Below are positions 1-64,000 of a stretch of 64,000 bases of DNA, piece by piece (within the stretch, counting starts at the first letter, position 1; the number at the start of each line of letters is the position of its first letter). The position numbers were made by a program, and so were the translations under genes. The stretch is from NCBI RefSeq assembly GCF_902832845.1, contig NZ_CADFDB010000001.1:620001-684000 (forward strand), read 5' to 3'. This DNA is from Burkholderia metallica (lineage in GTDB: Bacteria; Pseudomonadota; Gammaproteobacteria; Burkholderiales; Burkholderiaceae). The notes under the pieces are model-generated. The model was not told where the DNA came from and did not search any database. It saw only the letters and a list, made by a program, of their open reading frames with translations.

Positions 1-234
1 CGCGGCGCGACCGGCATCGCGGCGGGCGTGCCGCCCGGCTGGCGCATCGCGGACAAGGCCGGCACGGGCGGTTACGGCACGACGACCGACGTCGCGGTGC
101 TGTGGCCGCCGTCGCGCGCGCCGATCGTGATGGCCGTGTCGTTCACGCAGCCGCAGGCTGCCGCGGCCGCCCGCGCGGACGTCGTCGCGTCGGCGGCGCG
201 CATCGTGGCGGGTGCGCTCACCGCGACCACCTGA
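1..234 (+). CDS. Class A beta-lactamase, 3' end only
   Basis: The window opens inside this gene; 77 codons remain before the TGA. The tail carries the class A signature region DKAGTGGYGTTTDVAV followed by WPPSRAPIV, which matches the beta-3 strand and C-terminal helix of Pen/CTX-M-like serine beta-lactamases that hydrolyse penicillins and cephalosporins in the periplasm. The Ambler 234-236 triad reads K-A-G rather than the usual K-T-G or K-S-G. The neighbour downstream is a LysR gene on the same strand, so this is not the classic divergent penA-penR pair. The Ser-x-x-Lys and SDN motifs lie outside the window and cannot be checked. Confidence 0.85.
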   Translation, partial: RGATGIAAGVPPGWRIADKAGTGGYGTTTDVAVLWPPSRAPIVMAVSFTQPQAAAAARADVVASAARIVAGALTATT

Positions 235-337
235 GCGTCCCGCCTCGCGCAAAGCCGGCGTTTGGCTTATCGTGTCGGACAGCGCGCGCCGGTGCCGGCG
301 CGCGGCCCTTTCGCGCCGTTTTCCGTTCGTCATCTCC

Positions 338-1210
338 ATGCGCCGACTTCCGCCCCTGCACGCGCTGCAGATCTTCTCGACGGTGGCCCGCCACCGCAGC
401 TTCACGCGCGCGGCCGAGCAGCTGTGCATCACGCAGGGCGCGGTGAGCCGGCAGATCCAGACGCTCGAGGCGCATTACGGTTTTCCGTTGTTCAAGCGGC
501 ATGCGAAGGGCCTCACGCTGACGGCGGAAGGCGAGCAGTTGCTGCCGGTCGTCAACGAGAGCTTCGCGCGGATCGAAGACATTTCGATGAAGCTCACGCG
601 GCAGCGCACCGATCTCGCGCTGAAGGTGCCCACCTGCGTGATGCGCTGGATGCTGCCGCGCATCCTGCGCTTCCAGGGCGAGCATCCCGATCTCCACGTG
701 CAGATCACGACGGCGTGGCAGCACGTCGTCGATTTCTCGACCGAGCCGTTCGACGCGGCGGTCGTGTACGGCACGTCGCCGGGTGCGGGCGTGTGCGCGC
801 TGCCCCTCTTCGACGAACGGCTGACGCCCGTGTGCGCGCCCGAGTTGCGGCAGACGGCGCCACTCGACGCGGTCGGCGATCTCGCGCGCCATACGCTGCT
901 GCATCCGACCCGCGACCATCGCGACTGGCGCGCGTGGCTCGATCACGCGGGCGAGCGCGGCGTCGATCCGGCGCGCGGGCCGACGTTCGACACGCTCGAT
1001 CTCGCGACGAACGCGGCGATGCAGGGCTTCGGCGTCGCGATCGGCGACGTGACGCTCGTCGACGACGACGTCAGTGCGCGCCGGCTCGAGCGGCCGTTCG
1101 ACATCGTGCTCGAAACGGGCGCACGGTATTTCTTCGTCTATCCCGAGCACATCGGCAACCAGCAGAAGATCCGCGCATTCAGCGACTGGATCGCGCGCCA
1201 TCGCGACTGA
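338..1210 (+). CDS. LysR-family transcriptional regulator (GcvA/AmpR-like)
   Basis: This 290-residue protein has the LysR layout. An N-terminal winged helix-turn-helix (about residues 5-65, with the motif FTRAAEQLCITQGAVSRQI) is followed by a periplasmic-binding-protein-like effector domain to the C-terminus. The start RRLPPLHALQIF is the one usual for the GcvA/AmpR subgroup, so I chose the ATG at 338 over the upstream in-frame ATG at 212, which would overlap the beta-lactamase. It lies 103 nt after the beta-lactamase stop in the same direction, so control of that gene is possible but not shown. The effector is unknown. Confidence 0.88.
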   Translation: MRRLPPLHALQIFSTVARHRSFTRAAEQLCITQGAVSRQIQTLEAHYGFPLFKRHAKGLTLTAEGEQLLPVVNESFARIEDISMKLTRQRTDLALKVPTCVMRWMLPRILRFQGEHPDLHVQITTAWQHVVDFSTEPFDAAVVYGTSPGAGVCALPLFDERLTPVCAPELRQTAPLDAVGDLARHTLLHPTRDHRDWRAWLDHAGERGVDPARGPTFDTLDLATNAAMQGFGVAIGDVTLVDDDVSARRLERPFDIVLETGARYFFVYPEHIGNQQKIRAFSDWIARHRD

Positions 1211-1252
1211 CCGGCGCGTGCCACCCGTCGCATGCAGGGCCGGCGAACGGCT

Positions 1253-1588
1253 TTACTGGTACGTGACGACGGCGATCATCGGTGCCTGATTGTTGCCCGG
1301 ACGGCGCGGTAAAACGATTGCGCGCGAGGCCTGCGTAAAGGTCGTCGTCCTGACGGCCTGCCGGCTCGCCGTGTCGACGAACGCGATCTGGCCGGTCGCC
1401 GGACGCGGGCAGTCGGGCCGTACGCGCGCTTGAGCGGCATCGGTCGTATCGAGCGCGAACGTGCAGGGCGGCTCGACGATCATGCCGGAGAAGTGGATGG
1501 TGCCGGACGCGCCGGCGGCAAACGACGGGGAAATGGCCAGAAGCGAGGCAGCCAGGACGAACGAGGCGGCGACAGGGCAATGCTTCAT
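1253..1588 (-). CDS. Short type 1 pilin-like exported protein
   Basis: This 111-residue protein begins with a clear signal peptide (hydrophobic core at about 8-24, cleavage near SFA-AG). The mature start, GTIHFSGMIVEPPC, is the first strand and first cysteine of chaperone-usher (FimA-like) pilins, and a second cysteine at residue 60 could form the usual disulphide. The end, MIAVVTYQ, resembles a terminal pilin strand. At about 85 mature residues it is roughly half the usual pilin length, and no chaperone or usher gene is nearby. It may be a minor or degenerate pilin or a spare periplasmic domain. The start is preceded by a GGAG-like site. Confidence 0.65.
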   Translation of the reverse strand: MKHCPVAASFVLAASLLAISPSFAAGASGTIHFSGMIVEPPCTFALDTTDAAQARVRPDCPRPATGQIAFVDTASRQAVRTTTFTQASRAIVLPRRPGNNQAPMIAVVTYQ

Positions 1589-1958
1589 GACAGGCTCCAG
1601 AGAGGAAGCGCGTCGCAGCGGGGCCGCTCGGGTGGCAGTCCGTCAACGCTGCGGTGCTATCTGCGTAAACGGCAAAACCATCGGACCTCTTGAATCGAAA
1701 ACGGGAAATAACGGTAATAGGTGCATCACTCGGCATTACTTCAATCAATGTAGGCCGGATTTGCGGGTGCGCAAGTCAGGGTAATGCCGATGCCGTAAGC
1801 TGAACGGAGGAACCCGGTTGCGCTGCGGGAGCGCACCGCGAGTCGTTGCAGGGTCAACGAGTTGACGAATCGACGAAGCGGTGCACAGGTGAATGCCGCG
1901 CGACAAAAGAAAACGGCCGCTCGTGAAAGAGCGGCCGTTTGGCGTGACGCTGCGCCGT
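1589..1958. other. Intergenic region, promoter side of the pilin-like gene plus a terminator
   Basis: No supported gene lies in these 370 bases. The left half, which is less GC-rich than the surroundings, should hold the promoter of the pilin-like gene. The right end holds the terminator of the GlsB/YeaQ gene at 1911-1940. No promoter box is convincing. Confidence 0.5.
1911..1940 (-). terminator. Rho-independent terminator after the GlsB/YeaQ gene
   Basis: A perfect 12-bp stem (AAACGGCCGCTC paired with GAGCGGCCGTTT) closes a 6-nt loop, 18 nt past the minus-strand stop. On the minus strand the stem is followed by TCTTTTG, a short U-rich tail. Confidence 0.85.
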
Positions 1959-2213
1959 TCAGTTCGTGCGCTTGCGTATCGCGCCGACGATCACGAGCAG
2001 CACGATCGCGCCGATGATCGACGCGATCCAGCCCGCGCCCTGGCCCGGCGCGTACCAGCCGGCGGCGCGGCCGAGGTAGCCGGCGACGAGCGAGCCGACG
2101 ACGCCGAGCACGACCGTCATCACGATGCCCATCTTGTCGTCGCCGGGCTTGAGCGCGCGGGCGAGGAGGCCGACGATGAGCCCGACGACCAGGGTTTCGA
2201 TGAGTTGCAGCAT
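1959..2213 (-). CDS. GlsB/YeaQ/YmgE family stress-response membrane protein
   Basis: This is an 84-residue inner-membrane protein with three hydrophobic segments (about 4-20, 29-48 and 58-77). It has the glycine-rich pattern of the GlsB/YeaQ family, called transglycosylase-associated in older annotations: GLIVGLLARALKPG near the start and GWIASIIGAIVLL near the end. Family members are small membrane proteins linked to envelope or acid stress; their molecular role is unclear. The start at 2213 has a good GGAGG site 5 nt upstream. Longer reading of the same frame (to 2477) lacks any family similarity and was rejected. Confidence 0.85.
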   Translation of the reverse strand: MLQLIETLVVGLIVGLLARALKPGDDKMGIVMTVVLGVVGSLVAGYLGRAAGWYAPGQGAGWIASIIGAIVLLVIVGAIRKRTN

Positions 2214-2340
2214 GAACGCCTCCCTATTGCAGTTGAGCAGTTGACGAAACGAAGTTGACTCGTGCGGCGCACAAGGGTTCCATGCGCGCCGGGCCGGTGC
2301 ATCGCGTGCGAGTATCGCATGCCGGCGCGTCGCGCGGATG

Positions 2341-3117
2341 TCAGGTTGCCGGTGCGTCCGCCACCGGGTCGAGACGGCGATAGCCTTCGGTCGCGCGCAA
2401 CAGCGTGCGCGTGTAGTCGCGCGCCACCAACCCGGTGCGCACGTCCTCGATCCGCAACTGTTCGACGATTTCGCCATGCTGCATCACCGCGACGCGCTGG
2501 CACAGGAAGCCGATCACCGCGAGGTTGTGGCTGACGAGGATCATCGTCAGGTTGCGTTCGCGATGCAGGCGGCGCAGCAGGTTCAGGATCTCGGCCTGCA
2601 CCGATACGTCGAGCGCGGACGTCGGCTCGTCGAGCAGCAGTACGCGCGGCTCGACGATCAGCGCGCGTGCGATCGCGACGCGCTGGCGTTGGCCGCCCGA
2701 CAACTGGTGCGGATAGCGGAACCGGAACGCGGGGCCGAGGCCGACTTCGGACAACGCACGGGCGATGCGCGCGTCGGCGTCGTCGATACGGTGGATCGAC
2801 AGCGGCTCGCGCAGCGTCTGGTCGACCGTGAAGCGCGGATGCAGCGACGCGTACGGGTCCTGGAACACCATCTGCACGTGCCGGCGCAATGCGCGATCGG
2901 GCGTGCCGCCCACCGTCCGCCCGTCGATCGCCAGGTGGCCGGACGCGAGCGGCACGAGGCCCGTCAGCGCGCGCAGCAGCGTCGACTTGCCGGAACCCGA
3001 TTCGCCGACGAGCCCGAACACTTCGCCGTCGCGCACCGCGAAGCTCGCGTCGCGCACGGCGTCGACGTGACCGGTGCGGGTCGGGAAACGGATGGATGCG
3101 TGATCGACGTCGATCAT
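2341..3117 (-). CDS. ddpF: Dipeptide ABC transporter ATP-binding protein DdpF
   Basis: This 258-residue ATPase of the Dpp/Opp type energises uptake of short peptides. Visible motifs are Walker A (GESGSGKST, about 38-46), Q-loop MVFQDPYASL, signature LSGGQRQR, Walker B LLLDEPTS and H-loop VSHN. It is the last gene of the operon and starts inside the stop of ddpD (ATGA overlap at 3114-3117), so the two are translationally coupled. The symbol rests on the full operon order X-A-B-C-D-F, which matches the E. coli D-Ala-D-Ala uptake operon. The longer frame reaching 3741 overlaps ddpD and is not used. Confidence 0.88.
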   Translation of the reverse strand: MIDVDHASIRFPTRTGHVDAVRDASFAVRDGEVFGLVGESGSGKSTLLRALTGLVPLASGHLAIDGRTVGGTPDRALRRHVQMVFQDPYASLHPRFTVDQTLREPLSIHRIDDADARIARALSEVGLGPAFRFRYPHQLSGGQRQRVAIARALIVEPRVLLLDEPTSALDVSVQAEILNLLRRLHRERNLTMILVSHNLAVIGFLCQRVAVMQHGEIVEQLRIEDVRTGLVARDYTRTLLRATEGYRRLDPVADAPAT

Positions 3118-4028
3118 CGTACGGCCTCCTGTCGATCGGCGGACGATCCGGCGTATGACGCGGGCTCGAGCCACGCGGGATCGCGCCGCAGCACGGGCAG
3201 TTCGTCCGGCGGGTTCGCGAGCGGCGGGTTCGCCGCGAGCAGCCCGCGCGTATAGGGATGTGCGGCGTCGCGCAGGTCGCGCGCCGCGCAGGTTTCGACC
3301 ACGCGGCCCGCGTACATCACCGCGACGCGATCGCAGAACGACATCACGAGCGGCAGGTCGTGGCTGATGAACATCAGGCCCGTGCCGTGCCGCGCGATCA
3401 TCGTGTCGAGTACCGCGAGCACCTGCATCGATACGGCGACGTCGAGCGCGGACGTCGGCTCGTCGGCGATCAGCAGGCGCGGGCCGGTCGACACCATCAT
3501 CGCGATCATCACGCGCTGGCCCATGCCGCCCGACAGCTCGTGCGGATACGCATCGGCGACGCGCGCCGGGTCGCGGATCTGCACGGCCGCGAGCGCATCG
3601 ACGATCCGCTCGCGCAGCGCGCGGCCGCGCAAGCCCGGCTCGCGCAGCCGGAACGCCTCGCCCATCTGTTTGGCGACCGTCATCACCGGGTTCAGCGAAT
3701 ACTTCGGGTCCTGCAGGATCATCCCCATCTGGCTGCCGCACAGCCGCCGGCGTTCGGCCGCCGACATCGCGAGCAGGTCGTGGCCCGAGAAGCGCATCGT
3801 GCGCGCCGACCAGCGCGCGGCATCGGGCAGCAGGCCGAGCAGCGCGCGGCCCGTCAGCGATTTGCCGGAGCCCGATTCGCCGACGATGCCGAGCCGTTCG
3901 CCGGGCGCGAGCGTCAGCGACAGGTCGCGCACGGCATCGGTGACGGTGCCGTCGTGCCCGCGAAAGCCGATCTTCAGGCCGTCGATTTCGCAGAGCGGCG
4001 TGGGTGAGGAGGCGGAATTCATCGGCAT
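3114..4028 (-). CDS. ddpD: Dipeptide ABC transporter ATP-binding protein DdpD
   Basis: This 304-residue Dpp/Opp-type ATPase is the partner of DdpF. It carries Walker A GESGSGKSL, a Q-loop in MILQDPKYSLNP, the slightly unusual signature LSGGMGQR, Walker B LLIADEPTS and FISHD at the H-loop. The C-terminal stretch with HPYTRGLL is the typical oligopeptide-transporter extension. The start at 4028 lies 1 nt after the stop of ddpC; an alternative ATG two codons later (4022) is possible. It ends in the 4-nt overlap with ddpF. Confidence 0.88.
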   Translation of the reverse strand: MPMNSASSPTPLCEIDGLKIGFRGHDGTVTDAVRDLSLTLAPGERLGIVGESGSGKSLTGRALLGLLPDAARWSARTMRFSGHDLLAMSAAERRRLCGSQMGMILQDPKYSLNPVMTVAKQMGEAFRLREPGLRGRALRERIVDALAAVQIRDPARVADAYPHELSGGMGQRVMIAMMVSTGPRLLIADEPTSALDVAVSMQVLAVLDTMIARHGTGLMFISHDLPLVMSFCDRVAVMYAGRVVETCAARDLRDAAHPYTRGLLAANPPLANPPDELPVLRRDPAWLEPASYAGSSADRQEAVR

Positions 4029-4029
4029 C

Positions 4030-4944
4030 TCATGCTCCGTGGCGGGGATCGAAGACGTCGCGCAGCCCGTCGCCGAGCAGGTTGAACGCGAGGCTCACGA
4101 GCAGGATCGCGCAGCCGGGCAGCGTGGCGACCCACCATGCATCGAGCAGCACGTTGCGGCCCGACGCGACCATGAAGCCCCATTCGGGGCTCGGCGGCTG
4201 CGCGCCGAGGCCGAGAAAGCCGAGGCCCGCGACGGTCAGGATGATGCCGGCCATGTCGAGCGTCGCGCGCACGATCACCGACGACATGCAGAGCGGCACG
4301 ATGTAGCGCAGCAGGATGCGCGGGCCCGATGCGCCTTGCAGCCGCGCGACGTGGATGTAGTCGGCCTGCGCGATGCGGATCGTCTCCGCGCGCGCGAGCC
4401 GCGCATACGCGGGCCATGCGGTGATCGAGATCGCGACGACCGCGTTGATCACGCCGGGCCCGAGCGCGGCCGCGAACGCGAGCGCCAGCACGATCTTCGG
4501 AAACGCGAGCGCGATGTCGGTGATGCGCATCAGCACGCTGTCGACGAAGCCGCCGCAGTAGCCGGCCGTCGTGCCGATCGCGAGGCCGATCGGCACGACG
4601 ATCGCGACGACGAGCAGCGCGATGCCGAGCGTGAGGCGCGAACCGGCGATCAGCCGCGAGAGGATGTCGCGGCCGAGCTGGTCGGTGCCGAACCAGTGCG
4701 ACGGCGAGCCGGGCGGCAGCAGCCGGTCGGACAGCACCTGGCGCAGCGGGTCGTGCGGCATGATCAGCGGGGCGACGATCGCGACGACGATCAGCGTGAC
4801 GAGGATCGCGAGCCCGAACAGGTTCAGCGGGTTGGTGGCGAAACGACGCCAGCGTCGATATGCGAGGCCGAATGCGGCCTGCGAGCGCGACGCGGGTGCA
4901 TCGGACAGCAGCCACGCGCGCAGCGTGAGGCGCTCGGCGTTCAT
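4030..4944 (-). CDS. ddpC: Dipeptide ABC transporter permease DdpC
   Basis: This 304-residue inner-membrane permease of the DppC/OppC type has the characteristic N-terminal cytoplasmic segment, then a first membrane helix (about 42-62) and an external loop with HWFGTDQLGRDILSR, a hallmark of this family. Five further helices follow. The EAA-like ATPase-contact loop lies around GASGPRILLRYIVP. It forms a heterodimeric channel with DdpB. A 66-nt gap separates it from ddpB, the largest gap between the transporter subunit genes. Confidence 0.88.
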   Translation of the reverse strand: MNAERLTLRAWLLSDAPASRSQAAFGLAYRRWRRFATNPLNLFGLAILVTLIVVAIVAPLIMPHDPLRQVLSDRLLPPGSPSHWFGTDQLGRDILSRLIAGSRLTLGIALLVVAIVVPIGLAIGTTAGYCGGFVDSVLMRITDIALAFPKIVLALAFAAALGPGVINAVVAISITAWPAYARLARAETIRIAQADYIHVARLQGASGPRILLRYIVPLCMSSVIVRATLDMAGIILTVAGLGFLGLGAQPPSPEWGFMVASGRNVLLDAWWVATLPGCAILLVSLAFNLLGDGLRDVFDPRHGA

Positions 4945-5010
4945 GATCGGAGGACCTTCGGCATGGGTAGTGAAAGAAGCGGAATGAAAGCGGTCATGGC
5001 GGGGCGGCCC

Positions 5011-6081
5011 TCAGCGCGCACGCGGATCGAACACGCGGTACAGCGCGTCGGTCAGCAGGTTGACGGTGATGAACATCGCGCCGATCACGAGCGTCGCGCC
5101 GAGCACCGCGTTCATGTCGGCGTTCAGCAGCGCGCCGGTCAGGTACGAGCCGAGCCCCGGCCACGCGAACACGATCTCGGTCAGCACCGAGCCTTCGAGC
5201 AGGTTGCTGTACGTGAGCGCGATCACGGTGAGCAGCGGCACCATGATGTTGCCGAACGCATGCCGCCAGATCACGCGCCGCTCGGGCAAGCCCTTCGCGC
5301 GCGCGGTGACGATGTATTCCTGGCTCAGCTGGTCGAGCATGAACGAGCGCGTCATGCGGCTCAGGTAGGCCACCGAGTAGTAGCCGAGGATCGCCGCCGG
5401 CAGCGCGATGTGCGACACCGCGTTGCGGAACGCGTCCCACTCGCCCGCGAGCGCCGCGTCGATCAGCAGGCTGCCCGTGCGCGGGTCGACCATCCCGTCG
5501 TACACGGGATCGAGCCGGCCGGGACCGCCGACCCAGTGCAGCCGCGCGTAGAACAGCAGCAGCCCCATCAGCCCCAGCCAGAACACCGGTACCGAATTGC
5601 CGACCAGCCCGACGAAGCGCGCGACGTGGTCGATCGGCCGGTTGTGCTTCACGGCGGCCGCGACGCCGAGCGGGACGCCGATCGCGATGCCGATCAGCGT
5701 CGCGATCGTCGCCAGTTCGAGCGTGGCCGGGAACACGCGTCTGATGTCGTCGAGCACCGGGTTCGCGGTCAGCAGCGACACGCCGAGATTGCCGTGCAGC
5801 ACATCGCGCGCATAGATCAGGAATTGCGTGGCGAGCGGCTTGTCGAGCCCGAGCGCGATGCGTTCGGCCGCATAGGCTTGCGCCGATGCGCGATCGCCGA
5901 GGATCGCGAGCACGGGATCGATCGGCACCTTGCGGCCGATCACGAACGTCAGCGCGAGCAGCCCCGCGAACGTGACGGCGAGCGTGAGCGCCCAGCGCAG
6001 CACGCGCAGCGCCCAGCGCACGGCCGGGCGCCGCGCGGGCAGCGTGCGCAGCGCTTCGAGGGAGGAGGCGGGAGTCGACAT
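5011..6081 (-). CDS. ddpB: Dipeptide ABC transporter permease DdpB
   Basis: This 356-residue DppB/OppB-type permease has a first membrane helix at about 30-50, then the typical GNLGVSLLTANPVLDDI segment after an extended periplasmic loop, and further helices to a C-terminus ending in FDPRAR. The EAA loop is visible in ARAKGLPERRVIWRHAFGN. It is slightly longer than the usual ~310-340 residues because of extra residues at the N-terminus and in the loop around GGPGRLDPVYDG. It starts 10 nt after the ddpA stop. Confidence 0.87.
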   Translation of the reverse strand: MSTPASSLEALRTLPARRPAVRWALRVLRWALTLAVTFAGLLALTFVIGRKVPIDPVLAILGDRASAQAYAAERIALGLDKPLATQFLIYARDVLHGNLGVSLLTANPVLDDIRRVFPATLELATIATLIGIAIGVPLGVAAAVKHNRPIDHVARFVGLVGNSVPVFWLGLMGLLLFYARLHWVGGPGRLDPVYDGMVDPRTGSLLIDAALAGEWDAFRNAVSHIALPAAILGYYSVAYLSRMTRSFMLDQLSQEYIVTARAKGLPERRVIWRHAFGNIMVPLLTVIALTYSNLLEGSVLTEIVFAWPGLGSYLTGALLNADMNAVLGATLVIGAMFITVNLLTDALYRVFDPRAR

Positions 6082-6091
6082 GCGGCGAGTC

Positions 6092-7693
6092 TTATTGCTT
6101 CTTCAGGTTGCGGTACGACACGAGATCGTTGATCGGCCCGACTTCGAGCCCGCTCACGCCGGGCCGCGTCGCGACTTGCGCGACCTTCTCGAACATGATC
6201 ACGAACGGCGAGCGCGCGAGCACTTCCTTCTGCATCGCCTGATACAGCTGCGCGCGTTTCGCGGCGGTCGGCTCGGCGAGCGCGGCGTCGGTCTGCTTCG
6301 TCAGTTGCGGGATGTCCCAGCTGTTGCGCCAGGCCAGCATTTTATAGCTCGACTTGTCGGAATTGTCGGGGTTCCATGCGAACCCCTGCGCGTTGCTGTG
6401 CGGATCGATGTAGTCGGCCGACCATTCGCCGATGTAGATGTCGTGCTGGCGCGCGCGGTATTTCGCGAGCGTCTGCTTGTTGTCGCCGGGGATCAGCTGC
6501 ACCTTGATGCCGGCCTGCGCGAAATTCGCCTGCACCGCCTGCGCGATTTCGGTGTACGGATAATCGTTGCGCACGTCCATCGTCACCGAAAAGCCGTTCG
6601 GTACGCCGGCCTTCGCGAGCAGCGCCTTCGCCTTCGCGACGTCGAGCTTGTACGGGTTCGTGTTCAGCGTGCCGAGGAAGCCTTCGGGCAGGAAAGTCTG
6701 GTGCACCTTGTAGGTCGTCTTCACGACGTTGCCCTGGATGCCCGCATAGTCGACGAGCCACTTCAGCGCTTCCTGCACGTCGGGTTTCGCGAGCGCCGGG
6801 TTCTTCGTGTTCAGGCCGAGATACAGCAGCGTCGCCTGCGGCGAGGCCGACACCTTCGCCTTGCCGGACTTCACGACCGACGCCAGATCGTCGGGGCTCA
6901 GGTCGCGCGCCGCGTCGACGTCGCCGTTCTCCAGCAGCAGGCGCTGGCTCGCGGCTTCGGGCACGTGGCGCAGCACGATGCGCTTCATCGCGAGCGGCAG
7001 CCGGTAGCCGTCGAAGCGCTGCAGCACGAGGCTGTCGCCGGCTGTCCACTTCACCAGCCTGTATGCGCCGGAGCCGGCTTCGTTGGTCTTGAGCCACGCG
7101 TTGCCGAAGTCGTTGCCCTGCTGGTGCGACAGCAGGAGCTTCTTGTCCAGCACCGATGCGGGCCACGAGCCGAGCACGTTCAGCACGAACGTCGGCGCGT
7201 ATTTCTGGTCGGTCGTGACCGATACCGTCAGGTCGTCGAGCTTCTTCACGTTGGCGACGACGTTCGCCTTCGTGAGCCCGATGCCGGTCAGCACGGCGGC
7301 CGGGCCCTTGTCGAGCAGCACCGCGCGCTGGATCGACCACGCGACGTCGTCGGCCGTCAGCGGATTGCCCGAGTGGAACTTGAGGCCGGGCCGCAGCTTG
7401 AACGTGTAGGTCAGCCCGTCGGTGCTGACCGTCCACGACTGCGCGACGTCGCCGTTGAATTTCGACGGATCGCGCAGGTCGACGCGCACGAGCCGGTCGT
7501 ACGTGTTCGCCACGTATTCCTCCGGCACCAGCTCGTAGATCTCGCCCGGGTCGAGCGTCGTGAATTCGTCGAGCAGCGTGGCCATCACGAACATGTCCTT
7601 CGGCGTTTCCGCGCGCGCGGCGGAAAGCGGGACGGCGGCGAGCACGGACGCGGCGGCCAGCGCCGCGACGAGCCGGGAAGTCGGGAATTTCAT
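6092..7693 (-). CDS. ddpA: Periplasmic dipeptide-binding protein DdpA
   Basis: This 533-residue family 5 extracellular solute-binding protein should capture dipeptides (probably D-Ala-D-Ala, given ddpX) and deliver them to DdpBC. A signal peptide is visible (hydrophobic core about 7-21, cleavage after SAARA). Family motifs include TFKLRPGLKFHSGNPLTADD and EWSADYIDPHSN. I took the ATG at 7693, preceded by GGAGCG, instead of the in-frame ATG at 7747, because only the former puts the signal peptide at the N-terminus. A close paralogue stands alone at 13746-15335. Confidence 0.88.
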   Translation of the reverse strand: MKFPTSRLVAALAAASVLAAVPLSAARAETPKDMFVMATLLDEFTTLDPGEIYELVPEEYVANTYDRLVRVDLRDPSKFNGDVAQSWTVSTDGLTYTFKLRPGLKFHSGNPLTADDVAWSIQRAVLLDKGPAAVLTGIGLTKANVVANVKKLDDLTVSVTTDQKYAPTFVLNVLGSWPASVLDKKLLLSHQQGNDFGNAWLKTNEAGSGAYRLVKWTAGDSLVLQRFDGYRLPLAMKRIVLRHVPEAASQRLLLENGDVDAARDLSPDDLASVVKSGKAKVSASPQATLLYLGLNTKNPALAKPDVQEALKWLVDYAGIQGNVVKTTYKVHQTFLPEGFLGTLNTNPYKLDVAKAKALLAKAGVPNGFSVTMDVRNDYPYTEIAQAVQANFAQAGIKVQLIPGDNKQTLAKYRARQHDIYIGEWSADYIDPHSNAQGFAWNPDNSDKSSYKMLAWRNSWDIPQLTKQTDAALAEPTAAKRAQLYQAMQKEVLARSPFVIMFEKVAQVATRPGVSGLEVGPINDLVSYRNLKKQ

Positions 7694-7754
7694 GTGCGCT
7701 CCATCTGTCGTTGAAGTCGTTGAACGTGAACGGTGAAGGGGATGCATGTGGCCG

Positions 7755-8342
7755 TTACATCAGGTGCCACGGGGCGCTGTCGGCAGCATCGATTTGCGGC
7801 AGCGCGTGCGAGCCCGGCAATTCGTAGTGCCACCACTCGCTGTCGATGTGCGCGAAGCCGGCCGCGTGCATCACGCCGAGCAGCAGCAGGCGGTTGCGCT
7901 GCACGGCGACGGGCAGCCCCGCGTGGAAGTGGCCCGATTCGGCGACCATCTCGTCGAAGCCGGTGCCCATGTCGAGCGGCGCGCCGTCCGCGCCGACGAG
8001 CGTCAGGTCGAGCGCGGTGCCGCGGCTGTGATTCGAGCCGCGGCCGAGGTCGGCGATGAAGTTCGGATCGGGCAGGAAATCCCACAGCACCTGCTGCGCC
8101 TGCGGCGGCCGGTACGCGTCGTAGATGCGCAGCGTGAAGCCGGCCTGCGCGGCAACGTCCACCGCGCGGCGCAGCGCGGCTTCGGCCGGCTCCAGCAGCA
8201 GGCAGTGCGCGTGGCGGTAGATCGGCTTGCCGGTCAGGTTGCGGTCGGTCGCATAGACGAGATCGATGTCGACGCGATGCGTGGCCGGCGTGATTTCAAC
8301 GAGGCGGTGAGCGTTCATCGGCGGTTGGGAAGGCACTCGCAT
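7755..8342 (-). CDS. ddpX: D-alanyl-D-alanine dipeptidase (VanX/DdpX family)
   Basis: This zinc dipeptidase cleaves D-Ala-D-Ala to D-alanine. From the 8342 start (195 residues) the VanX signature SNHSRGTALD gives Ser103, His105, Gly108 and Asp112, and EWWHYEL gives the catalytic Glu169 and zinc ligand His172. No signal peptide is visible, so action in the cytoplasm after uptake by DdpABCDF fits. The ATG at 8342 directly follows the stop of the rpiR gene; a second ATG at 8318 begins the region with family similarity and could be the true start. Confidence 0.9.
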   Translation of the reverse strand: MRVPSQPPMNAHRLVEITPATHRVDIDLVYATDRNLTGKPIYRHAHCLLLEPAEAALRRAVDVAAQAGFTLRIYDAYRPPQAQQVLWDFLPDPNFIADLGRGSNHSRGTALDLTLVGADGAPLDMGTGFDEMVAESGHFHAGLPVAVQRNRLLLLGVMHAAGFAHIDSEWWHYELPGSHALPQIDAADSAPWHLM

Positions 8343-9224
8343 TCAGGATTCGAATTGATCGAACGTGCGCTGCAGTTCGCGGTTGCGCGCGACGCGCCGG
8401 TCGATCGCGGGGCCGAGACGGTCGACCACGGCCGTGATCAGCAGGTTGAACAGGCAGGTGAGCGGCGCGAGCGAATCCCAGAACTGGCCGACGTCGGTCT
8501 TCACCTGCAAGAGATCGGCCGGCCAGTCGCGCGCCCACGGGCACGACAGATCGGTGACCAGCGCGAACGGCTGCCCGCGCTCGGCGGCCGCCTGGCAATA
8601 GCGGCGCGCGCTGCGCGAATACGCGCGTGTATCGGTGACGATGCAGTATGGCCGCTCGAATTCGGAGTTCAGCGAATCGACGTACGAGCCCGACTGGCCG
8701 TCCGAATAGAACACGCGCGGGCGCAGGTATTCGAGGTAGCTGCTGAACGCGTTGCTGATCCCGCGCGTCGACTGGATGCCGAGGATGAACACGGCGTCTG
8801 CATCGGCGATCCGGTCGGCCACCTGCGCGAACACCGGGCTTTCGGCGAGCCGGTACACGTGGCGGATCGCATCGAGCTCGCGCTCGAGCGACGCCGCGAG
8901 CGGGCTTTCACGGCCGTTGCCGTCGGGTGCGGCCGGTGCCGTGCCCGCGACGCGGCGGTATTCGTCGAGCCGGTCGGTGATCATCCACGGGCGATCGCCG
9001 CCGCCGCGCAGCTCGCGCTTCAGGTCGTCGAGATTGCGGTAGCCGACGCTGCGCAGGAAGCGCCCGACCGAAATGCCGCTGGTGCCGGCTTGCTGCGCGA
9101 TCTGGTCGGCCGTCTCGAGCCCGAGCCGGTCGAGGTTCGCGAGCATGTAGCTCGCGATGCGCTTGGCAGTCGGCGTCAACTCCGCATAGCGGGATTCGAC
9201 GGTGTGAGCGAACGCACAGGTCAT
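8343..9224 (-). CDS. MurR/RpiR-family regulator of the ddp operon
   Basis: This 293-residue protein has an N-terminal RpiR-type helix-turn-helix (about 1-80, with TADQIAQQAGTSGISVGRFLRSVGY) and a C-terminal SIS sugar-isomerase-like domain (about 125-260, with FILGIQSTRGISNAFSSYL). SIS domains usually sense phosphosugars or amino-sugar metabolites; MurR, for example, senses N-acetylmuramate 6-phosphate. It is the first gene of the ddp operon, with no gap before ddpX, so it probably autoregulates and controls dipeptide recycling in response to a wall-derived ligand (inference). Confidence 0.87.
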   Translation of the reverse strand: MTCAFAHTVESRYAELTPTAKRIASYMLANLDRLGLETADQIAQQAGTSGISVGRFLRSVGYRNLDDLKRELRGGGDRPWMITDRLDEYRRVAGTAPAAPDGNGRESPLAASLERELDAIRHVYRLAESPVFAQVADRIADADAVFILGIQSTRGISNAFSSYLEYLRPRVFYSDGQSGSYVDSLNSEFERPYCIVTDTRAYSRSARRYCQAAAERGQPFALVTDLSCPWARDWPADLLQVKTDVGQFWDSLAPLTCLFNLLITAVVDRLGPAIDRRVARNRELQRTFDQFES

Positions 9225-9670
9225 TGGCTGTTAGATCGTTGTCGTTTGATGATCGAATGTCATCCATCTAACAAAGCCAAAATCATTCGCGCCAGCGGAT
9301 AAAAACTATGGCCGGAGGGTAGGTGATAGGGTCGAAAGCAGGGGCGGTGGCGGGGAAGAGCATCCCGGCTCGACCCGGGGGGGCGACGTTCGACGTATCG
9401 AAAAATGTCCGTTTCGCACCATTCGATCAGTTATCCGGATCGAATGAATTGCATCGCGACCGCGCACGAACTTCATACACCTCAGCGCGTCAATCATTAC
9501 AAAATTAAAGCGGATCAGATTAAATCATTAATTCAGGTTAATAATTCATTTAAGTTTTCAGGGGATTTGGATTTAACTTGCGTCACGGGATGTTCGATTT
9601 TCGATAATTCGAAAAACGGCATGTGTTCCGTAATGGAAATTCGCTCAATTGCAGGCATGAAGAGGAAACC
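9225..9670. promoter_or_regulatory. AT-rich divergent promoter region between rpiR-ddp and oxdC
   Basis: These 446 bases are far poorer in GC than the surroundings, especially 9470-9630. They must hold the promoters of both divergent units. Candidate sites are an inverted repeat TTTTCG-6-CGAAAA at 9598-9615, 56 nt before the oxdC start, and ATTAA-6-TTAAT at 9527-9542. The oxdC start has an AGAGGAA site. Confidence 0.55.
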
Positions 9671-10927
9671 ATGACGAATCTTTCTCGACGCAAAATGCTG
9701 GCGGGAACGGCCGGCGCCATTGCCGCCGCGGGTATCGCGGTATCGGCCAAGGCGGCTTCGTTCGGCAATCCGGACCGCCCGCCGGAAGGCGCGGTGAATG
9801 CGCGAAACCGCCAGAGCCTGACCGACCCGGGGCCTAAAAATCCGGCCATCGCGAATCAATTTCCGTCCTTTCAGGATCCGCCGGCCACCGATATCAACGG
9901 CATGCCGTTATTCTGGGCGTCGTTCAATAATGCGCATAAACGCATTCAAAATGGCGGATGGGCGCGCGAAGTCACGCAGGACGATTTTGCGATTTCCGAA
10001 ACCATTTCCGGCGTGAACATGCGCCTGACGCGCGGCGGCATTCGCGAGATGCACTGGCACCAGCAGGCCGAGTGGGCCATCATGCTCGACGGCCGCTGCC
10101 GGATCACGGTGCTCGACGAACTCGGGCGGCCGTCGGTGCAGGACGTGAAAACCGGCGATCTCTGGTATTTCCCGCCCGGCCTGCCGCATTCGCTGCAGGG
10201 TCTCGGCACCGACGGCGCCGAATTCCTGCTCGCGTTCGATAACGGCCGCGCGTCCGAATTCAACACGCTGCTGCTCACCGACTGGATCGCGCACACGCCG
10301 CCCGACGTGCTCGCGCTCAACTTCGGCGTGCCGGCCGACGCATTCAGGAACATTCCGCTCGACAACCTGTGGATCTTCCAGGGCGACGAACCGGGCCCGC
10401 TCGCGCAAGCGCAGCGCGCGTCGGCATCGTCGGCCGGGGCGCCGCCGCATCCGTTCGTGTTCTCGCTCGGCGACATGAAGCCGGTCAGGAAAACCCGCGG
10501 CGGCGAAGTGCGGATCGCGGACAGCACCAACTTCAACGTGTCGACGACCGTCGCGGCGGCGCTCGTGACCGTCCACCCGGGCGGCATGCGCGAGCTGCAC
10601 TGGCACCCGAACGCGGACGAATGGCAGTACTACCTGCAGGGCGACGCACGGATGACCGTGTTCGACACCGGACCGAAGGCGCAGACGGCCGACTTCCGCG
10701 CGGGCGACGTCGGCTACGTGAAGAAGAGCCTCGGGCACTACGTGCAGAACACCGGCAACACCGATCTGGTGTTCCTCGAGATCTTCAAGACCGACCGCTA
10801 CGCGGAAGTGTCGCTGTCCGACTGGCTCGCGCATACGCCGCCGCAACTCGTCGAAGCGCACCTGAACGTCGCGCCCGACGTGATCGCGCAGTTTCCGCGC
10901 AACCGTCCCGACGTCGTGCCGCTGTAA
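9671..10927 (+). CDS. oxdC: Bicupin oxalate decarboxylase, Tat-exported
   Basis: This 418-residue bicupin converts oxalate to formate and CO2. The N-terminus has a twin-arginine signal (SRRKML, then a hydrophobic run to about residue 29), so export of the folded, metal-loaded enzyme is expected. Both cupin domains keep the manganese ligands: His128, His130, Glu134, His173 and His311, His313, Glu318, His357. The lid reads SEFNT (195-199), keeping the glutamate that in Bacillus OxdC (SENST) gives decarboxylase rather than oxidase activity. It is 92 nt upstream of an Nramp manganese transporter on the same strand. Confidence 0.9.
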   Translation: MTNLSRRKMLAGTAGAIAAAGIAVSAKAASFGNPDRPPEGAVNARNRQSLTDPGPKNPAIANQFPSFQDPPATDINGMPLFWASFNNAHKRIQNGGWAREVTQDDFAISETISGVNMRLTRGGIREMHWHQQAEWAIMLDGRCRITVLDELGRPSVQDVKTGDLWYFPPGLPHSLQGLGTDGAEFLLAFDNGRASEFNTLLLTDWIAHTPPDVLALNFGVPADAFRNIPLDNLWIFQGDEPGPLAQAQRASASSAGAPPHPFVFSLGDMKPVRKTRGGEVRIADSTNFNVSTTVAAALVTVHPGGMRELHWHPNADEWQYYLQGDARMTVFDTGPKAQTADFRAGDVGYVKKSLGHYVQNTGNTDLVFLEIFKTDRYAEVSLSDWLAHTPPQLVEAHLNVAPDVIAQFPRNRPDVVPL

Positions 10928-10947
10928 CGCGGCGTTCGCGGTGCCGC

Positions 10948-10970
10948 GGCCGGCACGCGGCCTGCCGGCC
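10948..10970 (+). terminator. Hairpin between oxdC and the Nramp gene
   Basis: An 8-bp perfect stem (GGCCGGCA with TGCCGGCC) with a 7-nt loop lies 20 nt after the oxdC stop. There is no U-tract, so it could be a processing or attenuation element within an operon rather than a full terminator. Confidence 0.4.
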
Positions 10971-11019
10971 ATGGCGCCCGACCTTCACGCAGTCTTCCTC
11001 ATTCGAACGGAACCCCATC

Positions 11020-12327
11020 ATGATTCCCGTCACGAGCAAACCTGCCGGCGGCCTCGCGCTGCCGGGCCTGCCTCCCGAGCGTACCGACGGCGCCGCGCGT
11101 GCCGCGCTGGAAGGGCGCCGCACCGGCGTCGCCGCGCTGCTGCCGTTCGTCGGCCCGGCCGTGATCGCGTCGATCGGCTATATGGACCCGGGCAACTTCG
11201 CGACCAACATCCAGGCCGGCGCCGCGTACGGCTACCGGCTGCTGTGGGTCGTGCTGGCCGCGAACGCGATCGCGATGCTGTTCCAGGCGATGTCCGCGAA
11301 GCTCGGCATCGTGACCGGACGCAATCTCGCGCAGCTGTGCCGCGACCGCTTTCCCGCGCCGGTCGTGTGGGGCATGTGGGCCGCGTCGGAGATCGCCGCG
11401 ATGGCGACCGACCTCGCCGAATTCCTCGGCGGCGCGCTCGCATTCGGCCTGTTGTGTCACCTGTCGCTGTTCGCGGGGATGGTCGCGACGGCGCTCGCGA
11501 CCTGCGCGATCCTCGCGCTCGAAACGCGCGGCTTCCGGCCGCTGGAAGCCGCCATTGCGGCGCTGGTCGGCGTGATCGGCGCGTGCTATCTCGGCGAACT
11601 GCTGATCGCGCCGCAGGACTGGCACGCGGCCGCGTTCCACCTGGTCGTCCCGCAGATCCCGGATCATGCGGCGCTGACGATCGCGGTCGGGATCATCGGC
11701 GCGACGATCATGCCGCATACGCTGTATCTGCATTCGGGGCTCACACAGAGCCGCACCGCGCCGCGCGACGACGCGGAGCGTCGGCGGCTCGTGCGCTTCT
11801 CGAATCGCGAGGTCGTCGTTGCGCTCGGGCTGGCCGGGTTCGTGAATCTCGCGATGGTGATGATGGCGTCGTCGGCGTTTCATGCGAGCGCGCCGGGCAT
11901 GACCGACATCGGCGACGCGTATCACACGCTGATCCCGGTGCTCGGGCCGGCGGCCGGCGCGCTGTTTCTCGTCGCGCTGCTGACGTCGGGCGTGTCGAGC
12001 TCGGTGGTCGGCACGATGGCCGGGCAGGTCGTGATGCAGGGCTTCATCCGCCGCCGCATGCCGGTGTGGGTGCGGCGCGCGGTGACGATCGCGCCGGCGT
12101 TCGCGGTGGTCGCGCTCGGCTGCGACGTCACGCGCGCGATGGTCGCGAGCCAGGTCGTGCTGAGTTTCGTGCTGCCGCTGCCGATGATCGCGCTGCTGAT
12201 GCTGTCGGCACGCACCGACGTGATGGGGGCGCACGCGATGCGGATGCCGCTGCGGCTCGTCGCCGGTGCGGCGACGGTCGTGATCGTCGGCTTGAACGCG
12301 TACCTGGTGTGGGCGGCCTTCAATTGA
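11020..12327 (+). CDS. mntH: Nramp-family Mn2+/Fe2+ transporter
   Basis: This 435-residue, ~11-helix inner-membrane symporter imports Mn2+ (and Fe2+) with protons. The family's metal-binding motifs are present: DPGNFATNIQAG in helix 1 (about 47-58) and the MPHTLYLHSG motif of helix 6. A third hallmark is the segment around ATDLAEFLGGALAFGL. The start at 11020 gives a normal N-terminus; longer frames run into oxdC. It follows the manganese-dependent oxdC by 92 nt, suggesting supply of the cofactor. It was named by family, not by a direct match. Confidence 0.87.
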   Translation: MIPVTSKPAGGLALPGLPPERTDGAARAALEGRRTGVAALLPFVGPAVIASIGYMDPGNFATNIQAGAAYGYRLLWVVLAANAIAMLFQAMSAKLGIVTGRNLAQLCRDRFPAPVVWGMWAASEIAAMATDLAEFLGGALAFGLLCHLSLFAGMVATALATCAILALETRGFRPLEAAIAALVGVIGACYLGELLIAPQDWHAAAFHLVVPQIPDHAALTIAVGIIGATIMPHTLYLHSGLTQSRTAPRDDAERRRLVRFSNREVVVALGLAGFVNLAMVMMASSAFHASAPGMTDIGDAYHTLIPVLGPAAGALFLVALLTSGVSSSVVGTMAGQVVMQGFIRRRMPVWVRRAVTIAPAFAVVALGCDVTRAMVASQVVLSFVLPLPMIALLMLSARTDVMGAHAMRMPLRLVAGAATVVIVGLNAYLVWAAFN

Positions 12328-12345
12328 ACGGCAGCGGGCCGGCGC

Positions 12346-13599
12346 CTACTGCTGCATGTCCGGCGCTTCGCGCAGCCGCCAGATCGCGTTGCATTGCTGG
12401 CCGCCGAGGCTCGTCGAGCGCAGCGTGACGACGGTGCCGGCCGCGACCCGATACCAGAAATGCGCCATCAGCTCGGTGCCCTTGGGCTGCGCGTGCCCGT
12501 CGACCAGCACTTCGCACAGCAGCGGCGACGGCGAGCCGGACGGGTGCGTGACGTACACGTTCAGCCGCGCGATGTCGCGGGTCGCGGTGAACACGATTTC
12601 GTGGTTGCCGCTGCCGATCAGCAGCGTGCCGCCGGGTTCGTCGATCGCCTGCAGGTACGCGCCCGCGCCGGCCTCGATCGCGGCGGCCGCAACGGTCAGC
12701 CCGGCCGAGCGCACGTAGTCGGTCGCCGCGATGCGGGCGGCGAGCGCGTCGGAGCGGGCCGGCGTGCCGTCCGACAGCGCGAACGGCGCGCCGTCGCGCA
12801 GCGCGACGCCGACGTGATTCGCGTAGTAGCGCCACCGGTCGAGGAAGCGGATATCGCCGGTCATGTGCAGTGCGCGGATCGGTTCGCCGTGATACCGGAG
12901 CGTCGTCGTGCCGGTGCCCGTATCGAATGCTTCGTGAATGCCGTACTTGCTGACAAAGTTCTGCACCGGATCGAGCAGCGTCGTTTCGCCCTGGGCGCTC
13001 CACAGGTGCAGGAACGTCGTATCGATCCCGAAGCATTCCTGGAAATCGGTGCCGATGCGGGCGATGCAGTCGCGCAGGTGGCCGGCGTAGCGGGCCCACG
13101 CGTCGGCGGTCCCGGCGACGAGCCCGGCCTGCAGGGCGCCGCCGTGGCGCGCGTTGACTTCGTCGACGACGAGGCGCCAGTGATGGTCGCGCCGCTCGCC
13201 GATCAGCGGCGTGACGACGAACGTGCAGAACAGCGGGTCGGGGCACGCGTGGAGCCGGTCGTCGCCGATCTGCGAGAACAGGTCGAACGCCGGCGCGCAG
13301 AACCAGATGTCGGCATCGTACAGCGCGAGCTTGCGGATGTGCGGGTGGCGCGCGCAGTACTCGGCGGCTTCGATGAAGCGGCCGACCGGCAGCGCATACG
13401 CGCCCGACGCTTCGATCACGTCGACCGACTGGCTCGCGAGGATCTGCCGCTTGCGTTCGGACAGGCCGTAGCCGATCACCGCGACCCGGCCGTCGTAACC
13501 GGTGTGCCGCAGCGACAGCAGGAACGGGACGAGCATTTCATACCATGCGCGGTTGTTGTCGTTGATCGCCACGCAGACCGCGTGCTCGCTCGAATGCAT
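12346..13599 (-). CDS. Glycosyltransferase-like protein (GT-A fold), uncertain role
   Basis: This 417-residue soluble protein lacks a signal peptide. The first ~240 residues look like a GT-A glycosyltransferase: a Rossmann-like start (HAVCVAINDNN) and a DxD-type metal motif, YDADIWF, near residues 94-100, then a conserved acceptor-side region (ECFGIDTTFLHLW). The C-terminal ~130 residues appear to form a separate beta-rich domain of unknown role. It converges on the Nramp gene with an 18-nt gap and is followed upstream by the orphan binding protein. Donor and acceptor are unknown. Confidence 0.6.
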   Translation of the reverse strand: MHSSEHAVCVAINDNNRAWYEMLVPFLLSLRHTGYDGRVAVIGYGLSERKRQILASQSVDVIEASGAYALPVGRFIEAAEYCARHPHIRKLALYDADIWFCAPAFDLFSQIGDDRLHACPDPLFCTFVVTPLIGERRDHHWRLVVDEVNARHGGALQAGLVAGTADAWARYAGHLRDCIARIGTDFQECFGIDTTFLHLWSAQGETTLLDPVQNFVSKYGIHEAFDTGTGTTTLRYHGEPIRALHMTGDIRFLDRWRYYANHVGVALRDGAPFALSDGTPARSDALAARIAATDYVRSAGLTVAAAAIEAGAGAYLQAIDEPGGTLLIGSGNHEIVFTATRDIARLNVYVTHPSGSPSPLLCEVLVDGHAQPKGTELMAHFWYRVAAGTVVTLRSTSLGGQQCNAIWRLREAPDMQQ

Positions 13600-13745
13600 G
13601 TGGTTTCCCCGTTACGTGTGCCCGGCGCGGGTGTCCCGCGGCGCCTGCCATTGTAGATCGCCGGCCGCGGCCCGGCACGGCGCGGGCGCGGCGGCCGCGG
13701 CGATTACCCGCAAGCCGGCGGTGCCGGCTGCGCGGGCAGCCGCGA

Positions 13746-15335
13746 TTATTTCGCGAGCGTGCGGTATGACACGAGGTCGTTGATCGGCCCGATTTCCGGC
13801 CCCGTTACGCCGGGGCGCGTCGCGACCTGCACGACCTTCTCGAACATGATGATGAACGGCGAGTTCGCGAGCACGGCTTTCTGCAGCGCTTCGTAACGCT
13901 GCGCGCGCTTCGCGGGCGACGGCTCGACGAGCGCGGCCTCGGTATCCTTCGTCAGTTGCGGAATGTCCCAGCTGTTGCGCCACGCGAGCATCTTCGTCGG
14001 CGACTGGTCGGAATTGTCCGGATTCCACGCGAAGCCGCGCGCATTGCTGTTCGGGTCCATGTAGTCGGGCGACCATTCGCCGATGAAGATGTCGTGCTGG
14101 CGCGCGCGATACTTGCCGATCGCCTGCTTCGCATCGCCCGGAATCAGCTTCACGCGGATGCCGCCCTGCGCGAAGTTCGCCTGCAGCGCCTGCGCGATCT
14201 CGAGGTACGGATAGTCGTTCGGCATGTCCATCGTCACGTCGAAGCCGTTCGGCAAACCGGCCTTCGCGAGCAGCGCCTTCGCCTTCGCGACGTCCTGCTT
14301 GTAAGGCCGCGCGTTCGACGCGCCGAGGAAGCCTTCGGGCAGGAAGGTTTGATGCACCTTGTAAGTCGTGCTGACGATGTTGCGCTGGATGCCGTCGTAG
14401 TCGACGAGCCATTTCATCGCCTGCTGCACGTCGGGCTTCGCGAGGTTCGGGTTCTTCGTGTTCAGGCTCAGGTACAGCAGCGCGGACACCGGCCACGACG
14501 CGACCTTGATCTTGCCGGCCTTCGACAGCGCGGCGAGGCTGTCGGGGCTCAGATTGCGCGCGGCGTCGGCGTCGCCGTTCTCCAGCAGCAGCCGCTGCGC
14601 GGACGCTTCCGGCACGTGACGCAGCACGACGCGCTTCATCGGGTACGGCGTGCGGTACTTGTCGAAACGCTGCAGCACGATGGTTTCGTTCGGCGTCCAC
14701 TTGACGAGCTGGTACGGGCCCGAGCCCGCGTCGTTGGTGCGCAGCCAGCCGCTGCCGAAATCGTTGCCCTGCTGGTGCGACAGCAGCAGCTTCTTGTCGA
14801 ACACCGACGCCGGGCACGCGCTCAATACGTTGAGCACGAAGCTCGGCGCGTACTTGCGGTCGGTTTCGAGCACGACGGTCTGCGGATCGACCACGCGCAC
14901 CTTCTGCGCCACATTCGCCTTCGTCAGGCCGAGATCGGCGAGCACGCCGGCCGGCCCCTTGTCGAGCAGGATGGTGCGCTGCAGTGACCACGCGACGTCG
15001 TCGGCGGTCACCGGGTTGCCGGAATGGAACGTGAGACCGGGGCGCAGCTTGAACGTGTAGGTCACGCCGTCGGCACCGACCGTCCACGATTGCGCGATCT
15101 GCCCGTCGAAGCGCGTCGGATCCTTCAGGTCGACGCGCACCAGGCGTTCGTAGGTATTCGCGACGTACTCGGACGGCACCAGCTCGTAGATCCCGCTCGG
15201 GTCGAGGGTCGTGAATTCGCCGAGCTGCGTGGCGACGACGAAGATGCCGGGCGGTGTGGCGGCCTGCGCCGGCAGCGCCGGAACAAGCGCGACGAGCGCG
15301 GCGCTGACGAACAGCCGGGACAGCAGGTGCTTCAT
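13746..15335 (-). CDS. Orphan dipeptide-binding protein, paralogue of DdpA
   Basis: This 529-residue family 5 solute-binding protein has a clear signal peptide (cleavage near PAQA-AT). It is closely similar to DdpA along its whole length; long stretches such as KLLLSHQQGNDFG, TTYKVHQTFLPEGFLG and KYRARQHDI are shared. No permease or ATPase gene accompanies it, so it probably docks on DdpBC with a different substrate preference (inference). The ATG at 15335 has a GGAG site; the in-frame ATG at 15458 would bury the signal peptide and was rejected. Confidence 0.85.
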   Translation of the reverse strand: MKHLLSRLFVSAALVALVPALPAQAATPPGIFVVATQLGEFTTLDPSGIYELVPSEYVANTYERLVRVDLKDPTRFDGQIAQSWTVGADGVTYTFKLRPGLTFHSGNPVTADDVAWSLQRTILLDKGPAGVLADLGLTKANVAQKVRVVDPQTVVLETDRKYAPSFVLNVLSACPASVFDKKLLLSHQQGNDFGSGWLRTNDAGSGPYQLVKWTPNETIVLQRFDKYRTPYPMKRVVLRHVPEASAQRLLLENGDADAARNLSPDSLAALSKAGKIKVASWPVSALLYLSLNTKNPNLAKPDVQQAMKWLVDYDGIQRNIVSTTYKVHQTFLPEGFLGASNARPYKQDVAKAKALLAKAGLPNGFDVTMDMPNDYPYLEIAQALQANFAQGGIRVKLIPGDAKQAIGKYRARQHDIFIGEWSPDYMDPNSNARGFAWNPDNSDQSPTKMLAWRNSWDIPQLTKDTEAALVEPSPAKRAQRYEALQKAVLANSPFIIMFEKVVQVATRPGVTGPEIGPINDLVSYRTLAK

Positions 15336-15471
15336 GCGGGCTCCGTTGAAAGGGAATCGTGGGTGCGATTCTCTCATCGACGGCCGCCCGGGTGAAAATA
15401 TTCGGCGCGCGCGCCGACGGGGTGGCGCGCAGCAGCGAGCCGGGCAGGCGCCCGGCATCGGCAGGCTTAGG

Positions 15472-15807
15472 TCAGATCGCGCAGCGCGCGATCGCGAAGC
15501 GCATCGCTTCCTCGGCCGGCTCGTTGCCCGAGCCGCGCACGACCTTGATGACGGCGCCGTTGCCCGACGGTGTCAGCGTGACGAAGTACGAGTTCGAGCC
15601 GACGGAGATATCGGTCACGCCGTTGTGCTGCGATTGCTCGGTGCCCGACAGGCGGCTGTCGAGGCAGTTCGCGATCGCATAGGCAGGACGCTGCGACGCC
15701 ACGTAGATCATCGGCGCCGCACCGGAGGCGGCGGCCGAGTCGGGCGACGGAGCGGAACCGCACGCGGCGAGCAGGGCGGCGGGAACGAACAGCAGGAATC
15801 GTTTCAT
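15472..15807 (-). CDS. Small lipoprotein of unknown function
   Basis: This 111-residue protein has a lipoprotein signal peptide ending in the lipobox LAAC (Cys at about residue 16). A short Ser/Ala-rich linker follows, then a compact domain with two more cysteines (in IANCLDSRL and the last residues RCAI) that may be disulphide-linked. The middle (GVTDISVGSNSYFVTLTPSG) looks like beta strands. It resembles small conserved lipoproteins seen next to unrelated genes in Burkholderia; I do not recognise a defined family. It is a single transcription unit. Confidence 0.65.
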   Translation of the reverse strand: MKRFLLFVPAALLAACGSAPSPDSAAASGAAPMIYVASQRPAYAIANCLDSRLSGTEQSQHNGVTDISVGSNSYFVTLTPSGNGAVIKVVRGSGNEPAEEAMRFAIARCAI

Positions 15808-15994
15808 GGCGGTCGTCGGGTGTCTCGTATCGAGGCTGGGGCGCGGGGTAGGCGAAACGCGAAGCTTCGCGACGAAACCGCCCGGAATCGGGCCGTTCGT
15901 GACGGACGACGATGCGGCAGGCGGCTGACGACGGAGTATACCCGCGGCATGCGACGGCGCTGGCGCGTTGAAACGATTCGATACACAACAAGCA

Positions 15995-16019
15995 CCCGCT
16001 GCCGCGCGGCGGCAGCGGG
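15995..16019 (-). terminator. Hairpin terminator after the small exported protein gene
   Basis: A perfect 11-bp GC stem (CCCGCTGCCGC with GCGGCAGCGGG) closes a 3-nt loop, 43 nt beyond the minus-strand stop at 16063. On the minus strand it is followed by a TG-rich rather than pure T tail. Confidence 0.65.
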
Positions 16020-16062
16020 CGTTCAGGCAGTGGCGAATGGGCACTTGCCGGTGTTGTCGCTC

Positions 16063-16392
16063 TTATTGGCCGATCTGGTGGCTGACCGCATTTTCCTGCT
16101 GGTTCAGCACGTGCTTTTCGCTCTTCGTGATGTGGCCGTGATCCTGCGCGGCCATGTCCCGCTCTTCCTGGCGGATCTTGCGGTCGTCGCGGTGCAGGCG
16201 TGCGGCCTGCGCGTGCGACATCTCGCCTTCCCTCACTTCGTGATGGATGCGGCGATTCTGGTTCGCGAGGCGCTGGTTGACCTCTTCGCGGCGCGGATGC
16301 GCCTGCTGCCACGGCGTGTCGGCGAACGCGGTGCCGGTCAGCACCGACATCAGGGTGGCGGCGATCGCGAGATGGCGGGTGAGGGCTCGCAT
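16063..16392 (-). CDS. Small exported charged protein, unknown function
   Basis: This 109-residue protein begins with a signal peptide (cleavage near AFA-DT). The mature part is almost entirely helical-looking and rich in His, Arg, Glu and Gln, with segments such as RRIHHEVREGEMSHAQ and KIRQEERDMAAQ. The pattern resembles small periplasmic stress proteins common in Burkholderiales, but I cannot name a family. The start at 16392 is preceded by GGAG; frames reaching 16599 are upstream extension only. It stands alone, with a terminator at 15995-16019. Confidence 0.65.
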   Translation of the reverse strand: MRALTRHLAIAATLMSVLTGTAFADTPWQQAHPRREEVNQRLANQNRRIHHEVREGEMSHAQAARLHRDDRKIRQEERDMAAQDHGHITKSEKHVLNQQENAVSHQIGQ

Positions 16393-16567
16393 GGTGTTTT
16401 CTCCTGTCGTTGTGCGTCCGGATCGTGGGCGCTTGTTCAGAAAACGCGGAGCGGGCACCGGCTGTTGACGTTTCCGCCTGTATCGATTGCAAGTCTTTAT
16501 TACGTCTGCGGAAAACGGCGCGGGCCCCGGCGTGTGCGGCGCGGGGGCCGGTGGTCGCGCGGGCGGA

Positions 16568-18127
16568 TCAATGCGCGCCGGCCGCCGCCGCATCGGCATC
16601 GCCGCCGCCCGAGCGTGTCGGCTTCGTGATCCAGATGAGCGGAATGATCGCGACGAAGATGATCGCCGACACGTAGAAGATGTCGTTCAATCCCATTACG
16701 GCCGCCTGCGAATCGACCGACGCGTTGAAGAACGCGAGCGCCGAATCGGGGCTCAGGTGCAGCAGCGAACGCGTCGTGTCGACCTGCTGCGCGAAGATCG
16801 GGTTGGTGACGCTCGCCTGTTCGGTGAGCCGCGCGTGATGCAGGATCGTGCGGTCGTTCCACGCGTTGCTGATCAGCGACGTGCCCACCGCGCCGCAGAA
16901 CGTGCGGCCGAAATTCGACAGGCCGGCGGCGGCCGGGATCTTTTCAGGCGGCAGCCCGGACAGGATGATCGACGTCAGCGGCACGAAGAACATCGCCATC
17001 GGGATGCCCTGCAGCAGCGTCGGCAGCACGAGATCCCAGCGCGACACGTCGGTGTAGAACGTCGTGCGCATCATGAACACGACCGCGAAGCCGACGAACG
17101 CGAGCGTCGCGATGTAGCGCGGATCGGTGCGCGGCAGCAGGCGCCCCATGACCGGCGTGAGCAGGATCGCGAACACCCCGAGCGGCGCGGTGGCGAGCCC
17201 CGAGTCGACCGCGCGGTAGCCGAGGTAGCCTTGCATCCACTGCGGCAGCAATACGAGCGTGCCGAAGAACATCCCGTACGCGACCGAGATCGCGATCGTG
17301 CCGCCCGCGAAGTTGCGCTGCGTGAAGAGCCGCAGGTCGACGATCGGGTTGGCCTCGTACAGTTCCCACACGAGGAAGAACGCGAAGCCGATCAGCGCGA
17401 CGATGCCGAGCGCGACGACGACGGGCGAGTTGAACCAGTCGAGATCCTTGCCCTTGTCGAGCATGATCTGCAGCGATGCGACCCACAGCACGAGCAGCAG
17501 CAGGCCGACGGTGTCGATCGGCATGCGTTTCGTCGCCGATTCGCGGTCGCGGAACACGAGCCACGTGACGGCCGCCGCGAAGAAGCCGACCGGGATGTTG
17601 ATGTAGAAGATCCACGACCAGTTGTAGTCGTACGTGATCCAGCCGCCGAGCGACGGCCCCGCGATCGGGCCGACGAGCGCCGTCATCGACCACAGCGCGA
17701 GCGCGGTCGACGATTTCTGCCGCGGCCACGCGCCGAGCAGCAGCGCCTGCGACAGCGGCGCGAGCGGGCCTGCCACCGCGCCCTGCAGGATTCGCGCGGC
17801 GAGCAGCGTCGGCAGGTTCGGCGCGATCCCGCACAGCCACGACGCGAACACGAACAGCAGGATCGCCGTGACGAACAGGCGCACCTGGCCGAAGCGCTGC
17901 GTGAGCCAACCCGTCAACGGAATCGACACCGCGTTCGCGGCCGCGAAGATCGTGATCACCCACGTGCCTTCGTCGACCGACACGCCGAGGTCGCCCGAGA
18001 TCGTCGGGATGGCGACGTTCGCGATCGACGAATCGAGCACGTTCATGAACATCGCGAGCGATACCGCGATCGTGCCGATCGCGAGGCGGCCGCCCGATAG
18101 CGGCGCTGAAGAGGACGGAGCGGACAT
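16568..18127 (-). CDS. DHA2-family (EmrB/QacA-type) MFS drug efflux pump
   Basis: This 519-residue transporter with about 14 membrane helices carries the DHA2 motif near the start (LDSSIANVAIPTISGDLG) and the motif-C region around LVGPIAGPSLGGWI. EmrB proteins export hydrophobic compounds across the inner membrane with an EmrA adaptor and an outer-membrane channel, but no emrA or tolC-like gene lies nearby. The ATG at 18127 has an AGGAAA site; extension to 18253 is low-complexity Arg/Ala and was rejected. A LysR gene lies upstream on the same strand, 400 nt away. Confidence 0.87.
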   Translation of the reverse strand: MSAPSSSAPLSGGRLAIGTIAVSLAMFMNVLDSSIANVAIPTISGDLGVSVDEGTWVITIFAAANAVSIPLTGWLTQRFGQVRLFVTAILLFVFASWLCGIAPNLPTLLAARILQGAVAGPLAPLSQALLLGAWPRQKSSTALALWSMTALVGPIAGPSLGGWITYDYNWSWIFYINIPVGFFAAAVTWLVFRDRESATKRMPIDTVGLLLLVLWVASLQIMLDKGKDLDWFNSPVVVALGIVALIGFAFFLVWELYEANPIVDLRLFTQRNFAGGTIAISVAYGMFFGTLVLLPQWMQGYLGYRAVDSGLATAPLGVFAILLTPVMGRLLPRTDPRYIATLAFVGFAVVFMMRTTFYTDVSRWDLVLPTLLQGIPMAMFFVPLTSIILSGLPPEKIPAAAGLSNFGRTFCGAVGTSLISNAWNDRTILHHARLTEQASVTNPIFAQQVDTTRSLLHLSPDSALAFFNASVDSQAAVMGLNDIFYVSAIIFVAIIPLIWITKPTRSGGGDADAAAAGAH

Positions 18128-18527
18128 GGGTTTCCTGCGAACGGTAGGGACGGATGCGGGCCGCCGGTTGCGGCGGGCACGCGCCGCCGCGCACGCGCGT
18201 GCACGCGGCAACGCGGCGCACGCGCGCTCGGGCGGCTGGACGGAAAGGGGCACGGCGCGTGACGCGGCCCGGTACCGGGGCCGACGCGCGCAACGTGCTG
18301 CTCGATCGGAAGCACGAAGCCGTGGCGGGCTTCGCGAGGCTGGATGCGGCCGGTCAGGAAGGCGGGACGCGCGTGACGCGCCTGCGGGCAGCGCTCAGGC
18401 GGCTGCCGTTGCGTGTGGAGTCGTTGTGCATCGCGACAGGCTAACGATGTGGCGAGCCGCCATCAACACGGGGCGGCTCATTAATCGATTTCGCGTCGCG
18501 CAATAATCGGTGGGCGAACCGCACCGG
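18128..18527. other. Intergenic region between the DHA2 pump and LysR genes
   Basis: There is no supported gene in these 400 bases. It should hold the promoter of the DHA2 pump. At its right end an inverted repeat (GGCGAACCGC and GCGGTTCGCC, 18513-18544) spans the stop codon of the LysR gene and may act as its terminator, with ATTATTG following on the minus strand. Confidence 0.45.
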
Positions 18528-19430
18528 TTACGGCGCGGTTCGCCATGCGGTGAACACTTCCGCGAGGAAATCGACGAACGCGCGCACCTTGCTGTCGAGG
18601 GTCGCGCGTCGCGGATACAGCACGTGCAGCTCGACGTCGTCGCTGCGGTGCCAGTCGGGCAGCACGATTTCGAGTTCGTTCCGTTCGAGCCGGCGGGCCG
18701 TGTAGTGCGTCGAGACGAGTGCGATGCCGCCGCCGCTCGCGGCCTGGCGGAGCACCGTCACCGATTCGTTGGTGATCAGCACCGGCCGCACCGGCACGTC
18801 GGCCACGTCGCCGGCCGCGTTGGTGAGCCGCAGCGTCAGCCCGGGCGCGTCGCGGCCGACCAGCAGCAGGTCGTGTTGCGCGAGATCCTGCGGCGTGGCG
18901 GGCCGGCCGGCGCGGTCGAGATAGGCGGGGCTCGCGGCGAGCTTCGCCTGCGACCAGCCGAGCGAGCGCGCGATGTAGCTGGAGTCGGTCAGCACGCCCG
19001 CGCGCAGCGCGACGTCGAAGCCGTGCTCGACGAGATCGAGCGCGCTGTTGTCGTAGATCAGCACGAGCTGGACCAGCGGGTAGCGCCGGCGGAACTCGGC
19101 GAGTGCCGGCTCCAGTTCGAACAGGCCGATCGAGTAGGGCACCAGCACGCGCAGCGTGCCCTCCGGCGCCGTGCGCAGCGCACGGGCCTGACGGTCCGCG
19201 TCGAGCAGGATGTCCTCGGCGCGCAGGCAGCGCTCGTAGTAGTCGCGTCCGGCCTCGGTGACGGAGACGCGGCGCGTGGTCCGGTACAGCAGCTGGACGC
19301 CGAGGTCGTCCTCGAGCTGCTTGACCTTGCGGCTCACGCGGCTGAGCGGCATGTCGAGATGCGTGGCGGCGGCGGTGAAGTTGCCGCGCTCGACCACGCG
19401 CAGGAATATCCGGATGCTTTCGAAATCCAT
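18528..19430 (-). CDS. LysR-family regulator (CrgA/AaeR-like)
   Basis: This 300-residue LysR protein has its winged helix at about 1-60 (FTAAATHLDMPLSRVSRKVKQLE) and its effector domain from about 90 onwards. The N-terminus MDFESIRIFLRVVERGNF is typical of the CrgA subgroup. It is divergent from the FUSC gene with a 145-bp shared promoter region, the arrangement seen for AaeR and aaeB, so the FUSC pump is the most likely target. The DHA2 gene downstream on the same strand is a second candidate. Confidence 0.87.
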   Translation of the reverse strand: MDFESIRIFLRVVERGNFTAAATHLDMPLSRVSRKVKQLEDDLGVQLLYRTTRRVSVTEAGRDYYERCLRAEDILLDADRQARALRTAPEGTLRVLVPYSIGLFELEPALAEFRRRYPLVQLVLIYDNSALDLVEHGFDVALRAGVLTDSSYIARSLGWSQAKLAASPAYLDRAGRPATPQDLAQHDLLLVGRDAPGLTLRLTNAAGDVADVPVRPVLITNESVTVLRQAASGGGIALVSTHYTARRLERNELEIVLPDWHRSDDVELHVLYPRRATLDSKVRAFVDFLAEVFTAWRTAP

Positions 19431-19575
19431 ACGGGGTGCTTCCGTGTTCGGTGTGCGCGCATCTTACCTGCGCCGGCCGAATCGCTTCATGCGGCGGCGA
19501 TTATCCTGCCCGGTGCAATAACGCATCCTGTCCGAGCCTCTTAGTGGCGGCGGCGCGCGCCCGTATGCTCGCCGG

Positions 19576-21606
19576 ATGAAATTCGCCTTGCCCTCCCTGC
19601 CGCCGCTCGCGGCCGTGCGCACCGCGCTGCGCGACACGTGGCCCGCGCTGCCGCCCGGCGCCGTCGGCTTCGCGTTGCGCAACACGGCGGCGTCGCTGCT
19701 CGCGCTCTACATCGCGTTCCGGATGAATCTCGACGACCCGAAGTGGGCCGCGTCGACGGTGTGGATCGTCGCGCAGGGCAGCCGCGGAATGGGGTTGTCG
19801 AAGAGCCAGTACCGGATTCTCGGCACCGCGATCGGCGCGGTCGTCGCGCTCGTGCTGACCGGCGCATTCGCGCAGACGCCGGAGCTGTTCCTGCCGGCGC
19901 TCGCCGCGTGGATCGGCCTGTGCGCGGGCGTCGCGACCTTCCTGCGCAATTTTCGTGCGTATGCGGCGGTGCTCGCCGGCTATACGGCGGCGATCATCGC
20001 GATGGACGCGGTGGCCGCGCCGCTGCACGCATTCGACATCGCGACCGCGCGATTCCTGTACGTGGTGGTCGGCATCCTGTGCGGCGCGGCGTTCGAGACG
20101 GTGTTCGCGCCGGGCTCGCCGCTGGCCGACGTCCGCACGCGGCTCGCGCGCTATCTCGACCGCGCGGTGGCCGTCGGCGCGGGCGCGCTGCGCCGCGAGC
20201 CGAACGGCGCGGCCGTGCACCGGCTGTTCGTGGAGGCGCTCGCACTCGACACGGCAGCCGAGTATGCGGCCGCGGGCGAGCCGTCGGTGCGCAATGCGAT
20301 CGGCCATCTCCGTGCGGCGGTGCTCGGCGTGCTGTCCGCGCAGGCCGCCGGGCAGGCGCTGCACGAGCACGCGGCGCGCAGCGGCGGCACGCCGGACCCG
20401 TTGATCGCCGATACCGCTCAGGTGCTCGACGGCGTGGCCGCGCGGGGCGACGCGGGTGCGGCGCTGGCCGCATTGCGTGCGCGCGTGGACGACGCGATGC
20501 GCGCCGGGGCCGCGGAGCCGGCCGGCTCGGACCCGTCGCGCCTGCTCACGCTCGACCGGCTGGCGGCGCTCGTCGCCGGGTTCGACGCCGCGTATGCGGG
20601 CCAGGCGCAACTGGCGCGGCCGGATCCGCCAGCGTCGCGCGTGCGCTATGCGTTTCACCGCGATCCGGTGCTCGCGTGCCACAACGGGCTTCGCGCGTTC
20701 GTCGCGGTGCTGATCGCGGCAGCGCTGTGGATCGTCACCGCGTGGCCGTCGGGCGCCGGGTTCGTCGCGATCACGGGCGTGGTCTGCGCGCTGTTCTCGA
20801 CGCGCCCGAACTCGGTCGGTGCCACGCTCGGTTTCCTGAAAGGCGCGGGCTGCGCGGCGGTCGCGGGCGCGCTCTGCAATTTCGTGCTGCTGCCGGCCGT
20901 GTCGGGCTTCGAGATGCTCGCGACCATCCTCGGCGTGTTCATGATCGGCACCGGTATCGCGATGCGCAATCCGCGCACGGCCGGCATCGGTAGCGGCTTC
21001 TCGATCTTCTTCTGGAATTTCACGTCGCCGGACAATACCGCGCGCATCGGCGACGCCGCCTTTCTTAATTCGGCGCTCGCGACGCTGCTCGGCATCGCGT
21101 TCGGCGCGCTGGTGTTCGCGCTCGTGTTTCCCGGCGACGCCGGCACGAGCCGGCGGCGCCTGCATCGCGCGGTGCGCGACGACCTCGCGCGGATCGCGCG
21201 CAATCCGCGGGCTTGGCAAGCGAGCGCGTGGCTGAGCCGCACGGCCGATCGTATCGGACGCGAACTCGGGTTCGCGGGCCGTCTGCCGGCCGCGCTGATC
21301 GAACGCGACGTGCGCGACCTGCTCGCGGCCTGGACGATCGGCGACAGCCTGCTGGCGCTGGCCGCGCTTGCAACCCGCGAGCCGGCGGCGCGCCGTGCGG
21401 TCGCGGTGGTGCGGGGGCGGGTCGGGCACGCGGATTTCGCGCGGCTCGCGCGGGCCGGCCATGCGGCGGCCCGGGTGCTGCTGCGGCGCGTGACCGAGGT
21501 CGACAGCGACGATGGCCGCGCGCTGCTGCGCGGGGCGGTGTTGCTGAGAACGATCGCGGATACGGCGGCCGCGCACGACGGCTTTCTGAGCGGCCGCGAC
21601 GACTGA
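19576..21606 (+). CDS. FUSC-family (AaeB-like) aromatic acid exporter
   Basis: This 676-residue inner-membrane protein has two repeats of a multi-helix membrane unit (about 25-180 and 370-515), each followed by a soluble region. This is the fusaric-acid-resistance / AaeB architecture. The segment MNLDDPKWAASTVWIVAQ and its repeat-like partner in the second half (GFVAITGVVCALFSTRPNS) are typical. Such proteins export aromatic carboxylic acids or fusaric acid, usually with an AaeA-type adaptor, which is absent here. It is divergent from the LysR gene. Confidence 0.85.
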   Translation: MKFALPSLPPLAAVRTALRDTWPALPPGAVGFALRNTAASLLALYIAFRMNLDDPKWAASTVWIVAQGSRGMGLSKSQYRILGTAIGAVVALVLTGAFAQTPELFLPALAAWIGLCAGVATFLRNFRAYAAVLAGYTAAIIAMDAVAAPLHAFDIATARFLYVVVGILCGAAFETVFAPGSPLADVRTRLARYLDRAVAVGAGALRREPNGAAVHRLFVEALALDTAAEYAAAGEPSVRNAIGHLRAAVLGVLSAQAAGQALHEHAARSGGTPDPLIADTAQVLDGVAARGDAGAALAALRARVDDAMRAGAAEPAGSDPSRLLTLDRLAALVAGFDAAYAGQAQLARPDPPASRVRYAFHRDPVLACHNGLRAFVAVLIAAALWIVTAWPSGAGFVAITGVVCALFSTRPNSVGATLGFLKGAGCAAVAGALCNFVLLPAVSGFEMLATILGVFMIGTGIAMRNPRTAGIGSGFSIFFWNFTSPDNTARIGDAAFLNSALATLLGIAFGALVFALVFPGDAGTSRRRLHRAVRDDLARIARNPRAWQASAWLSRTADRIGRELGFAGRLPAALIERDVRDLLAAWTIGDSLLALAALATREPAARRAVAVVRGRVGHADFARLARAGHAAARVLLRRVTEVDSDDGRALLRGAVLLRTIADTAAAHDGFLSGRDD

Positions 21607-21642
21607 CGGCGCGACTGACGCGCGCGGGCGGCGGCCCGCCCG

Positions 21643-22563
21643 TCAGCTGAGGTGATACGCGTTGACGGGCGTCACTTCCGCCGGCAGCGGCTCGCGGTTC
21701 AGTTCGAGCAGCGTGCGCTCGATCTGGCGCGTCATCGCATCGAGGGCGAGATGGTTCGGCCCGTCGCCGAACGGTTCGGCGATCGCATGCGCGATCGCGT
21801 CGAGCGCGATCAGCGTATAGGCGACGAACACGCTGACGAACGGCGTCGCCGCGCCGATCGAATCGACGAGGCCGAACGGCAGCAGCACGCAGTACGCATA
21901 GATCGTCCGGTGCAGCAGCACGTCGTAGGAGAACGGGATCGGCGTCGACGCGATGCGCTCGCAGCCGCTCACCATCGCCACCAGCTCGTCGAGGCGCGCG
22001 TCGAGCATCCACAGGCGCGTGTCGGCGAGGCGGCCCGCATCGGCGCGCGCGGCGAACGCTTCGCGCAGTTCGTGCACGATGACGATCGGGCGGAAGCGGG
22101 ACGCGGCGATGCGCGCGCAGGTCGCGCCGTCGAGCAGCCCGCGCAGGTCCGCGTGCGGATCGGTGCCGCGCAGCTGATGCTTGAGCGCATGGACGAACGC
22201 GACGACCTTGCGCACGAACGCGCGCTGCGCGGCCTCGTCGCGATCGATCGCGCCGTAGCAGAGCGCCTGCGACACCAGCGTGCGCGTCGCGGTCAGCACG
22301 CCGCCCCACAGCTGCCGGCCCTCGCGATAGCGTTCGTAGCTCGCGTTGTTGCGGAACCCGGCGAAGATCGCGAGCGTGAGGCCGATCAGCGTGAACGGCG
22401 TCGGGTTCAGCGGCACCTTCTCGCCGAGCACGCGGCCGCCGCCCCATACCGCGACCAGGCTGATCGCAAGCGTCAGCAGGAGCTGCGGCAGGATGGTCGG
22501 CAGTACCGAACCGTTCCAGACGAGCAGCATCCGCAGCCAGTGCTCGCGCGGCCGAACGATCAT
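21643..22563 (-). CDS. Bestrophin/YneE-family membrane channel
   Basis: This 306-residue member of the bestrophin-like (UPF0187) family has two N-terminal membrane helices (about 22-42 and 54-70), the conserved segment FRNNASYERYREGRQLWGG, and a second helical pair around 210-250. Bacterial bestrophins are pentameric ion channels; substrate preference varies. It begins 13 nt after the stop of the molybdopterin oxidoreductase gene, so the two form an operon. The link between them is not understood, although ion movement accompanying acid or redox stress is a reasonable guess. Confidence 0.83.
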   Translation of the reverse strand: MIVRPREHWLRMLLVWNGSVLPTILPQLLLTLAISLVAVWGGGRVLGEKVPLNPTPFTLIGLTLAIFAGFRNNASYERYREGRQLWGGVLTATRTLVSQALCYGAIDRDEAAQRAFVRKVVAFVHALKHQLRGTDPHADLRGLLDGATCARIAASRFRPIVIVHELREAFAARADAGRLADTRLWMLDARLDELVAMVSGCERIASTPIPFSYDVLLHRTIYAYCVLLPFGLVDSIGAATPFVSVFVAYTLIALDAIAHAIAEPFGDGPNHLALDAMTRQIERTLLELNREPLPAEVTPVNAYHLS

Positions 22564-22575
22564 CGCCGTGCTCCG

Positions 22576-24900
22576 TCAGGCGGCGAGAGACGCCGGCGCG
22601 GCCGCGCGATGCAGCAGCACGGGAATCGACTTCGACGTCGGCGTGTTGCACACGTCGCCGACGCTGTCGAGCGGCACGAGCGGGTTGGTTTCCGGGTAGT
22701 ACGCGCCGATGCAGCCGCGCGGGATGTCGTATTCGACGAGCAGGAAGCCGTCCGCGCGCCGCGCGATGCCGTCGTGCCACACGGTTTCCATGTCGACCCA
22801 TTCGCCGGCCTTCAGGCCGAGCATCGCGAGATCGTCGCGGTTCGCGAACACCACGCGGCGCTGGCCGAACACGCCGCGATAGCGGTCGTCGAGCCCGTAG
22901 ACGGTCGTGTTGTACTGGTCGTGCGAACGCGTGGTCATCAGCGTCATCAGCCGTTCGCCGTGCAGCGCGCGGGCGCGCTGGATCGGCGTGTCGGCCGGCA
23001 GCGCGTGCGCGATGAAGTTCGCCTTGCCCGTCGGCGTGAGCCACTCGCGGTCGCGCGACGCCACCCGCAGATGGAAGCCGCCCGGCCGCGCGATGCGCGT
23101 GTTGTAGTCGTAGAAGCCGTCGAGCGTCGCCTCGATCGCGTCGCGGATCTTCGCGTAGTCGTCCTTGTACGCGAGCCAGTCGATCTTGCCGCTGCCGAAC
23201 AGCGCGTGGCCGATGTGCGCGACGATCGCGGGCTCCGACATCAGGTTCGGCGACGCCGGCTTGTTCATCCCGTACGACACGTGGACCATGCTCATCGAAT
23301 CCTCGACCGTCACGCCTTGCGCGACGTTGTCCTGCAGGTCGATCTCGGTGCGGCCGAGCGTCGGCAGGATCAGCGCGTCGCGGCCGTGGATCAGGTGGCT
23401 GCGGTTCAGCTTCGTCGTGATGTGCACCGACAGGTCGCAGCGGCGCATGCCTTCCCACGTGCGCGGCGTGTCGGGCGTCGCCATCGCGAAGTTGCCGCCG
23501 AGGCCGATCAGCACCTTCACACGGCCGTCGAGCATCGCTTCGATCGTCTCGACGACGTCGTAGCCGTGGTGGCGCGGCGGCTCGAAATCGAACACGCGGC
23601 CGAGCCGGTCGAGGAACGCATGCGACGGCTTCTCCTCGATGCCGACCGTGCGGTTGCCCTGCACGTTCGAGTGGCCGCGCACCGGGCACAGGCCGGCGCC
23701 GGGGCGGCCGATGTTGCCGCGCATCAGCATCAGGTTCGTCAGCATCTGCACGGTCGCGACCGAATGCTTGTGCTGCGTGATGCCCATCCCCCACGTCGCG
23801 ATCACGCGTTCGCTGCGCGCATAAAGCTGCGCGAGGCCGTCGATCTGCTCGTACGGCACGCCGCTTTCGGCCGTCAGCGCGGACCAGCTTTCGTCGCGCA
23901 GATCGTCGGCGAACGCGTCGAAGCCGGCCGTGTGTTCGTCGATGAACGCGGTGTCGAGCACGCGCGGCGTGCCGGCGGCGCGCGCGGCGTCGTCGAGTTC
24001 GAGCACGCGCTTCGCGATCCCCTTGATCAGCGCGAAATCGCCGCCGATCGTCGGCTGGATGAACGTCGACGCGATCTTCGTGCCCGACATCGTCAGCATT
24101 TCCAGCGGGCTTTGCGGATCGGCGAAGCGTTCGAGGCCGCGCTCCTTCAGCGGGTTGATCGACACGATCGTCGCGCCGCGCTTCGCGCATTCGCGCAGCT
24201 CGCCCATCATCCGCGGATGGTTGGTGGCCGGGTTCTGGCCGAAGATCAGCAGCGTGTCCGCGTGCTCGAAATCGTCGAGCGTGACGGTGCCCTTGCCGAC
24301 GCCGACCGACGCCGGCAGCCCGCGGCTCGTCGCCTCGTGGCACATGTTCGAGCAGTCGGGGAAGTTGTTCGTGCCGTAGAGCCGCACCAGCAGCTGGTAC
24401 AGGAACGCCGCCTCGTTGCTCGCGCGGCCGGACGTGTAGAACGCGGCCTGGTTCGGGTCGGGCAGCGCGCGCAGGTGGCGCGCGATCAGCGCGAACGCGT
24501 CGTCCCACGCGATCGGGACGTAGCGGTCGGTCTGCGCGTCGTACACCATCGGATCGGTGAGCCGGCCGTGCTGTTCGAGTTCGAAGTCCGACTGTTCGAG
24601 CAGCTCGGCGACCGTGTGCGCGGCGAAGAATTCGGGCGTCACGCGCTTGCTCGTCGCTTCGGCGGCCACGGCCTTCACGCCGTTTTCGCAGAATTCGAAC
24701 GTCGATGCGTGCTGGCGGTCGGGCCACGCGCAGCCCGGGCAGTCGAAGCCGTCCGGCTGGTTCTGGCGCAGCAGCGTGCGGTAGTTGCCGCCGGCGACCT
24801 TTTCCTTGATCAGATTGATCGTGACGGCCTTGAGCGCACCCCAGCCGGCGGCCGGGTGGGTGTACGGTTCGATGCGCGCGGTGGCGGATTTCTTTTTCAT
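22576..24900 (-). CDS. FdhF/YdeP-family molybdopterin oxidoreductase
   Basis: This 774-residue cytoplasmic oxidoreductase of the formate-dehydrogenase-like YdeP group has no signal peptide. It has a CPGC motif at 54-57, the metal/cofactor region DCSNMCHEATSRGLP, LIFGQNPATNHP and, near the C-terminus, the molybdopterin-dinucleotide binding domain (TTRSHDQYNTTVYGLDDR). YdeP is associated with acid resistance in E. coli; the electron donor is unknown. The ATG at 24900 puts KKKSATARIEPY at the N-terminus, as usual for the family; the in-frame ATG at 24963 lies in the divergent promoter region. Confidence 0.87.
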   Translation of the reverse strand: MKKKSATARIEPYTHPAAGWGALKAVTINLIKEKVAGGNYRTLLRQNQPDGFDCPGCAWPDRQHASTFEFCENGVKAVAAEATSKRVTPEFFAAHTVAELLEQSDFELEQHGRLTDPMVYDAQTDRYVPIAWDDAFALIARHLRALPDPNQAAFYTSGRASNEAAFLYQLLVRLYGTNNFPDCSNMCHEATSRGLPASVGVGKGTVTLDDFEHADTLLIFGQNPATNHPRMMGELRECAKRGATIVSINPLKERGLERFADPQSPLEMLTMSGTKIASTFIQPTIGGDFALIKGIAKRVLELDDAARAAGTPRVLDTAFIDEHTAGFDAFADDLRDESWSALTAESGVPYEQIDGLAQLYARSERVIATWGMGITQHKHSVATVQMLTNLMLMRGNIGRPGAGLCPVRGHSNVQGNRTVGIEEKPSHAFLDRLGRVFDFEPPRHHGYDVVETIEAMLDGRVKVLIGLGGNFAMATPDTPRTWEGMRRCDLSVHITTKLNRSHLIHGRDALILPTLGRTEIDLQDNVAQGVTVEDSMSMVHVSYGMNKPASPNLMSEPAIVAHIGHALFGSGKIDWLAYKDDYAKIRDAIEATLDGFYDYNTRIARPGGFHLRVASRDREWLTPTGKANFIAHALPADTPIQRARALHGERLMTLMTTRSHDQYNTTVYGLDDRYRGVFGQRRVVFANRDDLAMLGLKAGEWVDMETVWHDGIARRADGFLLVEYDIPRGCIGAYYPETNPLVPLDSVGDVCNTPTSKSIPVLLHRAAAPASLAA

Positions 24901-25052
24901 GATGCGGGTGTCGGGGTCGATGGCTGCAGAGTACGCGCGGCCCCCGTCCGGCTGTGTGTACACCTGTTCACTTCAAAAAAGAGTACAGTTTCGGCCATTC
25001 AGGCAGTACGGATCGCAACTGTATCGTTGAAGGGAAGTTGAAAGGGAGGCGC
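24901..25052. promoter_or_regulatory. Divergent promoter/operator region of the oxidoreductase and MocR genes
   Basis: The 152-bp region contains four GTAC tetramers at 24931, 24958, 24983 and 25006, roughly one every 25 bp. AGAGTAC occurs twice (24928 and 24980) and GTGTACAC forms an 8-bp palindrome at 24956-24963. MocR regulators often bind spaced direct repeats, so these are candidate operator elements. The mocR start codon has a GGGAGG site. Confidence 0.5.
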
Positions 25053-26474
25053 GTGAAGCGTTACGAACAACTGGCCGACGAGCTCCACGCGCAGATCGAG
25101 CGCGGCGTGTACCGGCCCGGCGAGCGGATTCCGTCGGTGCGGCAGGCGAGCCGGCAGCAGCAGCTCAGCGTCACGACCGTGCTGCGCGCGTACCTCGTGC
25201 TGGAAAGCCGCGGGCTGATCGAAAGCCGGCCGCAATCGGGCTATTTCGTCCGCGCACGCGCCGCGGCGCCGGCCGAGGCCGAGCTGCACACGTCGGCGCC
25301 GACCGCCGAGCCGTCGGCGGTGGACGTGAGCCGGCTGGTGCTGTCGACGCTGCGCTCGATCGCGCGCGACGACGCGGTGCCGCTCGGTTCGCCGTATCCC
25401 GATGCGTCGCAGTTTCCGGTGCAGCGTCTCGCACGCTATGCGCAGACGATCGGCCGCCGTCGCACGCGCTGGGGCGTGATCGACGATCTGCCGCCGGGCA
25501 ACCAGGAACTGATCCGCCAGATCGCGCGGCGTTATGCGGAGCGCGGGATCGCGGTCGAACCCGGCGAGATCGTGATGACGATCGGCGCGACCGAGGCGAT
25601 CAACCTGTGCCTCCAGGCCGTCGCGAAACCGGGCGACACGATCGCGGTGGAGTCGCCTACCTTCTACGCGATGCTGCACGCGATCGAGCGGATGGGCATG
25701 CGTGCGCTGGAAATCGCGACGCACCCGGGCGACGGCATCGATCTCGACGCGCTCGAACGGGTGCTCGAGCGCGAGCGCATCGCCGCGTGCATGGTGATGC
25801 CGAACTTCCAGAATCCGCTCGGCTTCCAGATGCCCGATGAACGCAAGCGCGCGCTCGTCGAACTGCTGGCGAAGCACGGCGTGCCGGCGATCGAGAGCGA
25901 CGTCTATCACGAGCTTCACTTCGGCGACACGACGCCGAGCGCGCTGAAGTCGTTCGACCGCGACGGGCTCGTGCTGCATTGCGCGTCGTTCACGAAGAGC
26001 CTGTCGCCGCGCTACCGGATCGGCTGGGCGATGCCGGGCCGCTACCGCGACCAGGTCGAGAAGCTGAAATTCCTGAACACGCTCGCGACGCCCGCGATCG
26101 AGCAGCTCGCGATTGCCGAGTACCTGAAACACGACGGCTACGATTTCCACCTGCGGCGCATGCGCAAGCAGTACGCGCAGCAGGCGAGCCTGATGAGCGC
26201 GATGGTGCGGCGTTTCTTTCCGGAAGGCACGCGGCTGTCGCAGCCGCAGGGCGGTTACGTGCTGTGGGTCGAGCTGCCGCCGCAGGTCGACGCGATGAAG
26301 CTGTATGCGCTCGCGCTCGCGCAGCGGATCACGGTCGGGCCCGGGCACATGTTCTCGGCCGGCACCGATTACCGGCATTTCATCCGGCTCAACTACAGTT
26401 ATCCGTGGTCGCGCCAGATCGAGGAAGCGTTGAAAGTGCTCGGCCGGCTCGCGTCGGAGTGCGCGGCGCGCTGA
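25053..26474 (+). CDS. MocR-type regulator (GntR winged helix fused to aminotransferase fold)
   Basis: This 473-residue protein has an N-terminal GntR winged helix (about 1-75, RIPSVRQASRQQQLSVTTVLRAY) and a class I aminotransferase-like domain (about 110-470). The pyridoxal phosphate lysine is in SFTKSLSPRYRIGW, and GATEAINLCLQ and MPNFQNPLG are typical. I chose the GTG at 25053 because it has an ideal GGGAGG site and the protein then starts with KRYEQLADELHAQIERG. The ATG at 24954 would put promoter sequence into the protein. It is divergent from the FdhF/YdeP-bestrophin operon, its likely target. Confidence 0.88.
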   Translation: MKRYEQLADELHAQIERGVYRPGERIPSVRQASRQQQLSVTTVLRAYLVLESRGLIESRPQSGYFVRARAAAPAEAELHTSAPTAEPSAVDVSRLVLSTLRSIARDDAVPLGSPYPDASQFPVQRLARYAQTIGRRRTRWGVIDDLPPGNQELIRQIARRYAERGIAVEPGEIVMTIGATEAINLCLQAVAKPGDTIAVESPTFYAMLHAIERMGMRALEIATHPGDGIDLDALERVLERERIAACMVMPNFQNPLGFQMPDERKRALVELLAKHGVPAIESDVYHELHFGDTTPSALKSFDRDGLVLHCASFTKSLSPRYRIGWAMPGRYRDQVEKLKFLNTLATPAIEQLAIAEYLKHDGYDFHLRRMRKQYAQQASLMSAMVRRFFPEGTRLSQPQGGYVLWVELPPQVDAMKLYALALAQRITVGPGHMFSAGTDYRHFIRLNYSYPWSRQIEEALKVLGRLASECAAR

Positions 26475-26513
26475 GGCCAGCGCGGCGGCCGCTCACCGGC
26501 CGCCCCGCCTGCG

Positions 26514-27764
26514 TCAACCCGCGTGCGGCGCCGGCAGCGCGGTTTGCGCGGCGCCGACCATCTGCCGCATGTCGAAGCCCGACGGATGCTGGTACACGCG
26601 CAGCCCGAATTCCGGCAGCACGGCGATCAGGTGGTCGAACAGGTCGGCCTGGATGGCTTCGTAGTCGACCCAGGTCGTCGTGTCGGTGAAGCAGTACAGT
26701 TCGAGCGGAATGCCTTCGGCCGTGAGCGGCAGTTGCCGTGCCATGCAGGTCATGTCGCGGCGGATGCGCGGATGGCCGTTCAGGTAGTTCGCGACGTACG
26801 CGCGGAACGTGCCGAGGTTCGTCAGCTGGCGGCGGTTCGCCGCGCAGTTGCCGGCCGCGCCGAGCGTGCCGTTCCACTGCGCGATCGCATCGACCTTGTC
26901 CTCGAGATAATCCTTCAGCAGCGTCAGGCGTTCGAGCCGTTCGATTTCGTCGTCGGTCAGAAAGCGCACGCTCGTCGCGTCGACGAACAGCGCGCGCTTG
27001 ATGCGGCGGCCACCGGCTTCGGTCATCCCGCGCCAGTTCTGATAGCTCTCGGTGATCAGCTTCCACGTGGGCACCGTGATGATCGTGTGGTCGAAGTTCG
27101 CGACCTTCACGGTGTTCAGCGTGATGTCGATCACGGTGCCGTCCGCGCCAGCCGACGGCATTGTGATCCAGTCGCCGATCCGCAGCATGTCGTTCGACGA
27201 CAGCTGCACGCCGGCGACGAGGCCGAGCAGCGTGTCCTTGAAGATCAGCATCAGCACCGCCGACATCGCACCGATGCCGGACAGCAGCAGGCCGATCTGC
27301 TTGCCGGTCGCGTCGCCGATCACGACGAGCGCGGCCGTGATGAACATCACGAGCTTGACGAGCTGCATCGCGCCTTTCAGCGACAGGCGCGGCTGGTCGT
27401 GCTGATCGCGCTGGTAAGTGCGATGCGTATGTTCGAGCGCCGAGAGCGTCGCACTGACGGTCATCGTCACGAGGAACACGATCAGCGCGAACAGCACCTT
27501 GTCGGCAGCCTGCGCGGCCCCGACCGGGATGCCGGGCACCGCGCCGAGCCCGAGCTTGATCACGACGAACGGGACGATGCGGTTCAGCCACTTGAATGCG
27601 CCGAACTCGAACAGCGCGTCGTCGACGCGTGTGGCGGAGCGGCGCGCGACGCGCGCGACCACGCGGAACAGCAGGAAATGGACGACGGTGGTGATCGCGC
27701 CGGCGGCGGCGAGCAGGACGAGGGTACCGACGAGCGGCGCAAACCAGGATTCGTTCAGGGTCAT
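26514..27764 (-). CDS. MscS-family mechanosensitive channel (YbdG-like)
   Basis: This 416-residue inner-membrane channel has several N-terminal helices, then the MscS pore/beta-domain region (SGIGAMSAVLMLIFKDTLLG, followed by RIGDWITMPSAGADGTVIDI). Its length and the C-terminal domain with WVDYEAIQADLFDHL fit the YbdG (MscM) type, which opens on hypo-osmotic shock. The ATG at 27764 directly precedes the first helix; extension to 27869 adds no similarity. It is convergent with the MocR gene (39-nt gap). Confidence 0.85.
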   Translation of the reverse strand: MTLNESWFAPLVGTLVLLAAAGAITTVVHFLLFRVVARVARRSATRVDDALFEFGAFKWLNRIVPFVVIKLGLGAVPGIPVGAAQAADKVLFALIVFLVTMTVSATLSALEHTHRTYQRDQHDQPRLSLKGAMQLVKLVMFITAALVVIGDATGKQIGLLLSGIGAMSAVLMLIFKDTLLGLVAGVQLSSNDMLRIGDWITMPSAGADGTVIDITLNTVKVANFDHTIITVPTWKLITESYQNWRGMTEAGGRRIKRALFVDATSVRFLTDDEIERLERLTLLKDYLEDKVDAIAQWNGTLGAAGNCAANRRQLTNLGTFRAYVANYLNGHPRIRRDMTCMARQLPLTAEGIPLELYCFTDTTTWVDYEAIQADLFDHLIAVLPEFGLRVYQHPSGFDMRQMVGAAQTALPAPHAG

Positions 27765-28256
27765 AGGGGCAAGCAGGGTCCTTCTGATGCGTTGAATCGG
27801 CGCCGCGGCGCGGCGCGCGCCCGGTGAAGGGCACATGAAAGGGACCGTGATTGTGCCATCGGGTTCCATGCGCGTTGTCGTGAACGCGGGGTGCGCGGCT
27901 CCCGAATCTTCTCACCGTTATGCAGGTATCCTCTGTAACGAGGTGAGGGGCGGCGATGAAAACGCTTCACCGCAAGCGGTCGTACGAGCACGTTGCAGGA
28001 TGCGCCGCACGCCGGCCCGACCCCGGCGCGATGCCGCCAGCGCGGGCCGTCGCGTTTCGATGCGCGCGACCGGCGATCCGTGCAATCATGCGGGCGTCGC
28101 AACGATCGTCGGCGCGCCGTTCGTCGTTGCGCGGCCCATGCGCCGACGGTGAGCGACACGCGCGTTCTTCGCGCACTTGCCCCGCGATGCCTGCGCCGGG
28201 CACGATGCGCGAACGGCTTCGCGAACCCCGTCACCCCGAATTCACGCAATTCACGC
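27765..28256. other. Intergenic region between divergent MscS and SulP genes
   Basis: In these 492 bases no reading frame shows protein similarity; the frame 27956-28783 merges into an antiphase reading of the SulP gene. The region should hold two divergent promoters, but no convincing boxes or repeats were seen. Confidence 0.5.
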
Positions 28257-29975
28257 ATGCAAGATTCCAACGAAACGCGCCCGTCGCGCGTGCGGCTGCT
28301 GCAAGGCATCCTCCCGATCCGCCGTGGCGGGGCCGTTCGCGACATCTTCGCGGGCATTTCGCTCGCGTCGATGGACGTCCCGCAGGTGCTCGGCTATGCG
28401 CGCATTGCCGGCATGCCGGCCGTCACGGGCCTCTATACGGTGTTCCTGCCGCTCGTCGCGTTCGCGTGCTTCGGCGCGTCGCGGCATCTGGTGGTGGCCG
28501 CCGATTCCGCGACCGCGACGATCTTCGCGAGTCGGCTGTCGTCGATGGCGCCGCCCGGCAGCGCCGACTACGTGGCGCTGGCCGGCATGGTCGCGCTGCT
28601 GACCGCCGCGATGCTGCTGCTCGCGCGTATCTTCAAGCTCGGTTTCCTCGCCGATTTCCTGTCGCGCACGGTGCTGGTCGGCTTTCTTGCCGGCGTCGGC
28701 GTGCAGGTGTCGATCGCGATGCTCGGCGACATGCTCGGGCTGGCCGTGCCGTACCCGGCGTCGCGCAGCCTGGCGCAGCTTGACTACGTCGTCACGCATC
28801 TCGTCCACACGAACCGGCCGACGTTCGCGCTCGCGGCGCTCGTCGTCGTCGCGATTCTCGCGTGCAAGCGGTATCTGCCGCGCGTGCCGATGCCGATGAT
28901 CGCGGTCGCGGGCAGCATCGCGGCAAGCGCCGCGTTCGGATTCGCCGCGCACGGCATCGCGGTGCTCGGGCCGGTTGCTGGCGGGTTGCCGCCGTTGCGC
29001 TGGCCGTCCGTCACGTGGCAGCAGTGCCTCGATCTCGTGCCGGTCGCAGCGTCCTGCTTCGTGATGATCATCGCGCAGAGCGCGGCGGCCGCGCGCGTGT
29101 TCGCGCAGCAGTATGGCGAGGACGTCGACACCAACGCCGACATCCTCGGCCTCGCGGCCGCGAATGCGGCTGCGGCGGTGGGCGGCGCGTTCGTCGTCAA
29201 CGGCAGCCCGACGCAGACGGCGATGGCCGACGGCGCGGGCGTGCGCAGCCAGATCGGGCATCTCGCGTTCGCGGCCGTGGTGGCGGGGGTCCTGCTGTTC
29301 TTCAGCACGTATCTGCAATACCTGCCGCATGCGGTGCTGGCCGGCATCGTGTTCACGATCGCGCTCGGGCTGATCAACGTGCGCAGCCTCGCCGCGATTC
29401 GCAAGGAAAGCCCCGGCGAATTCACGCTCGCGCTGGTGACGGCCGCGGCCGTCGTGACGGTCGGCGTCGAGCACGGCATTCTGCTGGCCGTCGCGCTGTC
29501 GCTGCTGCGGCACGTGCGCCACAGCTACCAGCCGCACACGATGGTGCTCGAACCCGTCGAAGGCAATGGCCGGTGGCAGCCGGTGCCCACGCGGCGCGGC
29601 GCGATGACGGCGCCCGGGCTGATCGTCTACCGGTTCGGCGCCGACCTGTTCTTCGCGAACGACCATCGGTTCGCCGCCGAAGTGACGGAGCTCGTCGATG
29701 CGGCACCGGTGCCGACGCGCTGGTTCGTCGTCGATGCGGGCGCGATCACCGACGTCGACTATTCGGCCGCGCGGACGCTGGTCGAGCTCGTCCGGATGCT
29801 GCACGCACGCGGGATCGGCGTGCTGTTCGGGCGCGTCAATCGCTACCTGCGCGCGGACATGGATCGTCACGGGATCACCGGCGTCGTCGGCGCGTCGCGC
29901 GTTTTCCCGACGCTGCATCAGGCGCTCGAGGCCGCCGGCACGACGCCGGCGCCGCAGGAACCGGGCGTCGTGTAG
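28257..29975 (+). CDS. SulP-family anion transporter with STAS domain
   Basis: This 572-residue inner-membrane transporter of the sulfate permease (SLC26/SulP) family has about 12 helices up to residue ~420 and a C-terminal STAS domain (about 445-560, VYRFGADLFFANDHRF and FVVDAGAITDVDYSA). Family motifs include SLASMDVPQVLGYARIAGMP near helix 1 and NGSPTQTAMADGAGVRSQ. SulP proteins carry sulfate, bicarbonate or dicarboxylates; no carbonic anhydrase or sulfur gene is nearby to narrow this. The ATG at 28257 is the first one giving the family N-terminus; no strong SD is seen. Confidence 0.86.
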   Translation: MQDSNETRPSRVRLLQGILPIRRGGAVRDIFAGISLASMDVPQVLGYARIAGMPAVTGLYTVFLPLVAFACFGASRHLVVAADSATATIFASRLSSMAPPGSADYVALAGMVALLTAAMLLLARIFKLGFLADFLSRTVLVGFLAGVGVQVSIAMLGDMLGLAVPYPASRSLAQLDYVVTHLVHTNRPTFALAALVVVAILACKRYLPRVPMPMIAVAGSIAASAAFGFAAHGIAVLGPVAGGLPPLRWPSVTWQQCLDLVPVAASCFVMIIAQSAAAARVFAQQYGEDVDTNADILGLAAANAAAAVGGAFVVNGSPTQTAMADGAGVRSQIGHLAFAAVVAGVLLFFSTYLQYLPHAVLAGIVFTIALGLINVRSLAAIRKESPGEFTLALVTAAAVVTVGVEHGILLAVALSLLRHVRHSYQPHTMVLEPVEGNGRWQPVPTRRGAMTAPGLIVYRFGADLFFANDHRFAAEVTELVDAAPVPTRWFVVDAGAITDVDYSAARTLVELVRMLHARGIGVLFGRVNRYLRADMDRHGITGVVGASRVFPTLHQALEAAGTTPAPQEPGVV

Positions 29976-30160
29976 CGGGCTGGCGCCAGGCCGCCGGGCG
30001 CAGGCGCGCGAGTTGCGTCGCGGCCGGCGTGTGCTGCTCGCGTTGCAGTTCGCGATGAAAGCGGTGGGGGCTCGGCGTGCTGCTCGTGGTGTCGATCTTG
30101 CCGACGTGGCTGCCGTAGCGTTGCCCCACGACGCCGCACGCGCGGCGCCGCGTCGTGCAC

Positions 30161-31615
30161 TCAGCGCGAACCGGCGCGCGCGACGCCCGTGGAGGGTCCG
30201 CCCGCACCGGTCGACCACAGCGGCAGCCGCAGTGTCGTGACGAAGCTCGCCGCGTGCAGCACGCAGAGCAGCCCGAACGCCCACGCATACGCGTTCGCCT
30301 GCGTGCCGCCGCTCGCCACCGATTCGGCCTGCAGCCGCCACGCGAGGAACAGCGTGCACACGGTCGTGAAGGTCGGGCCGCCGAGACGCTGCACGATATT
30401 GAGCGAGGTCGTCGCCATCGGCAGGTTGCGGCGCTCGACCGATGCATACGCGGCGGCGATCGACGGTGCGCCGATCGCGCTCTGGCCCATGCCGCGCAGA
30501 AACAGCGTCGGCACGAGCAGGTAAGGATCGTAGTCGGTCAGCGCGAGGAACACGAACGGCAGCGTCGCGAGCAGCGCGAGCATCGCACCGGCGGCAGCCA
30601 GCCGGCGCACGCCGAACCGGCTCGTCAGCGCGCCCATCGACGGATACGTGACGAGCATGCCGAGGCCCATCGGCGCGAGCAGCCAGCCCATTTCGCCGGG
30701 CGTGCGGCCGCACGCCTGGATCAGAAACACCGGGATCAGCATCTGGCCCGCGAACAGCGCGCCGTTCGACAGAAACTGCGTCGCCGCGGCCGCGCCGAAC
30801 ACCTTGCGGCGAAACAGCGCAAGGTCGATCAGCGCGTGGTCGCCACGCCGCGTTTCGACCCGCAGGAACGCCGCGAGCAGGCACGCCGACGCGACGATCG
30901 CCGCGATGCCGGGCGCTTCGTCGATCCGCTCGATGCCGTACAGGAACAGCACGAGCCCCGGCGACAGCAGCGCGAGGCCGACCCAGTCGAGTTCGCGCGG
31001 CCGCGTGTCGTCGCGGTCGCCGGGCAGGAACCGCGCGGCCAGCGCGAGCGCGAGCACGCCGACGGGCAGGTTCACGAGAAACAGCCAGCGCCACGACGCG
31101 TGCTGCAGGATCGCGCCGGCGACGACCGGGCCGAGGATCGGCGCGAGCAGCACCGGCACGGCCGCGTAGCCGATCACGCGCGCCATCTGCTGGCCGGCCG
31201 CGCGCGCGATCATCATCTGCGCCATCGGTGCGAGCAGCCCGCCGCTCACGCCTTGCAGCACGCGAAACGCGATCAGCGACGAGGCGGACCACGCGAGCCC
31301 GCACAGTGCCGACGTGAGCGTGAACGCCGAGAAGCACCACAGGTACAGCGCCTTCGCGCCGATCCGGTCGACGAGCCAGCCGTTCAGCGGCAGCACCAGC
31401 GTGAGCGCGAGCAGGTAGCCGCTCGTCACCCACTGGATCGTCGCGAGGCTCGCGTGCAGGTCGGTCGCGAGGCTCGACAGCGACACGTTGACGATCGTCG
31501 CGTCGAGCTGCGACAGCAGCGAGCCGAGCGTCGCGACCGCGCCGACCTTCCAGATCGACGGATCGAGCCGGCCGGCCGCGCGGCCCGGCGCCGGTTGCGT
31601 GCGCTCGCCGCTCAT
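30161..31615 (-). CDS. DHA2-family MFS efflux transporter in the marR operon
   Basis: This 484-residue transporter has about 14 predicted helices. DHA2 motifs are visible: LDATIVNVSLSSLATDL in helix 1 and VLLAPILGPVVAGAIL for motif C. The start overlaps the hydrolase stop (ATGA, 31612-31615), so the two are translationally coupled. With a MarR regulator heading the operon, it is likely induced by a phenolic or aromatic effector and exports it or a related compound (inference from the MarR pattern). Confidence 0.85.
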   Translation of the reverse strand: MSGERTQPAPGRAAGRLDPSIWKVGAVATLGSLLSQLDATIVNVSLSSLATDLHASLATIQWVTSGYLLALTLVLPLNGWLVDRIGAKALYLWCFSAFTLTSALCGLAWSASSLIAFRVLQGVSGGLLAPMAQMMIARAAGQQMARVIGYAAVPVLLAPILGPVVAGAILQHASWRWLFLVNLPVGVLALALAARFLPGDRDDTRPRELDWVGLALLSPGLVLFLYGIERIDEAPGIAAIVASACLLAAFLRVETRRGDHALIDLALFRRKVFGAAAATQFLSNGALFAGQMLIPVFLIQACGRTPGEMGWLLAPMGLGMLVTYPSMGALTSRFGVRRLAAAGAMLALLATLPFVFLALTDYDPYLLVPTLFLRGMGQSAIGAPSIAAAYASVERRNLPMATTSLNIVQRLGGPTFTTVCTLFLAWRLQAESVASGGTQANAYAWAFGLLCVLHAASFVTTLRLPLWSTGAGGPSTGVARAGSR

Positions 31616-32175
31616 GCGCCGCGCCGGTCGAGCAGCGCGACGATGTCCTGCGTCGTGCCCGTCTCGCCGAGGCGCGGGAACAGGCGCTCGACGCTGTTCG
31701 CATGCGCATCGGCGTTGAGGTCGGTCATCGCGTCGACGGCGAGCGTGACGTTGTAGCCGAGTTCGTGCGCCTGGCGGGCGGTCGATTCGACACCGATGCT
31801 CGTCGCGACGCCGGTCAGCACGATCTGCGTGACGCCGGCCGCCTTCAGGTGCGCGTCGAGGCCGGTGCCGGTGAACGCGCCCCAGGTTTTCTTCGTTACG
31901 ACGTGGTCGTCCGGCTGCCGGTTCAGTTCGGGCACGAGTTCGGCCCAGTCGGCCGGGAGCGGCGCCGTGCGCGGCGGTTGCTCGTTGCGACCTGGCGCGA
32001 CGCCCGCGACGTTGACGAGCACGACCGGCAGGCCGCGGCTGCGGAATGCGTCGAGCAGCGTGCGGGCGTGCGCGATCACCGGCGCGACCGGGTGCGCGGT
32101 GGGGAGGGCGACGATGCCTTTCTGCAGGTCGATGACGACGAGGGCCGTGTTCGTATCGAGGCGGGTTACGCTCAT
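31612..32175 (-). CDS. Isochorismatase-family hydrolase
   Basis: This 187-residue alpha/beta hydrolase of the isochorismatase superfamily keeps the catalytic Asp16 (VVIDLQKG) and a lysine at 95/96 (VVTKKTWGAF). The nucleophile position in LTGVATSIGVESTA is Gly128, where cysteine hydrolases of the superfamily (nicotinamidase-like) have Cys. True isochorismatases such as EntB and PhzD also lack that cysteine, so vinyl-ether or non-thiol chemistry is possible. It lies between marR and the MFS pump and has a GGAG-type start context. Confidence 0.82.
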   Translation of the reverse strand: MSVTRLDTNTALVVIDLQKGIVALPTAHPVAPVIAHARTLLDAFRSRGLPVVLVNVAGVAPGRNEQPPRTAPLPADWAELVPELNRQPDDHVVTKKTWGAFTGTGLDAHLKAAGVTQIVLTGVATSIGVESTARQAHELGYNVTLAVDAMTDLNADAHANSVERLFPRLGETGTTQDIVALLDRRGA

Positions 32176-32241
32176 GATGGGACTCCGTGAAAGGGACGAG
32201 GAAAGGCCGTGCGCGCGGATGCGCTCGCGCGCAGGCCGGGT

Positions 32242-32685
32242 TCAGGGCTCGCCGATGCGACGAATCAACGGGATCGCGGCGGCGAGCGTGGCGATGTCGT
32301 CGGGGTCGAGTTGCGCGATCGCGGCGCCGAGCCATTTGTTTTTCGCGGCGTTGCGCTTGAGTCGTGCGTCGAGGCCGGCCGCGGTCAGCCGGAACAGGAT
32401 CTGGCGGCCGTCGGTCGGATGCGGTTCGCGCTCGACGAGACCGTCTTCCTCGAGGCTCGCGAGAATCGCTTTCATCGACTGTGGCTTCATCGCTTCGGCG
32501 CGTGCGAGATCGGCGGTCGTCATCGGTCCATGCCGCTGGAGTCGCGCGAGCGCGCTCGTCTGCGACATGCCGAGCCCTTCGGAATCGACCTCGGAGCGCA
32601 GCCGCCGGATCAACTGGCCGACCGCGAGGGTCAGCTCGGCGGCGACGGTATCGGCGGAAACGCCGGGTTTGCGTGGCGGGTTCAT
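32242..32685 (-). CDS. MarR-family regulator
   Basis: This 147-residue winged-helix protein has the MarR layout: N-terminal dimerisation helix, then SQTSALARLQRHGPMTTADLARAEAMKPQSMKAI-type DNA-binding helices and a wing with the GRQILFRLT strand (about 60-110). The start at 32685 lies 20 nt inside a 28-bp palindrome (32705-32732), the probable autoregulatory operator. It heads the operon with the hydrolase (66-nt gap) and the DHA2 pump. An ATG at 32721 lies within the operator and was rejected. Confidence 0.86.
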   Translation of the reverse strand: MNPPRKPGVSADTVAAELTLAVGQLIRRLRSEVDSEGLGMSQTSALARLQRHGPMTTADLARAEAMKPQSMKAILASLEEDGLVEREPHPTDGRQILFRLTAAGLDARLKRNAAKNKWLGAAIAQLDPDDIATLAAAIPLIRRIGEP

Positions 32686-32704
32686 GCGGCGGATCATAGA
32701 ACAC

Positions 32705-32732
32705 GACAGGCAAACTTGCAAGTTTACCTGTC
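32705..32732 (-). promoter_or_regulatory. 28-bp palindromic operator of the marR operon
   Basis: The half-sites GACAGGCAAACTTG and CAAGTTTACCTGTC are inverted repeats with 13 of 14 positions matching. Its place 20 bp upstream of marR suits repressor binding over the promoter. Confidence 0.75.
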
Positions 32733-32769
32733 GAATTGATCGCCGGGGCGGGGTGTCGCGGTGCGGCGG

Positions 32770-33003
32770 TTACGTGCTGCGGCGCGGGACCGGGACGACT
32801 TCGCCGTAGCGCGGCGTCGCGTTTTCGTGGAGCAGGTCGCCGAGGTATTGCGCGAGCTCGTCCGCGGCGAGTTCGGACGGAATGAGCAGGTTGGCCGGGC
32901 GGCGCTTGCCGTCGGCGCCGAGATCGAACACGTGCCAGCGGCCGTTGTTGCGCACGACGGCGAGCAGCCGGCCAAATGCGTTGAAGCGGTATTCGTCGTG
33001 CAT
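32770..33003 (-). CDS. Small conserved-looking protein, unknown function
   Basis: This 77-residue soluble protein starts MHDEYRFNAFGRLLAVVRN and has alternating strands, a Gly-Lys-Arg-Arg turn, then a helical stretch (AADELAQYLGDLLHE). No signal peptide or membrane segment is present. The start has a GGAG site 5-9 nt upstream. It follows the PBP7 gene by 43 nt on the same strand and may share its transcript. I do not recognise a family and assign no function; the steady codon usage and placement support it being real. Confidence 0.6.
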   Translation of the reverse strand: MHDEYRFNAFGRLLAVVRNNGRWHVFDLGADGKRRPANLLIPSELAADELAQYLGDLLHENATPRYGEVVPVPRRST

Positions 33004-33046
33004 CGCATCGCTCCGGGGGGTGAGCGTGCCGGCCGCCCCTGCACAC

Positions 33047-34141
33047 TCACTGGATCGAGCAGGACAGCCAGCGATGGATCTTGAGTGCGTCGCTCGACAC
33101 GCCCGCACGCGTCGGCGCACCGAGCAGCACGATCGTCTCGCGGCGGCCCTTGACACGCATGCGCATCACGACGCCGTGCCCCGACTCGTTGATGAAGCCG
33201 GTCTTCTGCAGGCGGATCGGCAGGCGGCGGTAGCGCACGAGCGGATCGGAATTCACGTACAGCAGCTCGCCGTCGCCCGGGCGCACGGTGGTCGACGTAT
33301 CCGTCGAGAAATAGCGGATCAGCGGGTCCTGCGCCGCCGCGCCGACGAGCTTCGCGAGGTCCTCGGCCGTCGACACGTTGTGCGGCGACAGCCCGGTGGG
33401 CTCGCGGAAGTGCGTATGACGCATGCCGAGCCGGCGCGCTTCGCGGTTCATCGCGCTGACGAACGCGGCGCGTCCGCCCGGATAGTCGCGGCTGAGCGCG
33501 GCGGCCGCGCGGTTTTCCGACGACATCAGCGCGATATGGAACATCTCGCGGCGCGACAGTTCGGCGCCGACCCGCAGGCGCGAGCCGGTGAACTTGATCG
33601 TGTCGCGGTCGCGCGCGGTGACGCGCAGCACGCCGTTCAGCGGACGGTCGGCATCGCGCGCGACGACGGCCGTCATCAGTTTCGAAATCGACGCGATCGG
33701 CCGCACGGTGCGGGCGTTGCGGGCCAGCAGCGGCGTGCCGGAGTCGACGTCGAGCACGTAGGCGGCGCGTGAATGGAGTGCGTTGACCGCGCGCGGGCTG
33801 TAGCCGCAGCTCGCCATCAGGCGCGGCTTGCCGGCCGGGCGCGGGCGCACCGCCTGCGTGCGCTTGCCGCGACGAGGCTGCGGGGCCGGCGCCGCGTGGC
33901 GCTTGATCGCGTGATGCTTCACGCGCGGGCGACGATGCTTGACGGCCTTCTTGTTGCGCCGGGCCGGCTTCTTCCTGACGGTTTTCTTGACGGCCTTCGC
34001 CGGCGCATGAGCGTGCGCGGCGCGCGGCGGCGGGTTGCGTGGCGTGGACGATGCGTGCGTCGAGAATGCGAGCATCAGCATCGACAGGGCGACGAGCACG
34101 GTGGTCCGTGCGAATGGCAGGCGCGCGATGAGGCCGGTCAA
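33047..34141 (-). CDS. pbpG: D-alanyl-D-alanine endopeptidase (PBP7 family)
   Basis: This 364-residue periplasmic penicillin-binding serine peptidase cleaves peptide cross-links in peptidoglycan. The SxxK motif is SISK (Ser151, Lys154), SxN is Ser208-Glu-Asn210 and KTG is 313-315, all correctly spaced. A signal peptide or anchor is at about 10-30. Between it and the catalytic domain is a ~70-residue basic linker (about 38-105) rich in Lys, Arg, His, Pro and Ala, longer than usual for PBP7. The C-terminus, HRWLSCSIQ, lacks the anchor helix of PBP5-type carboxypeptidases. Confidence 0.87.
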   Translation of the reverse strand: MTGLIARLPFARTTVLVALSMLMLAFSTHASSTPRNPPPRAAHAHAPAKAVKKTVRKKPARRNKKAVKHRRPRVKHHAIKRHAAPAPQPRRGKRTQAVRPRPAGKPRLMASCGYSPRAVNALHSRAAYVLDVDSGTPLLARNARTVRPIASISKLMTAVVARDADRPLNGVLRVTARDRDTIKFTGSRLRVGAELSRREMFHIALMSSENRAAAALSRDYPGGRAAFVSAMNREARRLGMRHTHFREPTGLSPHNVSTAEDLAKLVGAAAQDPLIRYFSTDTSTTVRPGDGELLYVNSDPLVRYRRLPIRLQKTGFINESGHGVVMRMRVKGRRETIVLLGAPTRAGVSSDALKIHRWLSCSIQ

Positions 34142-34704
34142 GCGAAAGTCTCCTTTTCACGCGCGGTGAGGCTGCGTGGAATGCGTGGGCGATCAGCGGG
34201 ATGCGGAAAATTATACGGTCGATCGCGGGGCGATGACGTTTGAAGGCGGGAAACGATGCGGGGTTCGGTGAGTGCCGGCGACGCGGGGCGACGATCGGAG
34301 CGGTGTGCGCGCTCGTGGACCGATCGCGCCGACGCTCAACGCGGCCAGTTCCGCCGCGACACCACCGCGAAACTGATCGCGATCGAACCGGTCACGGGGC
34401 GCGGCGGTGCATCGCTCGTCGCGCTCATCGCATCGACGGCATCGCCGAAACGAAAGCGGCGGCCGCGACCGTCGGCGCGGCCGGTCCGTTCGACCCGCTC
34501 CGCACGCCGTTTCGGCGTTGCCGAATCGGCCGTTGCGGTGCATTCGTCGATCGCGGCCGGCGCGCACGCGGTGTCGTCGGGCGGCGCTTCGCAGAAGGGA
34601 AGAAGGGACATGACGATCGATTCCAGGGAGGGCATGTCCGTATTGAACGTCATTGCGTTCGATCGGTAAAATGAATGTTTCGATCGTTATGATTCCTTTT
34701 AAGA
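34142..34704. other. Intergenic region before the LysR gene
   Basis: These 563 bases contain several open frames (for example 34336-34653 minus, 105 codons), but none shows recognisable similarity or a good ribosome site. Next to the LysR start, TTCGATCG occurs at 34659 and again at 34679, 20 bp apart, a plausible regulator site. Confidence 0.45.
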
Positions 34705-35580
34705 ATGGAATTGAAGCTGCTGCGAACGTTCCTGACCGTCACCGAGCTGTGCCATTTCAGCCGGGCGGCCGATGCGCTGCACATGAGCCAGCCGGCACTG
34801 AGCAAGCAGATCGGCGCACTCGAATCGAGCCTGGGCGGCAAGCTCTTCGAGCGCGGCCGGCACGGCGCGGAGCTGACGCCGTTCGGCGAGCGCTTTCTGC
34901 CCGACGCGCAGGCGCTCGTGCGCGATGCCGACGAGATGCTCGCGCGTGCGCGTGAATTGTCGAGCGGGCAGCGTGGCCATCTGCGGCTGGGCATCTGCCT
35001 GTCGGTGCTGACGCTCGCGCCGCGGCTCGTCGCGGAATTCCGCAGCCGCAATCCCGGCATTGCCGTCACGTTGAGCGACTTGTCGTCCGCGGAGCAGACG
35101 CGTCGGTTGCGCGCGGGCACGCTCGACGCGGGATTCCTGCGGCTGCCGTCGGACGAAGGACTGTCGTCGTTCAAGGTGATCGACGAGGCACTCGCGCTGG
35201 CGGTGCCGCCCCAGCTCGGCCTGAAACGCGTACCGGCCGATCTCGGCACGCTCAACGAGATCGGCTTCATCGCGTTGCAGCGCGCACGCGGGCAAGGGTT
35301 GGCCGCGCAGGTCGACCGGTGGTGCGTCGAACGCCGCTTCGTGCCGCGCGTGACGCAGCAGGCCGAAGACGTGCAGTCGGTGCTCGCGTCGGTCGCGGCC
35401 GGCGCGGGCGTTGCGTTCATTCCGTCGCGTGCGCAATATCTGCTGCGTGACGCGACGGTCCTGTCGCTCGACGGCAAGGACGCGAAGTGGCGCGTCGGGC
35501 TCGCGTGGCTGTCGGACCGCGACGATCCCGTCACCACACGCTTCGTGTCGTTCATGCGTGCCGCGATCAGGAACGCATGA
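34705..35580 (+). CDS. LysR-family transcriptional regulator
   Basis: This 291-residue LysR protein starts with the winged helix (MELKLLRTFLTVTELCHFSRAADALHMSQPALSKQI at 1-36). The effector domain runs from about 90 to the end, with LGICLSVLTLAPRLVAEFRSRNP. The N-terminus resembles the BenM/CatR/CbbR-type subgroup of LysR regulators. No recognisable divergent target gene is present upstream, only 563 bp without an assigned gene. It is followed 102 nt later by a small HTH protein on the same strand. Confidence 0.87.
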   Translation: MELKLLRTFLTVTELCHFSRAADALHMSQPALSKQIGALESSLGGKLFERGRHGAELTPFGERFLPDAQALVRDADEMLARARELSSGQRGHLRLGICLSVLTLAPRLVAEFRSRNPGIAVTLSDLSSAEQTRRLRAGTLDAGFLRLPSDEGLSSFKVIDEALALAVPPQLGLKRVPADLGTLNEIGFIALQRARGQGLAAQVDRWCVERRFVPRVTQQAEDVQSVLASVAAGAGVAFIPSRAQYLLRDATVLSLDGKDAKWRVGLAWLSDRDDPVTTRFVSFMRAAIRNA

Positions 35581-35682
35581 CGGACGAAGCGGTATAGTGT
35601 CCCCGGCCGGCGGCGGTTGCCCGATGATCGCGCGCCGGACACCTGAACGAAAGTACCCAGTCTCGCTCATCCACCGTCACTC

Positions 35683-35967
35683 ATGACTTCAGAATCCGAC
35701 GACGCCCCGCTCGATCCCGCACTCGTTGCGACGCTCGCAACGCTGAACGACGCCGCGGGCGATCCGGCCGGCAAGCCGTGGTCGCTGCCGAAGATCGCGA
35801 AGCGCACGCAATTGCCGATGAGCACGCTGCGCCGCGTGCTGACGCAGCTCGACGCCGCCGGCCTGAGCGCGACGACGCTGAACGAGGACGGCAGCGGCAG
35901 CGCCGCGCTCACCGCCGAAGGGCGCGTGCTGTGCGCGCAGTTGTTCGGCGCGAACGACGCGCGATAA
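35683..35967 (+). CDS. Small winged-helix protein
   Basis: This 94-residue cytoplasmic protein looks like a single winged-helix domain: SLPKIAKRTQLPMSTLRRVLTQLDAAGL is a clear helix-turn-helix with recognition helix, followed by a short wing (ATTLNEDGSGSAAL) and a terminal helix. It resembles free-standing MarR/ArsR-like domains without an effector domain. The ATG at 35683 follows an acidic stretch start (MTSESDDAPLDP). The transcript ends at the hairpin 35972-35994. Confidence 0.7.
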   Translation: MTSESDDAPLDPALVATLATLNDAAGDPAGKPWSLPKIAKRTQLPMSTLRRVLTQLDAAGLSATTLNEDGSGSAALTAEGRVLCAQLFGANDAR

Positions 35968-35971
35968 AAAA

Positions 35972-35994
35972 ACGAGCCGCTGGAAGCGGCTCGT
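35972..35994 (-). terminator. Bidirectional terminator between the HTH and outer-membrane protein genes
   Basis: A perfect 10-bp stem (ACGAGCCGCT with AGCGGCTCGT) with a 3-nt loop lies between convergent genes. On the minus strand it is followed by seven T residues, so it is best for the outer-membrane protein gene; the plus side has only CGTGTT. Confidence 0.85.
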
Positions 35995-36062
35995 CGTGTT
36001 GCGCTGCGATGCGTGACTCGACAGGCGACGCCGGATGCGTGATCTGCGCGTCACCCGCGGCG

Positions 36063-36806
36063 TCACCACCGCATCGTCACGCCACCCATCACCGAATGAT
36101 CGTAGGTCTGGTCGTTCAGCCCGCGGCGGTAGCCGATGTCGAGATCGAGCCACGGCTTCGGCGAATAGATCGCGCCCGCGATCACGAAGGCCGGATTCGC
36201 GCCGGCGCCGCTTTCCGTGTTGCGCGACGTGCCGATGTCGGCCACGATCTGCAGCGTGTCGGTCGCCTTGTAGATCGCCGCGCCCGACACGGCCCAGATC
36301 GACGTCAGGTCGCCCTGGCGATTCGGCTGGTACGTGATGCCCGCATTCGCGAGAAACGAAAACCGTGCGACGTCGAGCTGCGCGAGCAGCGTCGCGCCGC
36401 CGCCCACGCGGCCGGTGCCGAGCCCGCGCCGGTCGTTGCCGGTCGGCGTCGTCAGTTTCGGCTTCAGCGCGACCGACAGCGGGCCGCGCTCGACGAACCG
36501 CCATTTCATGCCGATCTCGACGTCGCCGACCCCCGCGCCGTTCTCGTCGGTGCGGGTTTGCAGATGCGTGTACGGCGCGTTCACGTAGAGATCGACGTGC
36601 TCGCCGAACCCGCGTGTGAGCGTCGCGTTCCACAGCTGGTGGCGGCCGTTTTCCGGCTGTTTCGAGGTTTCCTCGGCGTTGAACTCGAACTGCCAGTTCG
36701 CGTTGCCCTGCGTGCCCGTGTCGTCGCTGACGAGCGGATGGGCGGCGAACGCGTCGAACGGCGCGAGGAGGGCGCTCGCGGCGGCGAGCGGAAGCATTCT
36801 TTTCAT
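36063..36806 (-). CDS. Outer-membrane beta-barrel protein (meta-pathway/transporter family)
   Basis: This 247-residue exported protein has a signal peptide (cleavage near AFA-AH). The mature part is a run of amphipathic beta strands ending in an aromatic C-terminal residue (MGGVTMRW), as BAM-assembled barrels do. The pattern WQFEFNAEETSKQ and YVNAPYTHLQT fits the 'putative MetA-pathway of phenol degradation' outer-membrane family, thought to help hydrophobic compounds cross the outer membrane. It stands between the small HTH gene and the Mg2+ ATPase on the minus strand and may form its own unit. Confidence 0.75.
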   Translation of the reverse strand: MKRMLPLAAASALLAPFDAFAAHPLVSDDTGTQGNANWQFEFNAEETSKQPENGRHQLWNATLTRGFGEHVDLYVNAPYTHLQTRTDENGAGVGDVEIGMKWRFVERGPLSVALKPKLTTPTGNDRRGLGTGRVGGGATLLAQLDVARFSFLANAGITYQPNRQGDLTSIWAVSGAAIYKATDTLQIVADIGTSRNTESGAGANPAFVIAGAIYSPKPWLDLDIGYRRGLNDQTYDHSVMGGVTMRW

Positions 36807-36832
36807 GATGTCATCCGGGATGCGTTGCGAAT

Positions 36833-36865
36833 CTGCCGGCCCACGCAGCGAGCGCGGGCCGGCAG
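36833..36865 (-). terminator. Hairpin after the Mg2+ ATPase gene
   Basis: A perfect 10-bp stem (CTGCCGGCCC with GGGCCGGCAG) with a 13-nt loop lies 18 nt past the ATPase stop. It has no U-tract, so termination strength is uncertain. Confidence 0.45.
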
Positions 36866-36883
36866 GCCGTCAGGCGAAGCGGT

Positions 36884-39667
36884 TCAGAACCACTGCTTGT
36901 AGCGGCGCACGTAGATCGTCTTGACGATCTGCGCGAGCAGGATGTAGCCGACCATCGTCGCCGCGAGCCACAGCCAGAACGTGTTCGGCAGATGGATGAA
37001 GCCGAGCGATTGCGCGAACGGCGAGAACGGCAGCCAGCAGCCGATCGCGATCGCGGTGAACGTCGACAACAGCACCGGCAGCGCGGCCGTGCTCTGCAGG
37101 AACGGAATCTTCTGCGTGCGCAGCAGGTGCACGACGAGCGTCTGCGACACGAGGCTCTCGATGAACCAGCCCGAGTTCATCACGACCTGGCCGCCGGTGC
37201 CGCCGTTCAGGTGATACATCGCCCCCGCGCCGAATACCGTCCACATCAGGATGTACGTCGTGATGTCGAACACCGACGACGTCGGCCCGACCCACAGCAT
37301 GAAGCGGCTGATGTTGCCGGCTTCCCACTTGCGCGGCTTCTTCAGGAACTCGGGGTCCATCTTGTCCCACGGCAGCAGCATCTGCGACGTGTCGTAGATC
37401 AGGTTCAGCACGAGCAGCTGCGTCGCGAGCATCGGCTCCCACGGCAGGAACGCGCTCGCGACGAGCACCGAGAACACGTTGCCGAAGTTCGAACTCGCGG
37501 TCATGTTCAGGTACTTCAGGATGTTGCCGAACGTCTCGCGGCCCTTGATCACGCCTTCCTCGAGCACCATCAGGCTCTTTTCGAGCAGGATGATGTCGGC
37601 CGTTTCCTTCGCGATGTCGGCGCCGCTGTCGACCGAGATGCCGACGTCGGCGTCGCGCAGCGCGGGCGCATCGTTGATGCCGTCGCCGAGGAAGCCGACC
37701 GTGTGGCCGTTCGCCTGCAGCGCCTTGACGATGCGCGCCTTCTGCAGCGGCGTGAGCTTCGCGAACACGGTCGTGCGTTCGACGACCTCGGCGAGCGTCG
37801 CGTCGTCGAGCGCCTCGATTTCCGTGCCGAGCATCGGCTTGCCGGGTTCGAGGCCGACCTGGCGGCAGACCTTCATCGTGACGATCGGGTTGTCGCCCGT
37901 CAGCACCTTCACCGCGACGCCGTTCTCGCGCAGCGCGGCGAGTGCCGGTGCGGCCGATTCCTTCGGCGGATCGAGGAAGGTCAGGAAGCCGCGCACGACG
38001 AGGTCGCGTTCGTCGGCGGTGCGGTATTGCTGGCGCTCGTCGCCGCGCGGGATCGTGCGCGTCGCGAGCACGAGCACGCGGAAGCCGTCCTGGTTGTACG
38101 CGCCGGCCTGTTCGAGCAGCCGCTTGCGCGCGACGAAATCGAGCGGACGCACGCCGTTTTCGTCCTGCACGTGCGTGGAGACGGCCAGCATCTCCTCGAC
38201 CGCGCCCTTGCAGATCAGCAGGTGCGTGCCGCGTGTGTCCTCGACGACGACCGACAGGCGGCGCCGCACGAAGTCGAACGGCAGCTCGTCGATCTTCTTG
38301 TAGCCCTGCGGCTTCACGCGCTCGCCGATTTCGTCGGCACGCGCGACGACCGCGATGTCGATCAGGTTCTTCTGGCCGCTCTGGTGGAAGCTGTTCAGCC
38401 AGCCGAGCCGCAGGATTTCCTCGTCCTTGTAGCCCGACAGGTCGAGGTGATGTTCGAGGATGATCTTGTCCTGCGTGAGCGTGCCGGTCTTGTCGGTGCA
38501 CAGCACGTCCATCGCGCCGAAGTTCTGTACCGAGTTCAGCCGCTTGACGACGACCTTGCGGCGCGCCATCGCGACCGCGCCGCGCGCGAGGTTCGCGCTG
38601 ACGATCATCGGCAGCATTTCCGGCGTGAGACCCACGGCCACCGCGAGCGCGAACGTGAGTGCGCTCAGCCAGTCGCCCTTGGTCAGCCCGTTGATCATGA
38701 ACACGATCGGCACCATCACGAACATGAACTTGATCAGCAGCCAGCTCACGCTCGAGACGCCGCGGTCGAAGCTCGTCTCGATGCGCTTGTGGCTCACGAC
38801 GTTGCGCGCGAGCGAGCCGAAGTAGGTGTCCTCGCCGGTCGCGACGACGACGGCCGTCGCCGTGCCGCTGACGACGTTGGTGCCCATGAAGCAGACGTTT
38901 TCGAGGTCGAGCAGCGATGCCGGCGCGTCGGTCGCCGCATCGGCCGCACCTGCCGCATCGGCCGTGCCCGTGCCGGCGGATTTGCCGGCGACCGCGCCGA
39001 GCGTGTCGTACTTCTCGACCGGCAACGCCTCGCCGGTCAGCACGGCCTGGCTGATGAACAGGTCGCGCGAAGCGAGCAGGCGCACGTCCGCCGGGATCAT
39101 GTCGCCGGCCGACAGGTGCACGATGTCGCCGGTCACGACTTCGCGCATCGGCACTTCGCGGCGGGCCGGTTCGGACGTGTCGGTCACCGCGCGCTGCACG
39201 GTGGCGGTGGTGCGGACCATCGCCTTCAGCTTCTCGGCCGCGCGCAGCGAACGGAATTCCTGCACGAAGCGCAGCAGTGCGCTGATCGTGACCATCGTCA
39301 GCAGGATCGTCATGCCGACGTAGTCGCGATCGTCGGGCGCCGCGAAGTAGACGTCGGTGAGGAAGCTGATGGCGGCCAGCACCAGCAGCACGTAGACGAA
39401 CGGGTTGTGGAACGACAGCAGCAACTGGCGGGTCCAGTGCGGCGGCTTGTCGTGCGCGATTTCGTTCGGGCCGTGGTGCTGCAGGCGGTCGGCGGCCTGG
39501 TCGTACGTGAGGCCGCGCGTGCTGGTGTGCAGCGACTTCAGCGTGTCTTCGAGCGGACGGGCCGCTTCCAGCGCGGCGCGCAGGATGCGCGGGTCGTTCT
39601 GCGTGCCGGCGCCGGCCTTGATGAAGCCGCGCTGTTTCTTGTGCGATGTGTTGTGTCGTGTCGTCAT
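36884..39667 (-). CDS. mgtA: Magnesium-translocating P-type ATPase (MgtA/MgtB family)
   Basis: This 927-residue P-type ATPase imports Mg2+ at the cost of ATP. The phosphorylation site DKTGT is at Asp392, TGEA at 211-214 and the family's transmembrane motif GLTPEMLPMIVSANLARGA at 346-364; the C-terminal hydrophobic block has the usual six helices. An Ala/Gly/Asp-rich insert (about 228-250) is unusual. The ATG at 39667 has a GGAGCGAC site that can pair with an upstream arm (39670-39707). A proline-rich leader ORF ends 47 nt upstream. MgtA and MgtB cannot be told apart by eye; the symbol denotes the family. Confidence 0.88.
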   Translation of the reverse strand: MTTRHNTSHKKQRGFIKAGAGTQNDPRILRAALEAARPLEDTLKSLHTSTRGLTYDQAADRLQHHGPNEIAHDKPPHWTRQLLLSFHNPFVYVLLVLAAISFLTDVYFAAPDDRDYVGMTILLTMVTISALLRFVQEFRSLRAAEKLKAMVRTTATVQRAVTDTSEPARREVPMREVVTGDIVHLSAGDMIPADVRLLASRDLFISQAVLTGEALPVEKYDTLGAVAGKSAGTGTADAAGAADAATDAPASLLDLENVCFMGTNVVSGTATAVVVATGEDTYFGSLARNVVSHKRIETSFDRGVSSVSWLLIKFMFVMVPIVFMINGLTKGDWLSALTFALAVAVGLTPEMLPMIVSANLARGAVAMARRKVVVKRLNSVQNFGAMDVLCTDKTGTLTQDKIILEHHLDLSGYKDEEILRLGWLNSFHQSGQKNLIDIAVVARADEIGERVKPQGYKKIDELPFDFVRRRLSVVVEDTRGTHLLICKGAVEEMLAVSTHVQDENGVRPLDFVARKRLLEQAGAYNQDGFRVLVLATRTIPRGDERQQYRTADERDLVVRGFLTFLDPPKESAAPALAALRENGVAVKVLTGDNPIVTMKVCRQVGLEPGKPMLGTEIEALDDATLAEVVERTTVFAKLTPLQKARIVKALQANGHTVGFLGDGINDAPALRDADVGISVDSGADIAKETADIILLEKSLMVLEEGVIKGRETFGNILKYLNMTASSNFGNVFSVLVASAFLPWEPMLATQLLVLNLIYDTSQMLLPWDKMDPEFLKKPRKWEAGNISRFMLWVGPTSSVFDITTYILMWTVFGAGAMYHLNGGTGGQVVMNSGWFIESLVSQTLVVHLLRTQKIPFLQSTAALPVLLSTFTAIAIGCWLPFSPFAQSLGFIHLPNTFWLWLAATMVGYILLAQIVKTIYVRRYKQWF

Positions 39668-39669
39668 GA

Positions 39670-39707
39670 GTCGCTCCTTGCGCACGAGGCGGCGCACGGG
39701 GAGCGAC
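39670..39707 (-). promoter_or_regulatory. Hairpin sequestering the ribosome-binding site of the Mg2+ ATPase gene
   Basis: On the minus strand GTCGCTCC (39700-39707) pairs perfectly with GGAGCGAC (39670-39677), which contains the Shine-Dalgarno of the ATPase gene. An inner TGCGC/GCGCA stem extends it. The leader ORF stop is at 39715-39717, so a ribosome finishing the leader would reach into the upstream arm. This is an inferred translational switch. Confidence 0.6.
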
Positions 39708-39714
39708 CGTCACG

Positions 39715-39873
39715 TCATCGACGCACGAGCGCTTCCCGCCGCGTCGCGTCGGGCGCGATCGGCTGTGGATCGGTGAAGGCGGGAATGCTCGCCGGCGCGT
39801 GCGGTGCGGCCGGAGGGGCGATGCGCGGCGTCGCACCGGCGAGCGGTAATCGACTACTGTCGTCTGAGTTCAT
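39715..39873 (-). CDS. Proline-rich leader ORF upstream of the Mg2+ ATPase
   Basis: The 52-codon ORF begins at an ATG with a good AGGA site 6 nt upstream. It contains 10 prolines (residues 10, 16, 20, 21, 24, 27, 31, 36, 38 and 41), with the core PRIAPPAAPHAPASIPAF, and ends in basic residues REALVRR. It has no signal peptide or known domain. In Salmonella, mgtA and mgtCBR are preceded by short proline-containing leaders (MgtL, MgtP) whose translation responds to proline and Mg2+. The position here suggests a similar role, but no sequence similarity is claimed. Confidence 0.55.
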   Translation of the reverse strand: MNSDDSSRLPLAGATPRIAPPAAPHAPASIPAFTDPQPIAPDATRREALVRR

Positions 39874-40387
39874 CAGTATTCCTGTCGGTTGCGGATAATC
39901 GGCACGGGCGATCGGCGGCGATGCGCGCAACGAGGCGCGCGGCCGGACGGCACGCGAACGGAGTACGCACGCGGCTGACGCCGCGCGCAACACGAACGCA
40001 CGCGCGCGACGACGCGTCGCGTGCATTCGGCAATATCGAAAATCGGGCGGGAGATCGGGCCGGTAGTCAGGCCGGAAGGACGCCGCATCCTGCTTCCCGG
40101 GATGCGGCAGAAGACGAGGCTCTGCGCGTATTCCTCAGGCAGCAGTCGAGTTGGTCAAGCACCAACTACAACTCGCATCGGTGTTCACAGAACACTCCAT
40201 GTGTTTAGACGGGAGCGATGGTAATGGGTCGCTGTGCGAAGCGTCAACCCTTTTGTCAGGCGTTATTTCGAGAAACGCAACCGGGTTGCTGCGTGCGCGC
40301 CGGCGTGCCGGAGTGCGAACGAAAAAACGGCCGCGCGCAGCCCGTATCGGCATGCGCGCGGCCGTGTCGACGCCGCGTCGCGGCGAC
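39874..40387. promoter_or_regulatory. Intergenic region upstream of the Mg2+ ATPase leader
   Basis: These 514 bases carry three perfect inverted repeats: GCCGCATCC/GGATGCGGC at 40082-40108, GTTGGT-5-ACCAAC at 40150-40166 and GTGTTC-3-GAACAC at 40181-40195, plus the protease terminator at 40327-40365. The ATPase promoter must lie here. No standard promoter was convincing. Confidence 0.5.
40327..40365 (-). terminator. Rho-independent terminator after the subtilase gene
   Basis: A 13-bp perfect stem (ACGGCCGCGCGCA with TGCGCGCGGCCGT) with a 13-nt loop lies 23 nt past the protease stop and is followed by TTTTTTC on the minus strand. Confidence 0.88.
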
Positions 40388-42046
40388 TCAGTTGACCGCT
40401 GCGACGGCGGCCCCCGCATCGAGGATGCCCGAACCTGCCGGCATCGCGGTGCACGACGTGCCGGCCGCGAGCTTCGCCGCACGCGTGCCGCCTTGCAGCT
40501 TCTGCTGGATCTGCGCGGGCGTGAGGTTGCCGTTCACCGACAGCATCAATGCGGCGACCCCCGTCACCTGCGGCGTCGCGAGGCTGGTGCCGCTCGCGGG
40601 GCCGTAGGTGTCCGAGCCCGGCGTCGTCGTGCCGCTGTTCGACGTCGACAGGATGTTGACGCCCGGCGCGCTCAGCGTGACGTTGGGCCCGAAGTTGCTG
40701 AACGACGCGCGGCGGCCCGTCGTGTCGGTCGCGCCGACGCTGATCACGCCGCGGCAGTTCGCGGGCTGGTCGAGCCCGGTCGACAGGCCGTCGTTGCCGG
40801 CGGCGACGATGACGGTCACGCCCTTCGCGTTCACGTCGTCGATGGCCTGCTGGAACGTCGTACTGCACGCGCCGACACCGCCGAGGCTCAGGTTGATGAC
40901 CTTCGCGGGGCGCGCGTTGTTCGGTACGCCGTTGACCGGAATGCCGGCTGCCCAGCGCATCGCGTCGGCGATATCGCTCGTCCGGCCGCCGCACTTGCCG
41001 AGCACGCGCACCGGCAGGATCTGGCCGAGCCACGACACGCCGGCGACGCCGGTGCCGTTGTTGGCGGTCGCGCCGATCACGCCCATCACGCGCGTGCCGT
41101 GCCAGCTGCTGTCGCTCGGCTGGCTCGCGCAGTGATAGAACGGGCCGCTGGTGTTGTCGAGTTCCTGCTGCGTGACCCAGTCGCCCGGGTCGGATGCGTC
41201 GGGGCCGCGCGCCTGGCCGTTGTTGCTGGTGTTGACGTCGCTGATGAAGCTGTAGCCGGGCTGCAGCAGGTTGCCGACGAGGTCGGCATGCGGCCGGTAG
41301 CCGGTGTCGAGCACGGCCGTGACGACGGTCGGCGAACCCTTGGTCGTGTTCCAGGCGGGGGGCAGATCGATGCCGGCGGTCGGGTCGGACAGGTACCACT
41401 GCTGGTTGTAGAGCGGATCGCTCGGCGTATCGCGGATCTGCATCGGGTGATCCGGTTCCGCGTAGTCGACGTCCGAATCGGCCGCGAATGCCTGCGCGAG
41501 CGCGGCGGCGTCGGCGGCGTCCATGCGCTGGCCGAGCGACAGCACGGCCGCGCCGTTCGACACCGTGCGTTCGACCTGCACGTTCAGCGGCGCTTGCCCG
41601 ACCGTGCTCGCATACGCGCGTGCGCTGCCGGCGACCGGTGCCGTCCAGCGCGTCACCGAGCGCTGGATCACCGCGTCGAGGCGTGTCCCGTTGTCGACGG
41701 CGGCCATCGCACGCGTGGCCGTCAGCGTCTTCAACCGGACGATCAGATGATCGACCGGCGGTTCGGCGGGGGCGGTCTGCGCGGCCATCTGGACGGCGGC
41801 CTGCTGCGTCGCGCATGCATTGCTGCCCGACGACGCGGGCGGGTTCGTCGGCGTGGTGGGGGCGGGCGTCGGGGTCGGCGCGGGCGCCGGGGCCGGCGAC
41901 GCGTTGGACGAAGACGGGTTGCTGCCGTCGCCGCCGCCTCCGCCGCAACCGGCGAGGGGCAGCAGGGCGGCGGCGGACAGCATGCCGGCGAGCATGCGCG
42001 CGTGTGCGGTGCGCGCCAGCGCGAAATTGAAGCGTTTGGCTCTCAT
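40388..42046 (-). CDS. Lipoprotein subtilisin-like serine protease (S8 family)
   Basis: This 552-residue protein has a lipobox at LAGC (Cys34), then a Gly-, Ser- and Pro/Thr-rich tether (about 35-75), a pro-domain-like region and the S8 catalytic domain. The catalytic triad is Asp247 (AVLDTG), His316 (SWHGTRV) and Ser488 (SGTSLATPQV), with oxyanion Asn418 (AAGNDG). It is likely membrane-anchored and acts in the periplasm or on the surface. The ATG at 42046 is the first consistent with the signal peptide. It has its own terminator and an odd hairpin in its leader (42093-42111). Confidence 0.88.
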   Translation of the reverse strand: MRAKRFNFALARTAHARMLAGMLSAAALLPLAGCGGGGGDGSNPSSSNASPAPAPAPTPTPAPTTPTNPPASSGSNACATQQAAVQMAAQTAPAEPPVDHLIVRLKTLTATRAMAAVDNGTRLDAVIQRSVTRWTAPVAGSARAYASTVGQAPLNVQVERTVSNGAAVLSLGQRMDAADAAALAQAFAADSDVDYAEPDHPMQIRDTPSDPLYNQQWYLSDPTAGIDLPPAWNTTKGSPTVVTAVLDTGYRPHADLVGNLLQPGYSFISDVNTSNNGQARGPDASDPGDWVTQQELDNTSGPFYHCASQPSDSSWHGTRVMGVIGATANNGTGVAGVSWLGQILPVRVLGKCGGRTSDIADAMRWAAGIPVNGVPNNARPAKVINLSLGGVGACSTTFQQAIDDVNAKGVTVIVAAGNDGLSTGLDQPANCRGVISVGATDTTGRRASFSNFGPNVTLSAPGVNILSTSNSGTTTPGSDTYGPASGTSLATPQVTGVAALMLSVNGNLTPAQIQQKLQGGTRAAKLAAGTSCTAMPAGSGILDAGAAVAAVN

Positions 42047-42466
42047 GTTGAAAATGATCCTCGTAGATAACCGTCGTGCCGGCGGTGGCGCTGGTCCGGC
42101 TGAGCCGGACCTTGTCTTTTTGTCTGACGGTTGCAGCCAGGTTGCTGCGACGCGCCATGCACTGGGTAACGGCCGGCGCGGCGGCTTCTTGAGGACGTTT
42201 CGCGAGAAAAAAGAGGGGGGCGCAAACGATTACGTTGGTGCGATGCAGCACGAACGAGCGTTTGAAACGCGTGCCGGGAAAGGCGGCGTCGATGCCGCGC
42301 GAGGCCGGTGGGGCACCACGTGCGGCGCCAGCGCGGTTTGCGCGGCACCGCAAACGTCTTTCAGGCCACGGCGGCACTGGAAGGTTGCTTACGCTTTCCC
42401 TGATACGACGCGAATTTTGTCGGGCGTACGATCGCCGTTCGATCAACGTTTCGTCAGGAGAAAAGC
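42047..42466. promoter_or_regulatory. Divergent promoter region between the subtilase and GltI-like genes
   Basis: No gene is supported in these 420 bases. A perfect inverted repeat GGTCCGGC-3-GCCGGACC at 42093-42111 is followed on the plus strand by TTGTCTTTTTGTC, which reads like a terminator facing right with no gene before it. It lies in the 5' leader of the protease transcript. Confidence 0.5.
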
Positions 42467-43363
42467 ATGGATCGCCGCTTACGCTGGCTGGCCGTCGCGC
42501 TGTCCTGTGCGCTGGCGGGAACCGCGCACGCACAGGCCGTCACCGGCACGCTGAAGAAGATCAAGGACACGGGCGTCGTGTCGCTCGGCATTCGCGAATC
42601 GTCGGTGCCGTTCTCGTATTCGGACAACCAGCAGAAGAACATCGGCTATTCGCGCGACATCGCGTCGCGCATCATCGACCAGTTGAAGACGGAACTGAAC
42701 CTGCCGAACCTCGCGGTGAAGGAAATTCCGATCACGTCGCAGAACCGGATTCCGCTGCTGCAGAACGGGACGATCGATTTCGAATGCGGGTCGACGACGA
42801 ACACGCTCGAACGGCAGAAGCAGGCCGCGTTCTCGAACAGCATCTTTCTCTACGGCATCCGCTTCAGCACGCGCAAGGATTCCGGCGTGAAGGACTTCGC
42901 CGACCTCGCCGGCAAGACGGTCGCGACGACCGCCGGCACGTCGGACGAGCGCCTGCTGCGCAAGCTCAATGAAGAGAAGGGGATGAACATGACGATCATC
43001 AGCGCGAAGGATCACGCCGAAGCGTTCATGAACGTCACGACCGGGCGTGCGGTGGCGTTCGTGATGGACGAGCCGCTGCTGTACGGCGAGATCGCGAAGG
43101 ACCGCAATCCGGGCGCGTATACGGTGGCGGGCACGCCGCTCGTCCACGAGAACTACGCGTGCATGATGCGCAGGGACGATCCGGCGTTCAAGCACGTGGT
43201 CGACGACGTGATCGCGAAGATGCAGACGTCGGGCGCGGCCGAGAAGCTCTACGATCAGTGGTTCACGAAGCCGATTCCGCCGAAGGGCGTGAGCCTCAAC
43301 TATCCGCTGTCGGCGGAAATGAAGCAGTTGTTCAGGAATCCGACGGATCAGGCGCAGTATTGA
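42467..43363 (+). CDS. Periplasmic glutamate/aspartate-type binding protein (GltI-like)
   Basis: This 298-residue family 3 solute-binding protein has a signal peptide (cleavage near AHA-QA). Family signatures are SVPFSYSDNQQKNIGYSRDIA, the LLQNGTIDFECGSTTNTLERQKQ segment typical of GltI, and RFSTRKDSG. It should bind acidic amino acids in the periplasm. No permease or ATPase gene follows; the next transporter is the permease-ATPase fusion at 44801, which has its own binding protein. A hairpin at 43387-43411 ends its transcript, making it an orphan component. Confidence 0.85.
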   Translation: MDRRLRWLAVALSCALAGTAHAQAVTGTLKKIKDTGVVSLGIRESSVPFSYSDNQQKNIGYSRDIASRIIDQLKTELNLPNLAVKEIPITSQNRIPLLQNGTIDFECGSTTNTLERQKQAAFSNSIFLYGIRFSTRKDSGVKDFADLAGKTVATTAGTSDERLLRKLNEEKGMNMTIISAKDHAEAFMNVTTGRAVAFVMDEPLLYGEIAKDRNPGAYTVAGTPLVHENYACMMRRDDPAFKHVVDDVIAKMQTSGAAEKLYDQWFTKPIPPKGVSLNYPLSAEMKQLFRNPTDQAQY

Positions 43364-43386
43364 CGGAATCGTGTCGCTCGAGTGCA

Positions 43387-43411
43387 GGCCGGCATGCCGA
43401 ACATGCCGGCC
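43387..43411 (+). terminator. Hairpin after the GltI-like gene
   Basis: A 10-bp perfect stem (GGCCGGCATG with CATGCCGGCC) with a 5-nt loop lies 23 nt past the stop. A second small stem (CCGGCT-4-AGCCGG) follows at 43427-43442. No T-run is present. Confidence 0.55.
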
Positions 43412-43723
43412 GTGCGTTCGAACGCCGCCGGCTTTTCAGCCGGTGATGCGGCTCGCGTCCGGCGGCCGTGAGCAGGCTCCACACTGTCCAAACCGGCCGA
43501 TGAAAGCGGCCTCGTGATCCTTCGCCGCGCGCGCCGCGTTGCCGGCGCGTCGTACTTCGCAGACATCCATCCGCGTTTCCCCGTCTCCTTTTTCCATTTT
43601 CCCCGCACCTGTGCTCCGTGCCGACAGGCCGCGTTTGCGCACGCGTGCGGTTTCTGTCCGGTCGCATCGGTTATCGCGTATACCCGGATTCAGATTTCAA
43701 TTTGAACTGGTCAGAATCGGCCG

Positions 43724-43740
43724 AAATTGTTCAACAATTT
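43724..43740 (+). promoter_or_regulatory. Palindromic operator upstream of the ABC/amidase/EctC operon
   Basis: AAATTGTTCAACAATTT is a perfect 7-3-7 inverted repeat, 92 nt before the binding-protein start. The same core, ATTGTTCAACAATTT, recurs at 49866-49880 upstream of the convergent DUF1989-gntR unit. It fits the TNGTN3ACNA pattern of FadR/FCD-type GntR regulators. Confidence 0.72.
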
Positions 43741-43832
43741 TCGGTGAAAAATCCCGGGAAGCCCCATGCGGCGGCGTCCGGGAGGCGTTGCGGCATTTCA
43801 GCGCGGGAGCCGAACAACCCAGGAGTGTTGCC

Positions 43833-44675
43833 ATGTCCGCTCATTTTCCGCTTCGCCATTTCCTTCGCGGCGCGCTCGTGCCGCTGGCCCTCGCGTGCTC
43901 GTTCGCGGCGGCGGCTCCGCTGCAGACCGTGCGGCCCGGCACGTTGCTGGTGGGCTCCGATCTCACCTATCCGCCTTATGCGTATCTGGAGGCCGGCAAG
44001 CCGGCCGGCTTCGACGCCGAGTTCTCGCGGATGCTGGCGCGCCACCTGAATCTCGAACCGGTGTTTCTCGACACGCGGTTCCCGGACCTGATCCTCGGGA
44101 TGAAGGCGCGCCGCTTCGACATCGTGGCGTCCGCGCTGTACGTGACGCCCGACCGCGTGAAGCAGGTCGATTTCGTCCCGTATCTGAAGACGGGCGCATC
44201 GCTGCTGGTCGCGAAGGGCAGCACGTTCGTGCCCAGGACGCCGCAGGACCTGTGCGGCAAGCGGGTCGGCTCGATCAAGGGCGCATCGTGGACGCCGAAG
44301 CTGCGTGCGCTGTCGCAGGATGCGTGCAAGACGACCGGACGCGGCGAGATCGCCGTTCTCGAGTTCCCGACGTCGCCTGAAGCGACGTCCGCGCTGATGT
44401 CGAAGGCGGTCGACGTCCAGATCGAGGACGCAGCCGTGGCTCAGGGGATCCCGAAGCAGACGAGCGGGCGCGTCGAGATCGGCTCGACGACGCTGCTGTA
44501 TCCGATCGTGATCGGCCTCGGGGTGACGAAGGGCGACAGCGGCCTGCTGGGTGCGCTGGAGGGCGCGCTGAGCGACGCAAGGCGCAGCGGCGAGTACGGC
44601 AGCCTCGTGAAGAAATACGGGCTGCAGGAGCCGACGGCCGCCGACGTCGCCGCTGCACTCGGTACCGCGAAGTAG
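43833..44675 (+). CDS. Family 3 amino-acid-type binding protein of the GntR regulon
   Basis: This 280-residue periplasmic binding protein has a signal peptide (cleavage near FAAAAP). Typical family 3 features are LLVGSDLTYPPYAYLEAGKP, GFDAEFSRMLARHL and DIVASALYVTPDRVKQVDFVPY, all at the expected places. It should bind a small polar or zwitterionic compound such as an amino acid or ectoine-like molecule. The start at 43833 has AGGAG upstream. It heads the operon with the permease-ATPase fusion, amidase and EctC homologue, under the palindrome at 43724. Confidence 0.85.
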   Translation: MSAHFPLRHFLRGALVPLALACSFAAAAPLQTVRPGTLLVGSDLTYPPYAYLEAGKPAGFDAEFSRMLARHLNLEPVFLDTRFPDLILGMKARRFDIVASALYVTPDRVKQVDFVPYLKTGASLLVAKGSTFVPRTPQDLCGKRVGSIKGASWTPKLRALSQDACKTTGRGEIAVLEFPTSPEATSALMSKAVDVQIEDAAVAQGIPKQTSGRVEIGSTTLLYPIVIGLGVTKGDSGLLGALEGALSDARRSGEYGSLVKKYGLQEPTAADVAAALGTAK

Positions 44676-44800
44676 GCGCACCGCGGGGCCCGAAGTACGC
44701 ATGACCCGATCATCGCGTGCCGAGCCGGCGCGCATACCCGCACCGGCGTGCACGCTGCGCGCCGGGCGGGGCATCACCCTGCGGGGTCGAGGAGTTTTCG

Positions 44801-46303
44801 ATGCAGTTCGATTGGCACTATGCGTTTCAGTTGTTGGGGGACAAGGATTTCTGGCGCGCCTGCGTCGTGGTCGTCGAACTCAGCGTCGCGGCGTGGGTGC
44901 TCGGGGTGCTGCTCGGCTTTCCGCTGGCGCTCGCGCGGCAATCGCACACGCCGCTGTTGAAGCGGGCGGCGGCCGTCTACATCTGGTTTTTCCGCAGCCT
45001 GCCGCTGCTCGTGCTGCTGGTCTTCATCTACAACTTGCCGCAGGTCTTTCCGGCGACCAGCGCGGTCCTGTCCGATCCGTTCACGGCCGGCTTGATCGCG
45101 ATGGTGCTGAGCGAGACCGCGTATTTCGCGGAGATCCACCGCGGCGGGATCCTGTCGGTGCCGCGCGGGCAGCTCGAAGCGGGGCGTGCGCTCGGCATCC
45201 GATTTACCGGCATCCAGCGGATGATCGTGATGCCGCAGGCGATCCGGATCGCGTTACCGGCGCTCGCGAACGAGTTCATCACGATCGTGAAGCTGACGTC
45301 GCTGGTGTCGGTGATCTCGCTCGCCGAGATCCTGCTCGTCGGGCAGCGGCTGTACACGCAGAATTTCCTCGTGTTCGAAACGATGCTGGCCGTCGCGTTC
45401 TACTACGTGTTGATCGTCACGGTGTTCAGCCGGCTGCTCGGCTATCTCGAGCGGCACCTCGACGTCAGCCGCCGCGCACCCGCGCCGGCCGGCCATACGC
45501 ACGTCGAACTGCCGCTGTCGGCGCCGGCCGTCGCGCCGAGGCCGCGCGCGAACGCCGAATTCGCGCTGCGCATGAAGGGCGTGCAGCAGCGCTACGGGCG
45601 ACACGAGGTGCTGAAGGACATCCATCTCGACGTCGTGCCGGGGCAGGTGGTGTCGATCATCGGCCCGTCGGGCTCGGGCAAGACGTCGCTGATTCGCACG
45701 GTCAACGGACTTGCGCCGGTGAACGCGGGCGAGATCGACCTGTACGGCGAGCCGTTCATCCGGGCGCCGGGTTCGCGTCCGCCGCGTATGTCGCACGAGC
45801 GCATTCTCGATATCGGCATGGTGTTCCAGAGCTTCAACCTGTTTCCGCATCGCACCGCGTTGCAGAACGTGATGATGGCGCCTTGCTATCACCGCCAGGG
45901 CGACGACGCGGCGATTCGGTTGCAGGCGCTGTCGCTGTTGTCGAAGGTCGGGATGCTGGAGCATGCGAACAAGTACCCGCATCAGCTGTCGGGCGGCCAG
46001 CAGCAGCGCGTCGCCATTGCACGCGCGCTCGCGACGCGGCCGTCGATCATGCTGTTCGACGAACCGACGTCGGCGCTGGATCCCGAACTCGTCGGCGAAG
46101 TGCTGAAGGTCGTCGAAACGCTCGCGAAGGAGGGGATGACGATGATCATCGTCACGCACGAGATGAACTTCGCGTTCAAGGTATCCGATCGCATCGTATT
46201 CATGGAAAACGGCCGGATTCTTTACGACGTGCCGCCTGAACGGATTCGCGGCAGCGCGGACGAGCGCGTGCAGGACTTCCTGAAGCACGTTCACTTCGCA
46301 TGA
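44801..46303 (+). CDS. Permease-ATPase fusion of an amino-acid-type ABC transporter
   Basis: This 500-residue protein joins two usually separate subunits. Residues 1-220 form a HisM/GlnP-type permease (five helices, EAA loop EAGRALGIRFTGIQRMIVMPQA at 126-147), a Pro/Ala-rich linker spans about 225-252, and residues 253-500 form the ATPase (Walker A GPSGSGKTS at 288-296, Q-loop MVFQSFNLFPH, LSGGQQQR, SIMLFDEP, VTHEM). A homodimer would make a full transporter. It starts with a GGAG site at 44801; the frame back to 44717 has no similarity. Its stop overlaps the amidase start (ATGA). Confidence 0.88.
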   Translation: MQFDWHYAFQLLGDKDFWRACVVVVELSVAAWVLGVLLGFPLALARQSHTPLLKRAAAVYIWFFRSLPLLVLLVFIYNLPQVFPATSAVLSDPFTAGLIAMVLSETAYFAEIHRGGILSVPRGQLEAGRALGIRFTGIQRMIVMPQAIRIALPALANEFITIVKLTSLVSVISLAEILLVGQRLYTQNFLVFETMLAVAFYYVLIVTVFSRLLGYLERHLDVSRRAPAPAGHTHVELPLSAPAVAPRPRANAEFALRMKGVQQRYGRHEVLKDIHLDVVPGQVVSIIGPSGSGKTSLIRTVNGLAPVNAGEIDLYGEPFIRAPGSRPPRMSHERILDIGMVFQSFNLFPHRTALQNVMMAPCYHRQGDDAAIRLQALSLLSKVGMLEHANKYPHQLSGGQQQRVAIARALATRPSIMLFDEPTSALDPELVGEVLKVVETLAKEGMTMIIVTHEMNFAFKVSDRIVFMENGRILYDVPPERIRGSADERVQDFLKHVHFA

Positions 46304-47673
46304 CGAATGATCCGGGAAAAGCGGAATTGAATGCGGCGGAGTTTCAGCACGGCCCTGCGGTCGAACGCGCATGCGTCGACCGGCTGCGCGCCTGTCTTGC
46401 GCAGGCCGACGCGTATCGCGACGACATCGAAACGGCATGGCTCGCGCGCCGCGACGCCGCAGCGATGGCCGATGCACATGCGTGCGATGCATCGCGGCGC
46501 GCCGGTGCGGCCGGCTTGCCGCTGGCCGGTGTCGTGCTGACGGTGAAGGCCTGCTTCGATTGCGCGGGCTGGATCACGCATGCCGGTTCGCGCGTGCTCG
46601 CCGACGCGCCGCCGGCCGCGGTCGACGCGACGGCGGTGTCGGCATTGCGTCGTGCCGGCGCGGTGCTGGTCGCGCAGACGGCGATGACCGAGTTCGCGTA
46701 CGGTGCGCTCGGCGTGAACCGTGCTTACGGGACGCCGACGACACCGCTCGATGCGCGGCGCGAGCGCGTTGCCGGCGGATCGAGTTCGGGCGCGGCCGTG
46801 TCGGTCGCGCTCGGTGCGGCCGATCTGTCGCTGGGTTCCGATACGAGCGGGTCCGCACGCATACCGGCGGCATTCTGCGGCGTGACCGGATTCAAGCCGT
46901 CGCGCGGACGTTATCCGGACGGCGGCATGCAGTTTCTGTCGACGCGCTTCGATGTGCCGGGCCTGCTGGCCGCGACGGTCGACCTGTGCCGTCGTGCGGA
47001 CGCGGTGCTGTGCGGTCGTGACGAACGGCGGCCGTCGCGCACGCCGGTGCGGGTTCGCGATCTGGATTTCGTCGTGCCCGAGCCGTTCGCGACCGACGAT
47101 CTCGATCCCGTCGTTGCGCGCGCATTCGACGCGTGGCTGTCGCGGCTTGCCGCACACGGCGCGCGGATTCGTCGCCAGCGGCTCGACTGTGTGGCCGAGG
47201 CCGGCGCCGTCGCCCGTGCGGGCGGCATCATCGCGGCCGAAGCGTTCATGCTGCACCGTGCGCGGCTCGCGACGGCAGCGAACCGCTACGATCCGCTGGT
47301 CGGACCGCGCATTGCCGCGGGCGAGCAGGTGCGCGCACACGATTATGCGGCCGCGCTGCTGCGTCTCGCCGCAATGGCCGACACCTACGATGCCGAACTC
47401 GGCGATGCGGATGCGGTGCTGACGCCAACGGTGCCGATGCTGCCGCCGCGCATGACCGATCTTGCCGACGAAACCGCGTACCTCGAACAGAACGGGCGTG
47501 CGTTCCGGTTGACCGAATTCGCGAACCGGCTCGACCTGCCGAGCATCAGCCTGCCCGGCGACCTGCACGATCGACGGCCCGTCGGCCTGCTGATCACCGG
47601 GCGCCGCGGCAGGGACGCGCGGCTGCTCGATATCGCCGCGGCGGTCGAGCGTGCGCTTGCCGATTCCGCATGA
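46300..47673 (+). CDS. Amidase signature family hydrolase (AtzE/GatA-like)
   Basis: This 457-residue cytoplasmic amidase has the Ser-cisSer-Lys triad: Lys83 (TVKACFD), the cis serine in AGGSSSGAAV (about 161-162) and nucleophile Ser185 in GSDTSGSARIPAAFCG. The family hydrolyses amides, ureas and related C-N bonds; substrate cannot be read from sequence. It overlaps the transporter gene by 4 nt, so it acts on the imported compound or its product. AtzE-type amidases of this length often act on small nitrogen-rich acids. Confidence 0.85.
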   Translation: MTNDPGKAELNAAEFQHGPAVERACVDRLRACLAQADAYRDDIETAWLARRDAAAMADAHACDASRRAGAAGLPLAGVVLTVKACFDCAGWITHAGSRVLADAPPAAVDATAVSALRRAGAVLVAQTAMTEFAYGALGVNRAYGTPTTPLDARRERVAGGSSSGAAVSVALGAADLSLGSDTSGSARIPAAFCGVTGFKPSRGRYPDGGMQFLSTRFDVPGLLAATVDLCRRADAVLCGRDERRPSRTPVRVRDLDFVVPEPFATDDLDPVVARAFDAWLSRLAAHGARIRRQRLDCVAEAGAVARAGGIIAAEAFMLHRARLATAANRYDPLVGPRIAAGEQVRAHDYAAALLRLAAMADTYDAELGDADAVLTPTVPMLPPRMTDLADETAYLEQNGRAFRLTEFANRLDLPSISLPGDLHDRRPVGLLITGRRGRDARLLDIAAAVERALADSA

Positions 47674-47734
47674 CCTGCTTTCCGGCGGCAAGGCCTGCCT
47701 TGTCATTTTCCATCAATACTATTAAGGAAAACTC

Positions 47735-48133
47735 ATGATTGTCGTAAGATCGGACGATATCGCCAATACCGAACGCCACGCATGCGGTCCGGGCTGGGAC
47801 AGCAAGCGCATGATCGTCAAACAGGACGGCGTCGGCTACTCGGTCCACGAGACACGGGTTCACGAAGGCGCGGAACTGCATCTGCACTACAAGAACCATT
47901 TCGAAACCAACTACTGCGTGGCGGGGGAAGGGGAAGTCGTCGATACGGCGACGGGCGACGTGCACCGGATCACGCCCGGAACGATCTACGCGCTGAATCT
48001 GAACGATCCGCATATCCTGCGCGCGACGCGCGGCGATCTGCATCTCGTGTGCGTGTTCAACCCGCCGCTGACCGGCCTCGAAACGCACCGGGAAGACGGC
48101 AGTTACGCGTTGCCGGCGGACGGGCACGCGTGA
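47735..48133 (+). CDS. Ectoine synthase homologue (EctC-like cupin), solitary
   Basis: This 132-residue cupin closely resembles EctC, which closes the ectoine ring from N-gamma-acetyldiaminobutyrate. The iron ligands known for EctC are kept (Glu57, Tyr85, His93), as are Trp21, Tyr52 and the block CVFNPPLTGLETHREDGSY. No ectA or ectB is in the window, so ectoine synthesis from scratch is unlikely. EctC can run backwards, and it can cyclise glutamine to the cyclic amidine ADPC. Next to an uptake system and amidase it may process an imported cyclic amidine (inference). It is 61 nt after the amidase gene. Confidence 0.85.
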   Translation: MIVVRSDDIANTERHACGPGWDSKRMIVKQDGVGYSVHETRVHEGAELHLHYKNHFETNYCVAGEGEVVDTATGDVHRITPGTIYALNLNDPHILRATRGDLHLVCVFNPPLTGLETHREDGSYALPADGHA

Positions 48134-48157
48134 CGGCGCGCACCGGCCGCGCGATGC

Positions 48158-48832
48158 TCACGCGGCCTCGCGCTGGCTGCGCTTGATCGCTTCGACGAGC
48201 ATCCGCTCAGAATCGTCGAGATAGCGGGCCAGCGTCGTGACGGCCTCGCTGCGACGGTTCTGCGTGAGCAGGTCGTAGATCTGGTATTCGCGCTGGATCC
48301 AGTCGGGTGTCTGTACGCGCCGCTCGTCGGGGTCGGCAGCAAAGACGAGGCGCAGCTGCGCCGAGATGGTGCGGAAGAACTCGTCGAGCAGCGCCGATTT
48401 CTGCAGCGCGACGATATGCTGATGAAACCGCAGGCTGTGCGTGCCCACGGCCTGCCAGTTCTGCTTGTCGAGTTCGCGCTCGGCCGCCCGGATGGCGACC
48501 TGCATTTTCTCGAGCAGCGCCGGCTGCGCGAGTTCGGCGGTGTTCAGCGCATGCAGTTCGAGCGTGCGGCGCGCGACGTAGAGATCGCGCACGTCCTGGC
48601 GGTTGAGCGTGCGGACGACGACGCCCTTGTGCCGCACGAACGTGACGAGCCCTTCGCGGCCGAGCTGGTGCAGCACTTCGCGCAGCGAATTGCGCGACGT
48701 GTCGTATTCGGCGGCAAGGTCCATTTCGATCAGCGCGGTGCCGGGCGGCAACTTGCCGCTGATGATGTGCTCGCGCAGTTGATGGCTGATTCGGTCAGCG
48801 ACCGACTGTCCTCTCGCTTTTTCGCTTGCCAT
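48158..48832 (-). CDS. GntR-family (FCD domain) regulator
   Basis: This 224-residue protein has a GntR winged helix (about 10-75, GTALIEMDLAAEYDTSRNSLREVLHQL) and an all-helical FCD ligand domain (about 90-215, with the metal-type histidine motif HSLRFHQHIVAL). FCD regulators usually sense small carboxylates. It is convergent with ectC (24-nt gap) and follows the DUF1989 gene by 84 nt on the same strand, sharing its promoter. The two palindromes at 43724 and 49866 are the probable targets. Confidence 0.86.
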   Translation of the reverse strand: MASEKARGQSVADRISHQLREHIISGKLPPGTALIEMDLAAEYDTSRNSLREVLHQLGREGLVTFVRHKGVVVRTLNRQDVRDLYVARRTLELHALNTAELAQPALLEKMQVAIRAAERELDKQNWQAVGTHSLRFHQHIVALQKSALLDEFFRTISAQLRLVFAADPDERRVQTPDWIQREYQIYDLLTQNRRSEAVTTLARYLDDSERMLVEAIKRSQREAA

Positions 48833-48863
48833 GCCGTTCGTTCGCTCCTCTCCTGATCGTGCG

Positions 48864-48885
48864 CCGCCGGCGTGGCGGCCGGCGG
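48864..48885 (-). other. Intercistronic hairpin between the DUF1989 and gntR genes
   Basis: An 8-bp GC stem (CCGCCGGC with GCCGGCGG) with a 6-nt loop lies between the two co-directional genes. There is no U-tract. It may lower expression of gntR relative to the gene before it, or may be chance in GC-rich DNA. Confidence 0.35.
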
Positions 48886-48916
48886 TGTTTCGCCATTCTA
48901 CGGGCTGCGGCGCGCG

Positions 48917-49777
48917 TTACGCCGTCTTGTCGCGCTGCCAGTCGGCCTGCGGCGGCTGCATCCCGTGCTGGCCGCGATACGGCGCGACCGACGGCTGCGA
49001 CCAGCCTTCGAGCAGGCTCGGGGCGAGCCGGTAGACCTCGACGCCGAGCGGCCGGCACACGTCGATCGGGTCGCGCGCGTCGGGGCCCCACATCGGCACC
49101 GACAGGTCGCCGCCGGGGCAGGTGGACATCGCGCACAGCAGGTCGATTTCCGCGAAGAATTCGAGGTAGTCGCCCGGCTTCGCGGGGCACGCCTTCATGA
49201 AGTATTTGTCGTCGCTGTTCAGGCCCGTGCACTGGAACACGTTGAGCACGTCGTGCACGTCGAATTCGGTCAGCCCGTACGGCGCGACGGCGCGCACGAG
49301 GTTCGAGTGGCAGTGGAAATGAAAATCCTCGCCGGTCAGCAGCTTGTTCACGTACGGGTCGCAGCGTGTGCCGAGCAGGTCGTGGACGCGGCCGCCGTCG
49401 CCGTCGACGCCATAGCCGGCAAGCGTGTCGTCGGTGATCGTCGCCATCGGGCGCAGATACGGCAGTGTCGACCAGAGCCGGTCGAACGTGCTCACGTGCG
49501 CGGCCTGCAATTGCCGGGTGCGCGACGCCCACATGCGTTCGCGCGGATTGTGCAGGTTCCACATGTTGAAGTCGGCCACCTGCGGCCCCTCCAGCGTGAC
49601 GATGCGGAACACGTGGCCGGCCGGGACCGTCCATGCGAAGCCGCTGCGGATCGGCACGATATGCGACTCGATGCGTTCGCGCGCGTCCTGGCGTTGGGCG
49701 ATCGCGGAATAGAAGGCAGTGTCGACGTTCAGGACGGAGCCCTTGGTGACCTGGTAGGCAGCGGGATAGTTCGACAT
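48917..49777 (-). CDS. DUF1989 / urea-carboxylase-associated family protein
   Basis: This 286-residue soluble protein has the DUF1989 layout: GFAWTVPAGHVFRIVTLEGPQVADFNMWN, then DDTLAGYGVDGDGGRVHDLLGTRCDPYV and FHFHCHSNLVRAVAPYG, with conserved cysteines in CTGLN, CPAKPGDY and CPGGD that could bind metal. Relatives form the carboxyguanidine deiminase CgdAB and other urea-carboxylase-associated proteins, so deimination of a guanidino or amidino compound is possible (inference). No urea carboxylase gene is present. It has its own strong promoter (49896-49926) and the palindrome at 49866. Confidence 0.82.
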   Translation of the reverse strand: MSNYPAAYQVTKGSVLNVDTAFYSAIAQRQDARERIESHIVPIRSGFAWTVPAGHVFRIVTLEGPQVADFNMWNLHNPRERMWASRTRQLQAAHVSTFDRLWSTLPYLRPMATITDDTLAGYGVDGDGGRVHDLLGTRCDPYVNKLLTGEDFHFHCHSNLVRAVAPYGLTEFDVHDVLNVFQCTGLNSDDKYFMKACPAKPGDYLEFFAEIDLLCAMSTCPGGDLSVPMWGPDARDPIDVCRPLGVEVYRLAPSLLEGWSQPSVAPYRGQHGMQPPQADWQRDKTA

Positions 49778-49865
49778 GACGCGGTACTCTCGGGGAAGTG
49801 GGCAGGTGCGACGATCCGGCTGAAATCCTTTGTGTTGGCCGGTCAGGCGTCAATTCCGATGCATG

Positions 49866-49878
49866 ATTGTTCAACAAT
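49866..49878 (-). promoter_or_regulatory. Second copy of the GntR-type operator, before DUF1989
   Basis: ATTGTTCAACAAT is a perfect 5-3-5 palindrome, followed by TT on the plus strand so that 15 bases match the site at 43724. It lies 17 nt downstream of the -10 box and 88 nt before the start codon, suitable for repression. Confidence 0.72.
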
Positions 49879-49895
49879 TTATCGACGCTTCGGGG

Positions 49896-49926
49896 AGTAT
49901 AGAGGGAAGGCGGGGAGGTGTGTCAA
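49896..49926 (-). promoter_or_regulatory. Sigma70-type promoter of the DUF1989-gntR unit
   Basis: On the minus strand TTGACA (49921-49926) is a perfect -35 and TATACT (49896-49901) a near-perfect -10, with a 19-bp spacer that is slightly long. The expected start point near 49889 places the palindrome at about +11 to +23. Confidence 0.65.
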
Positions 49927-50034
49927 TGGGTGGAAAGTACGGAGGCGCCGGCGTTTCGATCCGCGTTGGGGCGGGCCGCGCGCGCTCGTTCGCCGGGACG
50001 GGAAACGCTCGAGCCGCGCGCGACCGGCAATAAA

Positions 50035-50060
50035 AAACCGCCGGCATGTGCCGGCGGTTT
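50035..50060 (-). terminator. Rho-independent terminator after the Met/Gln-rich exported protein gene
   Basis: A 12-bp perfect stem (AAACCGCCGGCA with TGCCGGCGGTTT) with a 2-nt loop lies 49 nt past the stop, and on the minus strand it runs into TTTTTTATT. Confidence 0.85.
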
Positions 50061-50109
50061 CGGTATCGGATCCAGTCGCTCGCTCGTTCGCGCGCGACGC
50101 AGCGTTGTG

Positions 50110-50652
50110 TCAGGTCTTGATTTCAGGTCCGCGCGCGGCCGGCCGGGCCGGCGCCTCCGGTGCGGGCGCAGGCGCCACCGACCGCGCGGACGGCTGCGCC
50201 GGCACGATGACGAGCACCGGCTCGGGCATTGCCCACGGCGCCATCGCGAACCCGACCGGTTGCGGCATCGGCATCGCCAGTGCGTTGGCGAGCGCGACGT
50301 GCTGGAGCGCCATCATCTGCTGCTGCATGGCGACCATCTGCGCCTGGGCCGCCTGCATCTGATACTGCGCGGCCTGTATCTGCCGCAGCGCGGCGGCCGG
50401 CGGCATGCCGCCCGACGACGACGTCTGCATCTCGAAGCGCGCGCCGCCTTGCGGGCTCTGCCAGCGCCACGTGCTGACCTTCATCGGGCCGACGGCCGTC
50501 TGGACCACGCGTGTTTCGGCTTTCACGGGCACGGCCTGCCCGTCGACGTTGACGAATATCGGCTGGGCGACGGCGGCGCCGGTCTGCCCGGCCAGCGCGA
50601 ACACGGGCGCGAGTGCCAGTGTGCCCGCCGCCATGAACGAACGGAATCGCAT
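50110..50652 (-). CDS. Exported Gln/Met/Ala-rich protein, unknown function
   Basis: This 180-residue protein has a signal peptide (cleavage around AVA-QP). A short beta-rich region (IFVNVDGQAVPVKAETRVVQ and STWRWQSPQGGARFEM) is followed by a helical Gln/Met/Ala repeat-like stretch (IQAAQYQMQAAQAQMVAM), likely a coiled coil, then a Pro-rich tail. I chose 50652 because GGAG lies 8 nt upstream; the ATG at 50658 is too close to it. I do not recognise a family. Confidence 0.6.
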   Translation of the reverse strand: MRFRSFMAAGTLALAPVFALAGQTGAAVAQPIFVNVDGQAVPVKAETRVVQTAVGPMKVSTWRWQSPQGGARFEMQTSSSGGMPPAAALRQIQAAQYQMQAAQAQMVAMQQQMMALQHVALANALAMPMPQPVGFAMAPWAMPEPVLVIVPAQPSARSVAPAPAPEAPARPAARGPEIKT

Positions 50653-50963
50653 CTTCATATCTCCATCAAACAAGACTGATCGAAGCAATAATGAACGAAT
50701 CGTGCGGCTCGCGGAGAGAGCCATCGGCGACTATGCGGGGGCCGGCTTAAACCAGAATTAAAGCGGCGCGAGGCCGCCGTTGTCGTGCCGACAGTGGATT
50801 GCCGGCCATCCCGCAATCGGCATTCAACCTCGTCCCTGCCAGGGGAATCCGGCCGCGCGATGCGACAACAGGCACAATACGGGATTCGCCACGGCGCACC
50901 CGTGTTCGCCTTTCGAACACCGTGCGACCGCGCCGCTGCTGTCCGAGATCCTTCCCAGTCTTC
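50653..50963. other. Intergenic region between divergent genes
   Basis: These 311 bases show no supported gene. They hold the promoters of the exported protein (minus) and the Bcr/CflA pump (plus), but no boxes or repeats stand out. Confidence 0.4.
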
Positions 50964-52217
50964 ATGAATGCCACGCCCACTGCCGCGCGCGAATCGAATT
51001 CGCCGCGTTTCCTGCTTTTCCTGATCTGCCTGTTCGCGTCCGCCGGCCAGCTCGCGATCGACATCTACGTGCCCGCGCTGCCCGATATGGCGCATTCGTT
51101 CGCGACCACGCCGCAGGCGATCCAGTCGAGCGTGTCGGGCTACATGGCGGCCTATGCGCTCGGCCAGCTCATCTTCGGGCCCGTCGCCGACGCGTACGGC
51201 CGCAAGCGCGTGCTCGCGTTCGGGCTCGTGATCTACACGATCGGCTGCCTGCTGTCGCTCGGTGCGCAGAACCTGGAGACGTTCGTGCTGGCGCGCTGCC
51301 TGCAGGGCTTCGGGATCGCGACCACCAACCTGCTGGCGAAGGCGATCATCACCGATTCGTTCTCCGGCCAGGCGCTGATGCATGCGTTCACGTACATGTC
51401 GATCGCGTGGGGGCTCGCCCCGATCGTCGCGCCGGTGATCGGCGCGCACCTGCAGGAATGGTTCGGCTGGCGCGCGTGCCTCGTGTTCCTGCTGGTGTAC
51501 TCGCTCGTGATGTGGGCGCTGCTGTGGCACTACCGCGAAACGCTGCCGAAACCGGTGCATCTCGAGCCGCGCACGCTGATGGCGAATGCGGGCAAGGTGC
51601 TGGCGAGTCCGGTGTTCCAGAGCTGCTTCCTCGCCCAGGGGCTGTGCTACAGCATCCTGCTCGTGTTCAACATCGTCGGGCCGTTCATGGTGCAGACCAC
51701 GCTGCACAAGCCGCCGACCTTCTTCGGCTATCTCGCGCTCGGCATCGGGCTGATGTATTTCCTCGGCGGCCTGTCGAACCGGATTCACGGGCCCGGGCTG
51801 CCGAGCGCCGAGCAACGGCTGCGCATCGGCGCACGCGTGATGGCGGGGGCGTCGGTCGCGATGCTGGTGCTCGCGCTGACCGTCGGGCTGCGTGTGTGGA
51901 CGCTCGCGACGCCGGTGCTCGTGATGGGTTTCTGCGCGGGCGCGATGTACCCGACGCTGATGGCCAAGGGTAATTCGCTGTTCCCGCATATCGCCGGCCT
52001 GACGAGCGCGATCCTCGGTTGCGCGCTGCTGCTCGTGTCGTCCGCGATGATGGGGCTGGCCGGGTTCGTGTCGATCCATGTGCTGACGCCGCTCGCGGTG
52101 TTTTTCGTCGCGCTGTCGTGCATCGTCGTGTGGATGGTCACCAAGCTGCTGCGCTACCTGTCGCAGCAGCAGGCCCCGGCTGCGCCCGTCGCGTGCGGGA
52201 GCGGGGAGGCGGCGTAA
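50964..52217 (+). CDS. Bcr/CflA-family MFS drug efflux transporter
   Basis: This 417-residue, 12-helix transporter has Bcr/CflA features: LAIDIYVPALPDMAHSFATTP in helix 1, the motif A loop FGPVADAYGRKRVL and the helix 5 motif GLAPIVAPVIGAHLQ. Members export bicyclomycin, chloramphenicol or amino acids. The ATG at 50964 gives the normal N-terminus; the frame back to 50799 adds no similarity. A GNAT remnant follows directly after the stop, suggesting a past deletion at this point. Confidence 0.86.
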   Translation: MNATPTAARESNSPRFLLFLICLFASAGQLAIDIYVPALPDMAHSFATTPQAIQSSVSGYMAAYALGQLIFGPVADAYGRKRVLAFGLVIYTIGCLLSLGAQNLETFVLARCLQGFGIATTNLLAKAIITDSFSGQALMHAFTYMSIAWGLAPIVAPVIGAHLQEWFGWRACLVFLLVYSLVMWALLWHYRETLPKPVHLEPRTLMANAGKVLASPVFQSCFLAQGLCYSILLVFNIVGPFMVQTTLHKPPTFFGYLALGIGLMYFLGGLSNRIHGPGLPSAEQRLRIGARVMAGASVAMLVLALTVGLRVWTLATPVLVMGFCAGAMYPTLMAKGNSLFPHIAGLTSAILGCALLLVSSAMMGLAGFVSIHVLTPLAVFFVALSCIVVWMVTKLLRYLSQQQAPAAPVACGSGEAA

Positions 52218-52474
52218 GTGCCCGCCTGTTCCGCCGTTCCGGGCTGATGACCGACGCGATGCGCGCGGCGATCGGCGTGGCGTTCGACGAACTCGGGCTG
52301 CATCGGGTCGAGGCGAACATCCAGCCCGGCAACCACGCGTCGATCGCGCTGGTTCGGCGGCTCGGCTTCACGAAAGAGGGTTTTTCGCCGCGCTATCTGC
52401 GCATCGGCGGCGAGTGGCGCGACCACGAACGGTGGGCGCTGCTGGCCGACGGCGAGCCCGACACGCGTCCCTGA
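52218..52474 (+). pseudogene. RimJ/RimL-type GNAT acetyltransferase remnant (C-terminal half)
   Basis: The frame has clear GNAT similarity from about 52223: RRSGLMTDAMRAAIGVAFDE, HRVEANIQPGNHASIALVRRLGF and YLRIGGEWRDHERWALL, which are the C-terminal half of RimJ/RimL-type acetyltransferases (acetyl-CoA loop and final strands). The N-terminal half is missing; upstream the frame runs into the Bcr/CflA gene. An ATG at 52247 could start a 75-residue peptide, but it would lack a full active fold. It is best read as a 5'-truncated remnant. Confidence 0.7.
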
Positions 52475-52513
52475 CACCCGCTACCGGGCGATCGTCTTCC
52501 CGCCGCCGGCCGC

Positions 52514-53203
52514 TTACAGCGGATGCGCGGCGCCCGCCTGCGTCAGCAGCGAAACGGCCGCCGGGTCCGGCATCCCGTTCGAATCGATCGCACCGGCTTG
52601 CGCGAGCGCGACGAGATCGCTGTCGACGCCCGGTTGCCCGACCGTGAACGACGTGGTCAGGAAGGCCGGCGCCGCGAGCGCGACCGAATAGCGCTGCTGC
52701 AGGTTCGTCACCACCGCCGATTGCGCGGCCTGCACGGTGTTCGGGCTGTTCAGCGCCTGCTGATAGCGCGAATTGCCCTGGAAATTGCCGATCAGGGTGG
52801 CCGTGTTCGTACCGAGCTGCGCGGCGAGGTAGGTCAGCATCAGCTCGGTCTCGGGCGTCGTATTGAAGGTGCCGCCCGCGTACGCGAGCGAATGCAGGCT
52901 CGTGCCGCCCGTCGCGACGGTGATCACGCACGGCAGCACCGCATTGACCGTCACGCGGTAGTTGCCGCCGCCGTCCGTCAGCGTGGTTGCCGAGCCCGTC
53001 GCGCAACTGACCGTCACCTGCGCGCTCGCGAGCGCGTTGCCCGTGGCGGCCGTGCCCGACAGTGCGACGGTCTGCGTGTTGTCGTTGAAGCAGACATCCA
53101 CGCCGAAGCAGGCATCGCCGTTGCACGCCTGAAGCGTCGCGAGGGCGGCGATGCAAAGCGTGCGCAGCGCGGGGCGGATGAAACGCCTGGTGTGAACGTT
53201 CAT
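52514..53203 (-). CDS. Exported lipoprotein, unknown function
   Basis: This 229-residue lipoprotein has a signal peptide ending in LQAC (Cys at about residue 27). The next ~90 residues look like an immunoglobulin/carboxypeptidase-regulatory-like beta domain (TVALSGTAATGNALASAQVTVS, GGGNYRVTVN), then a helical region (LAAQLGTNTATLIGNFQGN) and a C-terminal helix end. Cys residues in DACFGVDVCF near the lipid anchor may pair. I recognise no family. The start at 53203 gives the only good signal peptide. It has no operon partner. Confidence 0.6.
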   Translation of the reverse strand: MNVHTRRFIRPALRTLCIAALATLQACNGDACFGVDVCFNDNTQTVALSGTAATGNALASAQVTVSCATGSATTLTDGGGNYRVTVNAVLPCVITVATGGTSLHSLAYAGGTFNTTPETELMLTYLAAQLGTNTATLIGNFQGNSRYQQALNSPNTVQAAQSAVVTNLQQRYSVALAAPAFLTTSFTVGQPGVDSDLVALAQAGAIDSNGMPDPAAVSLLTQAGAAHPL

Positions 53204-53380
53204 GGTCGCTGGCCTTGAGGAGAGTGGGCAACCGGTCGGCGCCGATGGTCCGGCGCCGTTCATATTCTAGGTCCCGGATCGGGGCGCTGCTTGCCTGTCT
53301 GGCTCGTCAGGCCCGCTGCGGCCGGGAGCGACCTGCCGTCGAGCGTGTCGTGCGCAGTCCTGCTTGGGCGGTGACGCGCG

Positions 53381-53668
53381 TCAGTTGCGCGGCGGGCGAG
53401 CCGGCGCCATCACGTAGGCGAGCAACAGGCTCAGCACGATGCTGAGCGCGAGTGCGTGCCAATGGCCGGTAAGCAACTGCTGATAGTGCTCGCCCATATC
53501 CGGCGTGATCCACCGGCACGTCATGGGATGCATCCGGGCCTGGTGACACTCGAGAATGCCGCCATGCCGATAGGCATCCCACAGCGCATCGCCTGAATAC
53601 AGCCCCAGGAAGAGCGGGACGATCTGTACGCCGTACCGGAGCAGCTTCCCCTCGGTTTCGGTTGTCAT
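53381..53668 (-). CDS. Small membrane protein, unknown function
   Basis: This 95-residue protein has two hydrophobic segments (about 10-26 and 70-88) separated by a loop with histidines and two cysteines (GGILECHQARMHPMTCRW). The pattern suggests both ends face the same side with a possibly metal- or disulphide-bearing loop outside. It lies 53 nt after pbpC on the same strand and may be cotranscribed. The long frame reaching 54973 overlaps pbpC antiphase and is not used. No family recognised. Confidence 0.55.
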   Translation of the reverse strand: MTTETEGKLLRYGVQIVPLFLGLYSGDALWDAYRHGGILECHQARMHPMTCRWITPDMGEHYQQLLTGHWHALALSIVLSLLLAYVMAPARPPRN

Positions 53669-53721
53669 GCTTGTCGACTCCGGAATCGGCCTGCGTTGGG
53701 TTGTCGTCCGGGGCCGAATGC

Positions 53722-55959
53722 TCAGGGCTTGCGCGCGGCCGCCTTCGCGAACGCGCCGCGCACCTCGAAGCCGATCGCATCGGCCACGTTGCCGCGCGCG
53801 TCGACGAGTTCGAGCCGGTGCCGGCCCGGCCACGGCATCCACGCGACGCGATCGGCATGCCCGATCACCTTGTCGTCGAGCCGCCACGCGAACTTCGCGG
53901 CGCGCCCGGCCGACCGTTCGAACCAGATCCGCTGGTTCTTCGGCGGAATGTCCGGATCGATCGCGAAGATCGTGCCGTCGGTCGGCGCGCCGATCGTCAG
54001 CGGCGCGCGCGCGCCGTTCCTGTCGGGCGTGACGGAGGCGGCGAGCCGGATCGTGTCGACCGCCGTTCCCGCGACGAACCACTCGTTGCGGGACGGCTCG
54101 ATATCGCGTTCGAACGCGATGCGGCGCGTCTCGACGCCGGCCGGCGCGCGCGGCGCGCGGCTCGGCTGGTCGCGGTGCAGGTAGCCGACGACGGCCGACC
54201 ACACCGGCGACGCTCCCGTGACGCCCGACACGTCCCACATCGGCGAGCCGTCCGCATTGCCGACCCATACGCCGACCGTATAGCGAGACGTGAAGCCGAC
54301 GGTCCAGTTGTCGCGCATGTCCTTGCTCGTGCCGGTCTTGACCGCCGAGAAGAAGCGCGTCGCGAGCGGATTGTCGAAGCCGAACGTGCGCACGCGCGCG
54401 TTGTTGTCGGAGAGGATGTCGGTGACGACGAAGCTGGCCGCCTGGCTGAACACGCGCGTGCCGGTTTCGTCGCGGGCGGGCGACGGTGTCGACGCGCCGG
54501 ACGCCGGCGCGGGCCGGTCGACGACCTGGCGGGCGACGCCGCCGTTCGCGAGCGCGCGGTACGCGTTGGTCAGCGACAGCAGCGTGACGTCCGCGCTGCC
54601 GAGCGCGAGGCTGAAGCCGTAGTAGTCGCCTTCCTGCGCGAGCGGCAGGCCGAGCGCGGTCAGCGTGCGCGCGAAGCGGTGCGGCGTGACGAGCACGAGC
54701 GTGCGCACGGCCGGCACGTTCAGCGAGCCGCCGAGCGCGCTGCGCACGCTCACCCAGCCCTTGAAATCCTTGTCGTAGTTCTGCGGAATGTACAGGCCGC
54801 CGCCGGCGGCGAGGCTGATCGGCGCATCGTCGAGCAGCGACGCGGCCGTCAGCCGTTTCTCGTCGATCGCCTGCGCATACAGGAACGGCTTGAGCGTCGA
54901 GCCGGCCTGGCGCGGCGCCAGCACGGCATCGACGTCGCGCGCGCTCGACAGCGCGCCGGACGATCCGACCCACGCACGGATCTCGCCGGTCGCGTTGTCG
55001 AGCACGACGACCGCGCCGTCCTGCACGTTGCGCCGGTGCGCGGGCGCGTTGAGTTCGGTCAGCGCGCGCACCAGCGTGTCGCGTGCGAAGCGCTGCAGCG
55101 GCGCGTCGAGCGTCGTGCGCACCTGCGCGCCGGCCGCCGGCCTGATCTCGGCGGCAATGCGCCGCGCGAAGTGCGGGGCGAGCGCGGCGCCGTCGTCACG
55201 CACCGCATTGGCCGGACGCGCGATGACCAGTTGCACGTAGCCGTCGAGCGACGCGCAGGCCTGCCCGGCATGCATGTCGCGCAGGATCCGGCACGCGCGT
55301 TCGGCGACTTTCGCGGGCGCGGCGTTGGGCGCGCGCACGAGCGCGGCCGCGATCGCGGCTTCGCGCGCGTCGAGGCCCGACGGCGCCTTGCCGAACAGCA
55401 CCTGCGACAGCGCGGCGAGGCCGATCGTCTCGCCGCGGAACGGCACGAGGTTCAGGTACGCCTCGAGCACCTGGTCCTTGCGCCAGCCGCGTTCGAGCAG
55501 CAGCGCATTGACCGCCTGCGACGCCTTCTGCGGCAGCGAGCGCTGGCCCGAGCGGCGCGGCGAATCGCTGAGCAGCCCGGCGAGCTGCATCGTGACGGTC
55601 GACGCGCCGCGCGTGCGTTCGTTCCACAGGTTGCCCCATGCGGCGCCGGCGATGCCGCGCCAGTCGACGCCGCTGTGTTCGTAGAAACGCTTGTCTTCGG
55701 ACACGACGATCGCCTCGCGAAACGCGGGCGAGACATCCGCGAGCGACACCCAGTCGCCGCGCCGCTCGGTGAGGTCGACGCGCGTGCGCTGCAGCGGCGT
55801 GCCATCGCGCGCGAGCAGCACCCAGTCGGAGCTGCGCCAGTTGCGGCGCACTTCGTCGTAGCCCGGCAGCGCGTGCGCAACGAGCGGCGCGGCCAGCACG
55901 ATTGCGACGCATACGCGGCCGGCGAAACGCACCGGCCGAGGCAAACCCTGATCGCTCAT
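53722..55959 (-). CDS. pbpC: Penicillin-binding protein 1C
   Basis: This 745-residue bifunctional class A-type PBP has an N-terminal signal/anchor, a glycosyltransferase domain (Glu88 in SEDKRFYEHSG, then WRKDQVLEAYLNLVPF), and a transpeptidase domain with STLK (Ser354, Lys357), SLN (412-414) and KTGTS (541-545). The PBP1C C-terminal domain (BiPBP_C) follows to the end. It polymerises and may cross-link peptidoglycan in the periplasm. It starts 10 nt after the alpha-2-macroglobulin gene stops, the same pairing as yfhM-pbpC in E. coli. Confidence 0.9.
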   Translation of the reverse strand: MSDQGLPRPVRFAGRVCVAIVLAAPLVAHALPGYDEVRRNWRSSDWVLLARDGTPLQRTRVDLTERRGDWVSLADVSPAFREAIVVSEDKRFYEHSGVDWRGIAGAAWGNLWNERTRGASTVTMQLAGLLSDSPRRSGQRSLPQKASQAVNALLLERGWRKDQVLEAYLNLVPFRGETIGLAALSQVLFGKAPSGLDAREAAIAAALVRAPNAAPAKVAERACRILRDMHAGQACASLDGYVQLVIARPANAVRDDGAALAPHFARRIAAEIRPAAGAQVRTTLDAPLQRFARDTLVRALTELNAPAHRRNVQDGAVVVLDNATGEIRAWVGSSGALSSARDVDAVLAPRQAGSTLKPFLYAQAIDEKRLTAASLLDDAPISLAAGGGLYIPQNYDKDFKGWVSVRSALGGSLNVPAVRTLVLVTPHRFARTLTALGLPLAQEGDYYGFSLALGSADVTLLSLTNAYRALANGGVARQVVDRPAPASGASTPSPARDETGTRVFSQAASFVVTDILSDNNARVRTFGFDNPLATRFFSAVKTGTSKDMRDNWTVGFTSRYTVGVWVGNADGSPMWDVSGVTGASPVWSAVVGYLHRDQPSRAPRAPAGVETRRIAFERDIEPSRNEWFVAGTAVDTIRLAASVTPDRNGARAPLTIGAPTDGTIFAIDPDIPPKNQRIWFERSAGRAAKFAWRLDDKVIGHADRVAWMPWPGRHRLELVDARGNVADAIGFEVRGAFAKAAARKP

Positions 55960-55969
55960 CGCGTCCCCG

Positions 55970-58900
55970 TCACTTGCTCGCGTCGGCCGGTTTCACGGTC
56001 ATCGGCGGGTTCGGCCACAGGCCGTACACCGACGGCGCATACAGCGCCTCGACGCGCGTCGGCGGCAGCCCGAACGTGCCGACGTTGTTCAGCCGCACCG
56101 TGTATTCGACCGAGAATTTGCCCTTCGGCAGATAGTCGTAGTACGCGCGGTAGCCGTCGAAGTCGCGCTCGATGAACGCCGGCCATGCGCCGTCCGGCGT
56201 TTTCTCGCCCTGCGTCGCGGCTTCGGAGTCGCGGCCGAGGCCCGAGCCGAGGATCGTCGAGCCGGCCGGAACCGGATCGTTGACGACGACCCACGTCATG
56301 TCGCTCTGCGCATCGATGTCGAGATGCACGCGCACGACGTCGCCGCGCGTCAGCACGCCCTGGACGGCGGGCGACACCGGCGTGACGGTCTTCGTGATCC
56401 GGTAGCCGGCCGCGAACGGCGCACGCAGCGGCACGGCCGCGAGGCTTTCGATCGTCGCCCACGGGCGGCCCGTGCCGTCCTGCGTGACCGACAACGTGGC
56501 GGGCGCCTGCGACGCGCGCGGCCACGGCAGCATCACGCTGCGGGCCGCGGCGGCGCGGGTGGCCGGGGTGGCCGACGCCGGCGTGTCGACGGATGCGGGT
56601 GCCGGCGCCGCCGCCTGCGACCACGAGATCGTGCGCTCGTCGCCGCCGAGCGCGACCTTCGTCGCGCCGGCCACCGGCGTGCTCTCGTAAGTGCGCGAGA
56701 AGCGCTCGACCGCGAGCAGGCCGAGTGCGTTCGACGTCGTGGTCTGCCATGCGCCCTGGCGTTGCAGCGCGAGCAGGCCGGCCGTCACGCGCGGCATCTC
56801 GTCCTTCCACGCCGGGTCGCCCGCGAATTCCAGCGCGAGGCGTGCCGCATTGGTCTCGTTGCTGGTCATCAGCCACCACAGGTCGTCGTCGCGCGCGGTC
56901 GAGAACACGAGTTGCGTGCCCTGGTACGTCAAGCGCGCCCGCAGGATCTGTTCGACCTGCGCGCGTTTCTCGTCGCGCTGCGGGATGTCCTTCACGCGCG
57001 TCAGGATCGCGTGATAGTCGATCACCGCCGACGTCGGCCACTGGTTCGGCGCGATCTCGATCGAACCGAGCATGCGGCCCTGCGCGGCGCCGTAGCGCGA
57101 CAGCGCCTCGATCGCGGCGAGCTTGCGCAGGTCGCGATCCTGGCGCGGCGCCCACGTGTTGCGCTCGAGGCGGCCGTCGACGAAGCGCGCGAGCCCGGCT
57201 TCGAGCTGCGTACGCAGGTCTTCCGGCAGCGCGAAGCGCGGGTCGAGACGGCTCGCCTCGTCGGACACCACGAGCAGGTACGACGACAGCGTCGCGCTGC
57301 CGGCGTGCGAATCGTCGGTCGACGGCGGGAAGTAGCTCGCGAGCCCGTCGCTGTCGAGGTAGACCGGCATCCGGGCGATCAGCGCCTGCCATTGCGCGGG
57401 GTCGCGCAGGCCGATCGCGCGCGACGTCTGCTGTTCGAGGCAGCGATACGGATAGCGCTCGAACCAGCGTTTCACGCCGGGCAGGCCGTCGGCGAGCTTC
57501 GACTGCAGCGACACGGCGATGCCGCCGCGCGGCGCGCCGTGCGCGTTGTTCGCGGCGCCGGCCGGGGAGGCCACCGGCACCGTCAGCGTGCCGTCGACTT
57601 GCGCGAGGGTCGCCTGCTGGACCGTGACCGGCAGGGCCGGCACGACCTTCTGCGCGACCGCCAGCGCGTCGGACGCGCGCTTGCCGCCTTGCTCGGCCGC
57701 TTCGATGCGCCAGTTCAGCGCACCGGCCGCGTCGAGCGCCTGCTCGGGCACGGTGATCGTCCACGCGACTTCGGTCGCCGTATTGGCCGCGAGCGACACG
57801 GTCTGCGGTGCGACGTCGACGCCCGTCACGCGCGGCGTCACGACGACCTGCATCGCACGGTCGGTCGTGTTGCGCAGCGTGACCTGCGCGCGGAACGCAT
57901 CGCCTTCGCGCACGAGCGGCGGCAGGCCGGAGATCAGTTGCAGATCCTGCGTGCTGCGGATCGACGTGCTGCCGGTGCCGAAGCGGTCGGGGCCGACGGC
58001 CGCGATCGCGACGATCCGGAAGCGCGTGAGCGCGTCGTTCAGCGGCACGTCGACGGTCGCGCTGCCGTTCGCATCCAGCGTCACGCGCGGATTCCACAGC
58101 AGCAGCGTGTCGAACAGCTCGCGCGTCGGCGCACTGCCGCCGCCGCCGCCGGCCGGCACGGCCTTGCGGCCGAAGTGGCGGCGGCCGACGATTTCCATCT
58201 GCGCGGTGGCCGTCTCGACGCCGTACGCGCGGCGGCGCAGCATCGCGTCGAGCAGGTCCCAGCTGTTGTTCGGCATCAGTTCGAGCAGCGCCTCGTCGAC
58301 GGCCGCGACCGCGATCTGCGTGCCGGCCGGCGCGGGCTGGCCGTTCGGCAGCGTGACCTTCACATGCGCCTGCGCCTTGCTGCGCACCGTGTAGCGCGTC
58401 GCGTCGGTCGTCACGGTCACGCCGAGGCGGTGCACGCCCGTGCCGACCTTGATTTCGCCGAGGCCGTAGCGGAACGCGGGCTTCGACAGGTCGACGAACG
58501 CGGTCGGCGCTTCATAGTGACGGCCTTCGCGCCAGAACGCGCGCGCCCATTCCACCGGCGCCTTCCAGCCCCACGTGAAGAACGAGTACCACGGCACTTC
58601 GCGAATCCGGCCGCGCAGCGCGAGCACCGACACGTAGACGTTCGGCCCCCACGATTCGCCGACCTTCAGGTCGACGGTCGGGTTCGCGCCGTTCAGCTCG
58701 ACGATGTGCGTTTCCATCACGCCGCCGCGTTCGACCGCCACCAGCGCGGTCGCGTAGCGGAACGGCATGCGCACCTGGAAGCGGGCCGTTTCGCCCGGTT
58801 CGTACGACGTCTTCTCCGGAATCACGTCGATCCGGTCGGTGTTGTCGCCGCCGAACCAGAGCGGGTCGTCGCGCGTGACCCACACCGACGTCGATGCATT

Positions 58901-61900
58901 CGACGTGCGGCCGTCGCCGTCCTTGGCGACCGCGATCAGCTGCACGTTGCCGGCCTGTTCGAGCGTCGCGTCGCAGGCCATGCGGCCCTTGTCGTCGGTC
59001 TTGCCCGAGCACAGCACGCCGAGGTCGCGCGTGTCGCTCTTGTTGTCGTACGCATAGAAGCCGCCGACCATCCGCTTGCGCGACGACGTCGTGATGCGCG
59101 CGACGCCCTTGATCTCGATCGGCACGGACGCACGCGGCTTGCCTTGGAGATCGACCGCCAGTGCCTGCACGGGCACGCGCTGGCCGACCGAGACCCAGCG
59201 GCCGGCCTTGATGCCGGCCACCACCGCGGCCGGCCACAGGATCGTGTCGCCGCGGATCGTCTGCACTTCGCCGTTCGGGTCGGCGAACGTCGCTTCGAGC
59301 GCGAGGCGCTTCGGTGCGTCGACGTCCGGCAGGCCCTTCAGCGTGACCGCGCCCGCGCCGTTGCGGTCGAGCGTCAGCGGCAGCTTGTCGGCGATCAGCT
59401 TCGTCGCGTCGGGATCGTTGTTCGACGACGCGGCGTTGTCGCCGTCCTGCGAATCGTCGTCGGCATTGCCGTCGCCCGTATCGGGGCGATACGGCGTGAA
59501 GCTGAAGTCCTCGAAGCGGTCCGCGAACGGCGGCGACGCCCACTTCATCAGCGCCGACACCTGCACGGGCAGGTTCGATGCGCCGCCGCCCGACACGTAG
59601 TCGATCTGCACCGCGAGCGGCGCTTCCTTCACGGCGACGAGCGGGCTCTTCTGCGCGTCGCGCGCGCCGATCGACCCCTTCAGCACCGGCAGGCGGAACG
59701 CCTCGACGCGGAAGCTGCCGCTGTAGTAGGACGCGGTCGGCGCGTCCTCCGGGCCGCCTTCGAGCTCGACGCTGTATTCGCCGAGCTTCGCGGCGGCCGG
59801 CAGCGCGAACTGCGTGTCCGCGCTGTGGTCGGCCGCCCACGTGAGCGGCAGCTTGTAGGTCTGGCCCGTGCCGAGATGGCGGATCGTCACGCGCGTCGGG
59901 TATTGCGACGGGAACGCGAGGCTCTGCAGCGTCTCGGCCCGGATGAAATGCTTCATCGACACGGTTTCGCCGGCGCGCAGCAGCGTGCGGTCGAAGACCG
60001 TATGCGCGCGCACGGTCTGCGCGCGGTCGGTGTCGGTCGGCACGTTGAAGCGCCACGATTCGATCCCGCGGTTCCAGCCCGAGCTGACGAACGCCATGTC
60101 CGGGCCCGTCTTCGGATCGTTCACGCGGGCCGACACGAAGTAGTCGTCGAAGCGTGGTTCCGAATCGGACGAGTTGCATGCGCGCTTCGATTCGAACGCG
60201 CCGTCGATCTTCAGCAGGCCCTGCGCGTCGGTCTTGCCGGACGCGATTTCGTCGCCGTTGCAGTCCGACACGCGGATCTGCGCGTTCGGCACGGGCTTGC
60301 CCTTGTCGAGCGTCGTGACCCACACGAGATTGTTCTCGCGGCCCTGTTTCAGATGCACGCCGAGGTTGGTGACGAGCACCGTGGTGCGCACGTACATGCT
60401 CGACGGTTTCGCGAGCAGCGAGCGGCCGAGCGCGGGCGACGCGAGTTCGAGCACGTAGAAGCCGGGCTTGTCGATCGGCACGCCGACGACTTCGAACGGG
60501 CGCAGTGCCTTCGGGTCCGCCTTCGGCAGCGTCAGCGCCTGCACGCCAGGCTGGCCCTTGAGCAGCGTCAGCGAGCGCACGTCGATGCGGCGATCCTTCG
60601 GCGCGGGCGCTTTTTCGCCGGCTTCGCGCGGTACGTAGACGGGGTGCTGGCCCCTGCGTTCGAGCAGGCCGGGAATCTGGCTGTCGATCGAACCGGCCGT
60701 CATCGACCAGTTGTCGAAGCGGTCGACCGTGCGCATCCACTGGCGAATCGCGGTGTCGTCGTCGACCTTCAGGTTCGAGAACTGCGCGCCCTGGGTGTTG
60801 AGGCCGTCGATATGCAGGTCGGCCTCGACGTTGCGCAGCGTGACGGGCACGAGCGCGGGCGTGTCGGGTTCGGCGAAGCGCTCGACGATCCCGAAGGTGC
60901 CCGACGAAAACTTCGCGAGCGGCGGCATCGGCGCGGTACGCGTCGCGAGCGGGAACAGGTCGGCATTGGACAGCGCGCGGTCGGTCACGTCGCGCAGGCC
61001 GGACGGCAATTCGATCGTGAGGCCGGCCTGCTCGGGCAGCGGCGGGTTGAACGTGACGGTCGTGACTTCCTCGCTCTTGTCGTCGGCCGCGAAGGTCGGC
61101 GACAGCGACCCGTCGGGGCCGCGCAGCTTGATCGCCTCCGCGTTTTTGCGCGAGATCGGCGCATTGAACGACAGCGTGAGCGGGCGCAGCGGCGTGCAGG
61201 GCGCCTTCGCGTTTTCGCGTTCGCACGAGAAGCTCGCGGCGAACGGTGCGCGTACGGTGAAATCGAAGCGCCGCTCCGTTTCGTTCGGGATGCCGCTCGG
61301 GCTCGTGACACCCTTGCCGTACACGAGCTGCATCTTGGCGCTCGCCGGCAGCGCCTGCGCGCACGACAGCGTCAGCACGCGCGCGGCATCCTTCTTCAGC
61401 CCGAAATGATCGAGCAGCGCGTTGCGCGCATCGTCGTCGGCGGCCGTGACGGGAATGCGGTTGCCGATGCCGGCCGCTTCGCACCAGATGTTCGCGAGCG
61501 CTGAGCGCGGCTCGGCCGGGCCGTTCAGCTTCAGCACGAACATCTGCCGTTCCTCGATCTCGCGCGAGCCGGGGCGGACGGTCACCGGGAACGGGCCGCC
61601 CGTCTGGAACGTGAAGCGGCGCGGGCCGCTCACCGCATTGCCGGCGACCGAGCGCAACGTGTCGTTGAGCGCGACCGAGCAGCGCACGCCGGGCGGCAGG
61701 TCGTTTTCGAAGTCGTAGACCCAGGTCTTGTCGTCGAGCCAGTGACCCTGGCCGCGCGCGGCCGCGGCATCGTTGCAGGTGACGCGCGCGGGATTCGGCG
61801 CGGAGGCCGAGCCGAACGCGACCATCGGTTCGTCGAACTTGACGACGCTCTGCCGGACTTCGGTGACGGTGCCCTGCGGCGACACGCTCACCGTGCGCGC

Positions 61901-62023
61901 CGCGCCCGCATGCAGCGACAGCGCCGTGGCGCCGGCGAGTGCGGCGATGGCGCCGATGCGCCAGAGAACCCGTGCGGTGTGGTTGGTCCGTGTCGGTTTG
62001 TTGTGCTTGTCGTGCTGCTTCAT
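55970..62023 (-). CDS. yfhM: Bacterial alpha-2-macroglobulin (YfhM type)
   Basis: This 2017-residue exported protein traps attacking proteases. A signal peptide or anchor is at about 23-42. A chain of macroglobulin domains leads to the thioester motif CLEQ at Cys1528 (within RYPYRCLEQQTSR), so this is the thioester-active A2M form, and a C-terminal receptor-binding-like domain follows. With PBP1C downstream it is thought to guard the wall when it is breached. The ATG at 62023 gives the signal peptide; extension to 62167 does not. Confidence 0.9.
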   Translation of the reverse strand: MKQHDKHNKPTRTNHTARVLWRIGAIAALAGATALSLHAGAARTVSVSPQGTVTEVRQSVVKFDEPMVAFGSASAPNPARVTCNDAAAARGQGHWLDDKTWVYDFENDLPPGVRCSVALNDTLRSVAGNAVSGPRRFTFQTGGPFPVTVRPGSREIEERQMFVLKLNGPAEPRSALANIWCEAAGIGNRIPVTAADDDARNALLDHFGLKKDAARVLTLSCAQALPASAKMQLVYGKGVTSPSGIPNETERRFDFTVRAPFAASFSCERENAKAPCTPLRPLTLSFNAPISRKNAEAIKLRGPDGSLSPTFAADDKSEEVTTVTFNPPLPEQAGLTIELPSGLRDVTDRALSNADLFPLATRTAPMPPLAKFSSGTFGIVERFAEPDTPALVPVTLRNVEADLHIDGLNTQGAQFSNLKVDDDTAIRQWMRTVDRFDNWSMTAGSIDSQIPGLLERRGQHPVYVPREAGEKAPAPKDRRIDVRSLTLLKGQPGVQALTLPKADPKALRPFEVVGVPIDKPGFYVLELASPALGRSLLAKPSSMYVRTTVLVTNLGVHLKQGRENNLVWVTTLDKGKPVPNAQIRVSDCNGDEIASGKTDAQGLLKIDGAFESKRACNSSDSEPRFDDYFVSARVNDPKTGPDMAFVSSGWNRGIESWRFNVPTDTDRAQTVRAHTVFDRTLLRAGETVSMKHFIRAETLQSLAFPSQYPTRVTIRHLGTGQTYKLPLTWAADHSADTQFALPAAAKLGEYSVELEGGPEDAPTASYYSGSFRVEAFRLPVLKGSIGARDAQKSPLVAVKEAPLAVQIDYVSGGGASNLPVQVSALMKWASPPFADRFEDFSFTPYRPDTGDGNADDDSQDGDNAASSNNDPDATKLIADKLPLTLDRNGAGAVTLKGLPDVDAPKRLALEATFADPNGEVQTIRGDTILWPAAVVAGIKAGRWVSVGQRVPVQALAVDLQGKPRASVPIEIKGVARITTSSRKRMVGGFYAYDNKSDTRDLGVLCSGKTDDKGRMACDATLEQAGNVQLIAVAKDGDGRTSNASTSVWVTRDDPLWFGGDNTDRIDVIPEKTSYEPGETARFQVRMPFRYATALVAVERGGVMETHIVELNGANPTVDLKVGESWGPNVYVSVLALRGRIREVPWYSFFTWGWKAPVEWARAFWREGRHYEAPTAFVDLSKPAFRYGLGEIKVGTGVHRLGVTVTTDATRYTVRSKAQAHVKVTLPNGQPAPAGTQIAVAAVDEALLELMPNNSWDLLDAMLRRRAYGVETATAQMEIVGRRHFGRKAVPAGGGGGSAPTRELFDTLLLWNPRVTLDANGSATVDVPLNDALTRFRIVAIAAVGPDRFGTGSTSIRSTQDLQLISGLPPLVREGDAFRAQVTLRNTTDRAMQVVVTPRVTGVDVAPQTVSLAANTATEVAWTITVPEQALDAAGALNWRIEAAEQGGKRASDALAVAQKVVPALPVTVQQATLAQVDGTLTVPVASPAGAANNAHGAPRGGIAVSLQSKLADGLPGVKRWFERYPYRCLEQQTSRAIGLRDPAQWQALIARMPVYLDSDGLASYFPPSTDDSHAGSATLSSYLLVVSDEASRLDPRFALPEDLRTQLEAGLARFVDGRLERNTWAPRQDRDLRKLAAIEALSRYGAAQGRMLGSIEIAPNQWPTSAVIDYHAILTRVKDIPQRDEKRAQVEQILRARLTYQGTQLVFSTARDDDLWWLMTSNETNAARLALEFAGDPAWKDEMPRVTAGLLALQRQGAWQTTTSNALGLLAVERFSRTYESTPVAGATKVALGGDERTISWSQAAAPAPASVDTPASATPATRAAAARSVMLPWPRASQAPATLSVTQDGTGRPWATIESLAAVPLRAPFAAGYRITKTVTPVSPAVQGVLTRGDVVRVHLDIDAQSDMTWVVVNDPVPAGSTILGSGLGRDSEAATQGEKTPDGAWPAFIERDFDGYRAYYDYLPKGKFSVEYTVRLNNVGTFGLPPTRVEALYAPSVYGLWPNPPMTVKPADASK

Positions 62024-62326
62024 CGCTCGGTGCCCTCGGAGGGAAGCTTTCTGTTTGATTGCACCGGATTCTAACCGACCGTCATGCGTGCGCATCGCGG
62101 TGCACGGTGTGTCGTCGGGATGCGACACGGGCTTGCGTGCCGCAGATTTGTCGCGTCGACGACACAAAAATGACGAGAAAAATCGATTGTCACGGATGGC
62201 GGAACATTTAATGAACTATAAAAAGATTGTTCGATCCGGTTTGTGCGCGTACATTTCAGTTCCGCGCCAATGTTTGAGAAATATCAAGCGTGGTTTTCCC
62301 GAATCCGGTGTTCGAGAGAAGGAAAC

Positions 62327-62833
62327 ATGCACAACGACAACACTCCCCACTCGCGTCGCACGAGCGACGCAGCCGCAACCGGCATCACGCGGCGTCAATG
62401 GCTGCAGGGCGCACTGGCGCTGACGGCGGCGGGCCTCACGGGCTCGCTGGCGTTGCGGGCCCTGGCCGACGATCCCGGCACCGCGCCGCTCGATACGTTC
62501 ATGACGCTCTCCGAAGCATTGACGGGCAAGAAGGGGCTGAGCCGCGTGCTCGGCCAGCGCTTCCTGCAGGCACTGCAGAAGGGCTCGTTCAAGACGGCCG
62601 ACAGCCTGCCGCAACTCGCCGGCGCACTCGCGTCCGGTTCGCTGAATCCCGATCAGGAAACGCTCGCACTGGCGATTCTTGAAGCGTGGTATCTCGGCAT
62701 CGTCGACAACGTCGTCATTACCTACGAAGAAGCATTAATGTTCAGCGTCGTATCCGATACGCTCGTGATCCCGTCGTATTGCCCCAACAAACCCGGCTTC
62801 TGGGCCGAAAAACCGATCGAGAGGCAAGCCTGA
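62327..62833 (+). CDS. Sugar dehydrogenase small (gamma) subunit
   Basis: This 168-residue protein has a twin-arginine signal (TRRQWLQGALAL) and the family pattern of the FAD-dependent glucose/sorbitol dehydrogenase small subunit (LALAILEAWYLGIVDN, YEEALMFSVVSD, CPNKPGFWAEKP). This subunit is needed for export and maturation of the catalytic subunit. The start at 62327 has AAGGAAAC upstream. It overlaps the next gene by one base (TGATG). Confidence 0.88.
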   Translation: MHNDNTPHSRRTSDAAATGITRRQWLQGALALTAAGLTGSLALRALADDPGTAPLDTFMTLSEALTGKKGLSRVLGQRFLQALQKGSFKTADSLPQLAGALASGSLNPDQETLALAILEAWYLGIVDNVVITYEEALMFSVVSDTLVIPSYCPNKPGFWAEKPIERQA

Positions 62834-64000
62834 TGGCCGATACCGATACGCAAAAGGCCGACGTCGTGGTCGTCGGGTCGGGTGTCGCGGGCGCGATCGT
62901 TGCGCACCAGCTCGCGATGGCGGGCAAGTCCGTGATCCTGCTGGAAGCCGGCCCGCGCATGCCGCGCTGGGAAATCGTCGAGCGCTTTCGCAACCAGCCC
63001 GACAAGACCGATTTCATGGCGCCGTACCCGTCGAGCGCGTGGGCGCCGCATCCGGAATACGGCCCGCCGAACGACTACCTGATCCTGAAGGGCGAGCACA
63101 AGTTCAACTCGCAGTACATCCGCGCGGTGGGCGGCACGACGTGGCACTGGGCCGCGTCGGCGTGGCGCTTCATCCCGAACGACTTCAAGATGAAGACGGT
63201 GTACGGCGTCGGCCGCGACTGGCCGATCCAGTACGACGACCTCGAGCATTACTACCAGCGCGCCGAGGAGGAACTCGGCGTGTGGGGCCCGGGCCCCGAG
63301 GAAGACCTGTACTCGCCGCGCAAAGAGCCGTACCCGATGCCGCCGCTGCCGTTGTCGTTCAACGAGCAGACGATCAAGAGCGCGCTCAACGGCTACGATC
63401 CGAAGTTCCACGTGGTGACCGAGCCCGTTGCACGCAACAGCCGCCCGTACGACGGCCGGCCGACCTGTTGCGGGAACAACAACTGCATGCCGATCTGCCC
63501 GATCGGCGCGATGTACAACGGCATCGTCCACGTCGAGAAGGCCGAGCAGGCCGGCGCGAAACTGATCGACAGCGCGGTCGTCTACAAGCTCGAGACCGGG
63601 CCGGACAAGCGCATCACCGCCGCGATCTACAAGGACAAGACGGGCGCCGACCATCGCGTCGAGGGCAAGTATTTCGTGGTCGCCGCGAACGGCATCGAGA
63701 CGCCGAAGATCCTGCTGATGTCCGCGAACCGCGATTTCCCGAACGGCGTCGCGAACAGCTCCGACATGGTCGGCCGCAACCTGATGGATCATCCGGGCAC
63801 CGGCGTGTCGTTCTACGCGAACGAAAAACTGTGGCCGGGCCGCGGCCCGCAGGAGATGACGTCGCTGATCGGTTTCCGCGACGGCCCGTTCCGCGCGACC
63901 GAAGCGGCGAAGAAGATCCACCTGTCGAACATGTCGCGCATCAACCAGGAGACGCAGAAGATCTTCAAGGGCGGCAAGCTGATGAAGCCCGCGGAGCTCG
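62833..64000 (+). CDS. FAD-dependent glucose dehydrogenase catalytic (alpha) subunit, 5' part
   Basis: A GMC-family flavoprotein whose frame is still open at the window edge (389 codons shown; the family is ~540). An FAD-binding fold at VVVVGSGVAGAIVAHQLA (about 11-28) is followed by GGTTWHWAASAWRF and the iron-sulphur cysteines in CCGNNNCMPICPIG, a feature of the B. cepacia-type glucose dehydrogenase. It oxidises glucose to gluconolactone in the periplasm and passes electrons to a cytochrome c subunit, expected just beyond the edge. It carries no signal of its own, so it is probably co-exported with the small subunit. Confidence 0.92.
   Translation, partial: MADTDTQKADVVVVGSGVAGAIVAHQLAMAGKSVILLEAGPRMPRWEIVERFRNQPDKTDFMAPYPSSAWAPHPEYGPPNDYLILKGEHKFNSQYIRAVGGTTWHWAASAWRFIPNDFKMKTVYGVGRDWPIQYDDLEHYYQRAEEELGVWGPGPEEDLYSPRKEPYPMPPLPLSFNEQTIKSALNGYDPKFHVVTEPVARNSRPYDGRPTCCGNNNCMPICPIGAMYNGIVHVEKAEQAGAKLIDSAVVYKLETGPDKRITAAIYKDKTGADHRVEGKYFVVAANGIETPKILLMSANRDFPNGVANSSDMVGRNLMDHPGTGVSFYANEKLWPGRGPQEMTSLIGFRDGPFRATEAAKKIHLSNMSRINQETQKIFKGGKLMKPAEL

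Follow-up and report, generated by a model that had tools for sequence, protein, structure and literature searches.

The window, a stretch of 64,000 nucleotides of Burkholderia metallica DNA, contains a gene block in which an EctC-like cupin of the ectoine synthase type, without ectA or ectB in the block, is encoded together with an ABC importer, an amidase, a GntR/FCD regulator and a DUF1989 protein, and in which the same palindrome stands at either end. This arrangement raises the question of whether the regulator controls the block through these palindromes, and of what compound the block might handle. We think it fairly likely that the GntR/FCD repressor, whose gene lies between the two palindromes, uses both as its operators, and that the block is a regulon for the uptake of a 5-oxoproline-type ring compound and its conversion towards glutamate.

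A palindrome pair and the genes it encloses

The first-pass annotation claimed a pair of identical palindromes at the ends of the block and no third copy, and both observations hold. The sites are present at the positions given in Table 1, with the 15-bp sequence ATTGTTCAACAATTT identical at both and the 13-bp core ATTGTTCAACAAT at 43726-43738 and 49866-49878. The exact core (ATTGTTNAACAAT) occurs at these two places only in the whole 7.55-Mb genome (7,554,727 bases, 37 contigs), with three one-mismatch matches elsewhere, and there is no further core match in the window at up to two mismatches. About 0.009 exact core sites per genome are expected from base composition alone, and the four core matches observed in the window (two places on both strands) compare with a mean of 0.21 and a maximum of 2 among 100 shuffles. 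Operator 2 starts 17 bases past the promoter-like sequence on the minus strand, both hexamers of which are kept in the nine Burkholderia sequences compared; a promoter scan of 43350-50200 found none, its spacers being 16–18 only, so that N19 falls outside it. The surroundings of operator 1 form a nearly invariant block in the eight Burkholderia sequences compared.

Table 1. Positions of the predicted sites and genes of the block in the window
Feature	Position	Strand	Basis or remarks
Operator 1, AAATTGTTCAACAATTT	43724-43740		Before SBP gene; predicted from sequence
Substrate-binding protein (SBP), SBP_bac_3, polar amino acid type	43833-44675	+	Family profile match
Fused ABC permease-ATPase	44801-46303	+	Family profile match
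Amidase-signature hydrolase	46300-47673	+	Family profile match
EctC-like cupin, orphan ectoine synthase type, Asn59	47735-48133	+	Profile and residue comparison
GntR/FCD regulator, recognition helix SRNSLREV, Glu182	48158-48832	-	Sister clade of Pxp-linked GntRs
DUF1989 protein, 3di4 type	48917-49777	-	Cys139, His153, Cys156, Cys220
Operator 2, ATTGTTCAACAATTT	49866-49880		Before DUF1989-GntR unit; predicted from sequence
Promoter-like TTGACA-N19-TATACT	49896-49926	-	Upstream of operator 2; read from sequence

The EctC-like cupin matches NCBIfam PRK13290 with 179.8 bits (cut-off 128) and keeps the catalytic residues W21, R25, T40, Y52, E57, Y85 and H93. Position 59 is an asparagine in all 19 amidase-linked EctCs, and a valine in all five EctCs from ect clusters. 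A search for orphan EctCs in the 297 genomes of the Brucella family represented by G066 (E <= 1e-40) gave three matches, namely G066 itself and L110 and L111, both of which lie in ect clusters. The DUF1989 protein matches Pfam PF09347 with 198.5 bits; its cysteines 139, 156 and 220 are invariant in 17 sequences, and together with His153 they form a putative metal site whose spacing is close to that of the zinc ligands in Tdm. It belongs to the type of 3di4, for which a structure has been solved and deposited without a functional assignment; a structure model (pLDDT 62) was too poor for searching. For the SBP, 13 NCBIfam models were listed, and it reaches the cut-off of none. Our literature search found no paper joining DUF1989 and ectoine synthase, and of the three papers that mention DUF1989 none has 5-oxoproline as the subject of its title.

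Coupling of the site to the GntR gene

That the block is a GntR/FCD regulon of two units, as the same annotation proposed, is supported as a prediction by the tie between the sites and the GntR gene. Among 65 Burkholderia genomes, in which presence of the gene was called at E <= 1e-40, all 15 with GntR carry the core, and in 13 of these the operator pair lies on one contig with the sites 6,113–6,164 bp apart; 46 of the 50 Burkholderia genomes without GntR have no exact site. We also surveyed 60 DUF1989 loci, comprising 41 of 41 matches in the family of the Pseudomonas L027 genome and 19 of 20 outside the genus (the twentieth, G867, and nine matches within the genus were left out). A site lies no more than 200 bp upstream of the operon at 33 of the 34 loci with an adjacent GntR (32 of them exact), against 3 of the 26 loci without one. 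The Fisher values (2e-12, 1e-13 and 2e-11) ignore relatedness and overstate the evidence. Occurrence of the motif at many unrelated genes had been named as grounds for abandoning the regulon. This is not what we see: there is no other site within one mismatch in the 1.06 Mb covering the 60 loci, and most of the Burkholderia genomes without GntR lack an exact site, as given above. Exact sites are present in G010 and G032, from which GntR is absent, with no related genes beside them; for the exact sites of G009 and G046, and for a third, A-centred site in G034, tblastn with the query proteins gave nothing in the surrounding 5 kb or so.

In Brucella tritici, DUF1989 is a separate unit with a one-mismatch site of its own, and an exact site lies before the SBP gene; in a Paracoccus genome (L018) the sole site within one mismatch in 3.9 Mb is before the SBP gene. 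A core unit of SBP, fused permease-ATPase, GntR and DUF1989 that lacks both EctC and amidase is found in Pseudomonas, in Paraburkholderia and further Burkholderiaceae, and on a plasmid of Klebsiella; other loci have GntR-DUF1989 alone. The suggestion that this is an undescribed kind of system is not supported in that form, both because of these core units and because the operator core is of a published type, that of PxpR (PMC13274462).

The PxpR operator and linkage to 5-oxoprolinase genes

PxpR of Corynebacterium, published in 2026, is a GntR repressor that binds 5-oxoproline (pyroglutamate), and agattgttcaacaatct is a PxpR site tested with a reporter (PMC13274462). Both window sites match the PxpR operator core exactly, and with its flanks operator 1 agrees with the C. 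glutamicum PxpR site in 15 of 17 bases. Our literature search, which did not extend to RegPrecise, found no paper placing PxpR-type operators in Proteobacteria and none matching pyroglutamate uptake in Burkholderia; the main text of a GntR motif paper (PMC4494728) has no mention of oxoprolin, ectoine, DUF, ATTGT, Burkholderia or glutamine.

GntR genes that adjoin Pxp genes and have a site within one mismatch are found in plasmid clusters of Alphaproteobacteria, Klebsiella and Pseudomonas aeruginosa (L209-L216, L218, L219, and the second GntR of L122), as well as at L102 and L205. Shinella daejeonensis has two exact sites only, one for each operon type: one marks a transporter-GntR-amidase-EctC operon, and the other a GntR-5-oxoprolinase-DUF1989 operon. 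DUF1989 also neighbors PxpABC in Pseudomonadaceae, and pcp in Azospirillum. Some results tell against a link to 5-oxoproline: PxpA is present in 64 of the 65 genus genomes, whether the cluster is present or absent, and in 11 of the 60 DUF1989 loci (3 of 34 with GntR, 8 of 26 without); the PxpB-C-A genes of the window's own genome (contig C6) have no site within one mismatch in 19 kb and lie outside the regulon.

In a tree that does not include C. glutamicum PxpR, the window GntR and the Pxp-linked GntRs fall into separate, sister clades (split 100/98), although the recognition helix is common to both. Residue 182 is a glutamate in the window GntR and an asparagine in the Pxp-linked GntRs, while those linked to DUF1989 or EctC have an aspartate or a glutamate. 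Given the sister clade and the acidic residue in place of Asn, the ligand of the window GntR may differ from 5-oxoproline and could be a closely similar molecule, for which the cyclic amidine of glutamine is one candidate. Among 396 actinobacterial genomes, three have the 15-bp site. In the first it adjoins genes for a GntR, for Pxp-like and pcp-like proteins and for two membrane proteins that we take to be DUF969/DUF979-like, in the second it lies between GntR and a candidate gene that is presumably DDAH-like, and in the third it is unexplained. The GntR beside the presumed DDAH-like gene has a histidine at both of the positions where others have Asn, Asp or Glu and Tyr, and the operator alone thus does not fix the ligand.

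Candidate substrates and known systems

Because the PxpR core is identical, the GntR relatives adjoin 5-oxoprolinase genes and Shinella has its two exact sites, the block is probably a regulon through which a ring compound of the 5-oxoproline type is taken up and degraded, and the comparisons suggest that the orphan 'ectoine synthase', the amidase and DUF1989 serve both the uptake and the breakdown of a pyroglutamate-like compound. For GntR binding, repression, ligand, substrate and enzyme order we infer the following course. Without ligand, GntR would occupy both operators, operator 2 just past the promoter-like sequence and operator 1 in the presumed promoter region before the SBP gene, and both units would be silent. 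Entry of a 5-oxoproline-type ring compound would release GntR. Further import would follow through the ABC transporter, and the three enzymes, DUF1989, the EctC-like cupin and the amidase, would take the compound in the direction of glutamate.

A cyclic amidine is a possible substrate. In the more specific form of this proposal, which is rather unlikely, the block would degrade 5-iminoproline (ADPC, the cyclic amidine of 5-oxoproline), DUF1989 yielding 5-oxoproline by deimination, the EctC-like protein glutamine by ring opening, and the amidase glutamate and ammonia from glutamine; the acidic residue of the PxpR-like repressor would serve to sense the amidinium. Noformicin and anthelvencin are probably among the natural products that contain ADPC units. 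The proposal draws on the opening of ADPC to glutamine as a side reaction of EctC, with the equilibrium towards glutamine (PMC5924519), from a deiminase being one member of the DUF1989 family (PMC11271267), and from the Asn versus Asp/Glu split of the regulators.

It seems improbable that the block is for ectoine-type catabolism, in which an ectoine-like compound would be imported and EctC would run backwards on it to give N-acetyl-diaminobutyrate, which the amidase would deacetylate. The amidase-EctC pair does occur elsewhere with EhuB-type transporters, the SBP passing the EhuB cut-off in Pseudomonas L026 and Rhizobium L061; the divergent regulator of Rhizobium L060 and L061, which we read as MocR-type, has the annotation of the PLP-dependent aminotransferase family, and the window EctC retains its catalytic residues. 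However, the window SBP scores only 62.1 bits with the model for EhuB, of the Ehu ectoine transporter (cut-off 190.9), the palindromes have the core of a PxpR operator, there is no EctC in the 60 GntR/DUF1989 survey loci, Asn59 departs from the valine of the ect-cluster proteins, and ectoine hydrolysis by Halomonas EctC is termed negligible (PMC5924519). The same Asn59 sets the group apart if the orphan EctC is instead supposed to make the osmoprotectant ectoine from imported N-acetyl-diaminobutyrate, for which there is a Pseudomonas syringae report that a review terms not yet conclusive (PMC5924519); this is scarcely plausible, as the amidase encoded in one operon with it would be likely to degrade its precursor and control by a GntR/FCD repressor would fit catabolism better.

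A guanidine- or urea-type nitrogen route, in which DUF1989 would have the role that it plays in carboxyguanidine deiminase and the amidase that of allophanate hydrolase, is very unlikely. It has in its favor the DUF1989 family membership, with weak matches to UAAP2 and UAAP1, and the relation of the amidase to biuret and allophanate hydrolases, but these UAAP matches (61.6 and 44.4 bits) are far under the cut-offs of 284.7 and 205.95, the block is without a urea or guanidine carboxylase, and an Rfam scan of 43300-50200 yielded no RNA family at the gathering score and hence no Rfam guanidine riboswitch. Least credible is that another regulator binds the palindromes and that the GntR adjacency is coincidental; although the operator role of the palindromes is still putative, the close association between site and GntR in the 60 loci and the 65 genomes and the recognition helix common to the Pxp-linked GntRs argue against it.

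With the operator shared with a tested 5-oxoproline repressor and the direct 5-oxoprolinase linkage, the orphan EctC and the 3di4-type DUF1989 gain a testable role and a short list of substrates, and the ADPC proposal, if true, would assign them a function. Putative operators of the PxpR type are also extended from Corynebacterium, a member of another phylum, to Beta-, Gamma- and Alphaproteobacteria.

The closest published system is PxpR-pxpTABC of C. glutamicum (PMC13274462), which is similar in its GntR-type regulator, identical operator core and transporter gene in the controlled unit, but has an NRAMP-like transporter and PxpABC where the block in the window has an ABC importer, an amidase, EctC and DUF1989, with two predicted operators, one at either end of the block. 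Orphan EctCs make up a quarter of an EctC data set (145 of 582), and their function is called unclear (PMC6344544, PMC5924519); like the window protein they are encoded without ectAB alongside and retain the catalytic residues, but the window ectC is placed in a predicted GntR regulon that also includes genes for an amidase and an importer. Carboxyguanidine deiminase (PMC11271267) and Tdm (PMC12560246), the latter with its Cys3 and His zinc site, are in the same Pfam family as the window DUF1989, which is however of the 3di4-type subfamily. The plasmid clusters share the site, within one mismatch, and the recognition helix with the window, and differ in adjoining 5-oxoprolinase genes, as the window's block does not; in the Pxp-linked cluster of Rhizobium gallicum, it is a DUF1989 gene that ends the pxp operon.

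The predicted operator pair in Burkholderia

Four proteins are encoded by the first unit of the block (an SBP of amino-acid type, a permease-ATPase fusion, an amidase and an EctC-like cupin) and two by the second, which is on the opposite strand (a DUF1989 protein and a GntR/FCD regulator). The first-pass annotation had described one palindrome before each unit and no third copy, and this pair is borne out by a scan of the whole 7.55 Mb genome, where the exact core occurs at these two places only (base composition predicts 0.009 matches) and three one-mismatch matches lie elsewhere. A further SBP gene, of glutamate/aspartate type (42467–43363; NCBIfam PRK10797 above cut-off), adjoins the block and has no operator.

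Predicted operators of the block
Feature	Core	Core coordinates	Enclosing sequence
Operator 1 (predicted)	ATTGTTCAACAAT	43726-43738	AAATTGTTCAACAATTT
Operator 2 (predicted)	ATTGTTCAACAAT	49866-49878	ATTGTTCAACAATTT

Extending the scan to related genomes, as had been proposed, upholds the association with the regulator: the exact core is present in 19 of 65 Burkholderia genomes, including all 15 with a GntR orthologue (E <= 1e-40), as against 4 of the 50 without one, which have one site each. The pair lies on a single contig in 13 genomes, with a spacing of 6,113–6,164 bp; the two sites of G024 are split over two contigs, and G034 has a third site elsewhere (centre A or T). Gene order and both sites are kept in seven Burkholderia loci (L006–L010, L012 and L013). 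Genome G020 (L096) has the DUF1989-GntR unit with its single site; no transporter-amidase-EctC unit turned up in the surrounding 19 kb, and the sole member of the EctC family in this genome, a distant one, is encoded on a different contig.

The site beyond Burkholderia

We surveyed 60 loci with a DUF1989 gene of the 3di4-type subfamily, 41 from the family of a Pseudomonas genome and 19 from the window's family outside the genus, counting a GntR gene as adjacent when it is on the same strand and within 1.5 kb of DUF1989. Such a gene is present in 34 loci, 33 of which have a site (at most one mismatch; 32 exact) in the 200 bp that precede the first gene; the sole exception, L181, is cut by a contig end. 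One-mismatch sites occur in three of the 26 loci without an adjacent GntR (L148, L163 and L184), lying 22–30 bp upstream of the DUF1989 gene at L148:8551 and L163:8509, and no further site was found in the 1,059,428 bases of the survey loci. Six loci (L126, L138, L141, L142, L144 and L178) have paired sites before the SBP gene exactly 22 bp apart, or about two helical turns. The comparative evidence for a regulatory role of the predicted operators is strong.

The site also accompanies EctC-type blocks in Alphaproteobacteria whose GntRs are 37–41% identical to that of the window (L016–L018). At Shinella daejeonensis L016 an exact site precedes an SBP-permease/ATPase-GntR-amidase-EctC unit, and the only two exact sites in that genome are at this operon and at an operon of 5-oxoprolinase (Pxp) and DUF1989 genes, with two further sites at one mismatch. 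The block genes of Brucella tritici L017 are rearranged and DUF1989 is its own unit; the site preceding the SBP gene is exact, and the one preceding DUF1989 has one mismatch. Five of the seven sites within one mismatch in that genome are away from the block. Paracoccus L018 has a one-mismatch site before the SBP gene, the sole one in its genome. Because Paraburkholderia and a Klebsiella plasmid also have the SBP-permease/ATPase-GntR-DUF1989 operon, lacking EctC and amidase, these two genes are an addition in some lineages.

The EctC-like cupin, DUF1989 and a candidate pathway

We compared 19 amidase-linked EctCs with five from ect clusters (two of these, L110 and L111, nearly identical) and 15 others. 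Ten of eleven active-site positions checked agree between the first two groups, with Trp21 replaced by Phe in two amidase-linked proteins (L031 and L061). Position 59, two residues past the iron ligand Glu57, is Asn in all 19 amidase-linked and Val in all five ect-cluster proteins; Asn59 is also found in six of the 15 others. Amidase-EctC cassettes occur in other settings (L023, L026, L027, L031 and L059–L061), with varying partners: DUF2817 and VOC, FMN reductase and RidA, or M24 peptidase. As the SBP passes the cut-off for the ectoine-transporter protein EhuB at L026 and L061, the pair may serve ectoine-like amidines elsewhere. Divergent Burkholderia EctC-like genes (L097–L100; 39–50% identity) have Val or Cys at position 59, and no amidase or ectAB relative was detected beside them. 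In Shinella L058, EctC adjoins aconitase; genes for the transport of iron and glycine betaine lie near, and there is no amidase.

In DUF1989, Cys139, Cys156 and Cys220 are invariant and His153 nearly so, resembling C263, C279, C343 and H276 as given for the DUF1989 enzyme Tdm (PMC12560246); Cys spacings are 17 and 64 versus 16 and 64, with the His three before the second Cys in both. It is improbable that DUF1989 acts as a plain 5-oxoprolinase, since the equilibrium lies against simple 5-oxoproline hydrolysis (Keq about 0.035 as quoted in PMC13274462); the window genome has 5-oxoprolinase genes elsewhere, without the site. A better fit is a step that converts a close analogue into 5-oxoproline, because the Klebsiella plasmid combines an NRAMP-type (PxpT-like)/PxpA unit with an ABC-DUF1989 unit. 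The cyclic amidine ADPC would fit as substrate, a bold reading that we infer from the deiminase family of DUF1989, the known side reaction of EctC and glutamine as presumed substrate of the amidase.

The regulator and PxpR

Several loci link the site or DUF1989 to 5-oxoproline genes. PxpA is present in 11 of the 60 survey loci (tblastn); in L132 DUF1989 is followed by the domains of PxpA, PxpB and PxpC, and in Azospirillum L125 DUF1989 adjoins a pyroglutamyl peptidase gene (both Pfam). Klebsiella IncFIB plasmid L122 (5889–5901, 12994–13028) has two units with PxpR-type sites, one mismatch each: SBP-permease/ATPase-GntR-DUF1989, and a GntR gene with NRAMP-PxpA-hydrolyase-PxpBC-biotin carboxylase and two sites 22 bp apart. 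We took 11 plasmid loci encoding GntRs related to the second one of Klebsiella (L209–L219); in ten of these the GntR adjoins genes annotated as 5-oxoprolinase subunits or as proteins that usually accompany them, and a site with at most one mismatch is present (gene tables are incomplete, L212 having no annotated PxpA and L214 PxpA alone), and the eleventh, Agrobacterium L217, has neither such neighbours nor a site. Shinella L102 has GntR, site, PxpA, PxpBC, biotin carboxylase and DUF1989 together, and actinobacterium L205 a further Pxp-linked GntR with a site.

The motif SRN[ST][LIV]RE in the recognition helix is common to all 64 GntRs compared, and the structure of the window GntR is predicted confidently (pLDDT 90). 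Its residue 182 is presumably the position of a metal-ligand His in ordinary FCD domains. This residue is Asn in all 12 Pxp-linked GntRs, the second Klebsiella GntR and the Agrobacterium GntR, Asp or Glu in all 48 DUF1989- or EctC-linked GntRs and the first Klebsiella GntR, and His in the GntR beside a putative DDAH-like gene. The 49 acidic-residue GntRs fall on one side of a branch (support 100/98) in a tree for which the program warned of long branches meeting. The Asn-acidic difference may go back to a single ancient change, and a tie to the ligand would be a guess. The GntR beside the putative DDAH-like gene, an actinobacterial one at L206:7364, has His at the two positions where the others have Asn/Asp/Glu and Tyr; it has the same operator, which precedes this gene and a putative ornithine aminotransferase-like gene.

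In Corynebacterium glutamicum, pxpTABC is repressed by PxpR, which binds 5-oxoproline (KD = 726 nM) and does not bind proline, glutamate, glutamine or aspartate, as described in PMC13274462, whose main text makes no mention of Burkholderia. A ligand of the 5-oxoproline class is likely for the window GntR. Altering or deleting the C. glutamicum PxpR site 5'-agattgttcaacaatct-3' raised reporter expression 6.5-fold (PMC13274462); its core is identical to that of the window sites, and operator 1 agrees with it at 15 of 17 bases.
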